A stretch of DNA of 64,000 bases from Pontimicrobium sp. SW4 (GTDB lineage Bacteria > Bacteroidota > Bacteroidia > Flavobacteriales > Flavobacteriaceae), in contig NZ_CP157199.1 in assembly GCF_039954625.1 (NCBI RefSeq), positions 1,054,001 through 1,118,000 of the forward strand, read 5' to 3'. The translations under genes and the position numbers were made by a program. The notes below the pieces were generated by a model that saw only the letters and a program-made list of their open reading frames with translations, was not told where the DNA came from and made no database searches. Positions 1-64,000 of this stretch are shown here, one piece after another (the stretch's first letter is position 1; each line of letters opens with the position of its first letter).

Positions 1-1
1 A

Positions 2-274
2 GGCGAAAAAGTATGCGAAGTCCTTGAAGATAATAATGAGTTACGTGTTTTAAAATGCACGTTTCCACCAGGCGTAGGTCATGACAAGCATTACCATGAG
101 CCACATTTTGGGTATGCATTGGTAGGAGGGACGTTTAAAATTGAAGAAGCTACTGGAACTAGAGAGGTTAGCTTTCCAACTGGGTTTTCTTGGAGTAAGG
201 AGGTTGTTTCACAGCACCAAGTGCAGAACGTAGGCGATAGTACTGCAGTGTTTTTAATTATTGAGTATAAATAA
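2..274 (+). CDS. Cupin-domain protein, 3' part only
   Basis: The reading frame is open from the window edge to TAA at 272-274, giving about 90 residues with no start inside the window. The peptide has the spacing of a small cupin: a histidine-rich strand (HDKHYHEPHFGYALVGG), a central glycine turn, and a second histidine in SQHQVQNVGDS near the end. These would be the two metal-binding cupin boxes. Substrate and function cannot be named from this. It ends just before the first cassette-like element and converges with the peroxiredoxin-like gene beyond it. Confidence 0.7.
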   Translation, partial: GEKVCEVLEDNNELRVLKCTFPPGVGHDKHYHEPHFGYALVGGTFKIEEATGTREVSFPTGFSWSKEVVSQHQVQNVGDSTAVFLIIEYK

Positions 275-282
275 TTGTGGTT

Positions 283-421
283 TTTGTTTAACGGTATTGT
301 GTAAGAATAGTTACGGTGTTAAAGACCTAATTTAGTAAAAAGAAACGAACCAGAGGAAAATCCGTAGGATTTTCCGAGTAGGCTAGAACTAAGCAACTAT
401 TTTTACACGGTGTTGGGCACA
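283..421. repeat. Long conserved end of element 1, attC-like imperfect palindrome
   Basis: Bases 299-312 pair with 395-408 over 14 positions (one G.T pair), so the whole end can fold back on itself. The apical part holds a perfect 9-bp hairpin (GGAAAATCC, GTA loop, GGATTTTCC; 355-375). The words ACCTAATTTA (325-334), AGTAGGCT (377-384) and ACGGTGTT (407-414) recur in the second element at offsets within two bases. Three stem pairs differ between the copies by compensated substitutions. Length, about 130 bp between cores, is in the range of long integron attC sites. Confidence 0.75.
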
Positions 422-425
422 GTAT

Positions 426-3071
426 TTATGCTTTTTTTATGTTTATAGCACAAGATCCTGTTTTATTTTCTCCCATTTCAAATGAGACTAATTGTCCGTT
501 TTTTAAGTCTTTCCATTCTTTCCAATCAGCTATGTCAATAAAATCATAGCGATAAGCAAAGATTCTGTCATTTCCCGATTCTATAAAAACAAAGTTATTT
601 TGCTCTTTGGTTTTTATTACGTTTCCTAGTTTTTTCTGCTGATTTGCCTCATAGTCAATGAGTGTATTCAAAGAATCATCTTTAAACTTTTCCTCAAATT
701 TTAAAATGATTTTTTTCTTCAAATCTACGGTAAGGTCAATATATGAGTTGGTTTTTTTTACTAAATCCTTTATATATTCTCTGTTTTCATCAATTGAAAC
801 AACAGGAATCATTCTCACAAAATGAAGTAATCCAATACTGAAATTTTTCGTCATCTTGTAGTCTACAATTGAATCATCAATACATTCTAAAAATAGTTCA
901 AAGCCTTTCTTAAAATGACTAACTCCAACTATAATATCCGTTTGAATTAATAATTCACTCTTTCCCCTTTCAATGTAGTAAGATATAAGTTCGGTATTTG
1001 CAATTCTTAAATTTTTGGAATCTAATTCCACATTAGTTTTTAAGTTAACTATAACCTTAATGGCATTACTAAAATCTTGAGCCGTATTTAAACAGCGTGC
1101 AATTAAAAAAGCAGTAAATGGATGATTTGGTTTTTGGTCATATACTTTTCTTGCATATTTTAAAGCTCCATCTGTATCTTCAAGCTTAAACATTAAAAAT
1201 TGCGCATAATAATATAAAAGACGTATATTTTCTGGTGCAATTTCAAGACCTAATTGGTAATCTTCATCTGCACTTAACAAATCACCTTGAGTAGCTTTAA
1301 TGAATGCCCCAACTCTATAGACTTCAAAGAAATTTGGGTCGATATTTTTTGCTTCTTTTACTTTTAAAAGTGCATTTTCGTAGTCACCATTTTTGGAATA
1401 AAATAACGCTTCTTGCAAGAATTTAGCACTAACCATTTGGTTTTGATTATCATATACTAATGCGTTAAGAGCGAATTCATTATATTTTTGAACTTTATTA
1501 ATTTGTCTTATTCCAACATTTAATTCTTTTGATTTTTTGATATTTGCTTTAATATAAGATTCTTCAATTGGATATTTCTTTGAAAGAAAGTCTTTGGCAA
1601 AATCAGAGATATAATAAATAACTTCTTCGTAGTTATTCCCATCCTCAATTTGTCTAGAAATCAATGTGGTTTTAAACAGTTCAATTAAGTATTTTCTAAC
1701 CTCTAATGGCTTATAATCAGATAAATATATGATTTCCGCAATGGTTACCTTTTTTCTTGATGCTCTGATAGTTTTTAGAATAGAGATTGCTCCTTCAGAT
1801 AATTTTTCGTAAACGTTAGTAAGACAAAAATCTAGCAAGTCTTCTTTATTGTTTATTACTTCGTGTGGTGCGATTCCAGTTTCTACAGTACTCACAAACC
1901 ATTTAATGGCTAAAGGATTGAAATAGAGTTTTTCTGAAATATCAACTAAAGTCTTTTGAGGTAGCTTTAATAAAGTTTCACTATTTCTAATTCTTGCAAT
2001 TTCTCTAATTAATTTTGCCGATTCTGTTTCTGATAATCCTTTTAGCTTTCTCGGATATTCTAATTCGCCCAATCCAATTCTAGAAGTGATTAAAATATTG
2101 CACTTTGTTTGTGCTTCTCTTATGAAGTTTCGGACTTCATCACTTTGAATTGTCTCTAAATTATCTATAATAAGCAATGTTTTAAAGAAATCGAGATACT
2201 CAAGAACTTCTGTAAGTTTGTTATCTGTTCCAATTGAATCGCTGATTTCAGCTATCAGCCCAGAATAGTCTGTAATTGCAGAGAATATGTCTTGTATTCC
2301 CTTTGATGTTAGCATTGTTGTTTTAGCTGATGTCCAAATTATTAATTCAAAAGGACATTTTTCATTCATATCTACAATGTCATATGCAACTTTTAAGGCT
2401 AACGCAGTTTTCCCTATTCCTCCATCACCTAAAACTGAAACAACTTTATTAGATAGTACTAATTTTGTTAAAGCATCAATATCTTGGGCTCGACCAATAA
2501 AACCAGTTTCGTCAAAGTCTGGAACAGGTAAGTTATGGCTAACTTTTGATATTTCTTCTTTCTGATGATAGGCTGGAAATTTTAAAGTAAGAACATACGA
2601 AGGGTCTTTGTCTATTTTATGCCTTGTGTCTATTGTTATTGTCCATTCAATTGGGTCAGAAGATTTTAATGTTGATATAAAGTCATAAGTGAATGAAAAA
2701 TCACCTCCAAGTAAAGGGCGAGTATGCATAACTCTATTCCTTATGGGTGTAAGGTCACTTAAAGTTTTAAAGATGCTTTTTAAATAAACTGCACTTTCTT
2801 TTTTAAGAAATTCTTTATTCTGATTTAAAATCGTGAAAGAGTCGTGAAAATCAAGAAACTCAACAACTTCGTCAATATTTTCGAGGTAATTCGCTCCTGG
2901 ATTATCTATCTCAAATCTTTCGATAATTTTTCTTTCCAGTTCAGGGTTTTTAAAAAATGCTAAATTTTCAAAATATGGTGTAATACTTTTTTTAATAGTA
3001 TTCTTTAAATCTATTTCTATACCGTAGATTAATGCGGCTAATGTTAATCTTGTTTCTGTAATTTTAGACAT
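426..3071 (-). CDS. HEPN-like / STAND NTPase / TPR / cold-shock-domain protein
   Basis: An 881-residue multidomain protein. Residues 1-180 are largely helical and contain RNRVMH (111-116), which fits the R-x4-6-H motif of HEPN ribonuclease domains. An NB-ARC/STAND NTPase follows: FIGR (191-194), Walker A GDGGIGKT (215-222), Walker B LLIIDNLE (299-306) and ITSR (328-331). Residues about 555-690 look like tetratricopeptide repeats. Residues 814-881 resemble a cold-shock nucleic-acid-binding domain (FVFIESGND, then GQLVSFEM). Effector plus STAND switch plus repeat sensor is the usual layout of bacterial anti-phage STAND proteins, so a defence role is plausible but inferred. It is the sole cargo of element 1, on the minus strand, with ATG at 3069-3071 twenty bases inside the inner repeat. 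Alternative: a transcription-type STAND regulator. Confidence 0.75.
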   Translation of the reverse strand: MSKITETRLTLAALIYGIEIDLKNTIKKSITPYFENLAFFKNPELERKIIERFEIDNPGANYLENIDEVVEFLDFHDSFTILNQNKEFLKKESAVYLKSIFKTLSDLTPIRNRVMHTRPLLGGDFSFTYDFISTLKSSDPIEWTITIDTRHKIDKDPSYVLTLKFPAYHQKEEISKVSHNLPVPDFDETGFIGRAQDIDALTKLVLSNKVVSVLGDGGIGKTALALKVAYDIVDMNEKCPFELIIWTSAKTTMLTSKGIQDIFSAITDYSGLIAEISDSIGTDNKLTEVLEYLDFFKTLLIIDNLETIQSDEVRNFIREAQTKCNILITSRIGLGELEYPRKLKGLSETESAKLIREIARIRNSETLLKLPQKTLVDISEKLYFNPLAIKWFVSTVETGIAPHEVINNKEDLLDFCLTNVYEKLSEGAISILKTIRASRKKVTIAEIIYLSDYKPLEVRKYLIELFKTTLISRQIEDGNNYEEVIYYISDFAKDFLSKKYPIEESYIKANIKKSKELNVGIRQINKVQKYNEFALNALVYDNQNQMVSAKFLQEALFYSKNGDYENALLKVKEAKNIDPNFFEVYRVGAFIKATQGDLLSADEDYQLGLEIAPENIRLLYYYAQFLMFKLEDTDGALKYARKVYDQKPNHPFTAFLIARCLNTAQDFSNAIKVIVNLKTNVELDSKNLRIANTELISYYIERGKSELLIQTDIIVGVSHFKKGFELFLECIDDSIVDYKMTKNFSIGLLHFVRMIPVVSIDENREYIKDLVKKTNSYIDLTVDLKKKIILKFEEKFKDDSLNTLIDYEANQQKKLGNVIKTKEQNNFVFIESGNDRIFAYRYDFIDIADWKEWKDLKNGQLVSFEMGENKTGSCAINIKKA

Positions 3072-3090
3072 TCTTTATGTTTTTCGATAT

Positions 3091-3149
3091 TGTGCCCAAC
3101 TTTAGTGATATGACGTCGTTTTAATGACTTATATTAGTCGTTAAACAAA
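3091..3149. repeat. Short conserved end of element 1
   Basis: It consists of the inner repeat TGTGCCCAAC, a conserved 38-base stretch and the outer repeat CGTTAAACAAA. The conserved part can fold: TGATATGA (3106-3113) pairs with TTATATTA (3129-3136) using two G.T pairs. It aligns with 14264-14305 nearly base for base; the copies differ by one or two T residues in T runs and a few substitutions. GCCCAAC (3094-3100) and GTTAAAC (3140-3146) would be the two cores if this is a short attC-like site of about 53 bp. Confidence 0.7.
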
Positions 3150-3216
3150 TCTAGGTGTTTTTTCTTACAAAATCAATACGTATTTATACGTATGTATATG
3201 AAAGTGAAGTTTTTAG

Positions 3217-3819
3217 TTACTGTACATTTTTAAGAACAGCTAATAATAGTTCATGGGAGATTCGCTGTTTATAGTTAGGCGAGATATATTCAAATAAAAT
3301 TTCACCGCTCTTGTTTAAAACTAAAACAGTTGGTACAGGTAACACATCAGTAGTTTTTCCAGTGGTTTTTTTAGCAATATAATTGGTTGTACCCTCAGAA
3401 GGTGTAAACCCAATACCTAAATTTTTAATAAAACTACCGTCGGCATCCGAATACAATTTATAGCTCGTTTTATTTTTTTCAACCGATGGTTTAAGGTTTC
3501 TATAGTCATCTGGACTTACAGCTATAATTTGGTATCCTAGCTCTAAAATAGCCGCTTCACTTTCTGCCAAACCAGCTAATTGCATATTACAGTAAGGACA
3601 CCAACCACCACGATAAAACACTAAAACCGTATTCTTTTTAGCAATTTCTTCATTTAAATTTACAGATTCTCCATTTTCGTCAAGTAGTATGGCTTCTGGC
3701 AGCTTTTCTCCAATAAGTAGTGGCGAAATATCTTCAGGATTTTGAGGTGTTTGAGCATCAATTGTTAAGATGCTAGTTAAAAAGAAGAATGCTAGTAGTT
3801 TAATAGTTTTAGTTTTCAT
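3217..3819 (-). CDS. Exported peroxiredoxin-like (AhpC/TSA family) protein
   Basis: A 200-residue thioredoxin-fold protein with an N-terminal signal peptide (hydrophobic residues 7-20, likely cut after DAQ near residue 23). The redox motif is FYRGGWCPYCN, with cysteines at about 74 and 77; this CxxC form is typical of the peroxiredoxin-like family rather than classical AhpC. It probably reduces peroxides or disulfides in the periplasm. The electron donor is unknown. It faces the cupin gene across element 1 and is followed on the same strand by nothing else, so element 1 lies where its terminator would be expected. Upstream, 37 bases away, is an SRPBCC gene on the same strand, suggesting co-transcription. 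Confidence 0.8.
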   Translation of the reverse strand: MKTKTIKLLAFFFLTSILTIDAQTPQNPEDISPLLIGEKLPEAILLDENGESVNLNEEIAKKNTVLVFYRGGWCPYCNMQLAGLAESEAAILELGYQIIAVSPDDYRNLKPSVEKNKTSYKLYSDADGSFIKNLGIGFTPSEGTTNYIAKKTTGKTTDVLPVPTVLVLNKSGEILFEYISPNYKQRISHELLLAVLKNVQ

Positions 3820-3856
3820 GATATATTTTAATGATTAATGTATTGTTTAGACGTCA

Positions 3857-4300
3857 TTAATTTTGTTTCTCTACAAAATCTTTAAAATTCTGTAACCATT
3901 TTTGCACTTGTTTTTTAAACATACCTGGAAAAAGTGTTTTTAGAATTGTGATAACAAAACCTCTAAAGGCAGTATATTCAATCTCCCAATCACATTGTGT
4001 GGTATTTGCATCAATCATGGTAAATGTACATAGCATCGTATTATCTGTATGCTTATGATGATATTGAGCAGCAAAAGAGTCTGGTAGGTTATTATTAGTA
4101 ATAGTTTCGGTAAGCTCCATTTGACCTTTTCCCATTTTATAATACATTTTTGAGATAGCCCCATTTTGCCCTTCGTTACCAGAAACAAATTCTTTTCTAA
4201 TAAAACCTTCTTGATATTCTTTTAAGTATTTTGGATTAGAAAAGTACTCAACAACCAAATCTCTTGGTTTATTTACTGCTATAGAACATGTAAACTTCAT
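3857..4300 (-). CDS. SRPBCC (START-like) family protein
   Basis: A 147-residue protein with the SRPBCC pattern: an opening beta strand (MKFTCSIAVNKPRDLVVEYFSNPKYLKEY), central antiparallel strands, and a long C-terminal helix ending in WLQNFKDFVEKQN. Members bind hydrophobic ligands; the ligand here is unknown. No signal peptide is evident, so it is probably cytoplasmic. ATG lies at 4298-4300. The gene precedes the peroxiredoxin-like gene in the same direction and is divergent from the membrane protein/XRE pair to its right, with a 128-bp shared promoter region. Confidence 0.75.
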   Translation of the reverse strand: MKFTCSIAVNKPRDLVVEYFSNPKYLKEYQEGFIRKEFVSGNEGQNGAISKMYYKMGKGQMELTETITNNNLPDSFAAQYHHKHTDNTMLCTFTMIDANTTQCDWEIEYTAFRGFVITILKTLFPGMFKKQVQKWLQNFKDFVEKQN

Positions 4301-4349
4301 TGTTTTATCTTTTGAATTCTTTACAAGATAAACTTTTTTGAAATAATAA

Positions 4350-4380
4350 TTGTGAATTTATAAAATGTAAAGTATATTTG
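4350..4380 (+). promoter_or_regulatory. Bacteroidota promoter for the membrane protein/XRE pair
   Basis: TTG at 4350-4352 and TATATTTG at 4373-4380 are separated by 20 bases, matching the Bacteroidota sigma-factor consensus TTG-N19/20-TAnnTTTG. A second TATATTTG occurs at 4415-4422 but is too close to the ATG (4429) to serve as its main promoter. Between them, TGTAAA (4366-4371) and TTTACA form an interrupted inverted repeat that could be an operator for the co-encoded XRE regulator; that part is inference. Confidence 0.6.
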
Positions 4381-4428
4381 TCATATAGAAAAGTAAATTT
4401 TACATATTATAAAATATATTTGTCAATT

Positions 4429-4878
4429 ATGAATACAGAAAAGATTATTAATTGCGAACGTAATCGTTTAGAAAAAATAACAAATTTTAGATTGCCACAA
4501 TATTTTTACAAAGTTGGAATCGTATTAGGAGCAATAACACTTATAATGATGTTTGTTAGAGCTTTTACTATGGATGGTAATACAGAGTGGTTAAAGCACC
4601 TATTGCAAAAAACACTTTTAGTTGCATTGTTATTGATGTCTATAGCTAGAGATAAAGAAGAAGATGAGCTTACTGTAAAACTCAGAATGCAATCCTACGC
4701 TTGGGCGTTTATTACAGGCGTTGTGTATGCGTTAGTTATGCCTTATGTAGAATTTGGAGTGTCTAATGTTGTAAATAATGGAGGAGAGGTTTATAAAGAT
4801 TTAGGTGATTTTCAGATTTTAATGTTTATGCTCATGATTCAATTAATGTCCTACCACATTTTAAAACGTTATAGATAA
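4429..4878 (+). CDS. Four-helix membrane protein of a regulator pair
   Basis: A 149-residue protein with about four hydrophobic segments and a charged loop (ARDKEEDELTVKLRMQSYAW) between them. The frame is open further upstream from a TTG, but the ATG at 4429 is chosen because the upstream residues look non-coding and overlap the promoter. Its stop overlaps the start of the XRE gene by one base (TAATG at 4876-4880), a translationally coupled arrangement. Such membrane protein plus small HTH pairs recur in Firmicutes and Bacteroidota, where the membrane partner may modulate the regulator. Family and function are not recognised with confidence. Confidence 0.7.
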   Translation: MNTEKIINCERNRLEKITNFRLPQYFYKVGIVLGAITLIMMFVRAFTMDGNTEWLKHLLQKTLLVALLLMSIARDKEEDELTVKLRMQSYAWAFITGVVYALVMPYVEFGVSNVVNNGGEVYKDLGDFQILMFMLMIQLMSYHILKRYR

Positions 4879-5078
4879 TGCAAAACACAATAAAGGTAGA
4901 ACGTGCTATTTTAAACTTGACACAAGACGATTTAGCTAAACGTATTGGTGTGTCTAGACAAACTATTAATTCGATAGAAGCTAATAGATATGTGCCTTCA
5001 ACGGTATTAGCTCTTAAGCTTTCGCAGTTGTTTAATAAACCAGTTAACGATTTTTTTAAACTGAGTGATGATGATTAA
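4878..5078 (+). CDS. XRE-family helix-turn-helix regulator
   Basis: A 66-residue protein that is essentially a single HTH_3 domain: the recognition region is NLTQDDLAKRIGVSRQTINSIEANRYVPS, followed by KLSQLFNKPVNDFFKL. This is the compact YozG/Cro-like form with no sensor domain. Its ATG overlaps the stop of the preceding membrane-protein gene, so the two are one transcript. It probably binds near its own promoter (inverted repeat around 4366-4410), but the target is inferred only from position. Confidence 0.85.
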   Translation: MQNTIKVERAILNLTQDDLAKRIGVSRQTINSIEANRYVPSTVLALKLSQLFNKPVNDFFKLSDDD

Positions 5079-5111
5079 GGTTTGTGTGTTTTTAATTGTT
5101 TACTTGGTTAA

Positions 5112-5203
5112 TCTATTGCTTAAATGGTGTTCTTAATAAATGAACAAAAACCATTGTTAAAACCTATATTAGCTATGTTTTATGCACGTTGTTGGTAACA
5201 ATT
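5112..5203. repeat. Degenerate relative of the long conserved cassette end
   Basis: This 90-base stretch resembles the right two thirds of the long ends of elements 1 and 2. An A-rich run (TTAATAAATGAACAAAAACC, 5133-5152) corresponds to the A-rich run before their apical hairpin. An imperfect hairpin (AATGGT 5123-5128 with ACCATT 5150-5155) and a terminal ACGTTGTTGGTAAC follow at similar spacing. I found no matching inner repeat (TTACCAAC) or short end beyond the neighbouring methyltransferase gene. It may be a decayed or solitary end. Confidence 0.35.
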
Positions 5204-5209
5204 TTTTTA

Positions 5210-5950
5210 TTAATTTATTTTTCTTTTTGTAAAAGGTATCATCATTGGTGTTTTCTTTATATATGCTAAATATTTAGATCTAAAATTTTCCTTTAAATCT
5301 TTTTCTTCATACAGAGCTCCAATGAAGAAATACAAAGTTAAAAGAATAGCAAACACTAAATGTGTTGCAGACATCATTGGTGTAAACCATAGTCCCATAA
5401 TTCCACCCAAGTATAATGGATGCCTTGTATATTTATAAAATGAAACCACTCTAAATTCCAATTCAGTGTATGGTTTATTTAATAGTTCTAAATAGGTTTG
5501 TCGCAGACCAAATAAATCAAAATGATTGATTAGAAAAGTACTTACAAATAAAATTACCCAACCTAAAAAAAATAAAGCGTACATAGTATAAAATAGAATA
5601 CTTTCTTCTTCAATAGTCCATATGTTACCACCAATTGGTTCCCAATTCCATATAAGAACAAAGAGTAAAATACCAGCTTGCAGCACGTAGGTACTTCTTT
5701 CTATGGGTTTTGGCAGAACTTTAGTAATCCAATTTTTAAATGATTTTCTAGCCATTACACTGTGAGGTACAGCAAAGAGTAAAACAAGTGAAATATTTTT
5801 TAAAAGAGCATAATAAAATGGTACTTCAGGGTTTCTATCGATTGATATTTCTGGAATTAGATGACTTATCGATAAAATCCAAAATAATAAAGAAGCAAAA
5901 CCAATGCAATAACAGATAATAGAGTAGATGAACATGAATACCGTTTTCAT
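5210..5950 (-). CDS. Isoprenylcysteine/methanethiol methyltransferase-like membrane protein
   Basis: A 246-residue integral membrane protein with about six hydrophobic helices. The C-terminal half has the ICMT-type SAM-binding signature: YKYTRHPLYLGGIMGLW followed by ALYEEKDLKENF. The overall pattern, including the N-terminal HSVMARKSFK segment, is closest in my recollection to MddA, which methylates methanethiol to dimethyl sulfide; NnrU-like proteins are an alternative. The ATG at 5948-5950 is preferred over an in-frame TTG 36 bases upstream. An AraC regulator gene lies 108 bp upstream on the same strand. Its 3' end abuts a degenerate cassette-end repeat. Confidence 0.65.
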   Translation of the reverse strand: MKTVFMFIYSIICYCIGFASLLFWILSISHLIPEISIDRNPEVPFYYALLKNISLVLLFAVPHSVMARKSFKNWITKVLPKPIERSTYVLQAGILLFVLIWNWEPIGGNIWTIEEESILFYTMYALFFLGWVILFVSTFLINHFDLFGLRQTYLELLNKPYTELEFRVVSFYKYTRHPLYLGGIMGLWFTPMMSATHLVFAILLTLYFFIGALYEEKDLKENFRSKYLAYIKKTPMMIPFTKRKIN

Positions 5951-6058
5951 AATATTTAGTTGAATTAATAATGACACAAAATTCAATTAAATAAGTGACA
6001 AACAATTTGCTGAGATGTCCTAAAAATATTCTCTAAGGCTCAAGTAAAATATGAGTTA

Positions 6059-6928
6059 TTATGAACTAGTATTTAGTTTCCTAAACCGATTTGGAGGCAT
6101 TTTGTATTTTTCTTTAAAGGCTCGAATAAAATGGGATGTATTCTTAAATCCGCTATCATGACAAATTTCATTGATATTCAACTGGGTGCTAATTAGTAGC
6201 ATCTTACTGTAAGTGAGTCTTCTATTAATAAGCCACTTTGATGGTGAGGTTTCAAAACACTTTTTGAAATCTCTCTTAAAACTTGAAAGACTCCGTCCCG
6301 ATAGTTTGGCAAAAGCGTTGATTGGAAGCGCATATTGAAAGTTATTATTCATAACTTGCTCAATGTTAGCTTTCCTTTGATTTGAGATCTCAAGTAATAG
6401 ATTTTTAAATGCGCTATTGTTTTTGTTTAGGGTGATATTGTAAATCAATTCTTTGAATTTTAGCTCCACAAGTTCAGGTGGAATAGATTCATTCATTGTC
6501 AGATATTGTAAAATACTTTGTATTAAAATCTGGAACGAATTGTTGGTCTTAATTTTTAGTACGCCATCTTTTATAGCTTTGTCTTCGGAAGTCCTAGATG
6601 TTATATGATTTTGCAAAGTGAATTTTCTGATGAACTCATCATTCATAAAAAAGAGCATAACGCAATAGTCTTCTTCAAGATATTGCTTTGTTGCATACAC
6701 GCCTTTTTTAACAAATAGTGTATCACCAGCAGTAAGACAATAGGTTTGTTTAGGGGTTATCCAATCTTTACGTCCGCTAATAACGTAAGTGATCAAGTGA
6801 GATTTTGTCCACAGTTGAAACTCTTCAACATTGAGTGGGCATTTATATTCTACCAAAAGAAAGTCATTTCCAATATGTTTATTGAATTTGGGATGTTTTT
6901 TAAAAAAATCATATACGTCTACAGTCAT
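6059..6928 (-). CDS. AraC-family transcriptional regulator
   Basis: A 289-residue protein. Residues about 30-120 have a cupin-like sensing fold (YVISGRKDWITPKQTYCLTAGDTLFVKKG). The C-terminal 95 residues form the double HTH of AraC proteins: ALPINAFAKLSGRSLSSFKRDFKK, then NINEICHDSGFKNTSHFIRAFKEKYKMPPNRFRK. The ligand is unknown. It lies directly upstream of the methyltransferase gene on the same strand, and downstream of a sirtuin gene (38 bp), so it may regulate or be co-transcribed with either. Confidence 0.9.
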   Translation of the reverse strand: MTVDVYDFFKKHPKFNKHIGNDFLLVEYKCPLNVEEFQLWTKSHLITYVISGRKDWITPKQTYCLTAGDTLFVKKGVYATKQYLEEDYCVMLFFMNDEFIRKFTLQNHITSRTSEDKAIKDGVLKIKTNNSFQILIQSILQYLTMNESIPPELVELKFKELIYNITLNKNNSAFKNLLLEISNQRKANIEQVMNNNFQYALPINAFAKLSGRSLSSFKRDFKKCFETSPSKWLINRRLTYSKMLLISTQLNINEICHDSGFKNTSHFIRAFKEKYKMPPNRFRKLNTSS

Positions 6929-6966
6929 GTACTCGAAGTTCAGTTTTTTTTATGAGAAAGTCAAGG

Positions 6967-7656
6967 TTAGTTTGATAATAGACTAATCACTTTCTCTACA
7001 CCAATAGTAGCTTTTTCAGCAAAAACAGTTACTTGTGTATTACTATCTATTGCTGGTTTTGGATCTATGTAAAAAATGTTGGTTTCTGGATTTACATAAT
7101 GCATTAAACTAGCTGCAGGATACACTTGCATTGAAGTGCCAATAATTATTAAAACATCAGCTGTTTGGCAAATATCCACAGCTTTTTCTATCATTGGTAC
7201 TGCTTCACCAAACCACACAATATGTGGACGTAATTGATGACCTTTACTGCATACATCTCCTAGTACTAAATCATGTTTCCATACTCGAATATCAAATTCA
7301 TCATAAGTACTACGTACTTTTAATAATTCACCATGCAAATGCAATACATTACTACTTCCAGCTCGCTCGTGTAAATCGTCTACATTTTGTGTGACGATGG
7401 TTACATTGTAATCTTTTTCTAAATTGGCTAAAACTTTATGCGCATGATTTGGTTGCACTTTAAATAATTGTCTGCGACGTTGGTTATAAAAATCTAGAAC
7501 TAATTCTGGATTAGCAGCAAAACCTTGTGGTGAGGCTACTTCCATAACGTCGTGTCCTTCCCATAAACCATCGGTATCTCTAAAGGTTTTAATGCCACTT
7601 TCGGCACTCATTCCTGCTCCTGTTAGTACGACTAGATGTTTTACTCTTGTTTCCAT
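6967..7656 (-). CDS. cobB: Sir2-family NAD-dependent protein deacylase
   Basis: A 229-residue class III sirtuin. It shows GAGMSAESGIKTFRD (NAD binding), TQNVDDLHERAG, the catalytic histidine in HLHGEL, and VWFGEAVP. The FYNQRRR segment carries the Tyr-x-x-Arg pair that in SIRT5-type enzymes binds succinyl- and malonyl-lysine, so desuccinylation is likely. The usual four zinc cysteines are mostly missing: the first pair reads RSTY and the second contains only one Cys (GDVCSKGH). Its start lies 16 bases inside the upstream TPR gene, indicating coupling. Confidence 0.9.
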   Translation of the reverse strand: METRVKHLVVLTGAGMSAESGIKTFRDTDGLWEGHDVMEVASPQGFAANPELVLDFYNQRRRQLFKVQPNHAHKVLANLEKDYNVTIVTQNVDDLHERAGSSNVLHLHGELLKVRSTYDEFDIRVWKHDLVLGDVCSKGHQLRPHIVWFGEAVPMIEKAVDICQTADVLIIIGTSMQVYPAASLMHYVNPETNIFYIDPKPAIDSNTQVTVFAEKATIGVEKVISLLSN

Positions 7657-8873
7657 TTTTTGTATAAATTGGACGCTACTAAAAATTCGAATACGTTTTC
7701 TCCATTTTCATCTAATTCTTCAACAAATTCAATTAAATCGGTTTTTTCATAACCTTCAGTTACCATAAAAGATAACAATTTAACACACTCGTCAAACTTA
7801 TTTGTAATTGCGAGACACGACAAATAAGAAAAATGCCCTTCCCAAAAGTCTGGATAATTATCAGAAACTATTTTAAAATAAGCTGTAGCCTTGTCATATG
7901 CTTCTCTTTCATATTCAATATTTCCTTTTAAAAGATTTAGAAATTCATCTTCGGTTTTTTCTTCTAGTGAGTTTAACAAACTGATAGCAGTATCGTAATT
8001 TTTAGTCATAATATGATAATCTATTTGACTTAGTGAAAGAGAAGGATCATCTGGATAAGCATCAGAAATGGCTTTTAAGGATTTTTTATATTCATTATCA
8101 TTAATACCAGATGCACAAAAAGCTTTTATTAACAAAACATATCTATCCTTTTTTAAATCGCCTTCAATTTCACTTATCTTATCATATGCTTTATTAAACT
8201 CACCTTGATTGTATAAATTTACGGCATCATGCAGCTGTAAAAACTCATCAGAATTGTTTTTTCCAAAAAAATCAAGTAAGCTTTTTTTAGGAAGATTATA
8301 CAAATAAAACCTTTGGAAAGTTTTACTAAGGGTTTCTCCTGATAAATAAATATAGATATCCTTAAAAACAAACTTACCGTTTAATTTAGACACTGTATAA
8401 TCGTGATAATTTATACCAGTATCGGGAGAATAAATTCTAAAAAGCAGATAGTAGTTTTTAGTGTCATCATCGTATCTATAATTTACAAAGTCATAATAAC
8501 TACCAGCTTCAACTTCGCTAATAATCTTTTTTGGAATAGACGAAATACCATCTTTTAAGCCTTTTAGAAAGCCTAGCGTATAATTCTTAGATTGTTTATC
8601 ATCTTTTACGTCTTTAATAATTAGTTTTCCAAAAGCATCTAAATCGTAATAAGATAAATATGTATCAATATCACTATCAAAAATAGCGCTTTGTATATTG
8701 TATCCTAATTCGACAACATTATCATCATTTTCTTCATTTTCAACCAAGTAACTTTTACTATTATTAGCTTTGTTAGTAGATTTGGTGTTGTACTTATTTT
8801 GAGAAAAAGAAACTGTAATACAGAAAATAAATAGTATTACAGTTAGCGATTTGGAAAATTTAAATAAATTCAT
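7641..8873 (-). CDS. Exported TPR-like protein of unknown function
   Basis: A 410-residue protein with a signal peptide (residues about 9-24, ending SFSQ). Residues 210-400 are helical and contain degenerate tetratricopeptide-like units (for example LYNQGEFNKAYDKISEIEGD and YEREAYDKATAYFKIVSDNYPDFWEGHF). The N-terminal half has an alpha/beta character and is not recognised. It overlaps the sirtuin start by 16 bp on the same strand, and is divergent from trmH across a 41-bp gap. No enzymatic motif is visible. Confidence 0.75.
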   Translation of the reverse strand: MNLFKFSKSLTVILFIFCITVSFSQNKYNTKSTNKANNSKSYLVENEENDDNVVELGYNIQSAIFDSDIDTYLSYYDLDAFGKLIIKDVKDDKQSKNYTLGFLKGLKDGISSIPKKIISEVEAGSYYDFVNYRYDDDTKNYYLLFRIYSPDTGINYHDYTVSKLNGKFVFKDIYIYLSGETLSKTFQRFYLYNLPKKSLLDFFGKNNSDEFLQLHDAVNLYNQGEFNKAYDKISEIEGDLKKDRYVLLIKAFCASGINDNEYKKSLKAISDAYPDDPSLSLSQIDYHIMTKNYDTAISLLNSLEEKTEDEFLNLLKGNIEYEREAYDKATAYFKIVSDNYPDFWEGHFSYLSCLAITNKFDECVKLLSFMVTEGYEKTDLIEFVEELDENGENVFEFLVASNLYKKWKQE

Positions 8874-8914
8874 GGATTAGTATCTTTATGTAGTATAAAT
8901 ATAAATGTATTTGA

Positions 8915-9571
8915 ATGATTGACATAAGTTTAGTTGAATATTTAGAAACCTATTTAACCGAAAAACGAAAAGCACGTTTTAAGCAAGTGCTACCAAAGCG
9001 CACTAAACACTTTACAGTTGCCACGGAAGACGTGTATCAATTACATAACACAAGTGCAGTGATGCGTAGTTGTGACGTTTTTGGTGTTCAAGAGTTGCAT
9101 GTTATTGAAGAAGTAAATGTAAAGCGAATCGATAGAGAAATAGCAATGGGAGCGCAAAAGTGGGTGGATTTGTATAGACATCATTCCTCTAAAGATTGTA
9201 TAAATTCGTTGAGAAAACAAGGTTATCAAATAGTGGCGACTACACCACATACAAATGATTGTTTATTACAGGATTTTGATATCACTAAAAAGTCATGTTT
9301 CTTTTTTGGTAAAGAAACCAAAGGCTTATCGGACGAAGTCATGCAGCAAGCAGATGCTTTTTTAAAAATACCAATGGTTGGTTTTACCGAAAGTTTAAAC
9401 ATCTCGGTATCTGCTGCAATTATTTTGCAACATGTAACTACTAAGTTAAAACAAAGTGATATTTCTTGGCAACTTTCTGAAGATGAAATGCTTGAAAAAC
9501 GTTACGATTGGTGCAGAAAAACAATTAAAAGTGTCGATAAAATCTTAGAGCACTATAAGAATCAAACTTAA
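8915..9571 (+). CDS. trmH: tRNA (guanosine-18-2'-O)-methyltransferase
   Basis: A 218-residue SPOUT methyltransferase matching TrmH. The N-terminal part has HNTSAVMRSCDVFGVQELHVIEE, the motif 1 region seen in E. coli TrmH. Motif 2 is FFGKETKGLSDEV and motif 3 is IPMVGFTESLNISVSAAIIL, forming the SAM-binding knot. It methylates G18 in the D-loop of tRNA. The start is ATG at 8915. The following SRPBCC gene is 43 bases downstream in the same direction. Confidence 0.9.
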   Translation: MIDISLVEYLETYLTEKRKARFKQVLPKRTKHFTVATEDVYQLHNTSAVMRSCDVFGVQELHVIEEVNVKRIDREIAMGAQKWVDLYRHHSSKDCINSLRKQGYQIVATTPHTNDCLLQDFDITKKSCFFFGKETKGLSDEVMQQADAFLKIPMVGFTESLNISVSAAIILQHVTTKLKQSDISWQLSEDEMLEKRYDWCRKTIKSVDKILEHYKNQT

Positions 9572-9614
9572 TTTTGTAATTTTAAATCAGTCAATTTGAT
9601 TAATACAACTAGCC

Positions 9615-10142
9615 ATGGAAATTTTTTTATATGTACTTGCTGCAATAGTGTTACTAATTGTAGTATTAGGGTTAATTGCACCTAAAACTTACCAAGTAAG
9701 AAGAAGCATTATTATTAATTGCCCACTATCAGAAACATTTGACTATTTAAAATTGATTAAAAACCAAAATAACTGGTCTCCTTGGAAGAAGAAGGACCCT
9801 TGTATGGAGCAAACTTTTGAAGGCACAGATGGAGAGGTAGGTTTTATTTCTAGATGGAAAGGAAATAAGGGAGTAGGAGAGGGAGAACAAGAAATAGTAT
9901 CTATAATAGAGGATGAATCTATAGATACGGAGTTACGCTTTTTTAAACCTTGGAAATCTCAATCTATTGGACATTTATTAGTTGATAAAGTAGATGATAA
10001 CCAAACTATGGTTACATGGGGATTTTCGGGTAGAAATCCATTTCCATTCAACATTTTTATTTTATTTGTTAATTTCGAAAAAGCTGTAGGTAAAGATTTT
10101 GAAGACGGTCTTCAAAGTCTAAAAAAAATATTAGATAAATAA
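9615..10142 (+). CDS. Membrane-anchored SRPBCC/polyketide-cyclase-like protein
   Basis: A 175-residue protein. Residues 2-24 form one transmembrane helix (FLYVLAAIVLLIVVLGLIAP), followed by a SRPBCC fold starting at YQVRRSIIINCPLSETFDYL and ending in a helix (FEDGLQSLKKILD). This layout is common in Bacteroidota proteins annotated as SRPBCC or polyketide cyclase; the ligand is unknown. A VOC-family gene begins 10 bases after its stop, so the two are probably co-transcribed. Confidence 0.8.
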   Translation: MEIFLYVLAAIVLLIVVLGLIAPKTYQVRRSIIINCPLSETFDYLKLIKNQNNWSPWKKKDPCMEQTFEGTDGEVGFISRWKGNKGVGEGEQEIVSIIEDESIDTELRFFKPWKSQSIGHLLVDKVDDNQTMVTWGFSGRNPFPFNIFILFVNFEKAVGKDFEDGLQSLKKILDK

Positions 10143-10152
10143 TACTAGAATT

Positions 10153-10530
10153 ATGAGTAGAAATATGGTTGCTTGGTTTGAAATACCAGTATCAAATATG
10201 GATCGTGCAAAGGCATTTTATGAAGCAGTATTCAGCATTGAAATTAATATAGTTGATTTTGGAGGTACCTTAATGGGTTGGTTCCCACCAGGTGATATGG
10301 AAGCTTATGGAGCTTCAGGATCGCTTATTAAACAAGAGACATACATTCCAAGTCAAGAAGGTACAACGGTTTATTTTATGAGTGATGATGTACAAAATGA
10401 ATTAGATAGAATTGAAGCTGCAGGAGGTAAAATATATCAATCTAAAACTCAAATTTCAGAAGAACACGGTTATATGGGTGTTTTTATTGATACTGAAGGG
10501 AATAGGGTAGCGTTGCACTCACAAAGTTAA
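10153..10530 (+). CDS. VOC (glyoxalase/bleomycin-resistance) family protein
   Basis: A 125-residue protein with the two beta-alpha-beta-beta-beta modules of the VOC fold: VAWFEIPVSNMDRAKAFYEAVF at the start and GYMGVFIDTEGNRVALHSQ at the end. The second module keeps the typical glutamate (DTEGNR). It could be a lyase, dioxygenase-like or binding protein; no substrate can be assigned. Its last four bases overlap the stop of the oppositely oriented carboxypeptidase-regulatory-domain gene. Confidence 0.85.
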   Translation: MSRNMVAWFEIPVSNMDRAKAFYEAVFSIEINIVDFGGTLMGWFPPGDMEAYGASGSLIKQETYIPSQEGTTVYFMSDDVQNELDRIEAAGGKIYQSKTQISEEHGYMGVFIDTEGNRVALHSQS

Positions 10531-11303
10531 AGTCGTGAACGACTTTTACTAAGTACTTTGTATTCTTCATAACACTCACTAATTGCATCTAAAATTTGAA
10601 GGTCATTAGCGGTTCTTATAAAATCTTTGGAATAGTTACATTCGCTAATTAACAAGTCAAGATCTACTTTATCAACCTGTAAAAGAGCGGTAAGCATTTC
10701 ACGATCAAAACGAGAGGCTAAAAGATTTCGTATTTCATCATCGGCTTTCATTTGTCTCAATTTCCGCATTTCTCTAGGTTTTTTCCCAAACATTTTATGT
10801 AAAAAGTCTGCAGGATTAAATATAGCTCCTAAAACCTTACTTACCATACTTGGTGAGTTGGTTTGTCCTTCGTAACCTCTAGTAGGTAGCCCAGAAATGC
10901 TGTATCTAGTATCTCGACGTAGAGGTACTTGTTGTATATCAATTTCTAAATAGCCAGTTAATCGTAATTGGTTTACTACCACTTTTTCTAAAGCTAAAGC
11001 AAGTTCAGTCATTTCTATGGATGTCGCCGCACCAAACACAATCCAGTCGTTAGTTACTCTAACTTTAATAGATTTATATCCTAAATAAGATAAATGAAGC
11101 GTGTCATTTACATTAGCGCTTATTTCAAATTCTCCATTTACATCTGTAGTTGTACCAATTACCTGAGTAAGATTTACAATATTGACACTTTCAAGTGGAG
11201 AGCCATTTTCGGCACGTATTACTTTACCATTAACAGATGTTTCTTGAGCATAACCTAATGCTGAAATAAATAAAATAGTACAAAGTAGGTATAGGTTTTT
11301 CAT
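10527..11303 (-). CDS. Exported protein with carboxypeptidase-regulatory-like domain
   Basis: A 258-residue protein with a signal peptide ending at GYAQ (residue about 20). Residues 21-115 match the transthyretin-like CarboxypepD_reg fold common in Bacteroidota (VNGKVIRAENGSPLESVNIVNLTQVIGTTTDVNGEFEI, then LHLSYLGYKSIKV). The rest is unrecognised and charged. Such domains often occur in TonB-dependent receptors, but this protein has no barrel. It converges on the VOC gene with a 4-bp overlap. Confidence 0.75.
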   Translation of the reverse strand: MKNLYLLCTILFISALGYAQETSVNGKVIRAENGSPLESVNIVNLTQVIGTTTDVNGEFEISANVNDTLHLSYLGYKSIKVRVTNDWIVFGAATSIEMTELALALEKVVVNQLRLTGYLEIDIQQVPLRRDTRYSISGLPTRGYEGQTNSPSMVSKVLGAIFNPADFLHKMFGKKPREMRKLRQMKADDEIRNLLASRFDREMLTALLQVDKVDLDLLISECNYSKDFIRTANDLQILDAISECYEEYKVLSKSRSRL

Positions 11304-11475
11304 CTGTTTAAATCTAATTCTTTAAGAGATTGAATATAATTTGCTATTAGACAATTCTGTTCATATTAGAATTGTTAAGCTTATTTTATACAATCACTTT
11401 AGAGTATAAAAGTACTAAACAAAACGTATATAATTAGAATTGCTTGTGTTTTTGACTTAAAATTAACATGAAAGT

Positions 11476-13383
11476 TTACTTTCTTCGACTACGTCTTGGT
11501 CTTGATGATGCAAAATCTCCAGACTTGTTATTTGAATCAGAACGTTTAGATCTAGAACTGTTATCAGAGCGTCTAGGTCTTGAACTTGAACTATTGTCTG
11601 AACGTCTTGAGCTTGAATTTTCATCGGAACTCCTTCTGTCACTACGATTCCCACTGTTGTTTCTTGGTTCAGAGCGTCTTTCGCTACGTTTGCCTCCATC
11701 ACGTCTTCCGCCACTACGTCTATCACTACGACCACCACCACGGTTTCTGTTTCTTCCGCCGCCGCCACGATTTTCGCTAACTTCAACATTAACAAAACGA
11801 CCATTGTGCTTAAAATCGGTAAAAAAGGCTAACACTTTTTCTTGTAGTGTTTTTTCGGTATTAAAGAATGAAAAACTTTCTTTAACGTCCACTTTAAAGA
11901 CATCATCTTTTCCTAATTCTAAAGTGTCTTTTAAGAAATCTTTTAAAGACATCCAATCGTAACCGTCTTTACGACCAACATTTATAAAGTAACGAGAATC
12001 ATTAGAGTCCTTATTGTAATCGCGTCCACCATCACTATCGCGATCATCACCGCGAGAGTCGGTAACGTTTAGGTTTTTTGTTTTTTGGTAATAATTATAG
12101 AAGCGTGTAAATTCGACTGAGAAGAATTTTTTAATTAACTCATCTTTCGAAGTATCTTCAAATAACTCATTAATACTAGATAGATATTTGTCAATTTCAT
12201 GATTCACTTCCGTATTATGAATTTTATTTGCAAGCGACATTAATTGCACTTCGCAAATCTCCATACCATCAGGAATTTCTTTTTTCTCAAATTGCTTCTT
12301 TATGATGCGCTCAATACTTTTTATTTTACGTACTTCACTTTTAGAGACAATAACCATAGAAATACCTGTTTTTCCTGCACGTCCCGTTCTACCAGATCTG
12401 TGCGTATAAATTTCAGGTTCATCAGGAAGTTGGTAATTAATAACGTGAGTAATATCGTCTACATCAATACCACGAGCAGCAACATCTGTAGCTACTAGCA
12501 TTTGTATTTGCTTGTTTCTAAACGATTTCATTACCAAATCTCGTTGGTTCTGGCTTAAATCACCATGTAATGCACCAGCGCTATAACCATCTTCAATTAA
12601 GTTTTCGGCTACTTTTTGAGTATCACGTTTTGTACGACAGAAAATCACAGAAAAAATATCTGGATTGGCATCAGATAAACGCTTTAATGCTTGGTAACGA
12701 TCTCTAGTGTTTACTAGGTAATATTCGTGAGATACTTGACTTGTACTTTCATTTTTATTTCCTACTGTTATTTCAATAGGGCTATTCATGAATTTTTTTG
12801 CAATAGTCGACACCTCTTTAGGCATTGTTGCAGAAAATAACCAAGTACTTTTTTCTTCAGGTGTATGTGATAAGATATCGGTAATATCTTCATAGAATCC
12901 CATATTTAGCATTTCATCGGCTTCATCTAAAACGGCGTATTCAATTTTAGAAATATCAACTAAACGTCTACTAATCATATCTTTCATACGACCAGGAGTC
13001 GCTACAATTATTTGAGCGCCACGTTTTACTTCTCTAGCTTGATCTGTGATGCTTGCACCTCCATAAATTGCTGTAACATTTAGACCTTTACAATGTTTAC
13101 CGTAAAGTTTTAATTCGTTAGTAATTTGTAAACAAAGCTCACGTGTTGGAGACAGAATTAGACCTTGTGTTGTACGACTATTAATATCAATTTTTTGTAA
13201 CATAGGAAAACCAAAGGCAGCAGTTTTACCTGTTCCTGTTTGCGCTAATGCCACTAAATCGCATTCTTTTTCTAATAAAATTGGAATTGCTTTGTCTTGT
13301 ACTTCGCTGGGTTTTGTAAACCCCATATCAGTAATAGCTTGCAAAAGGTCTTCATTAAGACCTAAATCTTGGAATGTGTTCAT
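11476..13383 (-). CDS. deaD: DEAD-box RNA helicase with DbpA-like domain and RGG/RS-rich tail
   Basis: A 635-residue helicase. It has a Q motif near the N terminus, motif I AQTGTGKT (47-54), motif Ia PTREL, motif II DEAD (153-156), SAT (184-186) and motif VI HRSGRTGRAG. Residues about 470-545 resemble the DbpA/CsdA RNA-binding domain. The last 90 residues are low complexity, rich in Arg, Gly and Ser (GGGGRNRNRGGGRSDRR), a typical unstructured RNA-binding tail. It probably acts in ribosome assembly or cold adaptation. The gene has a 128-base structured leader, and element 2 begins 30 bases upstream of its -7 box. Confidence 0.93.
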   Translation of the reverse strand: MNTFQDLGLNEDLLQAITDMGFTKPSEVQDKAIPILLEKECDLVALAQTGTGKTAAFGFPMLQKIDINSRTTQGLILSPTRELCLQITNELKLYGKHCKGLNVTAIYGGASITDQAREVKRGAQIIVATPGRMKDMISRRLVDISKIEYAVLDEADEMLNMGFYEDITDILSHTPEEKSTWLFSATMPKEVSTIAKKFMNSPIEITVGNKNESTSQVSHEYYLVNTRDRYQALKRLSDANPDIFSVIFCRTKRDTQKVAENLIEDGYSAGALHGDLSQNQRDLVMKSFRNKQIQMLVATDVAARGIDVDDITHVINYQLPDEPEIYTHRSGRTGRAGKTGISMVIVSKSEVRKIKSIERIIKKQFEKKEIPDGMEICEVQLMSLANKIHNTEVNHEIDKYLSSINELFEDTSKDELIKKFFSVEFTRFYNYYQKTKNLNVTDSRGDDRDSDGGRDYNKDSNDSRYFINVGRKDGYDWMSLKDFLKDTLELGKDDVFKVDVKESFSFFNTEKTLQEKVLAFFTDFKHNGRFVNVEVSENRGGGGRNRNRGGGRSDRRSGGRRDGGKRSERRSEPRNNSGNRSDRRSSDENSSSRRSDNSSSSRPRRSDNSSRSKRSDSNNKSGDFASSRPRRSRRK

Positions 13384-13525
13384 TCGAGTAATAAGTATTC
13401 GATTATGTTATGTGGTGTTACATAAAGAAGCGAATCGACATACTAAACCTAAACTTCTAGTAACACATCCTCACCCTGAGGAATTTAATTGAACTCAGTC
13501 TTCTGAGTTTCAGCGTGCAAATATA
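13384..13525 (-). promoter_or_regulatory. Promoter -7 box and structured leader of the DEAD-box helicase gene
   Basis: On the minus strand a TATATTTG -7 element lies at 13518-13525, placing transcription start near 13511 and leaving a leader of about 128 bases. No clear TTG is seen 19-20 bases upstream. The leader can form CTCAG/CTGAG (13494-13507), CCTCA/TGAGG (13469-13481) and a longer GTGTTAC/GTAACAC pairing (13415-13421 with 13460-13466). Cold-shock-type helicase genes often have regulatory leaders; whether this one is thermosensitive or autoregulated is inference. Confidence 0.45.
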
Positions 13526-13554
13526 GTGTTATTTTTTGGATTACGTTTTAGGAG

Positions 13555-13687
13555 TTCGCTTATCGGTTATGTATAAGATTAATTGCGTGTTTAAGCACCT
13601 AATTTAACAAATACAAACCGAATAGAAAATCCGAAAGGATTTTCGTAAGTAGGCTTGCACTAGCAATTGATTTTATACGGTGTTAGC
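13555..13687. repeat. Long conserved end of element 2
   Basis: Bases 13571-13586 pair with 13663-13678 over 16 positions, two of them G.T. The apical hairpin is GAAAATCC, a GAAA loop, and GGATTTTC (13625-13644). The words ACCTAATTTA (13597-13606), AGTAGGCT (13648-13655) and ACGGTGTT (13677-13684) are shared with element 1 at nearly the same distance from the outer repeat (42, 93 and 122 bases against 42, 94 and 124). Confidence 0.75.
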
Positions 13688-13693
13688 AGCTGT

Positions 13694-14233
13694 TTATTTT
13701 TCCGTTGCCAATGAATCTTGTTTTTCCGATAGCTCTTTAATCAATGCCATTAACCCTCCTTCAAATCCAGAAACTTGTTTTATAAAAGGTAAATGTGCCC
13801 CAATTGACCTGCCTTTATATATTTTATTATCCTTAACCCAAAAGATAAACGTTTCGTTAAAATCAGTTTTACTAGCCTTGGTTGTTGAACTAGCAATTTT
13901 TGGTAAATCAGATTCCATTCTAATCAAGAAAACAACTTTTTCTTTATCAGCTACTGCCTCTACAATTTCAAGTTTTAAATTTGGTAAAAGAGATTCAATT
14001 CTTTTAACGGCAGATTTTAATTCATCCCGACTATTAAATTTTCTTCCTTCCGTTGATGTATGCTCATAATTTTCAACAAACAACTCATCAATTAAATCAA
14101 TATTATTATGATTGTATACTTCATTGAAATAACGAGAAGTTAATTCAAGGTTTGATTTTCTTATTTTTTCATCAGATGATTCTTGTTGACAAGAAGTCAA
14201 AAGTATTAGTAAGAGTATTAGAGTTGTTCTCAT
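13694..14233 (-). CDS. SnoaL/NTF2-like lipoprotein, cargo of element 2
   Basis: A 179-residue protein beginning with a lipoprotein signal peptide whose lipobox is LLTSC (Cys at residue 15). The mature part resembles the SnoaL/NTF2-like fold: NLELTSRYFNEVYNHNNIDLIDELFVENYEHTS opening helix, then strands ending in a long helix (LMALIKELSEKQ). The pattern is that of small polyketide-cyclase-like proteins, with no obvious catalytic residues. It probably sits on the periplasmic side of a membrane. It is the only gene in element 2; its ATG is 25 bases inside the inner repeat, and its stop is 6 bases from the opposite copy. Confidence 0.75.
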   Translation of the reverse strand: MRTTLILLLILLTSCQQESSDEKIRKSNLELTSRYFNEVYNHNNIDLIDELFVENYEHTSTEGRKFNSRDELKSAVKRIESLLPNLKLEIVEAVADKEKVVFLIRMESDLPKIASSTTKASKTDFNETFIFWVKDNKIYKGRSIGAHLPFIKQVSGFEGGLMALIKELSEKQDSLATEK

Positions 14234-14257
14234 TATTGTAGGATTGGTTTAATTGAA

Positions 14258-14316
14258 GCTAACTTTTTTAATGATATGAAGTCGTTTTTAATGACTTATA
14301 TAAGTCGATAAGCGAA
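14258..14316. repeat. Short conserved end of element 2
   Basis: GCTAAC (inner repeat), 42 conserved bases and CGATAAGCGAA (outer repeat). The conserved part includes TGATATGA (14272-14279) and the perfect 14-bp palindrome GACTTATATAAGTC (14293-14306). In element 1 the corresponding stretch (3126-3139) reads GACTTATATTAGTC, keeping the terminal GACT/AGTC pairing. Confidence 0.7.
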
Positions 14317-14381
14317 AGTAGTTTTTAAAATTTAGTAAGTCAATATACTAAGAATTAATAAGTAACAAATTTATTAACAAC

Positions 14382-14957
14382 TTAAAGGTCGTTTAAAAAT
14401 TTATTTAACTGTTTTATAGCTTTCCCTCGATGTCCAATTTGATTCTTGAGTTTCAAATCCATCTCGGCAAACGTTTGTATATAGCCATTAGGTTGGAAAA
14501 TAGGGTCGTAGCCAAAACCATGTTCGCCACTTTTTTCAATGGTGATGCGTCCTTCGCAAATACCTGTAAATATTTTTAATTCGTCATTAAGATGTAAAGC
14601 TATAACCGTTTTAAACTGTGCACTTCTATCATCTTTTAGTTGCAGTTTGGTTAAAAGTTTAGCCATATTGTCATTAGAATCTCGCTGTTCTCCAGCATAT
14701 CTTGCTGAGTTAACCCCAGGAGCACCATGTAAAGAATTAACTTCTAATCCTGTATCATCGGCAAAGCAATCATAACCATAATTATCTTTAATATATGCTG
14801 CTTTTTGTATAGCATTACCTTCAATAGTTGTTTGGGTTTCTGGAATGTCTTCTAAACAACCAATGTCTTGTAGGCTTAACAATGTGATGCTTTTTGGAAG
14901 TAACGCTTGTACTTCTTTAAGTTTATTGGAATTGTTAGTAGCAAAAACGAGCTGCAT
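14382..14957 (-). CDS. rdgB: RdgB/HAM1 non-canonical purine NTP pyrophosphatase
   Basis: A 191-residue protein with the HAM1 hallmarks: ATNNSNKLKEVQALL at the N terminus, FADDTGLEVNSLHGAPGVNSARYAGE, and GHRGKAIKQL near the end. The enzyme hydrolyses dITP, XTP and ITP to monophosphates, keeping deaminated purines out of nucleic acids. ATG is at 14955-14957. It lies on the minus strand immediately beyond element 2, so its natural terminator may have been the element's insertion region. Confidence 0.93.
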   Translation of the reverse strand: MQLVFATNNSNKLKEVQALLPKSITLLSLQDIGCLEDIPETQTTIEGNAIQKAAYIKDNYGYDCFADDTGLEVNSLHGAPGVNSARYAGEQRDSNDNMAKLLTKLQLKDDRSAQFKTVIALHLNDELKIFTGICEGRITIEKSGEHGFGYDPIFQPNGYIQTFAEMDLKLKNQIGHRGKAIKQLNKFLNDL

Positions 14958-15043
14958 ATATTATAGGTTTAAGCACAAAAATAATTTAATATTTCTATGA
15001 AACTAAAATTTTAGTATCTTGATACAAACAAAATTTCTCCTTT

Positions 15044-15931
15044 ATGAGTTCTATAAAAAAAGAAGATATCAAACAAGAAGTGTTTGATCTTTATGATGAC
15101 TATACCCACAACAAAATTGATAGACGTCAATTTGCAGAAAAACTCTCCTTATATGCTATTGGAGGGTTAACAGTATCATCCCTACTAAGTTTTGTGTCTC
15201 CTAATTATGTAGACACTATTACAGTGAAGCAAGATGATCCTAGGTTAGAATCTAAATATGTGAATTATGACTCTCCAAAAGGCGGAGGTTCTATTAAAGG
15301 ATTGTTATGTAAACCATCTAATACTAAAAAAAAGTTGCCAGGAATTGTCGTTGTTCATGAAAATAGGGGATTAAACCCTTATATTGAAGATACTGGTAGA
15401 AGAGCGGCTTTAGAAGGTTTTATCTCTATAGCTCCAGATGCTTTAACACCTCTAGGTGGTTATCCTGGAAATGATGACGAAGGAAGAACAATGCAGCGTA
15501 AGCGTGATAGAAATGAAATGCTAGAAGATTTTATTGCAGCTTTTGAGTATTTAAAAACACACAAGGATTGTGATGGCAATATAGGCGTTGTAGGTTTTTG
15601 TTTTGGAGGTTGGATATCCAATATGATGGCTGTTCGTTTACCTAATTTAAAAGGAGCTGTGCCATTTTATGGAGGGCAGCCTTCTGATGAAGATGCTGCA
15701 AAAATTAAAGCACCACTCATGTTGCAATATGCAGGATTAGATAAGCGTGTAAATGAAGGATGGGAAGATTATGAGAAAGTATTAAAAGCCAATAATATTG
15801 AGTACACTGCTCATTTTTATCCAGATGTAAATCATGGATTCCATAACAACACAACCCCAAGATATGATGAAGCTGCTGCAACTTTAGCTTGGACTAGAAC
15901 AATTGATTTTTTTAAAGAAAAACTGAAATAG
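15044..15931 (+). CDS. Dienelactone hydrolase family protein, Tat-type N terminus
   Basis: A 295-residue alpha/beta hydrolase. The nucleophile elbow is GFCFGG, with Cys as in dienelactone hydrolases; Asp (GLDKRVNEG) and His (DVNHGFHN) complete the triad. Residues 25-52 (DRRQFAEKLSLYAIGGLTVSSLL) resemble a twin-arginine export signal preceded by an unusually long 26-residue n-region. It would hydrolyse a lactone or ester, substrate unknown. It is followed after 9 bases by another Tat-type gene, suggesting an operon of exported enzymes. Confidence 0.85.
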   Translation: MSSIKKEDIKQEVFDLYDDYTHNKIDRRQFAEKLSLYAIGGLTVSSLLSFVSPNYVDTITVKQDDPRLESKYVNYDSPKGGGSIKGLLCKPSNTKKKLPGIVVVHENRGLNPYIEDTGRRAALEGFISIAPDALTPLGGYPGNDDEGRTMQRKRDRNEMLEDFIAAFEYLKTHKDCDGNIGVVGFCFGGWISNMMAVRLPNLKGAVPFYGGQPSDEDAAKIKAPLMLQYAGLDKRVNEGWEDYEKVLKANNIEYTAHFYPDVNHGFHNNTTPRYDEAAATLAWTRTIDFFKEKLK

Positions 15932-15940
15932 CCTAATAAA

Positions 15941-17131
15941 ATGACGAAAAAATTAGCCACTAGAAGACAATTCATTGAAAAAGGTGTAAAATTTGGAATA
16001 GCATTACCATTAGTAGGTTCAAGTTTATTAGCATGTAATTTTAATGAAGAAAAAAAGAAAGAAATTGATATTTCTTCAAAAAAATTAAACATATTAATAT
16101 TAGGAGGTACTAGTTTTTTAGGACCACATCAAATTGCTTATGCTTTAGGACGCGGACATTCTGTGACTACTTTTACAAGAGGAAAAACGGTACCAACAGT
16201 TCATCAAGAGTTATTTAAAAATGTCACCTCTTTAGTTGGAGATAGAAACAATGATTTATCCGCTTTAGAAACTGGTATTTGGGATGTGGTAATTGATAAC
16301 TCTGGGAGGGATGTTGAGTGGACTAAAAATTCTGCAGAATTATTAAAAGACAGAACAGACTTGTATTTATATACATCATCTACAGGAGTATATTATCCTT
16401 ATTTAGCAGATAATATTAAGGAGGATACAAAAGTACTTTTGGAAGAACCAGAAACACTTGAAGATGAGGAAATGCGTCTTGAATATTGGTATGGTGTTAT
16501 GAAATCTAACTCTGAGTTGGCAGCTAGAAAAATCTATGGTGACGATAGAACTATAGTGGTTAGACCAACATATATGTTTGGACCAGCTGATAAAACGAAT
16601 AGGTTTATACATTGGCCTTTAAGATTATCAAAAGGTGGAGAAGTTTTTGTTCCTGGAAAGCAAGAAGATCCAGTACAATATATAGATGTACGTGATGTAG
16701 CTGAGTTTATGATTCGATTAATTGAAGAAAAGCACTCAGGAACTTTTAATGCAGTTGGTCCAAAAACTGCTCAAAACATGTATGATTTTGTTGAAGAAGC
16801 GAGTAAAGCATTTGATGTAGAGCATACCTTTGTAAGAATAGATGATTATGAGTTTTTAAAGGCAAATAAAGCGCCATATTTAGTGCCATGGATAATGCCA
16901 GAAGGCAATAATTATGGATCAGCAAGAGCTAATGGAGATAAAGCTTTGGCAGCTGGTTTGACTTATAGAAATTTAAAAGATTCTATCAAGGAAACTTACA
17001 ATTGGTGGCACTCAGACGGAGTTACTGACGACATGCGACAAAAGTTTGAGGATAACGAAAAAAATGTTTTTAATCGAGAAACAGAAATTATTTCAGCTTG
17101 GAAAAAGCACAAAAAAAAAGTTAGTTCTTAA
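15941..17131 (+). CDS. Exported NAD-dependent epimerase/dehydratase-like lipoprotein
   Basis: A 396-residue protein with a twin-arginine motif (TRRQFIEKG, residues 7-15) and a lipobox SLLAC (Cys 32), so it is a predicted Tat-exported lipoprotein. From residue 48 it has a Rossmann fold of the extended SDR class: LNILILGGTSFLGPHQIAYAL, later YTSSTGVYYP and a Tyr-containing YWYGVMKSN that would be the YxxxK motif. Cofactor loading before export fits the Tat route. It starts 9 bases after the dienelactone hydrolase gene and is followed 14 bases later by an acyl-CoA synthetase gene. Confidence 0.85.
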   Translation: MTKKLATRRQFIEKGVKFGIALPLVGSSLLACNFNEEKKKEIDISSKKLNILILGGTSFLGPHQIAYALGRGHSVTTFTRGKTVPTVHQELFKNVTSLVGDRNNDLSALETGIWDVVIDNSGRDVEWTKNSAELLKDRTDLYLYTSSTGVYYPYLADNIKEDTKVLLEEPETLEDEEMRLEYWYGVMKSNSELAARKIYGDDRTIVVRPTYMFGPADKTNRFIHWPLRLSKGGEVFVPGKQEDPVQYIDVRDVAEFMIRLIEEKHSGTFNAVGPKTAQNMYDFVEEASKAFDVEHTFVRIDDYEFLKANKAPYLVPWIMPEGNNYGSARANGDKALAAGLTYRNLKDSIKETYNWWHSDGVTDDMRQKFEDNEKNVFNRETEIISAWKKHKKKVSS

Positions 17132-17145
17132 CTAACTCATTATAT

Positions 17146-18786
17146 ATGTCAAAATTTAAAACACCATTAGAAGCTTTTTTGTACTGGGAACAGCATGCTC
17201 CTAAGGTTCTTTTTTTAAAGCAGCCAATAAATGGAGAATATAGAACTTACAATTATGCTGATGCTGGTATTGAAATACGGAAAATTGCCTCAGCCTTAAA
17301 ATCGTATAATTTGCCAGAAAGAAGTCATGTAGCTCTATTATCTAAAAATTGTGCGCATTGGGTCATGGCAGATATTGCTATTATGATGGCAGGTTTTGTT
17401 TCAATCCCTATTTATCCAACATTAAATGCATCATCTATTAATGAAATATTGGAGCATAGTGAATCTAAAGCCATCATTATTGGAAAACTTGATGATTATG
17501 AATCACAAAAAGTTGGCATTCCAGATATTCCAAAAATAAGTATTGAATTATATGGTCAATCTAATGGAGACCTTTGGGAAGATTTAATTAAAACACATAA
17601 GCCATTAGAATCTATCCATAAACAAGAGCCCTATGATTTGCATACTATTATTTATACTTCGGGAACTACTGGCATTCCAAAAGGGGTTATGCATACTTCT
17701 AGTAATTTAATGGTAAGCGCGCATACACTTACCGAGATATTTAAGCTGCCTAATAATATTAGATTATTCTCGTATTTGCCTTTAGCGCATGTTGCAGAAC
17801 GCGTATTGATTAATGCAGGTGTAAATCTTGGAGGCACTATAGCTTTTGCAGAATCATTAGAAACATTTGCTTCTGATTTAGAAAAGACACAACCGCAAAT
17901 TTTCTTCGCAGTTCCAAGAATTTGGACAAAATTTAGGGAAAAGATATTGGAATCTATCCCACAGAAAAAACTCAGTTTGTTATTAAAAATTCCAATACTT
18001 AATGGTATTATTAAAAATAAGCTAAAACAAAAGCTAGGCCTTAAGGAGGCGGTATTTATTTGTTCAGCTGCTGCGCCTATAGCTCCGAGTTTAGTGAAAT
18101 GGTATAGAAAATTGGATATCACAATTTTCCAAGGTTATGGTATGACTGAGGATTGTTGCGTATCGCATTTTAATACGATTCATGATGATAAAATTGGAAC
18201 GGTTGGTAAAACGCTTTATAATGTAAAGGCAAAATTATCTGCTGAAGGTGAGATTTGTGTTAAGAACGATTGTTTAATGAAAGGCTATTATAAAGAACCT
18301 GAAATAACCACATTTGTTTTCGATGATGAAAGGTATTTAAAAACTGGTGACATTGGTGAGTTTGATCACGATGGTTTTTTAACCATCACAGGACGTGTTA
18401 AAGATCAATTTAAGACAGATAAAGGAAAATATATTTCGCCTTCACATATTGAGCTAACATTATCTAAAAATACTGATATTGAACAAATTTGTTTGGTAGG
18501 TACAGGAATTCCACAGCCAATAGCTTTAGTAACATTGAGTGATTTAGGAAAAGTAAAGGATAGAGAAACATTATCAGTTAGTTTAATAGATAGTATAAAT
18601 GCAATGAATCCAACACTAGAAAAGCATGAAAGGGTTGAAAAAATAGTTATTATGAAAGAAGATTGGAATGTTGATAATGGTTTAACTACACCTACTATGA
18701 AGGTAAAGCGAAATAGCATTGAGAAAATACATCAAGAGTTCTATACAAGTTGGTTTAAGGAGAGTGATACTGTAATTTTTGAATAA
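17146..18786 (+). CDS. Long-chain acyl-CoA synthetase (AMP-forming)
   Basis: A 546-residue ANL-superfamily enzyme. It shows the P-loop IIYTSGTTGIPKGVMHTSSN, the adenylate motif FQGYGMTEDC, and LKTGDIGEFDHDGFLTITGRVKDQFKTDKG containing the hinge region. It activates fatty acids as acyl-CoA and resembles FadD/FAA-type enzymes of Bacteroidota. No membrane helix or signal peptide is visible. It begins 14 bases after the exported epimerase-like gene, so it may belong to the same transcript. Confidence 0.9.
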   Translation: MSKFKTPLEAFLYWEQHAPKVLFLKQPINGEYRTYNYADAGIEIRKIASALKSYNLPERSHVALLSKNCAHWVMADIAIMMAGFVSIPIYPTLNASSINEILEHSESKAIIIGKLDDYESQKVGIPDIPKISIELYGQSNGDLWEDLIKTHKPLESIHKQEPYDLHTIIYTSGTTGIPKGVMHTSSNLMVSAHTLTEIFKLPNNIRLFSYLPLAHVAERVLINAGVNLGGTIAFAESLETFASDLEKTQPQIFFAVPRIWTKFREKILESIPQKKLSLLLKIPILNGIIKNKLKQKLGLKEAVFICSAAAPIAPSLVKWYRKLDITIFQGYGMTEDCCVSHFNTIHDDKIGTVGKTLYNVKAKLSAEGEICVKNDCLMKGYYKEPEITTFVFDDERYLKTGDIGEFDHDGFLTITGRVKDQFKTDKGKYISPSHIELTLSKNTDIEQICLVGTGIPQPIALVTLSDLGKVKDRETLSVSLIDSINAMNPTLEKHERVEKIVIMKEDWNVDNGLTTPTMKVKRNSIEKIHQEFYTSWFKESDTVIFE

Positions 18787-18851
18787 AAATGAATTTGACA
18801 TTTAGAAAACTCTATTTTTCGGTTATATTAAAGGTAAAAAGCTAAATTTTC

Positions 18852-19967
18852 ATGCTACTCAAGTTTTTAAATTTTCAAGATATTAATAACGAGATATTAT
18901 CTTTTTACGGATGGTGGCAATTTTCTGTATGCCTCTTTGCATTTATAGCTTTAATTGCAATTTGGTGGCATATTGGTAAAAAGCAAAACGATTTTGGACA
19001 AGTTTGGTTGGCTCTTTCTGTATTGTGTTGGAGTTTCTCAGGAGCATTTGAAATTTATTTTATTAAAACAAATACAACATCAGAAATAGTTGTAGATGGT
19101 TGGCGTAGTGTATGGTCTTTACTAAATAGTTTATTTATTCTTTTAGCGTTGCCTTGGTTTAGGTATTTGCCTGAATCTATTGGGCATATTATAAAATCTA
19201 AGTATTGGATTTACATTGTAGGAGTTCCATTTTTGTTTTCAATTTTACCAACACTAAGTCGTATGTTATCTGGTAAGATTATTACTATGATTAATGAACT
19301 AGATGTTTATTACTCAATTTTTACGCTTGGTTTTTTAGGATATGTATTATGGGAATCCTTTTTGAAACGACGATTAAAAGCACTTGCTTTTTTATCTATG
19401 GTATGTATTCTAATAGTTTTAGTTGCACAGGCATATAAGCTATCTGGAAACGACATTAACTTGACATTATTCTCAGCTATTTTTAAGACTTCATTAATCA
19501 TGATTTTCTTTGCTTTAGCATTGAGTTGGGTAAAAGAGTTAGCAGAAAATGTAATTCCAGATTCAAATAATTTTCACATAAAATTTCTGAGCAATAAATT
19601 ATCATCAGGAAAAATTGAACATGTCGTTTTTTTGAAAGGATTTCCTGGTACTGAAAAACGTAAGGTTAAATTAACTCCAGCATTGTTTGAGCTTTTATCA
19701 AAATTTGCGAAACGGAAAATATCGAATAATGACGACTGGCTAGAAATTAAACCTAAAAACTTTAGTCATAGTAATAGAGTTTTCGATATTAACGATTATA
19801 ATGAAGTAAAGCGATTGCTTATAGCATTGCTTGATGGTGTTTTTGGAAAGGATAGTTGGACGATTGATCATCACCTTAATCCTTTAAAAATGACACTTTT
19901 TGAAATGTCTGAAAAAAGAGATCGAAAAATTCGTTTAAAAATTCCAAAGGAGAATATTTCTATATAG
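18852..19967 (+). CDS. Polytopic membrane protein with C-terminal cytosolic domain
   Basis: A 371-residue protein. The first 225 residues contain about seven hydrophobic helices (first one FSVCLFAFIALIAIWWHIG); the remaining 145 residues are soluble, basic and possibly winged-helix-like (GKIEHVVFLKGFPGTEKRKVKLTPALFELLSKF). The pattern of a 7TM sensor with a soluble output domain is suggestive, but no family is recognised. It stands alone between the acyl-CoA synthetase gene and its own terminator at 19988. Confidence 0.7.
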   Translation: MLLKFLNFQDINNEILSFYGWWQFSVCLFAFIALIAIWWHIGKKQNDFGQVWLALSVLCWSFSGAFEIYFIKTNTTSEIVVDGWRSVWSLLNSLFILLALPWFRYLPESIGHIIKSKYWIYIVGVPFLFSILPTLSRMLSGKIITMINELDVYYSIFTLGFLGYVLWESFLKRRLKALAFLSMVCILIVLVAQAYKLSGNDINLTLFSAIFKTSLIMIFFALALSWVKELAENVIPDSNNFHIKFLSNKLSSGKIEHVVFLKGFPGTEKRKVKLTPALFELLSKFAKRKISNNDDWLEIKPKNFSHSNRVFDINDYNEVKRLLIALLDGVFGKDSWTIDHHLNPLKMTLFEMSEKRDRKIRLKIPKENISI

Positions 19968-19987
19968 CTTAGTATCTAACCTAATTT

Positions 19988-20010
19988 TGTCAGTAACTTA
20001 TTTACTGACA
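19988..20010 (+). terminator. Intrinsic terminator after the 7TM protein gene
   Basis: A perfect 9-bp stem TGTCAGTAA / TTACTGACA with a 5-base loop, followed by TTTATC and an eight-T run. Confidence 0.7.
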
Positions 20011-20086
20011 TTTATCTTTTTTTTCTGATAATTTGATTCTCTAAAAAATCATTTTTACACTTTGCGCTCTAATTCATAAAAAAATT

Positions 20087-21715
20087 ATGGCTTCGAGACA
20101 TCAACTACTTGTTCTAACATTTTTATTATTTCCATTCATCAATCAAGCGCAATCAATAGGATTCGACGAACAGATTAATAACGCTTTTATGCCATTTGCA
20201 ACATGGTGGGAAGGCTTTATACTCTCTACGGTTAATATATTTGGGTTTGGCATCCCCATTGTTTTAATCTTACTACTCATAGGAGCTTTATTTTTCACCA
20301 TTTATTTTGGATTTGTTAATATCAAACATTTTCCAACAGCTATTCAGGTTGTTCGTGGTAAGTATGATGACTTAGAATCTTTAAATACTGAAACAAAAGC
20401 AAACGTTTATGAGGTTGAAGGAGATATTATTGATACTATAAAAGACGAAAGCCACCATGGGGAAGTTAATCACTTTCAAGCGTTAGCAACTGCAGTTTCT
20501 GGAACGGTAGGGTTAGGTAATATTGCTATGGTAGCAGTTGCTATTTCTATAGGTGGTCCAGGAGCTACATTTTGGATGATTATTGCTGGTTTACTTGGGA
20601 TGTCATCAAAATTTGTTGAATGTACTTTAGGTGTTAAATATAGAGATATTGATGAAGAAGGAAATGTCTATGGTGGACCGATGTATTATTTGTCTAGAGG
20701 ATTAAAAGAAAAAGGATTTGCAAAACTGGGTAAGCTACTTGCTATAACTTTTGCAGTTTTATGTGTAGGAGCATCGTTTGGTGGAGGTAATGCATTTCAA
20801 ACCAATCAAGCTGCAGCTCAAATTATTGCTAGATTTGGAATTGAGGGTTCAGCTTCTGGAAGTATTATAGGTTTTATTTTTGCCATTATAGTTGGTGTGG
20901 TTATTATTGGAGGTATTAAGCGAATTGCAAAAGTTACTGAGAAAGTAGTTCCATTAATGGCTGTGCTATATGTTGCTTCTGCATTATTTATCATTTTTTC
21001 AAACTTTAGTTTTGTAGATGATGCTATTAGTTTAATAATAACCGAGGCCTTTACACCAAAAGCGACAATAACTGGAGGTTTTATTGGAGTAATGATTCAA
21101 GGATTTCGTCGTGCTGCATTTTCAAATGAAGCAGGAGCAGGTTCGGCTGCAATTGCACACTCTGCAGTAAATACTAAGTATGCTGCTTCAGAGGGTCTTG
21201 TTGGCTTGTTAGAACCCTTTATTGATACTGTTGTTATTTGTACAATGACTGCAATTATTATCGTCATGTTTAATATGGATGGAGCTTTTGTTTATGGAGA
21301 TGTTATAAACGGACAAGCTTTAATGGCTGATGGCTCTAGACTTGGAGGTGTTAATTTAACGTCGTTGGCATTTGATAATGCTATACCTGGATCATCTTAT
21401 GTACTTGTGGTTGCTGTTACTTTGTTTGCTTTTTCAACTATTTTGTCATGGTCGTATTATGGTTTGCAGTCATGGAAGTACTTATTTGGTAGAGGAAAGC
21501 TTATTGATTTATCTTATAAAATTATTTTTCTAATGTTCACAATTTTAGGTGCTGCAATAACCTTAGACGCTGTTATTAAATTCTCGGATGCTATGATTCT
21601 TGCTCTTGTGTTTCCAAATATGATTGGGCTATTATTTTTATTTCCAAAAGTTAGAGAAGAAATGCATCGTTATTTAAAAGCTATTAAGGGGCTTAAATTA
21701 AAAAATGCTAAATAA
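20087..21715 (+). CDS. Alanine/glycine:cation symporter (AGCS) family protein
   Basis: A 542-residue transporter with about eleven membrane helices. AGCS signatures include ALATAVSGTVGLGNIAMVAVA, GGPMYYLSRGL and RRAAFSNEAGAGSAAIAHSA. It imports alanine or glycine with sodium (or proton). An N-terminal hydrophobic segment ending in NQAQS looks like a cleavable signal peptide, a feature often seen in Bacteroidota AGCS proteins. It stands alone, with the ribosome hibernation gene following 85 bp downstream. Confidence 0.92.
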   Translation: MASRHQLLVLTFLLFPFINQAQSIGFDEQINNAFMPFATWWEGFILSTVNIFGFGIPIVLILLLIGALFFTIYFGFVNIKHFPTAIQVVRGKYDDLESLNTETKANVYEVEGDIIDTIKDESHHGEVNHFQALATAVSGTVGLGNIAMVAVAISIGGPGATFWMIIAGLLGMSSKFVECTLGVKYRDIDEEGNVYGGPMYYLSRGLKEKGFAKLGKLLAITFAVLCVGASFGGGNAFQTNQAAAQIIARFGIEGSASGSIIGFIFAIIVGVVIIGGIKRIAKVTEKVVPLMAVLYVASALFIIFSNFSFVDDAISLIITEAFTPKATITGGFIGVMIQGFRRAAFSNEAGAGSAAIAHSAVNTKYAASEGLVGLLEPFIDTVVICTMTAIIIVMFNMDGAFVYGDVINGQALMADGSRLGGVNLTSLAFDNAIPGSSYVLVVAVTLFAFSTILSWSYYGLQSWKYLFGRGKLIDLSYKIIFLMFTILGAAITLDAVIKFSDAMILALVFPNMIGLLFLFPKVREEMHRYLKAIKGLKLKNAK

Positions 21716-21800
21716 ATTGTTAATCATATGATAAAAATCATCTAAGTATTAAAATATGTCTAGTACTTTTATATCATTGTTAAACTTAATACAAAACACT

Positions 21801-22100
21801 ATGACAATTAATATTCAATATGTACATATGGCAACAAGTGAAGCTATGAACGAATATGTGACAGAAAAATTAAATAAACTAGGAAAAAAATATGATTGGA
21901 TTATAGGTGCTGAAGTGCATTTTGCAGTGGAGCATAATGATAAAACCAAAGGAAAAATTTGTAAGATAGAACTAAGTTTACCTGGACCAAGAATTTTCGC
22001 AGCTTCTAATGAGGATAATTATGAAGATGCTGTAAAACACACTATAAAAGATTTAGAAAAGCAGCTTAAAAAACGTAAAGAAGTTTTTAAAACACATTAA
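21801..22100 (+). CDS. hpf: Ribosome hibernation promoting factor (HPF/YfiA family)
   Basis: A 99-residue protein of the short HPF/RaiA class: MTINIQYVHMATSEAMNEYV at the start, KIELSLPGPRIFAASNEDNYEDAV in the middle, and the basic end KDLEKQLKKRKEVFK. It binds the 30S decoding region and stops translation in stationary phase. The ATG at 21801 is preferred over an in-frame ATG at 21756, because homologues begin at MTINIQ. No long-HPF C-terminal dimerisation domain is present. A strong terminator follows directly. Confidence 0.9.
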   Translation: MTINIQYVHMATSEAMNEYVTEKLNKLGKKYDWIIGAEVHFAVEHNDKTKGKICKIELSLPGPRIFAASNEDNYEDAVKHTIKDLEKQLKKRKEVFKTH

Positions 22101-22101
22101 T

Positions 22102-22127
22102 AAAAGGGAGCCAATTGGCTCCCTTTT
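22102..22127 (+). terminator. Intrinsic terminator after hpf
   Basis: A perfect 11-bp stem AAAAGGGAGCC / GGCTCCCTTTT with an AATT loop. The A and T arms make it potentially bidirectional. Confidence 0.85.
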
Positions 22128-22180
22128 ATAGTTTTTATAGACTGCGGATATATGTTGACTATAAATTTTTCTTAAAAAAT

Positions 22181-22211
22181 TTGCATTACTAGACGAGTGG
22201 TCATATCTTTG
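22181..22211 (+). promoter_or_regulatory. TetR-gene promoter with internal operator
   Basis: TTG (22181-22183) and TATCTTTG (22204-22211) are spaced by 20 bases, a complete Bacteroidota promoter. TAGACGAGTGGTC (22190-22202) fills the spacer. Related sequences flank the RND gene start (22843-22855 and 22944-22956), so this is a likely autoregulatory operator for the TetR protein encoded 18 bases downstream. Confidence 0.7.
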
Positions 22212-22228
22212 CTTCTTTAATATAATTT

Positions 22229-22825
22229 ATGCTGAAAACCGTAAAACATGATGCCAAAGCAGATTTCCTTTTAGAAAAAGGAATGGAAATACTATGGAGT
22301 AAAGGTTACAATGGTACAAGTGTAAACGATATTGTAAAAGCTGCTGATGTTCCGAAAGGATCTTTTTATTTTTATTTTGATTCAAAGGAAGACTTTGCAG
22401 TCAAAGCAATAGATAAATATTTTAATGGTCATTTTGCTTTAGCTAAAGAGATACTGGAAGATAAATCGATTTCCCCTAAACAACGACTTCATGATTTTCA
22501 TGAGTTTAGATACAATATATTAAAAAATGAAATGTGTTGTAAAATGGGTTGCTTAGCAAGTAATTTGGGTAACGAAATGTCAGAACACAGTGAAAGGATA
22601 AGAATAGCAATCTTTGTAAAAGAAGAAATATTACTGTCCTTAATTACAAATGTTATACAAGAGGCAAAAGATTTGGGTGAGATAAATAATCCTATGAAGG
22701 CTGAGGTTATTGCAGCTTTTATAGAAGATGCAGGTAAGGGCTCTATGATTAGTATGAAAGAAATGAAAAGTTCGGAACCAATCGATAATTTCATGATTAT
22801 TGTTAAAGAGGTTCTATTACAATAA
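22229..22825 (+). CDS. TetR/AcrR-family regulator of the downstream RND transporter
   Basis: A 198-residue repressor. The N-terminal HTH reads LLEKGMEILWSKGYNGTSVNDIVKAADVPKGSFYFYFDSKEDF. The C-terminal domain (residues 80-198) is the ligand-binding part, with CCKMGCLASNLGNEMS similar to NemR/AcrR-type sensors with cysteines (Cys near 99, 100 and 104). The protein lies upstream of, and on the same strand as, an RND transporter, a LolA-like protein and a barrel protein. Three matching operator-like sites surround it, supporting autorepression and control of the operon. Confidence 0.9.
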   Translation: MLKTVKHDAKADFLLEKGMEILWSKGYNGTSVNDIVKAADVPKGSFYFYFDSKEDFAVKAIDKYFNGHFALAKEILEDKSISPKQRLHDFHEFRYNILKNEMCCKMGCLASNLGNEMSEHSERIRIAIFVKEEILLSLITNVIQEAKDLGEINNPMKAEVIAAFIEDAGKGSMISMKEMKSSEPIDNFMIIVKEVLLQ

Positions 22826-22842
22826 TTTTTTTGATTAAACAA

Positions 22843-22957
22843 TAGACGACTGGTCGATTATTAAATTAGTTTGATTTTTTGTCATCTTTTATGTTAAGTA
22901 TACGTCAATATAATATAAACCACTAAAACAAATTAGTCATATATAAGTGACTGGTCA
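22843..22957 (+). promoter_or_regulatory. Two operator-like palindromes upstream of the RND gene
   Basis: CGACTGGTCG (within 22843-22857) and TGACTGGTCA (22948-22957) are near-perfect palindromes of the form NGACTGGTCN. The same core, CGAGTGGTCA, lies in the TetR-gene promoter (22195-22203). The shared core and location argue for one TetR operator used at three places. The binding itself is inferred. Confidence 0.6.
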
Positions 22958-22978
22958 ACTAATCAAATTTAATAAACT

Positions 22979-25324
22979 ATGAATGCACTAAAAAAAGCAG
23001 GTAATATAACAAATACTTTTACGAAAAAATGGACTGATTTTGTAATTAAATATAAATGGCCAGTATTAATCGCTACACTACTGTTAGCAATAGGATTGGG
23101 TTCAAAAGGAAACATGGAGTTTGATGGCGATTATCATGTGTTTTTCAGTAAATCAAATCCAGAGTTAGAAGCTTTTGATGCACTTCAGGAAAAGTATACA
23201 AAAGATGATAATGTTATCTTGGTATTATCTCCTTCTAATGGAAATATTTTCACAAGAGAAAATTTAACAGCAATAGAAGAGTTAACAGCAGAAGCTTGGA
23301 ATACACCCTATTCTTCTCGTGTTGATGCAGTAACAAATTTCCAGCACACTAGTGCTAATGGGGATGATCTTTATGTTGACGATTTATCCTATGAGTCTTC
23401 TTCAAAAACAGACTCTGAAATACAGAAAATAAAAGAAATTGCTTTGAAGGAACCTTTATTGGTGAATAGAATTCTCAATAAAACCGGAAGTGTAACAGCT
23501 ATTAATATTACCGTAAGGTTACCTGGTATTGATATTAATGAAATACCAGGAGAAGTAACACCTTTTGTTAGGAATATGATTTCTAATTTTAAAGATAAGC
23601 ACCCAAATTTTGAGATACACTCATCAGGGTTAATACCTATGAACACTGCTTTTTTTGAAGCCTCTATGAAAGATTTGGGACTGACTATGATTATGTTAAT
23701 AATTGTCATTATTACTACGTTTGTTTTAACCAGAAACATTTATAGTACCCTTGCAACACTAGTTGTCGTTTTATTCTCAATAATAAGTGCTGTTGGTTTT
23801 GTTGGGTTAACAGGTATTAAACTTACACCTCCATCATCAGTATTCCCAACTATGATAATGACTTTAGCAGTAGCTGATAGTATACATATCTTAATAACTA
23901 TGCTGCAAAAAATGCGAAAAGATGGTTTAAACAAGATAGATGCTTTAAAGGAGTCTATGCGACTAAATTTTATGCCTGTATTTATTACTAGTTTAACAAC
24001 AGTTATTGGATTTTTAACCATGAATTTTGGAGATGTTCCTCCATTTTGGGATTTAGGGAATATTACCGCCTTTGGAATGGCTATGGCATTCTTGTTTTCT
24101 ACTACTTCTTTACCAGCATTAATGGCAATTTTACCATTGAAATCTAAAGTTACCAAAGAAGTTGTTAAGAAGAAAGCAGGTATATATACCCAGCTGGGAA
24201 ATTTTGTAATAAAACAGCCAGTACGTTTAGCGGTTATTTCAATTGTAGTGATTTCTGGGCTAACCTATTTAGCTACAAAAAACACATTTAATGATGAATT
24301 TATTAATTATTTCGATAAAACTGTTGAGTTTAGAAATAGTACAGATTATATAAGTAAAAACTTAACAGGTATCTATAATGTAGAATATTCTGTTGGTAGT
24401 GGGGAAAGTGGAGGAATTAATAGTCCAGAATACCTAAAAAACTTAAATGCTTTTGAAGATTGGCTCAATAAGCAACCTGAAGTAATACATGTAAACGCCT
24501 TTAGTGAAGTAGCAAGACGTGTTAACAGGTCTATGCATGGAGACGATGAACGTTTCTATCGTGTTCCAGAGAATAGAGATGAAGCAGCACAATATCTATT
24601 GCTTTATGAGCTCTCATTACCTTTTGGCTTAGATTTAAACAATCAAATCAATGTTGATAAATCCGAGACACGTGTTACTGTAACTACTAAAAATATTTCT
24701 AGTGCAGAAATGATCGCTTTTTCTAAGAGAGGCGAACAATGGTTACAGGATAATACTCCAAAACCTATGCATACCATTGGAGTAAGCCCAACATTAATGT
24801 TTTCAAAACTTGGGTTTAGACAAGCTGATAGCATGTTGAAGGGGAATATAATCGCATTAATTTTAATTTCATTAGTATTAATGTTTGCACTTAGAAATTT
24901 CAAGTTAGGCTTATTAAGTATTATTCCTAATGTAACTCCAGTATTGGTAGGCTTTGGAATATGGGCACTATATAAGGGACAAATTAATACAGGAATGGTG
25001 ATTGTTTTTGGGATGACACTAGGAATTATTGTTGATGATACCGTACATTTTATGAGCAAGTTCTTAAGAGCCAAAAGAGAATTAGGGTATGATTCTAAAC
25101 AAGCAGTTGTCTATGCTTTTGAAACCGTTGGAAAAGCTTTAGTAACTACAACCATTGTGCTCATAGCTGGATTTGCAGTATTGTCTACATCATCATTTGC
25201 TTTAAATAGTTATATGGCAAGAATTACAGTTATAATTATTATAGCTGCATTGGTAATAGACTTCATTTTACTACCATCATTATTAATTCTTACAAGCAAA
25301 AAAGAAGATATAGTAACTAAATAA
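22979..25324 (+). CDS. RND/MMPL-family transporter
   Basis: A 781-residue transporter with two repeats, each with one helix, a large periplasmic loop and five further helices. Sterol-sensing-like blocks include PTMIMTLAVADSIHILITMLQKMRK in the first half and FGMTLGIIVDDTVHFMSKFLRAKRE in the second, with the intramembrane acidic residues expected for proton coupling. The family (MmpL/HpnN-like) exports lipids or hydrophobic compounds. The genes that follow (LolA-like carrier and outer-membrane barrel) complete an envelope-spanning path. Expression is likely repressed by the upstream TetR protein. Confidence 0.9.
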   Translation: MNALKKAGNITNTFTKKWTDFVIKYKWPVLIATLLLAIGLGSKGNMEFDGDYHVFFSKSNPELEAFDALQEKYTKDDNVILVLSPSNGNIFTRENLTAIEELTAEAWNTPYSSRVDAVTNFQHTSANGDDLYVDDLSYESSSKTDSEIQKIKEIALKEPLLVNRILNKTGSVTAINITVRLPGIDINEIPGEVTPFVRNMISNFKDKHPNFEIHSSGLIPMNTAFFEASMKDLGLTMIMLIIVIITTFVLTRNIYSTLATLVVVLFSIISAVGFVGLTGIKLTPPSSVFPTMIMTLAVADSIHILITMLQKMRKDGLNKIDALKESMRLNFMPVFITSLTTVIGFLTMNFGDVPPFWDLGNITAFGMAMAFLFSTTSLPALMAILPLKSKVTKEVVKKKAGIYTQLGNFVIKQPVRLAVISIVVISGLTYLATKNTFNDEFINYFDKTVEFRNSTDYISKNLTGIYNVEYSVGSGESGGINSPEYLKNLNAFEDWLNKQPEVIHVNAFSEVARRVNRSMHGDDERFYRVPENRDEAAQYLLLYELSLPFGLDLNNQINVDKSETRVTVTTKNISSAEMIAFSKRGEQWLQDNTPKPMHTIGVSPTLMFSKLGFRQADSMLKGNIIALILISLVLMFALRNFKLGLLSIIPNVTPVLVGFGIWALYKGQINTGMVIVFGMTLGIIVDDTVHFMSKFLRAKRELGYDSKQAVVYAFETVGKALVTTTIVLIAGFAVLSTSSFALNSYMARITVIIIIAALVIDFILLPSLLILTSKKEDIVTK

Positions 25325-25379
25325 ATAGGAATAACACAAGAAACTTTTTTAAGAACAAACAATAATTAAATATATAAAA

Positions 25380-26147
25380 ATGAAAAAAACAGTTTTAGCC
25401 ATAGTATTATTAAGTGCAATAGGAGCATATGCACAGTCTGCTGAAGAAAAAGGAATGCAAATAGCTCAGGCAGCCGAAAAGGCTGATTTTGGATTCAATA
25501 GCTCCACTGTTGAGTTAAAAATGACTTTGAGAAATAAAAATGGACAAACAAGTGAGCGTTTGTTAACAACTAGTACCCTTGAGCTTAATGAAGATGGAGA
25601 TAAGTCGTTAATTGTTTTTAATAGCCCTAAAGATGTAAAAGGCACCTCTACTTTAACTTTTACTCACAAAATAGGAGCAGATGACCAATGGTTATTTTTG
25701 CCTTCTATTAAAAGAGTGAAGCGAATTTCGTCTAACAATAAATCTGGTCCTTTTGTTGGTAGTGAGTTTGCCTATGAAGATTTGTCATCACAAGAAGTAG
25801 AAAAATACACCTATAAATTTCTTGAAGAAAAAGGAGATATTTTGGTAGTAGAGCAAGACCCTGTAGACCCAAAATCTGGCTATACAAGACGTGTTGTAAA
25901 TTATAACAAGGCCAAAGGGTACCGAATAGAGAAAGTAGAGTTTTATGATAGGAAGAATGCTTTATTAAAAACACTTACCTATTCGGGATATAAACTATAT
26001 AAAAATAAGTTTTGGAGAGCTGCAACATTTAAGATGGTTAACCACCAAAGTAATAAAGAAACACTTTTGGAATTTAGCGATTATAATTTTGATGCAAATC
26101 TTTCTGACGAAGATTTTACTCAAAATGCACTTCGAAGAAGTAATTAA
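25380..26147 (+). CDS. LolA-like periplasmic outer-membrane lipoprotein-sorting protein
   Basis: A 255-residue protein with a signal peptide (MKKTVLAIVLLSAIGAYAQ). The mature part has the open beta-barrel pattern of the LolA/LppX superfamily and resembles proteins annotated as outer membrane lipoprotein-sorting protein: DKSLIVFNSPKDVKGTSTLTF, DQWLFLPSIKRVKRISSNNK and PFVGSEFAYEDLS. Such proteins accompany MMPL transporters and probably carry a lipid through the periplasm. It starts 55 bases after the transporter gene. Confidence 0.85.
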   Translation: MKKTVLAIVLLSAIGAYAQSAEEKGMQIAQAAEKADFGFNSSTVELKMTLRNKNGQTSERLLTTSTLELNEDGDKSLIVFNSPKDVKGTSTLTFTHKIGADDQWLFLPSIKRVKRISSNNKSGPFVGSEFAYEDLSSQEVEKYTYKFLEEKGDILVVEQDPVDPKSGYTRRVVNYNKAKGYRIEKVEFYDRKNALLKTLTYSGYKLYKNKFWRAATFKMVNHQSNKETLLEFSDYNFDANLSDEDFTQNALRRSN

Positions 26148-26176
26148 TATTTTATTAGTTAGTTAAGTAGTTGTGT

Positions 26177-26215
26177 AAGGAATCGGAAGCTTATTAAATT
26201 GATTTCCGGTTCCTT
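26177..26215 (+). terminator. Terminator or attenuator between LolA-like and barrel genes
   Basis: AAGGAATCGGAA (26177-26188) pairs with TTCCGGTTCCTT (26204-26215) over 12 positions with one G.T pair, followed by a short TT tail. The weak T tract suggests partial termination, which would lower expression of the barrel gene relative to the transporter. Confidence 0.6.
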
Positions 26216-26234
26216 TTCACTTAAATTATTTGTT

Positions 26235-27434
26235 ATGAAAAGTATATTACAATTTATTATTATAGTTTTTTGTTCATTTTCGATTATAGCTCAAGAAACA
26301 AAAGAGAAACAAGTAGTTGATGATTTTGAACTAGAAATTGAAGGTGAGTATCGACTGTTTTATGATGATGCATCATTTGATAAACAAAAAAATCATTTCC
26401 CATCATTAGCCATTCGTCCTAAGTATACTCTAGAATGGAATAAAGGTTATGAAAATATAACTATTGAAGGATTTTACAGACTTGATGTTGATAGTGAGCG
26501 GACACATTGGGATATTAGAGAGTTGTATTATCAAAAGGTTAAAAATAATTGGGAGTTAAGTATTGGGCTTAAAAAAATATATTGGGGAGTTACAGAAAGT
26601 AATCATTTAGTTGATATTATCAATCAAACTGATGCTGTAGAAAGTTTTGATGGTGAACAAAAGCTGGGACAACCTATGATTCAGTATTCGTTAAACACCA
26701 CCATTGGTACGTTCGATTTATTTTATTTGCTTTATCATAGAGAACGACTATTTCCAGGTAATAAAGGCCGCTTTAGGTTTCCAATTGTTATAGATAAAGA
26801 TCAAGTGAGTTATGAGAGTAGTGCTAAAGAATGGAATCAGGACGTTGCTTTTAGATGGTCTCACTTTTTTGGCGCTTTTGATGTTGGACTTACACACTTT
26901 TATGGAAACGGTAGAGAGCCATTATTTATGTTCGATTCATTTGGAAATATAAACGCATTCTATCCAGTAATTAATCAAACAGGTTTAGATATGCAAATTA
27001 CTAATGGGGCTTTTTTATGGAAACTAGAATCAATATATCGTTCTTCTAAAACACAAGATTTTTTTGCTTTGGCTGCTGGTTTAGAATATACATTTAGTAA
27101 TATAGATGGCAATGGTTTGGATATAGGAATATTGGGAGAATACTTATATGATGAACGAGATGAATTAGCGTTAACTGCTTTACAAAACGACATTTTTTTT
27201 GGAAGTAGAATTGCGTTCAACGATATTCAAGATACCTCGATTTTAGTTGGCGGAATTGCAGATTTGGAATCTAGTAGTAAAATTTTTAGCGTTGAGGCCT
27301 CCCGACGCTTTGGTAGTAGTTTGAAAGCAGAATTGGAAGCAAGGGTTTTTAATAATATAGATTCTAGTGAACTTCAATTATCAAACTTTAAGAATGATGG
27401 CTTTTTAAGATTTACTATAATTAAATATTTTTAG
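26235..27434 (+). CDS. Outer-membrane beta-barrel protein of the RND cluster
   Basis: A 399-residue protein with signal peptide (MKSILQFIIIVFCSFSIIAQ). The mature chain alternates hydrophobic and polar residues in strands separated by acidic turns, and ends in aromatic FLRFTIIKYF, a typical barrel terminus. It recalls the DUF1302-type barrels that sit beside MMPL and LolA-like genes, but this is by context rather than a clear match. ATG at 26235 is chosen over an in-frame TTG at 26199, which lies inside the terminator hairpin. It probably provides the outer-membrane exit of the export system. Confidence 0.75.
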   Translation: MKSILQFIIIVFCSFSIIAQETKEKQVVDDFELEIEGEYRLFYDDASFDKQKNHFPSLAIRPKYTLEWNKGYENITIEGFYRLDVDSERTHWDIRELYYQKVKNNWELSIGLKKIYWGVTESNHLVDIINQTDAVESFDGEQKLGQPMIQYSLNTTIGTFDLFYLLYHRERLFPGNKGRFRFPIVIDKDQVSYESSAKEWNQDVAFRWSHFFGAFDVGLTHFYGNGREPLFMFDSFGNINAFYPVINQTGLDMQITNGAFLWKLESIYRSSKTQDFFALAAGLEYTFSNIDGNGLDIGILGEYLYDERDELALTALQNDIFFGSRIAFNDIQDTSILVGGIADLESSSKIFSVEASRRFGSSLKAELEARVFNNIDSSELQLSNFKNDGFLRFTIIKYF

Positions 27435-27464
27435 ACAAAAGTTATATTTACTTACCTTTAAAAA

Positions 27465-27816
27465 ATGAATATCGAGGAATATCGTTTGTATTGTTTATCT
27501 AAAATGGGAGTTACCGAATCTATCCCATTTTCAAAATTCCCTAATGTACTCGTATTTAAAGTAAAAAGTAAAATGTTACGGCTACAGACATAGATACATT
27601 TGCAAATTTTAGCATTAAGTGTGATTCGGTTACTATCGATCAGTTACGGGCTCAATACCCTGCACTTCAAGTTTTAGTAAGAAACACTGGAGTAAGGTTG
27701 TAATGGATGGTTCTATTTCGAATGAAGTGTTATATAAATGGTTGGATATATCTTATAATCTTGTTATAAATAACCTTTCAAAGAAGGAACGTTTGGAATT
27801 AGAATCCGAAGATTAA
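27465..27816 (+). pseudogene. MmcQ/YjbR-family gene with two frameshifts
   Basis: Three frames together spell a MmcQ/YjbR (CyaY-like fold) protein. Frame 1 from ATG 27465 gives MNIEEYRLYCLSKMGVTESI through FKVKSKM, then a premature stop. A second frame continues with ATDIDTFANFSIKCD and IDQLRAQYPALQ. A third gives KKHWSKVVMDGSISNEVLYK through LSKKERLELESED and TAA at 27814-27816. The breaks lie near 27575-27590 and near 27670-27690, where the expected glycine-rich linker before KKHW is also shortened. No intact copy is visible in the window. Sequencing error is possible but two independent breaks make decay likely. Confidence 0.8.
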
Positions 27817-27821
27817 ATATA

Positions 27822-27850
27822 AAAGGAGCTATTCATTATATAGCTCCTTT
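27822..27850. terminator. Bidirectional terminator between convergent genes
   Basis: A 10-bp stem AAAGGAGCTA / TAGCTCCTTT with a 9-base loop lies between the MmcQ pseudogene (+) and the minus-strand membrane-protein gene ending at 27873. Confidence 0.75.
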
Positions 27851-27872
27851 ACTTTCTTTAAATTATTATTAA

Positions 27873-28274
27873 CTATTCTCTGCCAAGTAGCCATCCTATA
27901 ATACCACCAGCTACGGCAAATCGCACACCAAAGGTTACTGCACCAGTAATTACTCCAGTGAGGTCAGTTAAATCAGTAGTAGTTGCAAACAATTCTAAGG
28001 TAGGTAAAGCACCTAGAAATAATCCAATTATTAGACCAGTCTTTGCACCAGTACTAAAGGTTTTAATTTGTGCCCACTTACTAAAAATCATTGTAATTAG
28101 TGTAGCATACAATACTTCCATTAAAATAATCATTGGTAAATTTAATTCTTCAGCAGCTATGGATTCAACTCTAGATCCATTCAAAGCATGATAGCCAAGA
28201 ACAACATAAATTAAATAGCCAAGACCAAAAAGGGCAACAGTTCCGCCGAGAACGGCTAATACATTATTTTTCAT
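27873..28274 (-). CDS. Small four-helix membrane protein of unknown function
   Basis: A 133-residue protein with four hydrophobic segments (first: VLAVLGGTVALFGLGYLIYVVLGY; last: AVAGGIIGWLLG). It resembles DUF1761-type small integral membrane proteins in overall pattern, but no conserved motif allows a firm name. ATG at 28272-28274 is preferred over an in-frame ATG 39 bases upstream, because the shorter form begins MKNN directly before the first helix. It stands alone between the terminator at 27822 and rlmH. Confidence 0.7.
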   Translation of the reverse strand: MKNNVLAVLGGTVALFGLGYLIYVVLGYHALNGSRVESIAAEELNLPMIILMEVLYATLITMIFSKWAQIKTFSTGAKTGLIIGLFLGALPTLELFATTTDLTDLTGVITGAVTFGVRFAVAGGIIGWLLGRE

Positions 28275-28371
28275 ATTAGTTAGTTTTATAAAACTCCTTT
28301 TAAAGAAGTTCATGTTAGTTACTCTAAATATACAAAAATAAATAACTGATTATTAGAAAGATATGAATAGA

Positions 28372-28845
28372 TTATCTATGATGGTAAGGTTCATTCTTCA
28401 AAATAGTGAAACCTCTATACAGTTGTTCTATAAAAAACAAACGGACCATTTGATGCGAAAAGGTCATTTTAGATAATGATAATTTTCCTTGAGCTTTTTG
28501 ATATACCTCTTTAGAAAAACCATAAGGACCACCAATTACAAATATTAATTGCTTAATCCCAGAATTCATGTGTTTTTGTAAGTAGTTAGAAAACCCAATA
28601 GAATCTAATTGTTTTCCATTTTCATCTAATAATATTAAAACATCAGACGTGTTTACTTTGGTTAAAATTAAGTAGCCTTCTTTCTGTTTTTGTTCGGCTT
28701 CACTTAGATGTTTAGAATTTTTAATATCTGGAATAATTTCAAGATGAAACTTAATATAGAAGCCCAAACGCTTAGTATACTCTTCTATGAGTTGCTGTAA
28801 TTGTTTATGGTCAGTTTTACCTATGGCTAGAAGTTTTATAGTCAT
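28372..28845 (-). CDS. rlmH: 23S rRNA (pseudouridine-1915-N3)-methyltransferase
   Basis: A 157-residue SPOUT methyltransferase. It shows LLDENGKQLDSIGFSNYL, the glycine knot FVIGGPYGFSKEV, and LSKMTFSHQMVRLFFIEQLYRGFTI followed by EPYHH at the C terminus, all diagnostic for RlmH. It methylates pseudouridine 1915 in helix 69 of 23S rRNA on assembled ribosomes. It starts one base before the stop region of the secreted-protein gene upstream. Confidence 0.95.
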   Translation of the reverse strand: MTIKLLAIGKTDHKQLQQLIEEYTKRLGFYIKFHLEIIPDIKNSKHLSEAEQKQKEGYLILTKVNTSDVLILLDENGKQLDSIGFSNYLQKHMNSGIKQLIFVIGGPYGFSKEVYQKAQGKLSLSKMTFSHQMVRLFFIEQLYRGFTILKNEPYHHR

Positions 28846-28846
28846 A

Positions 28847-29707
28847 TTAGAAACAAGTTAAATTATAATCTAAATAGTAATTTCTATACCTGTATGGTAA
28901 GCTTTTAAAAAAACCATAGCCTTTTTTATATTTTATACTATTGGAGTATTTTAAATCTCTTTTATATTCAGACCAATCACTATTATTGAGAAAAGGTATG
29001 ATACTTTTCGGATGCACAAAAAATTCAGAGGAAAAATATTCTCCTTTAGGTAGAATAATTACAAATCTAGTACTATCAGGTAGGCTAGAGCGAATGTCTT
29101 CTAAGTAATTATTTCTTTTTATTAAGGTTAAACCTTTGTAGTCTTCATGTAAACTATCAAAACTGTATTTTGCTAAATGAAAAACTTTTGAGTTTGATTT
29201 TTTACTAACTTTTTTTATGCATTTTTTTTCACGATATAAATATCTTTTAAGGTTTTTTTTATGCCATGATTCAGGTAAAACACTTGACTTCCCCTTAAAA
29301 TGTTTTTTTTCTCCATTTTGAAAAATATAATAGTCATATCCTCCCGAATTCATCTTATTAAGTTCATGTTTGACATAGCTTTCATAGCTTAAATGTCTAT
29401 CTACAAATCTTAAAACAATGGTTTGGTCAGTTTGTGTTTCATTGTTTTTGTATAATTCTGACAATAATTTTTCATGAACTTCTGGTGAGATTCTTCCAAA
29501 TTTAAACCTTGAATGTAGTATGTTTACTGCTAAAGAATCAGAAACAGAGCTTGTACAGCGATAAATACTCTTACCGCAATTATTTAAAAACTGCTCTTTA
29601 GTCATTCTATTCATGTCTTCATCAACATAAATTTCTTCAACTTGTGCGGTTGAAAAGAAAGGTATAAGAAGTAATAGTATTAAAAGGGATTTAACTGTAA
29701 AATTCAT
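28847..29707 (-). CDS. Exported protein of unknown function
   Basis: A 286-residue protein with a signal peptide (SLLILLLLIPFFSTAQ, cut near residue 21). The mature part is rich in Lys, Tyr and Ser and contains two cysteine-bearing stretches (NNCGKSIYRCTSS; EKKCIKK), which could form disulfides in the periplasm. No family is recognised. It is followed after one base by rlmH and preceded 17 bases away by a DoxX-like gene, all on the minus strand. Confidence 0.7.
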   Translation of the reverse strand: MNFTVKSLLILLLLIPFFSTAQVEEIYVDEDMNRMTKEQFLNNCGKSIYRCTSSVSDSLAVNILHSRFKFGRISPEVHEKLLSELYKNNETQTDQTIVLRFVDRHLSYESYVKHELNKMNSGGYDYYIFQNGEKKHFKGKSSVLPESWHKKNLKRYLYREKKCIKKVSKKSNSKVFHLAKYSFDSLHEDYKGLTLIKRNNYLEDIRSSLPDSTRFVIILPKGEYFSSEFFVHPKSIIPFLNNSDWSEYKRDLKYSNSIKYKKGYGFFKSLPYRYRNYYLDYNLTCF

Positions 29708-29724
29708 GTTTTAAGACAAAGGTT

Positions 29725-30165
29725 TTACCTTCCAAATATAACAGAAACTATTTGTTTTACCTTTTTATAATCCCAAAATAAAAGATAGATATTTGCTAAT
29801 AACATTAATCCAGCAATTATTGGAGTGCCCTTAAAATTCATAGATACAACAATTATAAAAATGTTTATGATTATGGGTAAATAGAGTATGGCTCCCAAAA
29901 AGGTTGTTCTAGGTATTAATAACAGAACACCAACTAGCAATTGCATAAACCCTAAGAAGTTCCAGTAAAAACCAGTACGATATAAGCCTTCAAAAAAGAA
30001 GCCAACAGGTGTATCTATTCCTAAAATTGTAAACCGTTCCCCCAATACCTTTTTTAAACCAGAAGGTAAAAATGCTAGAAATAATAGTATTCTCGTTCCC
30101 CAGGTAAAAAGTGTAAAAAGGCGTTTTTTATATATACGATTATGAAGTTTTTCAATACTAGTCAT
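29725..30165 (-). CDS. DoxX-like family membrane protein
   Basis: A 146-residue protein with four predicted helices. The opening segment [21 protein letters not shown] and the second helix [20 protein letters not shown] fit the DoxX-like/DoxD pattern of small membrane proteins that may support redox functions. No specific role can be named. It is divergent from nadC with a 99-bp gap and is the first gene of a minus-strand group ending at rlmH. Confidence 0.75.
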
Positions 30166-30264
30166 TGTAATCGTTTATTTTAAGACGAATAATATTAATT
30201 GTTGTTACTTTTTGAGAGTTAATTATAAAAATCAATTGCTATTTTAGCATTAAAGTTTTAGAAA

Positions 30265-31122
30265 ATGATATCGCAAGCCCAATTTCAAAAAGAAATAGAT
30301 TTAATTATAAGCAATGCCATTAGAGAAGATGTTGGTGATGGAGACCATAGCTCATTGTCTTGCATTCCCAAAACTGCAAGAGGAAAAGCAAAATTACTTG
30401 TAAAAGACGAAGGGATAATTGCAGGTGTAGAATTTGCAAAACAAGTATTTACTTATGTTGATAAGGATATGACCGTTGACACATTAATTGAAGATGGAAG
30501 TAAAGTGAAGTTTGGTGATATTGTATTTTATGTTGAAGGTGCTTCCCAATCAATTTTAAAAGCAGAACGATTAGTCTTAAATGCCATGCAACGTATGAGT
30601 GCCATTGCCACTAAAACCAAACAGTTTGTTGATTTATTAGAAGGTACTGGAACTAAAATATTGGACACTAGAAAAACGACCCCAGGAATTAGAGCTTTAG
30701 AAAAATGGGCTGTAAAAATTGGAGGAGGAGAAAACCATAGGTTCGCATTGTACGATATGATTATGCTAAAGGATAATCACATAGATTTTGCAGGAGGAAT
30801 TACCAAAGCGATTAATAAAACCAAAACATACCTTAATGACACTAATAGAGATTTAAAAATTATTGTAGAAGCCAGAAGCCTTGAGGAAATTAAAGAAATA
30901 TTAGAAAGTGATGGTGTTTATCGCATATTGATAGATAATTTTAATTATGAAAATACCAGAAAAGCTGTAGCACTTATCGGAGGTAAATGCTTAACAGAAT
31001 CTTCAGGAGGTATCAACGAAAAAACAGTACGTAAATATGCTGAGTGTGGTGTAGATTATATTTCAAGTGGCGCGTTAACACATTCGGTTTACAATATGGA
31101 TTTAAGCTTAAAAGCTGTGTAA
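30265..31122 (+). CDS. nadC: Nicotinate-nucleotide pyrophosphorylase (quinolinate phosphoribosyltransferase)
   Basis: A 285-residue enzyme with all NadC landmarks: REDVGDGDHSSL near the start, ERLVLNAMQRMSAIAT, LDTRKTTPGIRALEKWAVKIGGGENHR, and IIVEARSLEEI. It converts quinolinate and PRPP to nicotinate mononucleotide in de novo NAD synthesis. Its stop overlaps the ATG of the YihY-family gene by one base, so the two are translationally coupled. Confidence 0.95.
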   Translation: MISQAQFQKEIDLIISNAIREDVGDGDHSSLSCIPKTARGKAKLLVKDEGIIAGVEFAKQVFTYVDKDMTVDTLIEDGSKVKFGDIVFYVEGASQSILKAERLVLNAMQRMSAIATKTKQFVDLLEGTGTKILDTRKTTPGIRALEKWAVKIGGGENHRFALYDMIMLKDNHIDFAGGITKAINKTKTYLNDTNRDLKIIVEARSLEEIKEILESDGVYRILIDNFNYENTRKAVALIGGKCLTESSGGINEKTVRKYAECGVDYISSGALTHSVYNMDLSLKAV

Positions 31123-32063
31123 TGACTAAGCACATTGAAGAACGATTAGATAAAATTCCTGTAATAAACTGGGTAGTTAGACTTTTAAAGAATATTAAAC
31201 TACCAGGATTCGAAGGGCTTTCTATTTATGATCTTCTTGAAATGTATACCATAGGCATTGTCCAAGGAGCTTTAACGACACGTGCTAGTGCAATTGCTTT
31301 TAGTTTTTTTACAGCTATTTTTCCTTTTTTGTTATTTATCATAATTCTTATACCAATCATCCCATTTGAGAATTTCCAAAAAGAATTTTTAGAATTTCTA
31401 AACTCTTTTTTACCGCCACAAACATCAGAGTTTTTTAATGATAATATTTTTAATAATATAAGTGTAAATAAACAAGGAGGTTTACTGTCTACAGTATTTT
31501 TGTTATCCTTGCTTTTAATGGCAAATGGTGTAAACGCTGTGTTTTCTGGTTTTGAACATTCATATCACCAACAATTAACAAGAAACGTTTTTAAGCAATA
31601 TTTATATGCTTTAGGAGTTGCAATAATTCTAGCAGTTTTGCTAATTGTTACTGTTGGGGTATTTGGTTATTTCCAAATTTCTATAGTTACACCGCTATAT
31701 GAAAGTATTAGTGGAAAAGAGATAGATAGTTCTAATTCAGGACTATTTTGGGTGCAGTTTGTTAAATATGCTTTTTTTATCTTAATGATTTATATAGCTA
31801 CTGCTACTTTATACTATTTTGGGACTAAAGAAGGTAGGCACTCTAAGTTCTTTTCGATTGGAGCTTTGTTTACTACATTATTAATTTTACTAACATCTTA
31901 TCTTTTTGGTGTGTATATTGAAAATTTTTCTAAATACAATGAGCTTTATGGTTCTATTGGTGCTTTATTAATTTTGTTATTCTACTTATGGTTAAACTCA
32001 AATATTTTGCTCTTAGGATATGAACTTAATGCATCCTTACAGCAATTAAAGCGTAAGGTATAG
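31122..32063 (+). CDS. YihY/BrkB-family membrane protein
   Basis: A 313-residue protein with six membrane helices. The family motif ASAIAFSFFTAIFPFLLFIII lies in the first third and LYGSIGALLILLFYLWLNSNILLLGYELNA near the C terminus, both hallmarks of YihY. Older names call the family ribonuclease BN, which is now thought to be incorrect. ATG at 31122, overlapping the nadC stop, is chosen; an upstream in-frame start would lie inside nadC. priA follows after one base. Confidence 0.9.
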   Translation: MTKHIEERLDKIPVINWVVRLLKNIKLPGFEGLSIYDLLEMYTIGIVQGALTTRASAIAFSFFTAIFPFLLFIIILIPIIPFENFQKEFLEFLNSFLPPQTSEFFNDNIFNNISVNKQGGLLSTVFLLSLLLMANGVNAVFSGFEHSYHQQLTRNVFKQYLYALGVAIILAVLLIVTVGVFGYFQISIVTPLYESISGKEIDSSNSGLFWVQFVKYAFFILMIYIATATLYYFGTKEGRHSKFFSIGALFTTLLILLTSYLFGVYIENFSKYNELYGSIGALLILLFYLWLNSNILLLGYELNASLQQLKRKV

Positions 32064-32064
32064 T

Positions 32065-34530
32065 ATGTTTAACTCAACTCATTTTATAGACGTTATACTA
32101 CCAATTCCACTAGAAAAGCAATTTACCTATGCTATAACGCTAGCAGAATCTAAATTTCTAAAAACTGGTATGCGTGTTGCTGTGCCTTTTGGGAAGAGTA
32201 AAATATATACTGCATTAGTTTTAAACATTCATCAAAATACTCCTGAGGCTTATGAAGCCAAAGAAATTCACCAAATTCTGGATGAAATACCTTTGGTTAA
32301 TGAATTTCAAATAAAGCTTTGGCAATGGATGTCTAGTTACTATATGTGTACTTTAGGAGACATTCTTAGAGCAGCATTACCAAGTACTTTTTTACTAGAA
32401 AGTGAGACTACCATTATTTTAAATAAAGATGAAGAAATTAACGATTTAGAGCTAAGAGACGATGAATTTTTAGTGTATGAAGCGCTGCAACATCAGTCTA
32501 GCTTAAAGATTCAAGATATTAGTAATATTCTTGATAAAAAAAATGTACTTCCTGTAATAAAACGACTTATTGAAAAAAACGTTATTACAGTTGAAGAAGA
32601 ATTGTATGAAAAATATAAACCCAAATTAATACGATATGTCAAGCTAAATGAAACATACAAAAGCGAAAACGCATTACAAGAATTATTAGAAACATTAAGT
32701 AGAGCTCCAAAACAACGACAAATAATAATGTCGTTATTCACATTGAATTCCATTTCAAAAAAGGCAATAAAAGTATCAGATTTAATCAAAAAAAGTGAAG
32801 CATCTTCTGCACAAATAAAAGCATTAATTGATAAAGAAATTTTAGAAGGGTATTACTTAAAAACTGATAGAGTTTCTTTTGAAAAAGATGAAATTTTAGA
32901 ATCTAAGTCTCTAAATAATGACCAAGAAATCACTTTAAATGAAATATCTAAATCATTTAAAAATCAAAATGTTACATTATTACACGGTGTTACATCATCT
33001 GGTAAAACAGAAATTTATGTAAAGCTTATTGAAGATGTTTTAAAACTAGAAAAACAAGTATTGTATTTAGTGCCAGAAATTGCGTTAACCTCTCAATTAG
33101 TAACCAGATTGAGCACATATTTTGGCAATCAAATTTCGGTATATCATTCACGGTATTCTTTAAACGAGCGTGTTGAGGTTTGGCATCATGTGTTAAATAA
33201 TTCCGATAAGGCTAAAGTAATTCTTGGGGCGCGATCATCTGTATTTTTACCCTTCAATAATTTAGGGTTAATTATTGTAGACGAAGAGCATGAGCAATCG
33301 TATAAGCAATTCGATCCAGCACCTCGTTATCACGCACGCGATACTGCTATTGTGCTTGCTAATTTATTTAAAGCAAAAACACTCTTGGGCTCTGCAACAC
33401 CTAGTATTGAGAGTTACTTTAATGCAGTAAAGGAGAAGAAGTATGGATTTGCAGAGTTAAATACACGTTACAATGATGTGTTAATGCCAGAAATAGAGCT
33501 TGTGGATATTAAAGACAAACAGAAGCGTAAGCGTATGCAAGGTCATTTTAGTGATAGATTAATCGAAGAAATGACAGAAGCTTTAGATAATGACAATCAA
33601 ATAATATTATTTCAAAATAGAAGAGGTTTTTCTCCAATTATTGAGTGCAATACATGTGGACATTCACCACAATGCTCAAATTGCGATGTAAGTTTGACGT
33701 ATCATCAATATAAAAATCAGTTGCGATGTCATTATTGTGGTTATGCTATTGCAATGCCTAAAAATTGTATAGCTTGTGGCAGCAGTGAGCTAGATAATAA
33801 AGGTTTTGGAACCGAGCAAATTGAAGCTGAGGTTAAAGTGTTATTTCCTAAAGCTAAAGTTGCTAGAATGGATTTGGATACCACTAGAGGAAAATATAGT
33901 TACGAACGAATTATTACAGCGTTTGAGCAACATGAAGTAGATGTATTAGTAGGTACGCAAATGGTCACTAAAGGCTTAGATTTTAGAAATGTGAAACTGG
34001 TTGGGATTATGAATGCAGATAGTCTATTAAATTTCCCTGATTTTAGGGCTCATGAGCGTAGTTTTCAATTGATGTTACAAGTTTCTGGAAGAGCAGGTAG
34101 AACAGATGTAAGGGGCAAGGTGCTTATTCAAACATATAATCCTTACCATAAAATTTTGCAGCAAGTATCTACTAATGATTATTTAGGGATGTTTTATGAA
34201 CAAATGGATGAGCGTTATAATTATAAGTATCCACCAATTTATAGACTCATTAAAGTCACCTTAAGGCATCGAGATTATAACAAAGTAAATGATGGTGCAG
34301 AGTGGATGGCAAAATCATTTAGAAATGTGTTTAAGCAACATGTGTTAGGACCTGAGTTTCCGCCAATTTCTAGAATTAGAAATCAGTATCATAAAAATAT
34401 ACTTATTAAAATTCCTCAAAATCAATCTTTAGCAAAAACAAAAGAAGCTATTCTTAAAATTAAGAACAGCTTCTTGAGTATCAAAGATTTTCGTCCGATT
34501 AAAGTAATTCTAAATGTCGATAATTACTAG
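32065..34530 (+). CDS. priA: Primosomal replication-restart helicase
   Basis: An 821-residue superfamily 2 helicase. The N-terminal 3'-DNA-binding domain is followed by Walker A (GVTSSGKTEIY), DEEH in IIVDEEHEQSYKQ, and the zinc-binding cysteine cluster CNTCGHSPQCSNCDVSLTY plus CHYCG and CIACGS between the helicase lobes. It reloads the replisome at stalled forks. It starts one base after the YihY-family gene, so nadC, yihY-like and priA form one operon. It converges on a LytTR regulator gene with a 3-bp gap. Confidence 0.95.
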   Translation: MFNSTHFIDVILPIPLEKQFTYAITLAESKFLKTGMRVAVPFGKSKIYTALVLNIHQNTPEAYEAKEIHQILDEIPLVNEFQIKLWQWMSSYYMCTLGDILRAALPSTFLLESETTIILNKDEEINDLELRDDEFLVYEALQHQSSLKIQDISNILDKKNVLPVIKRLIEKNVITVEEELYEKYKPKLIRYVKLNETYKSENALQELLETLSRAPKQRQIIMSLFTLNSISKKAIKVSDLIKKSEASSAQIKALIDKEILEGYYLKTDRVSFEKDEILESKSLNNDQEITLNEISKSFKNQNVTLLHGVTSSGKTEIYVKLIEDVLKLEKQVLYLVPEIALTSQLVTRLSTYFGNQISVYHSRYSLNERVEVWHHVLNNSDKAKVILGARSSVFLPFNNLGLIIVDEEHEQSYKQFDPAPRYHARDTAIVLANLFKAKTLLGSATPSIESYFNAVKEKKYGFAELNTRYNDVLMPEIELVDIKDKQKRKRMQGHFSDRLIEEMTEALDNDNQIILFQNRRGFSPIIECNTCGHSPQCSNCDVSLTYHQYKNQLRCHYCGYAIAMPKNCIACGSSELDNKGFGTEQIEAEVKVLFPKAKVARMDLDTTRGKYSYERIITAFEQHEVDVLVGTQMVTKGLDFRNVKLVGIMNADSLLNFPDFRAHERSFQLMLQVSGRAGRTDVRGKVLIQTYNPYHKILQQVSTNDYLGMFYEQMDERYNYKYPPIYRLIKVTLRHRDYNKVNDGAEWMAKSFRNVFKQHVLGPEFPPISRIRNQYHKNILIKIPQNQSLAKTKEAILKIKNSFLSIKDFRPIKVILNVDNY

Positions 34531-34533
34531 GGT

Positions 34534-35229
34534 TTAAATATTATTTAAAGCATCTACTAATTGCGTCTTCTTATTTCTACTTAAAGGAATTTCGTAAGCG
34601 CCAACTTCAACATTTTTACTGTTAAAGCGATCAATTTTATCTAGATTAACGATATAAGATTTATGAATTCTTAAGAATTTACCTTCTGGTAATTCTGCTT
34701 CGAAAGCTTTCATGGTAGATAATACCACTAAACTATTCTCTTCGGTTACTAATTTTACATAGTCACCAAGTGCTTCAATCCATTTTATATCCTTAATATA
34801 AACTTTTCTCTTTTTTAAATTACTTTTCACAAAGATATGCTCACCGTCAGTCTCTTTAAAATCCAGCGTTAATTTATGCTGTTCTAAAGCTTTGTCTACT
34901 GCAGTATTAAAGCGTTCTCTTGTAATTGGTTTTTGTAGATAATCTGTAGCATCGTAATTAAATGCTTTAAATGCATACTCTGTTTTACCAGTGACGAAAA
35001 TAATTTGGGGTTTATTATTTAATACGTCAAGTAATTCAAAGCCATTTAAAACAGGCATTTCGATATCCAGAAAGATTAAGTCTACTTTGTGAGTATTGAG
35101 TCCGTTTTTCGTCTCCAGAGCGCTACTATATTCTGCTATCAAGTTAAGAGAAGGGTGGTTCTCTATAAGCTTGACAATAGATAAGCGTTGGATTGCGGAG
35201 TCATCTACAACAACACAGTTTAAAGTCAT
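34534..35229 (-). CDS. LytTR-family response regulator
   Basis: A 231-residue two-domain regulator. Residues 1-120 are a receiver domain with the phosphoacceptor Asp in LIFLDIEMPVLNGFELL (residue about 55) and the conserved Lys in LQKPITRERF. Residues 130-231 form a LytTR DNA-binding domain (YIKDIKWIEALGDYVKLVTEENSLVVL, then IHKSYIVNLDKIDRF). The cognate histidine kinase is not adjacent. It is divergent from the rpsF operon. Confidence 0.93.
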   Translation of the reverse strand: MTLNCVVVDDSAIQRLSIVKLIENHPSLNLIAEYSSALETKNGLNTHKVDLIFLDIEMPVLNGFELLDVLNNKPQIIFVTGKTEYAFKAFNYDATDYLQKPITRERFNTAVDKALEQHKLTLDFKETDGEHIFVKSNLKKRKVYIKDIKWIEALGDYVKLVTEENSLVVLSTMKAFEAELPEGKFLRIHKSYIVNLDKIDRFNSKNVEVGAYEIPLSRNKKTQLVDALNNI

Positions 35230-35365
35230 AACATTTCTTGTTTTAGGTTAAGATATCGACAATAGTACAAAAAATTCGGTTAAAAACCAAAAAACGCCGA
35301 TAAACTGTTTTGTTTAACAAAATTTTAACATTTTATTAAGAGTGAAAAAATAGCTGTAAATATTG

Positions 35366-35396
35366 TTGTCTAAACAATAATAAATACCTATTTTTG
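35366..35396 (+). promoter_or_regulatory. Promoter of the rpsF operon
   Basis: TTG (35366-35368) and TATTTTTG (35389-35396) with a 20-base spacer, 33 bases before the rpsF start. Confidence 0.7.
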
Positions 35397-35428
35397 CAGC
35401 CATTTTAAACATAAATAAATAATTTAAT

Positions 35429-35767
35429 ATGAATCATTACGAAACTGTTTTCATCTTGAATCCCGTTTTATCTGAAGATCAGATAAAGGAAACAGTAAAG
35501 AAATACGAAGATTTTCTTGTTTCTAAAGGTGCAAAGATGATAGCAAAGGAAGATTGGGGACTAAAAAAGTTAGCTTACCCAATCCAAAACAAAAAGAGTG
35601 GATTTTACCACTTATTTGAATTCACTGTAGATGGTGAAGTAATTAACCCACTAGAGGTTGAATTTAGAAGAGATGAGCGTTTTATGCGTTATTTAACTGT
35701 AGCGTTAGATAAGCATGCTATTTCTTGGGCAGAGAGAAGAAGAGTTAAACTTAAAGAAAAAGCGTAA
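35429..35767 (+). CDS. rpsF: 30S ribosomal protein bS6
   Basis: A 112-residue ribosomal protein with [22 protein letters not shown] at the start and [25 protein letters not shown] in the middle, diagnostic for bS6. It binds bS18 and the central domain of 16S rRNA. First gene of the rpsF-rpsR-rplI operon; rpsR follows after two bases. Confidence 0.97.
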
Positions 35768-35769
35768 TT

Positions 35770-36066
35770 ATGTCATCTATAGAACAACAGTCTAAAGGAA
35801 AAAAAGAAGGAGAAATTAGATATTTAACTCCTCTTAACATAGATACTAGCAAGAAAAAGAAGTATTGTATGTTTCAAAAATCTGGAATCAAGTATGTTGA
35901 TTATAAAGACCCAGATTTTTTAATGAGATTTATAAACGAACAAGGTAAAATTTTACCAAGACGTCTTACAGGTACTTCATTGAAATACCAACGTAAGGTA
36001 GCTGTTGCAGTAAAAAGAGCACGTCATTTAGCATTGATGCCTTACGTAGCCGATTTATTAAAATAA
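35770..36066 (+). CDS. rpsR: 30S ribosomal protein bS18
   Basis: A 98-residue protein containing the bS18 core [37 protein letters not shown] and the basic [14 protein letters not shown] tail. The N-terminal 30 residues extend beyond E. coli S18, as usual in Bacteroidota. It partners with bS6 in the small subunit platform. Confidence 0.97.
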
Positions 36067-36079
36067 AATACCGATAACA

Positions 36080-36529
36080 ATGGAACTTATATTAAAACAA
36101 GACGTTGAAAATTTAGGATTTAAAGACGATGTTGTAACAGTTAAGAACGGTTATGGTAGAAATTTTTTAATTCCTCAAGGACAAGCGATATTAGCTACAA
36201 GCTCTGCTAAAAAAGTATTAGCAGAAAACTTAAAGCAAAGAGCTTTTAAAGAACAAAAAATTGTTGATGATGCTAATAAAGTAGCAGAAGCAATAAAAGC
36301 ATTAGAAATTAAGATTACTGCTAAAGTAGGATCTGGTGATAAGTTATTTGGATCTGTAAATAACATCAATGTTTCTGAAGCTTTAGAGAAAGAAGGTCAA
36401 GAAATTGATAAGAAATATATTACTATCCCTGGTGGTAGTATTAAGCGTTTAGGTAAGTACACAGCAGTTGTTAGATTACACAGAGAAGTATCTGTTGATT
36501 TAGATTTCGAGATTGTACCACAAGCTTAA
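36080..36529 (+). CDS. rplI: 50S ribosomal protein bL9
   Basis: A 149-residue protein with the bL9 N-terminal domain (MELILKQDVENLGFKDDVVTVKNGYGRNFLIPQG), the long connecting helix and a C-terminal rRNA-binding domain. It closes the rpsF operon, 13 bases after rpsR, and is followed by an intrinsic terminator. Confidence 0.97.
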   Translation: MELILKQDVENLGFKDDVVTVKNGYGRNFLIPQGQAILATSSAKKVLAENLKQRAFKEQKIVDDANKVAEAIKALEIKITAKVGSGDKLFGSVNNINVSEALEKEGQEIDKKYITIPGGSIKRLGKYTAVVRLHREVSVDLDFEIVPQA

Positions 36530-36552
36530 TTAGCTTTTCACAATATAAAACT

Positions 36553-36586
36553 AACCGTTTGGATATACTTTCTAGACGGTTTTTTA
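36553..36586 (+). terminator. Terminator of the rpsF-rpsR-rplI operon
   Basis: AACCGT (36553-36558) pairs with ACGGTT (36576-36581), with further weak pairing inside, followed by a run of T residues. Confidence 0.65.
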
Positions 36587-36604
36587 ATTTTTAAATATTA
36601 CATC

Positions 36605-37492
36605 ATGTCACGTATTACTCTATTTATAGTCTTATTAATCATTTTTTCTTGCAAAGGAAAGCCTAGTGGAACTAATGAAATTGTTACTAGTAGAGTAAAA
36701 GCATCTGCCTTAATTGAAGCTTTTAAGTATGCTGAAGGTAAAGATCCAATTATAAGTGTGCATCGTGGAGGTGTTGGATTAGTAAATTACCCTGAGAATT
36801 GTTTAGAAACAATTGAATATGTAAACGATAGTATTTCAGCAGTATTTGAAATTGACGTAGCAAAAACCAAAGATGGTGTTTTGGTATTAATGCACGATAA
36901 TACACTTGAACGAACCACTACTGGAACAGATAGAATAGAGAAGTACACATATCAAGAATTACAAGCATTTAATTTAGTAGATGATTTTGAAAATGTAACA
37001 ACGTTTAAAATTCCAAAATTCATAGATGTATTAGCATGGGCTAAAAATAATAATGCTATTCTTACAGTAGATATTAAGCGAAGTGTTGACGTTGCCGAAG
37101 TCATAGAAGCGATTAGAGAACAACAAGCTGAGGATGCCTCAGTGATTATTACATATGATGTAAAGCAAGCAATTAAAGCATACCAATTAGCTCCAGACTT
37201 ATTATTATCAGTTTCAGCCAGAAATCAAGAAGAATTACAACGGTTGTTAGAAACTGATATTCCAACAGAAAATATGATTGCTTTTACTGGGACTAGATTG
37301 TCTGATGTCAAATTGTATAACGAATTGCATCAATTAGGAATCACAACTATGCTAGGAACGCTTGGTAACTTAGATAAACAAGCTGAAACTAGAGGAGATA
37401 ACTTATATATGACATGGCGTAAACTAGGAATAGATGTGTTTGCAACAGATAGACCTTTTCAAGCTGCTGCCGCATTAAATATTATTAAATAA
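36605..37492 (+). CDS. Glycerophosphodiester phosphodiesterase family lipoprotein
   Basis: A 295-residue protein with a lipoprotein signal peptide (LIIFSC, Cys at residue 17). The GDPD fold is evident: SVHRGGVGLVNYPENCLETI at the start of the barrel and AVFEIDVAKTKDGVLVLMHDNTLERTTTG, carrying the two catalytic histidines and acidic metal ligands. It would cleave glycerophosphodiesters outside the inner membrane. Some barrel motifs toward the C terminus (ATDRPFQAAAAL) are also conserved. Confidence 0.9.
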   Translation: MSRITLFIVLLIIFSCKGKPSGTNEIVTSRVKASALIEAFKYAEGKDPIISVHRGGVGLVNYPENCLETIEYVNDSISAVFEIDVAKTKDGVLVLMHDNTLERTTTGTDRIEKYTYQELQAFNLVDDFENVTTFKIPKFIDVLAWAKNNNAILTVDIKRSVDVAEVIEAIREQQAEDASVIITYDVKQAIKAYQLAPDLLLSVSARNQEELQRLLETDIPTENMIAFTGTRLSDVKLYNELHQLGITTMLGTLGNLDKQAETRGDNLYMTWRKLGIDVFATDRPFQAAAALNIIK

Positions 37493-37511
37493 AAAGAATA
37501 GATTTTTTAAA

Positions 37512-37982
37512 ATGAAGTACGCGAGATTATCCAAAGAACAATTTGAAGAACTACACCAAGAATTCATAAACTTTTTAGCGACACAGTCTATTACAGCAGA
37601 CGAGTGGAAAGATATTAAAACTAATAAACCAGAAGTTGCTGAACAAGAATTAGACGTTTTTAGCGATTTAGTTTGGGAAGGTGTACTAACCAAAGCCGAA
37701 TATTTAGAAAATATATCACCACAGCATATATATCTATTTCATTTAGCTGAAGCTCAAATAGAGTTAATTGGTTTAAAAGTTACTAATACAGCTATAGATT
37801 TAACCACTAGAGAAGGGTTTTCGTGGTTGCGTGAAAATTTAATGGATGATACAGTGGAGCTCTTTCAGGCAAAAAAAGAGTACTCTGATGATAAGCAACT
37901 AGATAAGTTTGCTTTAATACAGCAAGGGTCAGTTATTACAAAAGGCGATTTGTTTAAGTATTTTGATAAGTTGGTACATTAA
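37512..37982 (+). CDS. Conserved Bacteroidota protein (DUF6495-like)
   Basis: A 156-residue soluble, acidic and mostly helical protein starting MKYARLSKEQFEELHQEFINFL. From memory this opening matches a family annotated DUF6495 in Flavobacteria; the match was not verified. No catalytic motif, signal peptide or membrane helix is visible. It follows the GDPD gene by 19 bases and is separated from hisS by a repeat-rich intergenic region. Confidence 0.75.
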   Translation: MKYARLSKEQFEELHQEFINFLATQSITADEWKDIKTNKPEVAEQELDVFSDLVWEGVLTKAEYLENISPQHIYLFHLAEAQIELIGLKVTNTAIDLTTREGFSWLRENLMDDTVELFQAKKEYSDDKQLDKFALIQQGSVITKGDLFKYFDKLVH

Positions 37983-37983
37983 T

Positions 37984-38222
37984 TTTGTCATTCCTGCGAA
38001 GGCAGGAATCTATTTCAAATTATTTTAGAGGATGATAAATCGATTAGTCACTTCGAGTAATTCCGAAGTATGAGGAATTGTATCGAGAAGTTTTCTAATG
38101 AAAAAGCTCGCAATGACGATTTCATTAATTATTTTTGTCATTCCTGAGTAGTCACTGAGCTTGTCGAAGTGCAGGCAGGAATATTTTACGATAATTATTA
38201 AAAAGATACCTGCCTTCGCAGA
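37984..38222. repeat. Composite intergenic palindromic repeats of Flavobacteria type
   Basis: Several imperfect palindromes are nested here. A hairpin ATTCCTGC-GAAG-GCAGGAAT lies at 37990-38009. A second copy of its stem, ATTCCTG (38140-38146) and CAGGAAT (38176-38182), is split by another palindrome, CACTGAGC...AGTG (38153-38171). An element with TTCGAGTAATTCCGAAGT and a matching GGAATTGTATCGAGAAG arm occupies 38051-38091. A partial third copy (CCTGCCTTCGCAG) ends at 38221. Such modules are dispersed in many Flavobacteria genomes; function is unknown. Confidence 0.8.
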
Positions 38223-38230
38223 TAGTTGAT

Positions 38231-39601
38231 ATGGCACAAAAACCAAGCATTCCAAAAGGGACTAGAGATTTTAATCCAGAGCAAGTTGCAAAACGTAACT
38301 ACATATTTAATACCATTAAGTCTAGTTTTGAACGTTTTGGATTTCAGCCCATAGAAACACCTAGTTTCGAGAATTCGGATACCTTAATGGGAAAGTATGG
38401 GGAAGAAGGAGATAGATTGATTTTTAAGATTTTGAATTCTGGAGATTACTTATCTAAAGCTAATGAAAATGCCTATAATGAGAAGGATTCAAATAAATTA
38501 ACTCCAAGTATCTCTGAAAAAGCCCTACGTTACGATTTGACTGTGCCATTTGCACGCTACGTCGTACAACACCAAAACGATATTGTATTTCCTTTTAAGC
38601 GCTATCAAATTCAACCAGTTTGGAGGGCAGATAGACCACAGAAAGGACGTTTTAGAGAGTTTTATCAATGTGATGCCGATGTGGTTGGTTCTACATCGTT
38701 ATGGCAAGAGGTGGAGTTTGTGCAACTGTATGATGAAGTATTTACCAACTTAGGATTAAAAGGAACAACCATAAAAATTAATAATCGTAAGATTTTATCT
38801 GGAATTGCTGAAGTTATTGGCGCTCAAGATAAATTAATTGATTTTACTGTAGCCCTTGATAAGTTGGATAAAATAGGAGAGGAGAAGGTAAAAGAAGAGA
38901 TGTTAAGTAAAGGCATTTCTGAAGAAGGTATTTCTAAATTGCAACCTCTGTTTACTTTAAAAGGTGATTTTGGTAACCAAATTGGAAGTTTAAAAACAAT
39001 TTTAAGTACTTCAGAAATTGGATTGAGAGGAATTGAAGAATTAGAGTTTATAGATAAAGCTATTTCTACTTTACAATTAAAGTCGGCATTATTGCAATTA
39101 GATGTCACCCTCGCAAGAGGTCTAAACTATTACACAGGTGCTATATTTGAAGTGTCTGCACCAGAAGGTGTACAAATGGGTTCTATTGGTGGTGGAGGTC
39201 GTTACGATGACCTTACTGGCATTTTTGGAATGCCAAATGTGAGTGGCGTTGGTATTAGTTTTGGTTTAGATAGAATTTATTTGGTTCTTGAAGAGTTAAA
39301 TTTATTTCCGGAAACGGTAAGTAATAAAGTAGATGTGTTATTTATAAATTTTGGAGATAAAGAAGCTTTATTTGGTCTTAAAGCCATTAAGGCTTTAAGA
39401 GAAAAAGGCTTTAATGCAGAATTATATCCCGACACAGCAAAAATGAAAAAACAAATGACCTATGCAAACAGAAGAGATATTCCTTATGTTGTTTTGGTAG
39501 GTGAGGAGGAACTTAAAAATAATCAATATACCCTTAAGGAAATGAGTTCAGGTGAACAGCAAAAATGCTCGCTTGATGAACTTCTAAATAAAGTTAAATA
39601 A
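38231..39601 (+). CDS. hisS: Histidyl-tRNA synthetase
   Basis: A 456-residue class II aminoacyl-tRNA synthetase. Motif 2 is visible as [21 protein letters not shown] and the histidine-binding stretch as [29 protein letters not shown] and the C-terminal anticodon-binding domain follow. It charges tRNA-His. The ATG lies just after the composite repeats. A strong terminator follows. Confidence 0.97.
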
Positions 39602-39602
39602 T

Positions 39603-39630
39603 AAATGGCTCCAAGAAATTGGAGCCATTT
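39603..39630. terminator. Terminator after hisS
   Basis: A perfect 12-bp stem AAATGGCTCCAA / TTGGAGCCATTT with a GAAA loop. It lies between the convergent hisS and large secreted-protein genes and may serve both. Confidence 0.85.
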
Positions 39631-39670
39631 AATTTTAACTAACTAATAAATTTAAGTTTTCAGAGCAATT

Positions 39671-42600
39671 TTATTCGACAATTACTTTTTTAATAATTGT
39701 TTCTTTTTCAGTTTTTATAGTTATTATATATGCTCCTGCATTAATGTTTTGGACTCTTACTTCATTATAACTACTATTGTTAACACTTTCGTTTTTGTAA
39801 ACAGATTGTCCAAGTATGTTAATCATTTCTACACCATTAATATTTCTATTTGAAGGATTAATAATTATGATACTTTTAATACTATTAGAGTAATGAGTAT
39901 CAACAATAGTAGATTCTTCTTGAATAGGCTCTTCTTCCTCTTCTTCTTCACTAGTTCCAAAGCTAATTTCGAATCTTTCGAGATGCTCACCAGGTGTAAG
40001 ATATACTTGATAGTCACCCTCTTTAAGTTCATGATATACTTCTAATTCTTTATCATGCAGATAAATAATTGTGTTTTTAGAAATATTTTCTAAATAATCT
40101 ATTCTAATAGTTGCAGTACCTTCTTGTTCTACTTTTACAGCAAAAGGAATTATTCTATCATCATTAAAATCGCTTACGCCTTGAATAGTAAAATAGTTGT
40201 CATCAATAGTCCAATACATATCTTCTTCGTTGATGTCGATAATTGGAGCGTCATATCCAATATCATGACCATCAGTAGTATTACTATCTGCTCCAACTAA
40301 TAGTTGTCTGTGATACCCTTTAGGAGAGTCATACATCAACCTTATTTTTTCACGTAAATCAACTTTGTCACTAGTTCTAGTGTTGTTATTTGAAACAGTG
40401 TTTTTTCCTTTTTTGTCACCACCACTTCTCATAAACACTGAAGGATCTGAAGCTTCAGTTCTAAAAGTACGCTGACTGTTTTTAAAAGTTATTGTTCCAC
40501 CAGTATCTGCCGTAACAAAGAATCCTTGTCCAACAGGAATATATTGCTGAGGTGTTTTCACACCTGAAGCTCCAGTGTTATTAATACGAATATCGTTGGA
40601 GATGGCGGTTGTACCACCTATAAGTGTATAGGTGCCATAGCCTCCTTGGTACTGTGATAGAACATGTGTAGAACTAGCAAAATGTTCCCAAAAATATAGG
40701 GCACCATCAATAATATTTGAAGGAGCTCTACCAGCGCCATCGCTAATATTATCTAGTATAAATTCATCTGCATCAATTGCTGAGGCATATGGATTTCCAA
40801 TTAAATAATCATTACCAGCAGATAACGTTAATGTTATATCAGCATTATGAGGTTTTCCATTAAAAACATAATTTTGTTCGGTTGAAATAGCGCCACCAGT
40901 ATCAGTAGTTCCTTTCATAGTAAAACCTTCACCAGGTTGTAATGATCCTGTACTTCTCACATGTTGCCATGATGGATAATTGTCGGTTACTTGGTTAGCA
41001 TATTTCCATATCCAATAATCAGCAATTCCAACAGGCGATCCAGAAGTTCCATCATAACCAGAAGTTAGCCAACTAATACCTAAAGGTGTAGCAGGAGTTG
41101 TTCCATCGTTGAGTACATCAGGGAGTGTATAATTATTATTGTTTGTTGTTGCATTACTAACACCTACAGGTGCAGCCCAATAGTTATAGGTATACAAATC
41201 GGCAGTACCTTGTTGATCACGTTCTAATGTACCACTAGATGTAGCGTCTAAGTCACTAAGATTTGTTTGTATTAATTGCGATTCTCCTTCAAGGTCTATA
41301 GTACCATCAATTTTTAAGTAATGTGTAACGGTTAATCCATTACCAGTGCCAGCAGCAGTATTACCATTGACTTGTAATTCATTACTGGATACTATTAGCC
41401 CTAAAACTGAACGCTCACGGCCAAGACCTGCATTAGTATCTATAGTAATGTTATGATTTGTTTCTACAATATTCCAATCTATAGGAGTTACTCCGTCTAC
41501 AATAGATAAAGCATTTGGTAATGTCTGTACACTATTGTTTAACCAAGTAGCATCAGTAGTCCAAGGACCATTAGCTTGTGATTGATATGGTAGTGGAGCA
41601 GTTTGAAAATCGACAGTATTTAAATTTCTTAAGGCACCTTGGTGATTATTACCTGACAAATCATTTGTATTTGTATACGTATATACAGACATAGGATAAT
41701 ATCCTGCTAAACTAGCCCAAGGAACAGCACTTATTTCGTTATTTGTTATAGAAGTAGGTATTACATCACCATACTCTAATGCTAAAGTAGCATCATTAGA
41801 TATTTCCTGATTCATGATATATCTAAGTTGACCAGAAGTAAGCGCAGTATCCCATACTCTAACTTCATCAATATTTCCCGCAAAATAATCAGTTGTATTA
41901 GGGTCGTAGCCATCAGCCGCTGCCATTAGGAATTTTCGTGATGTTGCTACTGGTGCCGCTAAAGATGATGCAGAAGTATCAGCAACACCGTCAATAAATA
42001 AAGTTGCAGTACCACTATTATAAATTACTGCTACTTGGTGCCATTCATTTTCTGGAATAGCCACAGAAGAAGTTAAAGTAACTGCACCACCATTATAAGT
42101 AAATACAAGTCTTCCAGTTGCATTTATTCTTAAATCATATCCTTCAGTAAATGCATTATCTCTTTTTGAAACAATAGAGGCATTTGTAGTGCCTGTGTCT
42201 CTTTTAATCCATGCAGAGATAGTAAAGGCTGATGTATTTAAATCTAAATTATCTTCAACATCTACATAATCTACAACGCCATCAAAATAAATTGAGCGTT
42301 CTACAATTACTTGAGGAGCATAGCCAAAAGTGATGTATTTTGTACTATTAAAATCATAATCTGTTTCCAAGTTCCCGCTTCCGTCAGGAGTCATTACTCT
42401 ATAATCGGCAGTAGGATCAAATATAGGTGTATCTGAAATAAACATTAAATAACTTCCAGGAGGAGAGATGTTTCTAATGGCATTTTGAGGTATTCTAACC
42501 GATACGGAAGGGATATCACCACCATTTTCTACTACTTTCCAAATACGTTGCATCCCAGTAAAAGTTACTGGAGTTGATAATCCACCTATACCAGAACTCA

Positions 42601-44935
42601 TATCGACATTTATTACAGAAGCTGCTAAGTTTAAATCTGCACCATTATTACCCCAAACTAAATATTCTTTATCATTTAGTTCTGTAGGGTTACTTGATTT
42701 ATTTAAGTTATTTGTGGCATATATGTCTGAAAGCCCAATGGTCAATATGCCCTCAATAGGCCCTGTGCCATCAGTTGCATTATTTACACTACTAGATTGT
42801 TTTTGGTTAAGCCCAGAACTTGCATCACGACCAATACCAGCAATGTCATAATTATAACCACTATTTTCAGATTGATCCCAAATAACAGTTCCATCACTAT
42901 CTACATAATCTTGAGAGGTACCATTAACACCTAAAGTAATACCATATTTTATGCCTAAATAAGATTGTATTCTATTACGTTCATCAGTTAAGTCGGCATC
43001 ACTTTTTCTAGATGAAAAGGTGATGATTTCTGCCATTCGAGCATTTAAACTTGCTTCCCAACCTTCACTTCGCCCAATCCAATATCTTGAATTAGTTACA
43101 TTAGAAAAATCTGGAATGTCATTTTGTGTAGTTTCAATATTATTTGCATTATAATATAACTCTTGTTGTGTTGCACCAGCATTATTTCGTGCATTAATAA
43201 TACCAATATTATTATAAGAACTACCTGTTCCAATTTCTGCAACACCATATCCTAAACCAGCATTAGTAGTACCAACGGAAAAGCATATTATTTCATCAGT
43301 AAAACGACCAGTAAAATCTCCAGTACCAATACCAGTGGCATCAGTTTCGTTAGTTCCTGGATTCTCATCACCACAAAACACATCAAAAAAACCATAACTG
43401 TTGTTTATTGGAGTATCATCCGGTATCATAACTACAAATATTTCTTGGGTATACATACCGCTTGTGCCTTCTAAAAATTGTGTGGATGTATCGTCAAATG
43501 AAAAGTCACCATCTAAAGTATATGTAGCATAAGAATTATCAAATTCTACAACAGGGTTAAAATTAACGTTCTTTGTCGCGTTATCTCGGTAAGTAGGCTC
43601 TTGACCAGCAGTATTTACCGTTGCATCAGCTCCATTTCCTTGGTCACTCCACAAACCTACACTTTGTCCATCAGTATATGCTAATCCATCAGTTCCTTTA
43701 AGCCATAATCCTAAATTTGTAGTAACACCTCCAGGAGCTTCAGTGTTTATTCCAGTTCCTTGAATATTAAATACATATGTGAATTCATCACTATCATTAT
43801 TTGCAATGGTTAACGTTGCAGATCTTAACCCTACTGCGCTAGGGTCAAAAGTTATTGCAAATGTTGTATTACTAGCAGCAGAAATTGGTGTATTTGGAAT
43901 AGTTGTTACTGTAAAATCGGCTGCATTTGTTCCAGAAACTACTACATAAGGTGAAATACCAGTTAGGTTTAAATTATTTACAGTTCCTAAATTTTCGATA
44001 GTAAAAGTGTTTACGTTTGTAACACCAGTTATATGTACATTTCCAAAATCTGTACCATCTGTCAAAGATGGGGTTAAGTCATTATTTACTATATCTACAG
44101 AGTTTCCAGTTATATTTATTTCTTGAACAGTTGAAGTCCCATAGCCTTGAATATCAAAATTATAAGGGTTTTCATCACTATCGTCATTAGCAATAGTTAG
44201 TGTAGCTGTTCTTAAACCAGCAGCACTTGGGTTAAAGGTTACTGTAAAAGTCGTACTTCCAGAAGCAGCAATTGGTGTTGTTGGGTTTGTAGTAACACTA
44301 AAATCAGCAGCATGAGTACCAGAAACTGCTACATAGGTAGGTCCAGTACCAGTTAGGTTAAGTACTCCAGTATCAGTATTTTGAATAGTAAATGTGTTAG
44401 CATTAGATCCTGCTGCTACATCTATATTACCAAAATTTGTATCATCAGTTAGTGAAGGTGTTGTATCTCCATCAACAATAGATACAGCATTACCTTGGAT
44501 GTTTATTTCGGGAGTTAGAACGCAAGCTCCTCCTCCACCAGATACATTAAAATAAACTGTTGTTCCAGAAGCATTAGCCCCCGCTCCAGAATTAGTTAAT
44601 ACAGTAGCTCCTCCTGAAGTAATTGTAACATTAGATGCACCACCATTCCAACCGTCTCCATAGATGTCATACATGATGATATAATAATTTGAGGCATCAC
44701 TTAAGCATCCCAAGTTTAATGAGGTGCTATAAGTTCGATTGCCTCCATCATAAGCATCATCAATTGTAGCTATAGTTGTCCCTCCTGGGGTATAGATTAC
44801 TACACGATTTTCTCCAGACCAACTAGGCCAATTAACAGAAACAATAACTTCTGATGTTTGTGAAGAAGCATTCGTTGAAAGTAGCATACCTAATATAAGT
44901 ATACTAGACCTTATTAAAAAAGTATTTTTTTTCAT
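39671..44935 (-). CDS. Giant secreted multidomain protein with T9SS sorting tail
   Basis: A 1754-residue protein. After a signal peptide (to about residue 25) comes a beta domain with [10 protein letters not shown] (about 30-135), then two ASH/choice-of-anchor-D repeats (about 140-265 and 270-395: [16 protein letters not shown] and [16 protein letters not shown]). A DUF8202-like module begins near residue 400 ([20 protein letters not shown]), and a LamG/concanavalin fold covers about 878-1040 ([14 protein letters not shown]). The C terminus (about 1685-1754) is a type A T9SS sorting domain ending IKKVIVE. It is probably exported through the outer membrane and bound to the surface as an adhesin or glycan-binding protein. 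No enzymatic domain is visible. Confidence 0.88.
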
Positions 44936-44975
44936 AAGAGGTTAAATATTAGTTTGGGACTAATTAAAATTTAAG

Positions 44976-45006
44976 CAAATATATACTAGTAATCCATGAA
45001 ATGCAA
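44976..45006 (-). promoter_or_regulatory. Promoter of the giant secreted protein gene
   Basis: On the minus strand, TTG (complement of 45004-45006) and TATATTTG (complement of 44976-44983) are separated by 20 bases, 41 bases upstream of the ATG. Confidence 0.65.
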
Positions 45007-45223
45007 ATAAAATCGATAAACGGTAAGTTGTAAAATTAAAATATTGATTATCAATTGTTTATTTTTTTAAGATTTAACTCATTTTTAATGATTTTTTACT
45101 ATTTATTTGTTTTTAAGGCTTTTTTCTACTATAAAAAAGAAGATTTCGTAAGAATATACTTAATCTATACCATTTAGGGTTAAGAGTTAATCATTTATAA
45201 TAAATGAGTTAACTTATAGTAAT

Positions 45224-45255
45224 AAAAAAGGCGACTTAATAAGGTCGCCTTTTTT
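45224..45255 (-). terminator. Terminator of the M14 carboxypeptidase gene
   Basis: A perfect 12-bp stem AAAAAAGGCGAC / GTCGCCTTTTTT with an 8-base loop, 21 bases beyond the carboxypeptidase stop on the minus strand. Confidence 0.85.
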
Positions 45256-45275
45256 ATTACTATATATTTAAAAAT

Positions 45276-47711
45276 TTAATTTTTTATAAGTTTTTTAATA
45301 ACATTTTTCCCAGTATTAGTATCAGTTATCTTAAGAAAATATGCACCTTGAGATAGTGTATTTAATGAGCTAATTCTAAGCTTTCCATTGTTATTTGTTG
45401 ATGTTGTATTGATTGCTCTACTTCTAATGTCATATAGAATAAGTTCTACATTATCACTATTTACGTTTAATGGTAGCTCTATATCTATTGAGTTTTTAAA
45501 AGGGTTTGGATATACATTTGCTAGATTAAGAATGTTATCTTTGATATTTAAAGGGTCTTCAACAGTTACTACTACTTCACTTCTTGGGCTTACTATATTT
45601 TCAATTTCCCAATCATAAAAGAAATAATAAAATCCTGTACCAGCATTACTATTTTTTATAGAAATTGAACCATTAGTATATGGGTAGCTTACTGCTGCAT
45701 TATTTCTATATAGGTTAAACCCTGTAGACATATTAACACTTACTAGTCTTAAATCTGTACCTATAGGTATTAAAAAATCTAAATCGATTTGTTGTACTCC
45801 TGAATTTTCAACAAGGATAATTTCTGCATCTAATACCTTACCAGTGTTATCTTGTAATTGTACTTCAATTTCACCAGCTTGTTGAGCGTTAATGGTAACT
45901 TTATTTAATCTAACAATTTCTGTTGCATCAAAAACTAAATAACGCTCAGTAGATCCACCAGCAAAGAAACCTCCATTTACAGCATTATCGGTTGAGCCTA
46001 CGTTTCCTTTTGTAATTTCATCTTCAGCAAAATACGATCTAGTTGCTGTTAAAGTAGGAGTAGTATAATTTGCTCCTACATATACAGGTGTAGTATCATC
46101 AATATTTTCATACCAATTAATTGTACCTGAGCCTGTAGCTGATAAAGATGCAGTTTCTCCACTATTAATTGTTACATCACTAGCTGTTGGTGCAGATGTA
46201 GTTGCTACTAGAGTTACATTTTGTATGGTTGTAGCATTGTCTACTACAGTTGTAGAAATTGTTTGTGATATATATCCAGGTGCTGAATAAGTAACATTAT
46301 ATGTACCTCCTTTTACTAATTTTTGGTATTCGCCTAGACCAGATTCTGACATTCTAAATGTATTTAATTTATCATGTCCTACAATTTCTATTTTTGCTAC
46401 AACTGGATTTCCAGACTCATCAGTTATAAATCCTTGTATTCCGTAGTTTGCTTGCTTTATAAAGTCTAAGAAAGCTTGTTTATTATATGTCCAATGAGCA
46501 GGTAAATTTGGACCACTTACCCATTTAGTATCTGATAATTCAAGAGTAACTTCTTTATCTCCATGATAAAAATTCATAAAATCTTGTCTTCCTCCATAAA
46601 CTCTGTACCATTCTGCACCATGAGTTACACCTGGACTCACAATATAATGTGAATCATCGTCAGCTGTCATATATCCAGAAGGACTATTGTTTTGTGCGTT
46701 TGTAGCATACTCAACAGAAATATATTCAAAGTAATCAGTATCAGCATGAGTATATTGACTTACATAAGCATTATCATAAGGGTAATTAACTAATTCAGTA
46801 CCTCCATGTAAATTTGCAGATAGCACAAAGTTTTTGCTTTTGGCATAATTAATAAATGCTATAGTTTCATCTTCATAAGTACCATCATAGTGTAATCCAG
46901 CTACATTATCAGGGTAATTTCTGTTTAAATCTTGACCACTATCGTTAGCTCTTATTGGGCTACTAATTACATCAGTATCACCTAATCTATATGATCCATC
47001 TGGATTAGCATTAGGATTGATGTAGATTTCAGTTGAGTTAACTATGTTGGTAACTTCAGTATCTGTGCCATAGTTTGTTAGTAAATAGTCAATTAACCTA
47101 ATCATTAACGGAAAACCTACTAATTCATCACCATGCATTGTAGAAGTATAGAAAAATTCAGGTTCCCCTTCATTAACGGACACATTATCAGTAATTTTTA
47201 ATACTAATAGCTCTCTACCGCTTTGTGTTGTTCCAATACTTTCTAAAGAGCATAAAGTTGGATAGTTTGTTGCATAGTAATTCATTTTTGCAACATATTC
47301 AGAATATTTAGGGTAAGAGTCCCAAGTTGTATCCCAACCTGCTCTTCGTCTTGAGTTTTCTGTTTGTACTAGTAAGTCTTTTTTAGATGATTCACTTACA
47401 TGTGGATTAAATGGCAATTCATTATCATTCTTTGATACGTCGTATGATAATCCATATTCTAAGAATTTCGAAAATGTTTTTTTGTTAGCATAAGCTTCAA
47501 CTATTAATTCACCTCTTTTAATAGGTTTATGTCCTAAAGATAAAAATGAAGAAATTTCTTCCAATTGTTCAATTGAGTTGGCTTTAAATGTAAAGCATAC
47601 TTCTCCTTTAGTTTCTAGGTAAGCTTCTGCTTTTTGTTTAGCTGTATTTTGCGCATAAATATTGCTGCAAATAAGCATAAATAAAATAGGAATAAGAGTA
47701 ATTTTTTTCAT
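45276..47711 (-). CDS. Secreted M14 zinc carboxypeptidase with T9SS tail
   Basis: An 811-residue protein with a signal peptide (MKKITLIPILFMLICSNIYAQ). The peptidase domain (about 120-415) has the zinc ligands in STMHGDELVG (near 190) and NLHGGTEL (near 301), NRNYPDN for substrate carboxylate, and the catalytic Glu in EVTLELSD (near 390). A carboxypeptidase-regulatory-like domain follows (GFITDESGNPVVAKIEI, about 425-500), then an Ig-like and a jelly-roll-like stretch. The C terminus from VYPNPFKNSIDIEL (about 730) is a T9SS sorting domain. It would digest peptides outside the cell. Confidence 0.92.
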   Translation of the reverse strand: MKKITLIPILFMLICSNIYAQNTAKQKAEAYLETKGEVCFTFKANSIEQLEEISSFLSLGHKPIKRGELIVEAYANKKTFSKFLEYGLSYDVSKNDNELPFNPHVSESSKKDLLVQTENSRRRAGWDTTWDSYPKYSEYVAKMNYYATNYPTLCSLESIGTTQSGRELLVLKITDNVSVNEGEPEFFYTSTMHGDELVGFPLMIRLIDYLLTNYGTDTEVTNIVNSTEIYINPNANPDGSYRLGDTDVISSPIRANDSGQDLNRNYPDNVAGLHYDGTYEDETIAFINYAKSKNFVLSANLHGGTELVNYPYDNAYVSQYTHADTDYFEYISVEYATNAQNNSPSGYMTADDDSHYIVSPGVTHGAEWYRVYGGRQDFMNFYHGDKEVTLELSDTKWVSGPNLPAHWTYNKQAFLDFIKQANYGIQGFITDESGNPVVAKIEIVGHDKLNTFRMSESGLGEYQKLVKGGTYNVTYSAPGYISQTISTTVVDNATTIQNVTLVATTSAPTASDVTINSGETASLSATGSGTINWYENIDDTTPVYVGANYTTPTLTATRSYFAEDEITKGNVGSTDNAVNGGFFAGGSTERYLVFDATEIVRLNKVTINAQQAGEIEVQLQDNTGKVLDAEIILVENSGVQQIDLDFLIPIGTDLRLVSVNMSTGFNLYRNNAAVSYPYTNGSISIKNSNAGTGFYYFFYDWEIENIVSPRSEVVVTVEDPLNIKDNILNLANVYPNPFKNSIDIELPLNVNSDNVELILYDIRSRAINTTSTNNNGKLRISSLNTLSQGAYFLKITDTNTGKNVIKKLIKN

Positions 47712-47967
47712 TAGACTTAGGGTTAAAGTTTTTAGAAATTTTTTGCTAATATATAATTATTATCTATAAAATGCATAAAAATCCGATTAAATGCAATATT
47801 CTTTTGCGATAAAATAATTAAAGCATTAAAAATAAGCTGTTTACTAAAAATAGATGTAAGAATAATAGTTAGTGCTTTTTTTGATTTGAGAAGGCATAGC
47901 TTTATTGTATAAGTAGTTGGCATTCTGTATATTGTTCATTAGTAATAACTCGATTTAAATCAATAAA

Positions 47968-49191
47968 ATGAAGAATACCCGAAGAGTTTTTTTAAAGTCA
48001 GGCGCTTTATTAACATCTATAGTACTTTTTCCCTCCTTTACTTCTAAAGCCTCATTAATTAAAGAATCTTCCTTAGATATAGATAATGATAGATTTGATC
48101 CATGGATTGAAATAATACCCGAAGCTATAAAACACAATGTAAAAGCTTTATATAAGCTTTCAGGAAATAGGCCCATTATGGCAGTTATAAAAAATAATGG
48201 TTATGGGTTAGGTGATGTAAATGTGGCTAAAATATTAGAAGAAATGCCAGAAATTGTTGGTTTTGCAGCTGTAAAAACTGACGTTTGTTTAGCTGTTAGA
48301 AATGCTGGAATACGCAAGCCAATATTACACATGGGAATGACAACTGATAAAGATTTTGAAACATTAGTTTCCCATGATATACAATTATCAATATATAATG
48401 AAGGAATGCATAAGCTACTTGATGAAATATCTGTAAAAGCTGGTAAGCCAGTGAATGTTCATTTATATATTGATACAGGAATGAGCCGTATGGGAATTCC
48501 TTATCATAAAGCTCTTCCTTGGATCGAAAATATTGCTTCAAGTAAAAACATTAATATTCTTGGTGCATTTATGGGATTTACTGAAGAGCCTGAGTATGAT
48601 AAAATTCAATTAGAGAGACTGAAAAGCTTAAGTAATGAAGTATCAAAAAAAGGAATTGATATAGGTAAGCTGCATGCGGCATCTTCCAATGCTATTTTTC
48701 ATTTTCCAGATTCGGCTTTAGATATGGTAAGACCAGGAATTAGTTTATATGGTGCTTATCCTACATATTATGAGAAAGAAAAAAAGATTTCAGAACTGAA
48801 AGTTGCTTATAGATTTAAGGCGAGAATTGTTAGAGTTGAGCAACTACGTGTTGGAGATAGTGTGAGTTACGGACGTAATTATATTGCAAAAAAACCAGTA
48901 TGGGTAGCTACAATTCCAATTGGACATGCCGATGGTTATATACGTAATGCTGTTAAGGGAGCAAAAATTTTGGTGAATGGTAAGGTATATCCAGTTATTG
49001 GAGCTGTGAGTGCTAGTCATACTATAATTGAACTTGGAAGCAGTAAAGAGGTTGAAGTAGGAGATGTGGCAATTTTAGAAGGACCAGATCACATTGAGAT
49101 TCATCCAAATCATATTTCAGATGTAACTGGTACTTCAGTGTATGATATTTTAATGCATTTAAGCTCTCGATTACCAAAAAGTATTGTTTAG
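47968..49191 (+). CDS. Alanine racemase with a Tat-type signal peptide
   Basis: A 407-residue fold-type III PLP enzyme. The PLP lysine lies in MAVIKNNGYGLG (residue 75), and the opposite-face region is SYGRNYIAKKPVWVATIPIGHADGYIR. GMSRMGI and LHAASSNAIFHFP are also typical. The first 28 residues form a twin-arginine signal (NTRRVFLKSGALLTSIVLFPSF), so this racemase is predicted to be periplasmic, unlike the usual cytoplasmic Alr. It may be a broad-specificity racemase, making D-amino acids outside the cytoplasm. A cytoplasmic Alr is not in the window. ATG at 47968. Confidence 0.88.
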   Translation: MKNTRRVFLKSGALLTSIVLFPSFTSKASLIKESSLDIDNDRFDPWIEIIPEAIKHNVKALYKLSGNRPIMAVIKNNGYGLGDVNVAKILEEMPEIVGFAAVKTDVCLAVRNAGIRKPILHMGMTTDKDFETLVSHDIQLSIYNEGMHKLLDEISVKAGKPVNVHLYIDTGMSRMGIPYHKALPWIENIASSKNINILGAFMGFTEEPEYDKIQLERLKSLSNEVSKKGIDIGKLHAASSNAIFHFPDSALDMVRPGISLYGAYPTYYEKEKKISELKVAYRFKARIVRVEQLRVGDSVSYGRNYIAKKPVWVATIPIGHADGYIRNAVKGAKILVNGKVYPVIGAVSASHTIIELGSSKEVEVGDVAILEGPDHIEIHPNHISDVTGTSVYDILMHLSSRLPKSIV

Positions 49192-49244
49192 ATAATTCTT
49201 GTATGCTTTTTAATTTGAAAGTTAACTTTGAAGCTTTAAATAAA

Positions 49245-49271
49245 AAAACCTGATACTTAGTATCAGGTTTT
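49245..49271. terminator. Terminator between the racemase gene and tRNA-Met
   Basis: A perfect 12-bp stem AAAACCTGATAC / GTATCAGGTTTT with a TTA loop. It lies between convergent units and has A and T arms on both sides, so it can act in both directions. Confidence 0.85.
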
Positions 49272-49279
49272 ATCTTTAG

Positions 49280-49353
49280 TAGCGAGACCGAGATTTGAAC
49301 TCGGGACCTCTGGGTTATGAATCCAACGCTCTAACCAACTGAGCTATCTCGCC
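49280..49353 (-). tRNA. tRNA-Met (CAT anticodon)
   Basis: On the minus strand the 74-base cloverleaf has an acceptor stem GGCGAGA/TCTCGCT (G1.T72 wobble), D-arm GCTC..GAGC, anticodon loop TTCATAA with CAT, and T-arm CCGAG-TTCAAAT-CTCGG. CCA is not encoded. The anticodon stem lacks the three G-C pairs of initiators, so it is the elongator tRNA (or possibly a tRNA-Ile later modified at C34). Confidence 0.95.
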
Positions 49354-49487
49354 ATATCATTGCGGCTGCAAATATAAAAACAAAATGATTTAGAGCAAAT
49401 ATTAACCCAACAAAAATATTTTTAATTTTTAGTTTTAAAACTAAATAATTAATGTATATATTAACCATCTAATTTTTTTTAGAATTT

Positions 49488-49874
49488 ATGGATGATAAAA
49501 TAAAAATTGACTTAGAGTTTCCAATACATGCATCACCTCAATTACTATATCAATACATTTCAACACCATCTGGGTTGTCCGAATGGTTTGCAGATAATGT
49601 AAATTCAAGAGGCGAGCTATTCACCTTTATATGGGATGATAGTGAGGAGCAAGCTAAGCTTTTAAGTAAAAAAAACGGAGAACGTGTAAAGTTTAAATGG
49701 CAAAATGGTGAAGATGATGCAGCTTATTTTGAAATTAGAATTCAGGTAGATGATATTACTAAAGATGTGTCATTAATGGTAACAGATTTTGCTGATAAAG
49801 ATGAAGTAGATGAAGTAAAAATGCTTTGGGAAAATCAAATTTCAGATTTAAAGCAAGTACTGGGATCAGCATAA
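49488..49874 (+). CDS. START-like/AHSA1-type SRPBCC protein
   Basis: A 128-residue protein with the AHSA1/START-like pattern: DLEFPIHASPQLLYQYISTPSGLSEWFADNV at the start, central strands, and a C-terminal helix (LWENQISDLKQVLGS). Flavobacteria commonly have a START-like gene in this position before a class IV aminotransferase. The ligand is unknown. It begins after the tRNA-Met region. Confidence 0.8.
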   Translation: MDDKIKIDLEFPIHASPQLLYQYISTPSGLSEWFADNVNSRGELFTFIWDDSEEQAKLLSKKNGERVKFKWQNGEDDAAYFEIRIQVDDITKDVSLMVTDFADKDEVDEVKMLWENQISDLKQVLGSA

Positions 49875-49900
49875 CTATTCTTATTAAATAAATTATATTT

Positions 49901-49926
49901 GTCCCGATTTATTCGGGACTTTTTTT
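49901..49926 (+). terminator. Hairpin and T tract directly before the aminotransferase ATG
   Basis: GTCCCGA (49901-49907) and TCGGGAC (49913-49919) form a 7-bp GC-rich stem, followed by seven T residues that run up to the ATG at 49927. It looks like a terminator of the START-like gene, yet it occupies the ribosome-binding region of the next gene. Confidence 0.7.
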
Positions 49927-50772
49927 ATGGTAAATATTAACGGAAACATTTTACAAGAAACAACGGCTTCTCTTCCAATAAATAACAGAGGTTTTAATTA
50001 TGGGGATGCTGTTTTTGAAACAATTAAAATATCACATTCTAAAATACTTTTTTTTGAAGATCATTATTTTAGATTAATGGCTTCAATGCGTATTTTAAGA
50101 ATGGAAATACCAATTAGTTTTACTCTAGAATTTCTTGAAAATGAAATTTTAAAGCTTGTTGAGACTAATAATCAAAAACAGAAACCTGTAAGAGCAAAAC
50201 TAGTTGTTTATAGAGAGAGCGAAGGATTATATACGCCTAGTACTAATGATATTTCTTATCTCATTACTACAAAGATCTTGGATGATGATTTTTATGAGTT
50301 TAATGAAGAAACATTTAAAGTGGATCTTTATAAAGATCACTATATATCACCTAGTTTATTATCTACTTTGAAAAGCAATAACAGGCTTATCAATGTAATA
50401 GGAGGTATATATGCTAAAGAAAACAAACTCGATAATTGTTTATTGCTAAATACTAATAAAAGTGTTGTTGAAGCGCTAAATTCGAATATCTTTTTAGTTA
50501 AAGGGAAAAATATTAAAACACCACCAATAAGTGATGGTTGTGTAAAAGGTATTATGAGAAAGCAAATTATTGAGAAAATTAGGCAAATTCCCGATTATAC
50601 TATTGAAGAAACTTCTATTTCTCCATTTGAATTACAGCAAGCAGATGAACTGTTTTTAACAAATGTAATTTCTGGAATACAACCAATAACTAATTATAGA
50701 AAAAAGCAATTCTCAATCAGTTTTTCTAAAAGTGTATTAGCTAAATTGAATGTAAAAGTAAGGTTAACTTAG
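49927..50772 (+). CDS. Class IV PLP aminotransferase (BCAT/aminodeoxychorismate lyase type)
   Basis: A 281-residue fold-type IV enzyme. NNRGFNYGDAVFETIKI opens the fold, the PLP lysine is in LSTLKSNNRLINV, and DELFLTNVISGIQPI is the typical C-terminal glycine-bearing block. The family includes branched-chain aminotransferases, D-amino acid transaminases and aminodeoxychorismate lyase; the sequence alone does not decide. Its last four bases overlap the stop of the oppositely directed YqgE/AlgH gene. Confidence 0.85.
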   Translation: MVNINGNILQETTASLPINNRGFNYGDAVFETIKISHSKILFFEDHYFRLMASMRILRMEIPISFTLEFLENEILKLVETNNQKQKPVRAKLVVYRESEGLYTPSTNDISYLITTKILDDDFYEFNEETFKVDLYKDHYISPSLLSTLKSNNRLINVIGGIYAKENKLDNCLLLNTNKSVVEALNSNIFLVKGKNIKTPPISDGCVKGIMRKQIIEKIRQIPDYTIEETSISPFELQQADELFLTNVISGIQPITNYRKKQFSISFSKSVLAKLNVKVRLT

Positions 50773-51329
50773 TTATAGCTAGGGTTTTCAGGCGCATTGG
50801 ACCAAATACTATATTCGCCTCCCAATTCGAGCATTTTTTCTTTCCAAAAATTCACATCATTTTTTTCAATAATGGATTTTTTATAAACATTAGCTGCTAC
50901 TATCCAAGTATTAGAAAGCAACTCACTAGCAAGTTGCTTGTTTTCCCAACCTGTATATCCTAAAAAGAATCTAATATCATTATTGCTTAAGGTATTATTA
51001 TTAATAAGTTCAGTAACTTTTTCAAAATCACCTCCCCAATAAATACCATTAGATATTTCTATGCTATTTGGAATTAACTCAGGAACTTTATGAATAAAAT
51101 ATAAATTATCCTGCTCCACAGGACCTCCGTTATAAATCTTAAAAGCACCTTCTATTTCTGGAATTAAATCACTGATAGTGTAATCCAGCGGTTTGTTTAG
51201 TATAAAACCTATAGATCCTTCTTCATTGTGGTCGGCTAATAAAATCACAGATCGATTAAAAGAGACATCCCCTAAAATGGATGGTTCAGCTATGAGCAAA
51301 TGGCCTTTTTTTGGGTTATGATTAACCAT
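50769..51329 (-). CDS. YqgE/AlgH family protein
   Basis: A 186-residue protein with the AlgH landmarks: GHLLIAEPSILGDVSFNRSVILLADH, EEGSIGFILNKPL, YNGGPVEQDNLYFIH and FFLGYTGWENKQLASEL. Molecular function is not established, although the fold is known. ATG at 51327-51329 is chosen over a GTG six bases upstream. It converges on the class IV aminotransferase gene with a 4-bp overlap. Confidence 0.92.
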   Translation of the reverse strand: MVNHNPKKGHLLIAEPSILGDVSFNRSVILLADHNEEGSIGFILNKPLDYTISDLIPEIEGAFKIYNGGPVEQDNLYFIHKVPELIPNSIEISNGIYWGGDFEKVTELINNNTLSNNDIRFFLGYTGWENKQLASELLSNTWIVAANVYKKSIIEKNDVNFWKEKMLELGGEYSIWSNAPENPSYN

Positions 51330-51403
51330 ATTCACTAAGTTTATATCTACAATCTAATACATATTTATTTAAAAAGCAATATTTTGTAGCGCTCTTAAAC
51401 TAA

Positions 51404-51431
51404 AAAAGGTTCGTTATTCAACGAACCTTTT
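51404..51431 (-). terminator. Terminator of the HU gene
   Basis: A perfect 12-bp stem AAAAGGTTCGTT / AACGAACCTTTT with an ATTC loop, 22 bases beyond the HU stop on the minus strand. Confidence 0.85.
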
Positions 51432-51453
51432 AATATAAAATTATGCTTACTTT

Positions 51454-51726
51454 TTAGTTTACAGCATTACCTAAATCAGATCCAGCTTTAAACTTTACAA
51501 CGTTTTTAGCTTTGATTTTTATAGTTTTTCCTGTTTGTGGATTTCTTCCATCTCTAGCAGCTCTTCTTGTAACTGACCATGATCCAAAACCTACTAAAGA
51601 AACTCTGTTTCCTTTTTGTAATGCTCCTTCAATGTCAATTAATAGACCATCTAATGCTTTTTTAGCAGCAGCTTTAGTAATTCCAGCGTTTTCTGCCATT
51701 CCATTGATTAAATCTGTTTTGTTCAT
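51454..51726 (-). CDS. HU-family DNA-binding protein
   Basis: A 90-residue HU/IHF-like protein. It has MNKTDLINGMAENAGITKAAAKKAL, the GFGSWSVTRRAARDGRNPQTGKTIKI arm region and VVKFKAGSDLGNAV. It bends DNA as a dimer and organises the nucleoid. Strong promoter and terminator signals suggest high expression as a single gene. Confidence 0.95.
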   Translation of the reverse strand: MNKTDLINGMAENAGITKAAAKKALDGLLIDIEGALQKGNRVSLVGFGSWSVTRRAARDGRNPQTGKTIKIKAKNVVKFKAGSDLGNAVN

Positions 51727-51782
51727 AAAATTAAGTTTTAAATTGTTTATTATTTGGGTTAACTTTTTTGTTAAATCCTACA

Positions 51783-51812
51783 CAAAATTATACGTATAAT
51801 CCATTCACACAA
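51783..51812 (-). promoter_or_regulatory. Promoter of the HU gene
   Basis: On the minus strand, TTG (complement of 51810-51812) and TAATTTTG (complement of 51783-51790) are spaced by 19 bases, 57 bases upstream of the ATG. Confidence 0.65.
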
Positions 51813-51916
51813 GTAATAGCAAGGGAAAAACGTGTTTTTGTTGATAACTTAATGCAATTGTTAATAAAGACGACTAATTTTCACTTAAAATTTGTAATAT
51901 CAGCAATCACAAGGGT

Positions 51917-52867
51917 TTAGAGCATTTTTGCATCTTTATTAAATGTATAACCATTAAGAAGTGAAATAATATCCATTTTGCGCTTTCCAGGAAGTTTAAT
52001 TTCTTTTAATATTATAAATCCATTTTTCACAGCTACTTTCACAGATTTTTTTGAGCTTACAATTTCTCCAATACTAAAACTATGATCTTGCTTTTGTTTT
52101 TCGACTTTATAGACCTTAAGGTTTAATTCGCTATCTCCATTATCTAACAAACTCCATGCTGCTGGATATGGACATAATCCTCTTATTTTATTATAGATAT
52201 TATCGAGCGAGTCTGTCCAATCTATTTTGCAATTATCTTTATTTAGTTTGTGTGCTGTTTTTATTTTGACATTTTTTGGTTGTGGAATCGTTTTAACTGT
52301 ACCCTTTTTTATTAACTCGACAGTCTTTATAACTAATTCACTTCCTAAATGCATTAATTTATCATGTAAAACACCTGAAGTTTCATCTGGTGATATCTCT
52401 ACTTCAGATTGAAGAATCATTTCTCCTGTATCAATATGTTCATCTATAAAAAAAGTAGAAACTCCAGTTTTTGTTTCTCCATTAATAATAGCCCAATTAA
52501 TTGGAGCTGCACCTCTATAATTTGGTAATAATGATGCATGCAAATTAAATGTGCCATACTCTGGCATTTGCCAAACTATTTTTGGTAACATTCTAAATGC
52601 TACAACAATTTGGAGGCTAGCCTCTAAGGACTTTAGTTTTTCAATAAAATGGTCATTTTTTAGATTTGTTGGTTGTAAAATGTTTAACCCAATAGATTTT
52701 GCATACTCTTTCACAGGACTTTCATGAAGTTTTCTTCCTCTTCCTGCTGGTTTGTCAGGTGCTGTAATTACGCCTACTATATTATAGTCGTTTTCTACTA
52801 ACGATTTTAAAATAGTAACTGCAAAATCGGGTGTTCCCATAAATACAATTCTTAAATCTTTTGTCAT
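51917..52867 (-). CDS. fmt: Methionyl-tRNA formyltransferase
   Basis: A 316-residue enzyme with RIVFMGTPDFAVTILKSL at the start, the formyl-THF binding and catalytic block NLHASLLPNYRGAAPINWAIINGE, TGVSTFFIDEHIDTG, and the C-terminal OB-like domain (CKIDWTDSLDNIYNKIRGLCPYPAAW). It formylates initiator Met-tRNA. It follows recQ by one base on the same strand, so recQ and fmt are co-transcribed. Confidence 0.96.
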   Translation of the reverse strand: MTKDLRIVFMGTPDFAVTILKSLVENDYNIVGVITAPDKPAGRGRKLHESPVKEYAKSIGLNILQPTNLKNDHFIEKLKSLEASLQIVVAFRMLPKIVWQMPEYGTFNLHASLLPNYRGAAPINWAIINGETKTGVSTFFIDEHIDTGEMILQSEVEISPDETSGVLHDKLMHLGSELVIKTVELIKKGTVKTIPQPKNVKIKTAHKLNKDNCKIDWTDSLDNIYNKIRGLCPYPAAWSLLDNGDSELNLKVYKVEKQKQDHSFSIGEIVSSKKSVKVAVKNGFIILKEIKLPGKRKMDIISLLNGYTFNKDAKML

Positions 52868-52868
52868 A

Positions 52869-54767
52869 TTACTTTATTTTATAAGTATTTGTATGTGTAA
52901 TTTCTATTAAGTTGTTTTCAAGCATGTCTCTTAATATTGATGAGATAAGATGTTCTTTTATTTTAGTAATCTCTATGATTTCTCTTGATGATAAAGGTTT
53001 TTCTTCTAAAACCGAAATTATTTTTTCAATATCTGTATTTAGCACTATAGCTGGTGCTTTCGTATTCTTTTTTATGCATACTGAGCAAATCCCACAATCT
53101 TTAGCATTTTCTTCACCAAAATAGGAGAGAAGCTGTGTACTTTTACATATGGAATTATTATTTGCATAGTCAATAACAGCATTAACTTGCAATTCTTTTA
53201 ACTCATTTTGCTGTTCTATAATTTTTGCTATTCTATTTATAGTTTTATCGTCTTCTCTGGGTTCTAAAAAAGTAACTTCAGCATCTGTTTTGTTAAGCTT
53301 TAGTGAAATAATAGCATCTTTTTCAAGCTGAACTAATGCATTAATTACCTCATCTTCTTTTAAAGATAATTTATTAGCTATCATAAAGGTGTTAATCTTT
53401 ACATCTTGATCGAAAGCACCACCATAAGTTCTTAAAATGGACTTTACTATCATACTTATACTTTGGTGTTTCTCTAGATAAGTAAATAAGTGATTACTAC
53501 TTACCAAAAACATAATAATTGAGGTGTTTTGGTATTGTTGTGATAAATGGATAATACTTGTTCTATCTAAAGCTTGTAATGCATTATATGTAGTATGTGT
53601 GTTAAATTTATATGTTTTACAAAAAGTATTAAAATTAAAATCATGAGTTGTAAATTCTCCTTCTCCATAAGATATTTGAAAGTAGTTGCATAGCTTTCGG
53701 TAGACCAGTTTTATAAAGTCTATACTAGGTAAAATCTTTAGAAATTGATTCTTTACATGTTGTTCGTCGCCTTTATTTTTTAAAATAACCGCAAAAGCTT
53801 TTTCGTTATTACGTCCAGCCCTTCCTGCCTCTTGGAAATAGCTTTCTAAACTCTCAGGAAGATTTACATGAATAACCGTTTTTACATCAGCTTTATCAAT
53901 TCCCATTCCAAAAGCATTGGTAGCTACCATTATTTGCTTTTGATTATTAAACCATTGATTAAAATGAGATTCTTTTTCGTTGTTTGAAAGACCACCATGA
54001 TAATACGTACTTAAAAACCCCTTACTTTTTAAATAAGTATGAATCTCGTATGTGTGTTTTCTGCTTCTGGCGTAAATAATGGATGATTGAGGATTCTTCT
54101 TTAATATTTGCTCAATTTTATAAAGCTTGTCTTCAACCTCAAAAACCATAAAAGCTAAGTGCTCTCTCTTAAAACTTTGTTTGAAAATTTTTGGACTTAT
54201 AAAATCAAGATTGGTTATAATATCTTCTACTACGTTGGTTTTTGCAGTTGCAGTTAGAGCAACAATATTAACAGTTGGCTGTAATTCTCTAAGTATGGTA
54301 ATGTTTTTATATGCAGGTCTAAAATCGTTTCCCCATTGACTAATACAATGTGCTTCATCGACAGCGATAAGGCTGACATTCATTTGTCTTATTCTATCTT
54401 GAACTATATCTTGTTGTAAGCGCTCAGGAGAAAGGTATAAGAATTTGTAATTACCATAAATGCAATTGTCGAGCATCATATTAAGCTCATCATATTTATA
54501 CTCGCTTGTTAAAGCCATAGCTTTAATGTCTTTCTCTTTTAAAGCCCTAACTTGGTCTTTCATTAAAGCAATTAATGGTGAAATTACAATACAAATTCCT
54601 TCTTTTACTAATGCTGGAATTTGAAAGCAAATAGATTTTCCACCTCCAGTTGGAAGTAAAGCAAATGTATCTTCACCTTCAAGAATAGCATTGATGATAT
54701 CTTCTTGAAGAGGTCTGAAACTAGTATGGTTCCAATATTTTTCTAGTATTTGAATTGGATGTGCCAC
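52869..54767 (-). CDS. recQ: RecQ-family ATP-dependent DNA helicase
   Basis: A 632-residue helicase. Walker A is LLPTGGGKSICFQIP, motif II AVDEAHCISQWG, motif IV-VI include GFLSTYYHGGLSNNEK, ATNAFGMGIDKADVKTVIH and QEAGRAGRNNEKA. The RQC region has zinc-type cysteines (CKSTQLLSYFGEENAKDCGICSVC). No HRDC domain is seen after it, which is usual for the shorter RecQ paralogues of Bacteroidota. It resolves recombination and replication structures. Its ATG overlaps the stop of the upstream ATPase gene. Confidence 0.93.
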   Translation of the reverse strand: MAHPIQILEKYWNHTSFRPLQEDIINAILEGEDTFALLPTGGGKSICFQIPALVKEGICIVISPLIALMKDQVRALKEKDIKAMALTSEYKYDELNMMLDNCIYGNYKFLYLSPERLQQDIVQDRIRQMNVSLIAVDEAHCISQWGNDFRPAYKNITILRELQPTVNIVALTATAKTNVVEDIITNLDFISPKIFKQSFKREHLAFMVFEVEDKLYKIEQILKKNPQSSIIYARSRKHTYEIHTYLKSKGFLSTYYHGGLSNNEKESHFNQWFNNQKQIMVATNAFGMGIDKADVKTVIHVNLPESLESYFQEAGRAGRNNEKAFAVILKNKGDEQHVKNQFLKILPSIDFIKLVYRKLCNYFQISYGEGEFTTHDFNFNTFCKTYKFNTHTTYNALQALDRTSIIHLSQQYQNTSIIMFLVSSNHLFTYLEKHQSISMIVKSILRTYGGAFDQDVKINTFMIANKLSLKEDEVINALVQLEKDAIISLKLNKTDAEVTFLEPREDDKTINRIAKIIEQQNELKELQVNAVIDYANNNSICKSTQLLSYFGEENAKDCGICSVCIKKNTKAPAIVLNTDIEKIISVLEEKPLSSREIIEITKIKEHLISSILRDMLENNLIEITHTNTYKIK

Positions 54768-55309
54768 TATAAACTCTCCACTATATTTAGTATGAAATCT
54801 GCACGTTTTTCAACAGAATCAAAAGGCACATCATGTAAATCGTAACCATATTGAGAATACGTATTTACTAAGTGGTCATGAATTTGTACAGCTTGATCGA
54901 AATTTTCATAGCGTTCATTATCACTAACATAAATTTGTTGCCAAGGTGCTAAAATAAATACATGTTCGTAAATATGCTCTTTACAAGCTTCAACAAATCT
55001 TTCAGGATATACAGTGCCTAAGTAATCCATATATGCTACTACATCTGGAATTCCTCTATCTAAAAAAGTAAGATCAACATCGCTAGACGTGGCTTCTAGG
55101 TACTGTTTTTTTCTGCCTTCTAGTAGCAAATCGCTAAACAAGAGTGGTTTGGTTAAAAATAATTGGTCAATACCTTGCTTTTGTGCATTTAAAGTTACTT
55201 GGCGAGAAACTTCTTCTAGGCATACAAAATCTCTACGTAATAATTCATTAATAATAGAAGTTTTACCAGTACCTGGACCACCAGTTATGACAATTTTTTT
55301 TGCACCCAA
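54767..55309 (-). CDS. AAA_28-type ATP-binding protein
   Basis: A 180-residue P-loop protein: Walker A is ITGGPGTGKTSIINELL and a DRGIPDVVAYMDYLG segment matches the lid/acidic region of AAA_28/NadR-like kinases. It may be a small-molecule kinase or NTPase; substrate is unknown. The stop overlaps the recQ start by one base, indicating coupling with recQ and fmt. Confidence 0.85.
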   Translation of the reverse strand: MGAKKIVITGGPGTGKTSIINELLRRDFVCLEEVSRQVTLNAQKQGIDQLFLTKPLLFSDLLLEGRKKQYLEATSSDVDLTFLDRGIPDVVAYMDYLGTVYPERFVEACKEHIYEHVFILAPWQQIYVSDNERYENFDQAVQIHDHLVNTYSQYGYDLHDVPFDSVEKRADFILNIVESL

Positions 55310-55400
55310 AGTTTATTGATTTTCTCAGTAAAAATCGTAATTAAATGCAGAAATAAAAAATATTTAAAAGTGTATATTTGTCACGCTATAAAAAAAGGTT

Positions 55401-55691
55401 ATGAGTGCACCAAATGCAGAAGAATTTTACAAGAAATTAAAAACACAACTTTTAGAAACGGCTTCATGGCCATCGGAGTATTTATATAAGTTTATTGTTA
55501 AATCAGATACTGACAAAATTGAAAAGATTGAAGCTCTTTTTGATAATACTGGTGCGGTAATTAATACCGTTGAGTCTAAAAACGGAAAGTACACAAGTGT
55601 TTCAATAAATGTAGTCATGAAAGATCCAGATGCTGTTATTTCTATGTATATAAAAGTAACAAACAATGTGAAAGATGTTATTTCGTTATAA
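55401..55691 (+). CDS. DUF493 (YbeD-like) family protein
   Basis: A 96-residue protein with a ferredoxin-like fold pattern: EFYKKLKTQLLETASWPSEYLYKFIVKS, NTVESKNGKYTSVSINVVMKDPDAVISMYIKVTNNVKDVISL. The family resembles small ACT-like regulators and is found as single-domain proteins such as E. coli YbeD. A TATATTTG -7 box lies 20 bases before the ATG (55373-55380) but no TTG is seen at the proper distance. Confidence 0.85.
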   Translation: MSAPNAEEFYKKLKTQLLETASWPSEYLYKFIVKSDTDKIEKIEALFDNTGAVINTVESKNGKYTSVSINVVMKDPDAVISMYIKVTNNVKDVISL

Positions 55692-55826
55692 AGTTGTCTA
55701 ATTTTTAGATAATTAATATGCCAAAAATCATTTAAAAACAATGGCTATTGTTTATTTTTTTGTACTTTGGCGCAAGTGAAAACTTCATAAGAACTTATTA
55801 ATTCTACACATACATAATACAATATT

Positions 55827-56468
55827 TTGATAGATCAATTAGAGTACAATACAGAGCGTGAGCATTTAATTATACCAGAGTATGGACGTCATATGCAAAA
55901 AATGATTAATTATGCTAAATCACGAGAAACTAAAGAAGAGCGTAATAAACTAGCTAAAGCCATTATTTCTGTTATGGGAAATTTGCAACCACATTTGCGT
56001 GATGTACCAGATTTTCAGCATAAACTTTGGGATCAGCTTTTTATTATGTCTGATTTTGAATTAGACGCAGATTCTCCTTACGAAAAACCTTCGAGAGAGG
56101 TGTTGGAAGCGAAACCAGAACCTTTGCCATATCCACAAAATTTCCCAAAATACAGATTTTATGGAAACAATATAAAAACCATGATCGATGTTGCTAATAC
56201 TTGGGAAGATGGTGAAATGAAAGAAGCTTTGTTATATACAATTGCTAATCACATGAAAAAGTGCTTCTTAAATTGGAATAAAGATACAGTTGAAGATGTT
56301 GTTATTTTTGATCACCTTTATGAGTTGTCTGATGGGAAAATTGACTTAAGAAAAAGTGAAGAAGACCTAAGTGATTCAACCAGTTTAATGCGTTCTAAAA
56401 AGAAATACACAAGCAATAAAAAGACTACTGGTAAGAAGAATACCAACCGAGGTCGTAAACGCTATTAA
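55827..56468 (+). CDS. DUF4290-type conserved protein with TTG start
   Basis: A 213-residue protein. LEYNTEREHLIIPEYGRHMQKMINYAKS and FQHKLWDQLFIMSDFELDADSPYEKPSRE fit the Bacteroidota family DUF4290. The C-terminal 30 residues are rich in Lys, Thr and Arg. The start is TTG at 55827; no ATG is available before the conserved block. Function is unknown. It is followed after 7 bases by murA, with which it is probably co-transcribed. Confidence 0.8.
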   Translation: MIDQLEYNTEREHLIIPEYGRHMQKMINYAKSRETKEERNKLAKAIISVMGNLQPHLRDVPDFQHKLWDQLFIMSDFELDADSPYEKPSREVLEAKPEPLPYPQNFPKYRFYGNNIKTMIDVANTWEDGEMKEALLYTIANHMKKCFLNWNKDTVEDVVIFDHLYELSDGKIDLRKSEEDLSDSTSLMRSKKKYTSNKKTTGKKNTNRGRKRY

Positions 56469-56475
56469 TTATTCA

Positions 56476-57786
56476 ATGAGTATATTTAAGATTGAAGGTG
56501 GCCACCAATTAAAAGGTGAAATTCAACCACAGGGAGCAAAAAATGAAGCACTTCAAATTTTATGTGCAGTTCTTCTAACTCCAGAAAAAATTACTATACA
56601 TAATATCCCAGATATTGTTGATGTTAATAAACTTATTAAACTTTTAGAAAAATTAGGAGTTACAGTTAATAAGTTAGCTCATGGTTCTTATAGTTTTCAG
56701 GCAGACAATGTTAATTTACCTTATTTAGAATCTGAACAATTTAAAATTGATGGTCGTGGTTTACGTGGCTCAATTATGATTGTTGGACCATTGTTAGCGC
56801 GTTTTGGCAAAGGGTTTATTCCTAAGCCTGGAGGCGACAAAATAGGACGTCGTAGATTGGATACACATTTTCAAGGGTTTATTAATCTTGGAGCATCCTT
56901 TAGATATAATCGTGAGGAACATTTCTATGGTGTAGAAGCAAAAAGATTAAAAGGAACATATATGCTTCTTGACGAGGCTTCTGTTACAGGAACTGCAAAT
57001 ATTGTGATGGCTGCTGTTTTAGCAGAAGGGACTACAACTATTTACAATGCAGCTTGCGAACCTTATTTACAACAACTTTGTAAAATGTTAAATAGAATGG
57101 GAGCTAATATTTCTGGTATTGGTTCTAATATGCTCATTATTGAAGGTGTAGATAGTTTAGGAGGAACAGAACACACGATGCTTCCAGATATGGTTGAAAT
57201 TGGAAGTTGGATAGGTTTGGCTGCAATGACTAAAAGTGAACTTACCATTAAAAATGTAAGTTGGGATAATCTTGGATTAATCCCTACAGTATTTAGAAAA
57301 TTAGGAATAACTGTTGAGCGCCAAGGCGACGATATTCATATTCCTGCTCATGAAGATGGTTACGAAATACAAAGCTATATTGATGGTTCTATTTTAACCG
57401 TTAGTGATGCACCATGGCCTGGATTTACTCCAGATTTATTGAGCATTGTTTTAGTAGTAGCAACTCAGGCTCGAGGTACAGTATTAGTACATCAAAAAAT
57501 GTTTGAAAGTCGCTTGTTTTTTGTAGATAAGTTAATTGATATGGGTGCAAAAATTATATTATGCGATCCTCATAGAGCTAACGTAATTGGTCATGACTTT
57601 AAGTCAAGCTTAAAAGCTACCACAATGACGTCTCCGGATATTAGAGCTGGTATTTCGTTGTTAATTGCTGCCTTGTCTGCAAAAGGAACATCAACAATAC
57701 ATAACATTGAACAAATAGATCGTGGTTACGAACGTATAGACGAACGTTTACGTGCTATTGGTGCTAAGATTGAAAGAGTAAGTTGA
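56476..57786 (+). CDS. murA: UDP-N-acetylglucosamine 1-carboxyvinyltransferase, Cys-to-Asp variant
   Basis: A 436-residue enolpyruvyl transferase, full length. GGHQLKGEIQPQGAKNEALQ opens the fold, with LRGSIMIVGPLLARFG, ALLAEGTT-like LAEGTTTIYNAA, PTVFRKLGI and the closing IHNIEQIDRGYERIDERLRAIGA. It catalyses the first committed step of peptidoglycan synthesis. The catalytic-loop residue that is Cys115 in E. coli (PGGC) is Asp here: KPGGDKIGRRR, D121 (GAC at 56836-56838). Asp variants are catalytically competent and resist fosfomycin. The DUF4290-type gene upstream is 7 bases away. Confidence 0.96.
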   Translation: MSIFKIEGGHQLKGEIQPQGAKNEALQILCAVLLTPEKITIHNIPDIVDVNKLIKLLEKLGVTVNKLAHGSYSFQADNVNLPYLESEQFKIDGRGLRGSIMIVGPLLARFGKGFIPKPGGDKIGRRRLDTHFQGFINLGASFRYNREEHFYGVEAKRLKGTYMLLDEASVTGTANIVMAAVLAEGTTTIYNAACEPYLQQLCKMLNRMGANISGIGSNMLIIEGVDSLGGTEHTMLPDMVEIGSWIGLAAMTKSELTIKNVSWDNLGLIPTVFRKLGITVERQGDDIHIPAHEDGYEIQSYIDGSILTVSDAPWPGFTPDLLSIVLVVATQARGTVLVHQKMFESRLFFVDKLIDMGAKIILCDPHRANVIGHDFKSSLKATTMTSPDIRAGISLLIAALSAKGTSTIHNIEQIDRGYERIDERLRAIGAKIERVS

Positions 57787-57820
57787 AAATGCTATAGACG
57801 CAGAACTAGTAAGTTATATA

Positions 57821-57856
57821 ATAAATAAAGCTCCTAATTTTAGGAGCTTTATTTAT
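57821..57856. terminator. Bidirectional terminator after murA
   Basis: A 16-bp stem centred on AAAGCTCCTA / TAGGAGCTTT with a 4-base loop, between convergent murA and the SnoaL-like gene. Confidence 0.85.
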
Positions 57857-57872
57857 TATGTAAGATGATATA

Positions 57873-58232
57873 TTACATATCATAGAAGAATTGTTCGCTT
57901 ACAATTTTTCCATCTTTTACTTCAAAAACACATACTTCTTCCATTTGAGTTCGTCCTTTTTCTTTAAATGTAACATCAAAACCCATTTTTGAAGTAAAAT
58001 GATTTCCAGCTACTACAGGATCACTTATTTCACCTTTGTGAAACACTTCCACATTATTTAGCCAAATTTTATTTTTATTTAATACATTGGTTTTTCCGCT
58101 AACTATAGCCTCAGGAAAACCAGGCATTTCTTTACTTGTAACATTATCTGCATACAATTGCTCAACGCATTCTAAATTTTCACCATTTCTGCACATTTCT
58201 GCCCATTTGTTTGCTACTTCTTGTGTATTCAT
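57873..58232 (-). CDS. SnoaL-like domain protein
   Basis: A 119-residue cytoplasmic protein with the NTF2/SnoaL pattern: EVANKWAEMCRNGENLECVEQLYADNVTSKEMPG, KNKIWLNNVEVFHKGEI and VCVFEVKDGKIVSEQFFYDM. Members are small hydrolases, cyclases or binding proteins; no catalytic residue can be identified. It stands between the murA terminator and the photolyase gene. Confidence 0.85.
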   Translation of the reverse strand: MNTQEVANKWAEMCRNGENLECVEQLYADNVTSKEMPGFPEAIVSGKTNVLNKNKIWLNNVEVFHKGEISDPVVAGNHFTSKMGFDVTFKEKGRTQMEEVCVFEVKDGKIVSEQFFYDM

Positions 58233-58298
58233 TATAATGATAGTTTTATGTTAGACCTAAATTTAGCAAAATTGCACCATAATTCTATTATAAAAATA

Positions 58299-59609
58299 TT
58301 AGAATTTATTTAATGCCTCTTTGTAAGTTTTTAAACAGCGCTCTCTAGCAAATTTATGGTCTACAATTGGTGGAGAATAAGTTAACTCTTGATATTCTGG
58401 CACCCATTTTTTGATGTATTTATGATCTTTATCAAATTTTTCAATTTGGGTAGTTGGATTAAAAATGCGAAAATAAGGCGCAGCGTCAACACCACAACCA
58501 GCAACCCATTGCCAATTACCAACATTACTGGCTAATTCATAATCGTGTAGTTTTTCAGCAAAATAGGCTTCACCTAAGCGCCAATCAATCAATAAATGCT
58601 TGCATAAAAAACTACCAACCAACATGCGTACACGATTGTGCATAAATCCTGTTTCGTTGAGCTCACGCATTCCTGCATCAACTAACGGATAACCTGTTTT
58701 ACCTTCACACCAAGCTTTAAATTCTTCTTTATTATTTCTCCATTGTATAGCATCGTATTGTGGTTTAAAGCTTTTTGTAATGGTATGCGGAAAATGCCAC
58801 AGAATTTGCATAAAAAACTCACGCCAAATAAGTTCTTTCAAAAAAGTATTATTATGACTCTTTAAAGCTTTTTGAACCATTTTTCTAACACTAACGGTTC
58901 CAAAGCGCAAATGTGGACCTAATTTTGACGTACCTTCTTTTGCTGGAAAGTTTCTTGTGGCTTCGTATTGATTAATAATTGCTTCGGAAACATGATAAGG
59001 CTCAATGGTTTGTTTTGATGCTTTAAAGCCTATAGCATCTAATGATAAAAATGGGAGATTTGTACCATTTACTAGATTTGATAAAAGTTCATCGGAATTA
59101 AAATTTTTAATCGGATGGCTTTTAAGATTCTCTATCCATTTTTTTGAATATGGTGTGTATACCTTGTATGGTGTGCCATCATCTTTAACAACTTCATTGG
59201 TTTCAAAAATGACTTGGTCTTTAAAGTTTTTAAAATCAATATTTTTTGTATCTAAAAACGCTTTCACATCATTATCACGCTTTATAGCATAGGGTTCATA
59301 ATCGTGATTTGTAAATACTGTGTCAATAGCATAATTGTCGACTAGCTTTTTAAAAACCTCTATAGGTCTATTGTGAAATGTTGCTAAAGAACTTTTAAAC
59401 TTTTCTTTTAATGTGTTATTAATATCACTTAACGTTTTGTGTATAAAAGTGACTCGTGTATCATTTTTAGGAAGTGATTCTAGAATATCTTTATCAAAGA
59501 TGAATATTGGTAAAACATTGTGTTTAGTATTTAATGCATGGAAAAGTGCAACATTATCTTCTAAACGCAAATCGCGTCTAAACCAGAATATATTTATAGT
59601 TTCTTTCAT
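58299..59609 (-). CDS. phr: Cryptochrome/photolyase family protein
   Basis: A 436-residue flavoprotein. NIFWFRRDLRLEDNVALFHAL is the antenna-domain start; the FAD domain includes GPHLRFGTVSVRKM, WREFFMQILWHFP, WCEGKTGYPLVDAGMRELNETGFMHNRVRMLVGSFLCKHLLIDWRLGE and ELASNVGNWQWVAGCGVDAAPYFRIFNP. It is a class I CPD photolyase type and repairs UV dimers with blue light. Its start overlaps the SRPBCC gene stop by 4 bp, so it closes an operon with SRPBCC, TspO, Lacal_2735-like and GPx genes. Confidence 0.93.
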   Translation of the reverse strand: MKETINIFWFRRDLRLEDNVALFHALNTKHNVLPIFIFDKDILESLPKNDTRVTFIHKTLSDINNTLKEKFKSSLATFHNRPIEVFKKLVDNYAIDTVFTNHDYEPYAIKRDNDVKAFLDTKNIDFKNFKDQVIFETNEVVKDDGTPYKVYTPYSKKWIENLKSHPIKNFNSDELLSNLVNGTNLPFLSLDAIGFKASKQTIEPYHVSEAIINQYEATRNFPAKEGTSKLGPHLRFGTVSVRKMVQKALKSHNNTFLKELIWREFFMQILWHFPHTITKSFKPQYDAIQWRNNKEEFKAWCEGKTGYPLVDAGMRELNETGFMHNRVRMLVGSFLCKHLLIDWRLGEAYFAEKLHDYELASNVGNWQWVAGCGVDAAPYFRIFNPTTQIEKFDKDHKYIKKWVPEYQELTYSPPIVDHKFARERCLKTYKEALNKF

Positions 59610-60070
59610 TTATATGTACCAAAAAGTGCTTCTAGTTTTTTGGTCCGATATGTAAAAATTTCTTCCAGTTTTGGCTTCACTAATAGTGGTTGCACTAATT
59701 GTCCAAGCCAACCAAAAGGTACTTTGTAATCTATAATATCTTCCATTTCAATACCACCTTCAATTTCTTTAATAAAATGCTTATGATGCCATAATGCATA
59801 TGGCCCAAAGCGTTGTTCGTCTACAAAGTATTGTTTATCTTTTACATGTGTAATTTCGGTGACCCATTTTGTTTTAATTCCTAAAACTGGCGTAACAATG
59901 TATTGTATAATTTGTCCTGGATACATTGGTCTATCTGCTCCTGATAGGATATCAAAACTCATATAATCTGGAGTGATAATTTTTAAATTAGCTGGACTTG
60001 ATAGAAATTCCCAAGCTTGATCAACCGTAATTGGTAAATTTTGCTTTTTATGTAGCGTGTATATTTTCAT
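59606..60070 (-). CDS. SRPBCC protein of the photolyase operon
   Basis: A 154-residue SRPBCC protein: LPITVDQAWEFLSSPANLKIITPDYMSF opening, GQIIQYIVTPVLGIKTKWVTEITHV, and WLGQLVQPLLVKPKLEEIFTYR at the end. Such proteins often accompany photolyase and TspO genes in Bacteroidota light-response clusters. The ligand is unknown. Start abuts the tspO stop; end overlaps phr by 4 bp. Confidence 0.85.
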   Translation of the reverse strand: MKIYTLHKKQNLPITVDQAWEFLSSPANLKIITPDYMSFDILSGADRPMYPGQIIQYIVTPVLGIKTKWVTEITHVKDKQYFVDEQRFGPYALWHHKHFIKEIEGGIEMEDIIDYKVPFGWLGQLVQPLLVKPKLEEIFTYRTKKLEALFGTYK

Positions 60071-60532
60071 TTAATTACGAATAACAATGTATAAGTTGAG
60101 TGATACCGCAATGCATAGCCAAATAATATAGGGTAGTAATAAATATCTTATGTTTTGCATCACATCTGTTTTAAATGTTAGGAAGTAATACAAAATCACA
60201 ATTAATAAAAGTACTATCACTATTAAACCGATAAAAGTTAAGTGTTGATTAAAAAACAGATAATTCCAACTTACGTTTAGAAGGACTTGCAAACCATATA
60301 ATAACCATAAGAAGCTAGAATTTTGCCATTTAAAAAGATATGCTAAATAGATAGAAAAGCAAATCATTATTGCTGTCCAAGCAACGCCAAAAACCCAACC
60401 TGGAGGTGTCCAAGGCGCTTGGTTTAAATTGAAGTACCATTGAGATGTTGGGCCATTATTCATTAGTAGATTACCAATGTATAAACCACCAAAGTTTATA
60501 ACAAGAAACAGGATTAGTTGAAAAACCTTCAT
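60071..60532 (-). CDS. TspO/MBR family protein
   Basis: A 153-residue five-helix membrane protein: WYFNLNQAPWTPPGWVFGVAWTAIMICFSIYLAYLF carries the conserved P-P-G-W signature, with WNYLFFNQHLTFIG and WLCIAVSLNLYI later. It binds tetrapyrroles and takes part in light and oxidative stress responses. It is followed without a gap by SRPBCC and phr genes. Confidence 0.93.
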   Translation of the reverse strand: MKVFQLILFLVINFGGLYIGNLLMNNGPTSQWYFNLNQAPWTPPGWVFGVAWTAIMICFSIYLAYLFKWQNSSFLWLLYGLQVLLNVSWNYLFFNQHLTFIGLIVIVLLLIVILYYFLTFKTDVMQNIRYLLLPYIIWLCIAVSLNLYIVIRN

Positions 60533-60537
60533 TTCAA

Positions 60538-60708
60538 TTAGCTTTGTTTGAGAGTTTCAATTTGGTCTAAAACTTTTTGAGCTTCAGCATATTTTTCATC
60601 ACTTTTACTACGATCAATTGATGATAGTTGATGCCATTCACCCATTAGTTTTTCATAATGCTTTTGCAAAACGTCAAGTTTTGATTTCGATTTAAATAGT
60701 CCAAACAT
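60538..60708 (-). CDS. Small Lacal_2735-like protein
   Basis: A 56-residue protein, MFGLFKSKSKLDVLQKHYEK followed by LMGEWHQLSSIDRSKSDEKY and a helical end. The opening and the WHQLSSIDRSKSD core match, from memory, the Flavobacteria Lacal_2735 family; function is unknown. It is helical and charged with no signal peptide. It sits 2 bases after the GPx stop and 5 bases before tspO, so it is inside the operon. Confidence 0.8.
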   Translation of the reverse strand: MFGLFKSKSKLDVLQKHYEKLMGEWHQLSSIDRSKSDEKYAEAQKVLDQIETLKQS

Positions 60709-60710
60709 GA

Positions 60711-61187
60711 TTATAGGTGTTTAATGATTTTTTTACTAATCGGGCTAGTTGTTGAATAAAAATAATCAACGAGATCACCTTTAGGGTTGATAAGATATTT
60801 TTGAAAGTTCCATTTTACAGAGGATTTTTTAAAACCATTAAAATCTTTATCTGTAAGCCATTTATAAAGTGCATGTTGTTCACTTCCTTTAACATTTACC
60901 TTTTCGGTTATAAGAAATTCCACGCCATAATTCACTTCACAAAACTCTTGAATTTCAAAAGAGTCCCCTGGTTCTTGGCTTCCAAATTGATTGCAAGGAA
61001 CACCTATCACTACTAGTGAATCATCAAATTTTTCATGTAATTTTTGTAGGTCTTTATACTGAGGTGTAAAGCCACATTTTGATGCAACGTTGACAAATAA
61101 TATGTATTTGCCTTTAAATTCAGATAAATTAATAGGCTTGCCTTGTAGGCTATTTATCCTAATATCATAAATAGAAGATTTTGACAT
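60711..61187 (-). CDS. Glutathione peroxidase family protein
   Basis: A 158-residue thioredoxin-fold peroxidase. FVNVASKCGFTPQYKDLQ holds the peroxidatic Cys 38; the second family block is GVPCNQFGSQEPG and the third is VKWNFQKYLI with the catalytic Trp and Asn. It reduces peroxides, probably with thioredoxin as donor since Bacteroidota often lack glutathione. It is the second gene of the photolyase operon. Confidence 0.93.
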   Translation of the reverse strand: MSKSSIYDIRINSLQGKPINLSEFKGKYILFVNVASKCGFTPQYKDLQKLHEKFDDSLVVIGVPCNQFGSQEPGDSFEIQEFCEVNYGVEFLITEKVNVKGSEQHALYKWLTDKDFNGFKKSSVKWNFQKYLINPKGDLVDYFYSTTSPISKKIIKHL

Positions 61188-61222
61188 TTTTTTATCGGAA
61201 TTAAAAGTAAAAAGGCTTCATT

Positions 61223-61453
61223 TTAGTAAGCCTCTGTTAAAGGTCTTCCTTTAAGTCGCTTTTCTATTTTTTGTTTTATAACAGTTAGACGCTTCATAAT
61301 ATCCATAATTTTAGCATCTTTCTTTTCTTTATAAATCTCATTTAAACCTAATATAAGTGATTTTGCTTCTCTAGTAATTCTTACTCTATCACTTATAGAC
61401 AAGCTACTTCTTTTTTGCTTTTCGAATTCTAAAGCTTTATTTATGATGTCCAT
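61223..61453 (-). CDS. Small helical protein heading the photolyase operon
   Basis: A 76-residue, highly charged helical protein starting MDIINKALEFEKQKRSSLSI and ending GRPLTEAY. Not recognised. ATG at 61451-61453 is preferred over an in-frame TTG 54 bases upstream, because the upstream residues lie in the promoter. A -7 box TATCTTTG (complement of 61505-61512) precedes it, with an inverted repeat behind. It is followed 35 bases later by the GPx gene. Confidence 0.65.
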   Translation of the reverse strand: MDIINKALEFEKQKRSSLSISDRVRITREAKSLILGLNEIYKEKKDAKIMDIMKRLTVIKQKIEKRLKGRPLTEAY

Positions 61454-61504
61454 GTGTATTAATTTAATCGTTATATAATTTACTGTAATCAATTTTTGAT
61501 AACA

Positions 61505-61547
61505 CAAAGATACAAAATGTTTAATAAAAAATAAATAATATTAAACA
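61505..61547 (-). promoter_or_regulatory. Promoter and operator-like repeat of the photolyase operon
   Basis: On the minus strand a TATCTTTG -7 box (complement of 61505-61512) lies 52 bases before the ATG. Directly upstream is an inverted repeat TGTTTAAT-N14-ATTAAACA (61518-61525 and 61540-61547). This is of the size expected for a dimeric regulator such as a MerR/LitR-type light regulator, but no such gene is in the window. Confidence 0.5.
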
Positions 61548-61588
61548 AAAATTAACATTTGTGCTTTGTACAGAGCTATTATTTAATT

Positions 61589-63013
61589 TTAATTATTAGC
61601 TAACTTTTTTATCATACCATTAAAGATAAACCCATGAAAAGGCAATACACTATACCAATAAAGTCTTCCAGCTAAACCTCTGGGTCTAAATGTGGCAGTT
61701 TGCTTCAATATATTATCTTCAATTTTAAATTCTAGCCATGCCTCACCAGGAAGTTTCATTTCTGCATAAAGGAGTAGCTTTTGTTTTGACTTATCGGCAA
61801 AAATCACCCTCCAAAAATCGAGCGCGTCCCCAGCATTGAGTTCAGTTGTGTTTGTACGTCCACGGCGCAAACCAATACCTCCAAACAGTTTATCAATATA
61901 GCCTCTTATTCGCCAAAGAAAGTTACCATAGTACCAACCTGTTTTTCCACCAATACTCCATATTTTATCAATGGTTTGATCAGCATCGTTAACATGTCGT
62001 TGTTTATAGTCTATAAAACAACCAAACTTTGGCACATTGATATATTTATGTAAATTATTTCTTAATCGTCCACTACTAACCATAGAGTCCTTCCAGCTAG
62101 AAACAATACTATTTTGTTCAATTTTTTCGAAAGCTAATGCGACTGCTTCTTTATAGGACTTTGGTTGGACATTTAGTAGTTGGTTAATAGCACTTGGTTT
62201 TCCAATAATTTGAACTCCCATACTATCTACCAAAGTTGTGGCGAGTTTGTAAGATGTTGAAGTTACAAAGTATAGCCAATACGAAGATAATTTAGGTGTC
62301 ATTATTGGAACTGTTAGGATATATCTTTTCAATCCTCTTACTTGTGCAAATTGTAAGAGCATTTGCTTGTAAGTTAAAATTTCAGGACCGAAAACGTCAA
62401 ATGATTTATTATATAGGTCTTGGCGACCAACACTGCGATGTAAAAACGTCAAGACATCTCTAACAGCAAGTGGCTGCGTTTTTGTGTTTAACCACTTTGG
62501 TGCAATCATAAATGGCAGTTTTTCAACCAAATCTCTTATTATTTCAAACGAAGAACTTCCAGAACCCACAATAATTCCAGCCTTAAAAATGGTTAGCCCA
62601 TAGGTGTTAGACTTTAGCATGTCTTCAACATTTTTGCGTGACCGTAAGTGTTTTGATAAGTGATCTTCGTTGGTAATACCACTTAAATAGATAACTTGTT
62701 TTACATTAGTTTTTTTAAGTTGATTTTTAAAATTGATGGCACATCGTTCTTCAAGAGATTCGAAATCTTTTGAAGAATTTGACATAGAGTGAATTAAGTA
62801 GAAGGCTGCATCAATATCTTCAGGAATGTTATTAAGTGTTTCTGGTTTTAAAAAATCAGCTTCAACAACATCAATTAAGTCATCTTCAGCATAACTTTTA
62901 TCTGTACGTAACTTATCTCTTACCGCGCAAACAACATGATGACCATCATTAGCTAATAATGGTATTAAGCGTTTGCCAATATATCCTGTTGCACCTGTTA
63001 CAAGAATTTTCAT
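61589..63013 (-). CDS. Two-domain SDR protein with DUF2867
   Basis: A 474-residue protein. Residues 1-290 form an atypical SDR/NmrA-like Rossmann domain: ILVTGATGYIGKRLIPLLANDGHHVVCAVRD, then AAFYLIHSMS. Residues about 300-474 match DUF2867 in pattern (IWSIGGKTGWYYGNFLWRIRGYIDKLFGGIGLRRGR and DALDFWRVIFAD, ending in YWYSVLPFHGFIFNGMIKKLA). It resembles YbjT-type proteins that pair these domains. Function is unknown. It is 135 bp upstream of the operon that begins at 61453, on the same strand. Confidence 0.85.
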   Translation of the reverse strand: MKILVTGATGYIGKRLIPLLANDGHHVVCAVRDKLRTDKSYAEDDLIDVVEADFLKPETLNNIPEDIDAAFYLIHSMSNSSKDFESLEERCAINFKNQLKKTNVKQVIYLSGITNEDHLSKHLRSRKNVEDMLKSNTYGLTIFKAGIIVGSGSSSFEIIRDLVEKLPFMIAPKWLNTKTQPLAVRDVLTFLHRSVGRQDLYNKSFDVFGPEILTYKQMLLQFAQVRGLKRYILTVPIMTPKLSSYWLYFVTSTSYKLATTLVDSMGVQIIGKPSAINQLLNVQPKSYKEAVALAFEKIEQNSIVSSWKDSMVSSGRLRNNLHKYINVPKFGCFIDYKQRHVNDADQTIDKIWSIGGKTGWYYGNFLWRIRGYIDKLFGGIGLRRGRTNTTELNAGDALDFWRVIFADKSKQKLLLYAEMKLPGEAWLEFKIEDNILKQTATFRPRGLAGRLYWYSVLPFHGFIFNGMIKKLANN

Positions 63014-63234
63014 AAATAATGTTTATTAATAAAACTGTTTTTTATTCTTTGACACTCTAATCGTTTTTTTGTAAATTATTTTTTAAAAATACAAATTGTT
63101 TAGTTAATAACTAAAAAAAATAAACAAAAGTGCTTTATTCAATGTTACGTTTTTGTAAAGAATGCTATCAAAGGTCTATTAAGATTATTATATAAGTTGT
63201 TTAATATTTACTTTTGCTTTAAATATTATATGTA

Positions 63235-64000
63235 ATGGCAGTATCAGGTAAAAAGCTTAGTTTTTTAGATTCTTATCTTACTTTATGGATATTCATTGCT
63301 ATGGGTTTAGGTGTTGCTTTAGGATATTTTTTCCCACCTATTACGTCATACATAGATTCTTATAGTAGTGGCACAACCAATATTCCAATAGCGATTGGTT
63401 TAATATTGATGATGTATCCACCTTTGGCAAAAGTAAATTATAGCTTATTACCTAAAGTTTTTAAGAATGTTAAGGTATTGTCTATTTCATTGTTTTTAAA
63501 TTGGATAGTAGGTCCAATTTTAATGTTTGCGCTTGCATTAATATTTCTACAAGATCACCCAGAATATATGGTAGGATTGATTTTAATTGGTTTAGCTCGC
63601 TGTATTGCGATGGTCTTAGTGTGGAATGATTTAGCAGAAGGTAGCAGCGAATATGGCGCTGGTTTGGTGGCATTAAATAGTGTATTTCAGGTGTTTGCAT
63701 ATAGTTTTTATGCATGGATTTTTATTACCAAACTTCCACCTCTTTTTGGTTTTGAAGGTGCTATTGTAGATATTTCCATTGTGACAATAGCTGAAAGCGT
63801 CGCAATTTATTTGGGCATTCCTTTTTTAGCAGGCATATTAAGTAGACTTATATTAGTAAAAGCAAAAGGCGAGGAGTGGTACACCAAAAAATTCATCCCA
63901 ACAATTTCACCAATTACTTTAATAGCATTGTTATTCACAATAGTAGTGATGTTTTCGCTAAAAGGAGAATTGATTGTTGAGATTCCCATGGATGTTGTAA
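63235..64000 (+). CDS. ACR3-family arsenite efflux permease, 5' part
   Basis: The open frame starts at ATG 63235 and runs off the window edge after about 255 residues. At least six membrane helices are visible; [34 protein letters not shown] is the ACR3 signature with the conserved Cys used for As(III) transport. It should pump arsenite out of the cytoplasm. A TACTTTTG -7-like box lies at 63209-63216. Regulators or arsC-type partners would lie beyond the window. Confidence 0.9.

Follow-up and report, generated by a model that had tools for sequence, protein, structure and literature searches.

What kind of unit leaves two inverted repeats nested one within the other around a gene, with unlike conserved ends lying between them? 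The question is raised by two elements in a 64,000-nucleotide stretch of the Pontimicrobium sp. SW4 genome (NZ_CP157199.1, positions 1,054,001 to 1,118,000), hereafter the window. An earlier note on this DNA had described an outer and an inner pair of complementary repeats in each element, and the nested pairs of both elements are present (Table 1); the pattern is real, and more extensive than had been stated. The outer 11-mer of element 2 has two matches where 0.01 would be expected from shuffled windows, and a comparison of the window with Rfam at gathering thresholds returned nothing but one tRNA. The explanation favoured here, to which we assign a probability of roughly 85%, is that integron-like cassettes, each an ORF with an attC-like site, have been inserted by a tyrosine recombinase into resident palindromic landing pads. 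We call this an integron-like system, a variant that combines a patchless integrase with dedicated, dispersed pads.

Table 1. Features of the two elements and the decayed pad (window positions), and of the candidate integrase elsewhere in the genome.
Feature	Position	Strand	Sequence or remarks
Element 1, outer core, left (pad core)	283-293		TTTGTTTAACG, ends AACG
Element 1, long end = attC-like cassette site	294-411	minus	R1 match 289-415
Element 1, inner core, distal cassette end on minus strand	412-421		GTTGGGCACA
Element 1, cargo, 881-aa STAND-type ATPase	426-3071	minus	directed away from pad
Element 1, inner core, cassette/pad junction	3091-3100		TGTGCCCAAC
Element 1, short end = hairpin interior of recipient pad	3101-3138	minus	R2 match 3097-3183
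Element 1, outer core, right	3139-3149		CGTTAAACAAA
Element 1, conserved pad flank	3150-3183	minus	promoter-like by sequence
Third, decayed filled pad	5089-6985	minus	ORFs 5210-5986 and 6059-6928; R2 match 6895-6971 weak (E 0.028)
Element 2, outer core, left	13555-13565		AT-type (...TATCG)
Element 2, attC-like long end	13566-13681	minus	R1 match 13561-13685
Element 2, inner core	13682-13687		GTTAGC
Element 2, cargo, 179-aa SnoaL-like protein	13694-14233	minus
Element 2, inner core	14258-14263		GCTAAC
Element 2, pad hairpin interior	14264-14305	minus	R2 match 14263-14350
Element 2, outer core, right	14306-14316		CGATAAGCGAA
Element 2, conserved pad flank	14317-14350	minus
393-aa tyrosine recombinase	G000:C1:3384541-3385722 (= L066 16541-17722)	minus	end of long-site array

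Read along the minus strand, element 1 consists of the flank, a core, the short hairpin, a junction, an inner core, the ATPase gene, a second inner core, the long site and the other outer core, and the parts of element 2 follow the same order. The 881-aa protein has an NB-ARC match (1.7e-10) and a TPR-like C-terminal part. The window holds a third, decayed element, outside the region that the earlier note covered, and this locus is an empty pad in the relatives G001 and G002. Both ends of an element had been thought to fold on themselves. The long end does so (z -3.29; 0 of 200 shuffles as good), while for element 1 the isolated short end folds no better than shuffled sequence (z 0.69; 143 of 200 as good), the consensus of 16 short-end copies being a 12-pair hairpin. 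The four-way junction that had been predicted from the nested repeats is unnecessary, since such repeats arise when a cassette with its own cores enters a site with its own cores; their arms lie up to 2.8 kb apart.

Covariance models were made from 12 long ends (R1) and 16 short ends (R2), all of this genome. At E<=0.1 they find 31 long ends and 39 short ends in the genome, figures that include the 12 and 16 training copies, which match by construction as copies in relatives do not, and the two ends are therefore no chance match. A search of the genome with the DNA itself as query gave 14 matches to the long end (E<=1) and 25 to the short end (E<=10). The long site is a 17-pair stem, with changes on both sides at five of the pairs. 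Long sites stand singly or in tandem arrays, and the arrays carry long ends without short ends; short sites are dispersed, each bounded on one side by a conserved flank of about 35 nt. As in integrons, the arrays are composed mostly of single-ORF cassettes in one orientation. The strand given in the window was the better-folding strand in 12 of 12 training long sites, and among 68 sites it was better in 59, worse in 8 and even in one (p 1e-10). The cassette substrate may be single-stranded.

If these are cassettes, the cores of each should match one another. For 58 cassettes in eight arrays, cognate inner cores were paired at 9.03 of 10 positions, against 6.21 in 3306 non-cognate pairs, and 0 of 10,000 shuffles reached the observed pairing sum; the arrays were selected for an integrase and long ends on the same contig, some sites of locus L066 were among those used to train R1, and a site overlooked by the model may lie within some of the cassettes listed. 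The two cores that flank one long site pair at 6.33 positions (69 sites), as expected, because they belong to neighbouring cassettes. The cores of one cassette are complementary in the RYYYAAC/GTTRRRY form of integrons, with AT-type cores breaking the strict GTT. The idea that the outer pair goes with the recipient site and the inner pair with the cargo is supported; free variation of the outer core from locus to locus is not, the recipient repeat falling into two outer-core subfamilies, CGTTAAACGAA and CGATAAGCGAA, plus drift.

The landing pads were examined in three genomes, in a sample of 74: 34 in this genome (33 of the 39 short-end matches and the weak window site, omitting a near-duplicate on contig C2, two antisense palindrome matches and three weak ones), 21 in G001 (of 23 matches, among those listed) and 19 in G002 (all 18 matches and one weaker site). 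States were assigned by hand from pairing scores, a pad being called empty where complementary cores surround the short hairpin only, and filled where its left core could be located upstream. This gave 22 empty, 27 filled and 25 uncalled pads; three of the empty calls (443852, 3241448, 202231) pair imperfectly or rest on ortholog comparison, and all pads keep the short end because the short-end model found them. The earlier note had reasoned that an integron-like insertion would leave, at an empty site, one conserved end between rejoined outer cores, and precisely this was found in the 22 empty pads and at nine loci filled in a relative, in a search with the short-end model that directly joined outer repeats would escape. 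At these nine orthologous loci, empty in one of the three genomes and filled in another, the insert measures 227 to 1753 bases; the left end is decayed at two of the nine (window 5.1-7.0 kb and C3:1014364 in G002), and right flanks agree in 26 between-genome pad pairs. Pads that hold only the short end have filled counterparts in relatives, so the long end and the short end are not mobile as one unit. Some other loci have inserts of unlike length at one place. At window locus 1 the 2783 bp found here compare with 446 bp in G002, where another cassette with a 118-aa ORF precedes the pad; in G001 the pad is absent. For locus 2, no clean empty ortholog was seen among those inspected, and other sequence is present there in G002 and G005. 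At 549625 and 432897 a cassette was gained with little change in the hairpin interior.

The base at the junction points to where the cut is made. Of 22 empty pads 17 have T there and 5 have C; of 27 filled pads 26 have C (Fisher p 6.2e-8), the sole T being at 641961. The score that placed the left core is biased to C by one point, and in the 21 of 27 filled pads where the core was fixed independently, by a long site, a 227-bp cassette or an ortholog, the counts are 20 C and 1 T (the other six had no such support). Five loci have T in the empty ortholog, and at every one of them the filled ortholog carries C on its far side. A switch from T to C is the prediction of a cut between the first and second bases of the triplet with the cassette bringing its own terminal base, and comparison of the pads shows that cassettes entered them there, with G^TT widened to [G/A]^[T/A]T (minus strand). 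Element 2 had appeared to break the integron rule, from which it had been proposed that pairing, rather than a fixed GTT, is what matters. Both TT and AT occur after the cut, and this accounts for element 2. The proposal gains partial support: the second triplet base can vary, the other arm changing to compensate, since GAT sites recur as a subfamily and an AT-type 227-bp cassette is found in TT-type and AT-type pads alike.

This 227-bp cassette is present in nine copies in the stretches examined, with 0-1 mismatch and no ORF over 70 codons: five in pads, three in arrays and one at the attI site next to a 393-aa integrase. Each copy is followed by C or T, from the recipient, and no target duplication was found around the nine, the flanks rejoining cleanly. 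Comparison of the copies shows that the cassette has spread recently.

Taken together, a cassette would be a cargo ORF with one attC-like site (the long end), and a pad two outer cores around a short hairpin, with some 35 nt of conserved flank. Along the minus strand the product would read pad core, short hairpin, [G or A]^TT with the inner core, cargo ORF, inner core, long attC-like site ending in G, then ^TT with the outer core. A tyrosine recombinase would join the folded cassette site to the pad between triplet bases 1 and 2, the base before the cut remaining with the pad and the cassette's own G going to the far side; the C in the AACG end of the left outer core of element 1 would then have been supplied by the cassette site. 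Insertion itself, the junction rule and the matching of cores to cassettes are the parts that the comparisons show.

The enzyme is likely to be the 393-aa integrase, downstream of which lie a conserved attI-like site and an array. The earlier note had called for a search for a tyrosine recombinase of IntI or XerC type; a tyrosine recombinase does stand beside an array, and it is neither a canonical IntI nor a plain XerC/D. Relatives of it adjoin long-site arrays in G001, G002, G005, G014, G017, G019 and G029, those of G002 and G005 with the integrase in the opposite direction. Among five named records fetched by the integrase protein only, three have long sites (11, 1 and 3 matches), and the remaining two contigs stop within about 300 nt of the integrase. 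After the integrase stop, an attI-like ATATA[A/G]CnnG[T/A]T is present in 10 of 12 same-direction loci and a different sequence ending GTTG in the other two, and the first cassette would seem to have been inserted at this site beside the integrase. The 40-aa insert of IntI1 is absent in 15 of 15 aligned family members, as it is in XerC and XerD, and IntI4 residues 184-245 face 19 residues of the integrase; since the IntI-specific insert is absent, the family is not IntI by the published definition. The integrase scores 194.4 bits against TIGR02249 (cut-off 265), and its best named profile is NF040815, at 195.1 bits, below the cut-off of 220. An SPLD-like C-terminus is common to the family (NPLD in three members, SPFD in one), IntI1 and IntI4 and is not seen in XerC and XerD of this genome. 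In a tree of 19 recombinases IntI1 falls inside the family (support 93/92); its branch is long and its residue composition unusual, and for that reason the tree is not used as proof of origin. Messier and Roy are said to have called the IntI insert necessary for activity, in the title of a 2001 paper, and its absence here counts against the favoured explanation. The 393-aa integrase is the probable agent that fills the pads.

The alternative that survives best, unlikely as we judge it to be, grants that the cassettes are site-specific and integron-like, and assigns the pads to host XerC/XerD, or some other tyrosine recombinase, in place of the patchless integrase. The genome encodes XerC, XerD and other recombinases. 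With the first two the integrase shares, as with XerA, the catalytic domain and the lack of the IntI insert, differing in its SPLD-like end and in adjoining a cassette array. No pad match was found in the integrase loci searched. Pads are numerous in G004 (19, with 22 long ends), where the best integrase match is 31% identical and no close relative was found, and in G001, G002 and G005 they occur beside relatives only 37-39% identical. The G004 assembly is, however, incomplete (86%) and fragmented (390 contigs), filled pads and integrase-side arrays share long ends, and the 227-bp cassette lies at attI, in arrays and in pads under a single junction rule, all of which tells against this alternative.

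Quite improbable is a second alternative, in which cassettes reach pads mainly via homologous recombination or gene conversion between pads. Orthologous pads with like flanks often differ in the hairpin interior, in several pairs together with the filled state, and this is not explained by simple insertion; as a guess, such differences might come about via conversion between pads. Against conversion as the main route stand the one-sided T-to-C switch and the occurrence of a single cassette between unrelated flanks in pads, in arrays and at attI, both of which point to a cut inside the triplet.

More improbable again is that pads are opportunistic secondary sites rather than a dedicated repeat family. 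Loot et al. reportedly described, in 2024, the insertion of integron cassettes into genomes through attG sites, and in that process, as here, cassettes integrate outside the array. The pads, unlike the non-classical targets by which attG sites are recognised, are conserved hairpins with complementary cores, a palindromic repeated family that occurs empty as well as filled. In this genome 31 of them (one on a duplicate contig) match a single 87-position model at E<=1e-4, which takes in a flank lying outside the recombination cores. The attG sites are described as divergent from classical sites (PMC12901181). Hardly credible, finally, is a palindrome-targeting, cut-and-paste transposon or MITE with subterminal hairpins that carries cargo, which would account for dispersed copies, terminal inverted repeats and a fixed order of ends, but not for inner cores specific to the cargo, long ends in arrays lacking short ends or nine copies of one cassette without target duplication, and which in its simple form is ruled out by orthologous empty pads that retain the short end.

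Placed in pads, cassettes may be expressed from them. A TTG element at a set spacing is part of the flavobacterial promoter. Aligned over 57 of the 74 pads, the flank has the consensus TTGAcTTT to tAACTTCG, in which 20 nt separate TTG from TA, and the minus-strand flank of element 1 has TTG (3176-3174), 20 nt and then TAGATTTG (3153-3146) exactly, with TTTG where the consensus reads TTCG. The flavobacterial -7 box is given as TAnnTTTG (PMC9723704). The flank thus resembles such a promoter and may function as one. An ORF of at least 50 aa is present in 21 of the 22 filled elements examined, the longest being directed away from the pad in 19 and toward it in two, which do not fit the model. In this genome 18 of 34 pads lie within 100 nt downstream of the stop codon of an open stretch that is read in the same direction and is at least 100 codons long, and pads, often behind a gene's stop codon, may drive transcription into the cassette or pass it on. 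PADLOC matched two of seven cargo proteins (bSEFIR and a TIR-type effector), and the 881-aa ATPase had no match to it at 1e-5; two matches in seven are too few for a reading of the cargo as defence islands.

Long sites were found at E<=1e-4 in 39 of 60 related genomes (family members 35 of 37, others 4 of 23), and in one genome they number at least 58, as many as the candidates scored per genome. Pads, at the same threshold, were found in 11 of the 60, comprising all six of the genus, with five other genera of the family making up the rest, and in none of the 23 outside; both surveys ran stricter filters, and weak matches were lost. With sedentary chromosomal integrons the system shares cassettes that mostly hold a single ORF, face one way and have one attC-like site each, matched cores, a cut at a G^TT-like triplet, an attI-like site beside the integrase and a one-strand folding bias. 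It differs in that the integrase has no IntI insert and about 95 extra N-terminal residues, that cassettes also stand singly over dozens of dedicated pads, and that [G/A]^[T/A]T is accepted. CALIN or single-attC loci, in the terms of IntegronFinder, likewise have attC-like sites without a neighbouring integrase, but here there are a short recipient and a long cassette site, a defined order and an empty state. Surveys define integrons by the IntI insert: one survey selected only matches with the IntI additional domain, or patch (PMC2426708), and an integron-finding tool uses a profile built from that domain (PMC9668308). For Bacteroidetes proper, the IntegronFinder 2.0 paper names one complete integron, that of Salinibacter ruber M1 (PMC9024848). 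Searches of open-licence papers, preprints excluded, turned up none that deals with dispersed pads or with flavobacterial integrons run by patchless integrases.

It is tempting to go further, and we do so tentatively, at somewhat less than even odds. The Flavobacteriaceae may hold a large, overlooked class of integrons with patchless integrases, perhaps predating or paralleling IntI, from which one lineage may have made a distributed integron, where one enzyme serves dozens of pads with promoter-like flanks and single cassettes are expressed at many loci. The pads are in any case a natural experiment, in which empty and filled orthologs fix the cut to the base and open the spread of single cassettes to test. 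Should the enzyme prove active, the IntI insert would not be essential for cassette recombination, and the flavobacterial cassette pool would be much larger.

The most recently mobile cassette of Pontimicrobium sp. SW4 is probably one of 227 bp: in the stretches of this genome examined, it is present in nine copies that show no more than a single mismatch. It has strong hairpins and a longest ORF of no more than 70 codons, and one copy lies between the attI of the integrase and the next cassette. Terminator, insulator and promoter are candidate roles.

Copies of the 227-bp cassette on the main contig (C1) of the SW4 genome (G000)
Copy	Position	Basis
1	C1 549398	sequence match
2	C1 853350	sequence match
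3	C1 894852	sequence match
4	C1 1648084	sequence match
5	C1 2126753	sequence match
6	C1 2207566	sequence match
7	C1 3368549	sequence match
8	C1 3372485	sequence match
9	C1 3384276	sequence match

Among the cargo of the array beside the SW4 integrase are a SEFIR/TIR protein, an nSTAND3 ATPase, GNAT, SnoaL-like and beta-lactamase-fold proteins, and a weak match to a TIR-type effector. Between species, the orthologous pads at G000 2563716 and C3:1097637 of the relative G002 are both empty and 95% alike in their right flanks, but differ in their hairpin interiors.

A tyrosine recombinase gene pair occurs twice on C1 with equal scores (701799-703182 and 707789-709172, ~6 kb apart), and is probably a duplicated mobile element. 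Equal matches close to both C1 ends (11111 and 3415025), and a pad on the second contig (C2 2035) nearly identical to that at C1 1733610, suggest that the assembly is partly redundant; its site counts may be slightly inflated.

Downstream of an integrase relative (39%) on a Chryseobacterium sp. SNU WT5 plasmid (NZ_CP041688.1), the long-site model has three weak matches (E 7e-8, 2.7e-4 and 0.008), accompanied by small genes. This may be a version of the system carried on a plasmid in Weeksellaceae. A hairpin-rich AT-type stretch (GAT replacing GTT) other than the 227-bp cassette adjoins the integrase in the array of a second species, G002 (contig C6), and the core GTACATCATC, noted together with it, has three matches. 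Since this different stretch also lies at the integrase end, such mini-cassettes may form a class.
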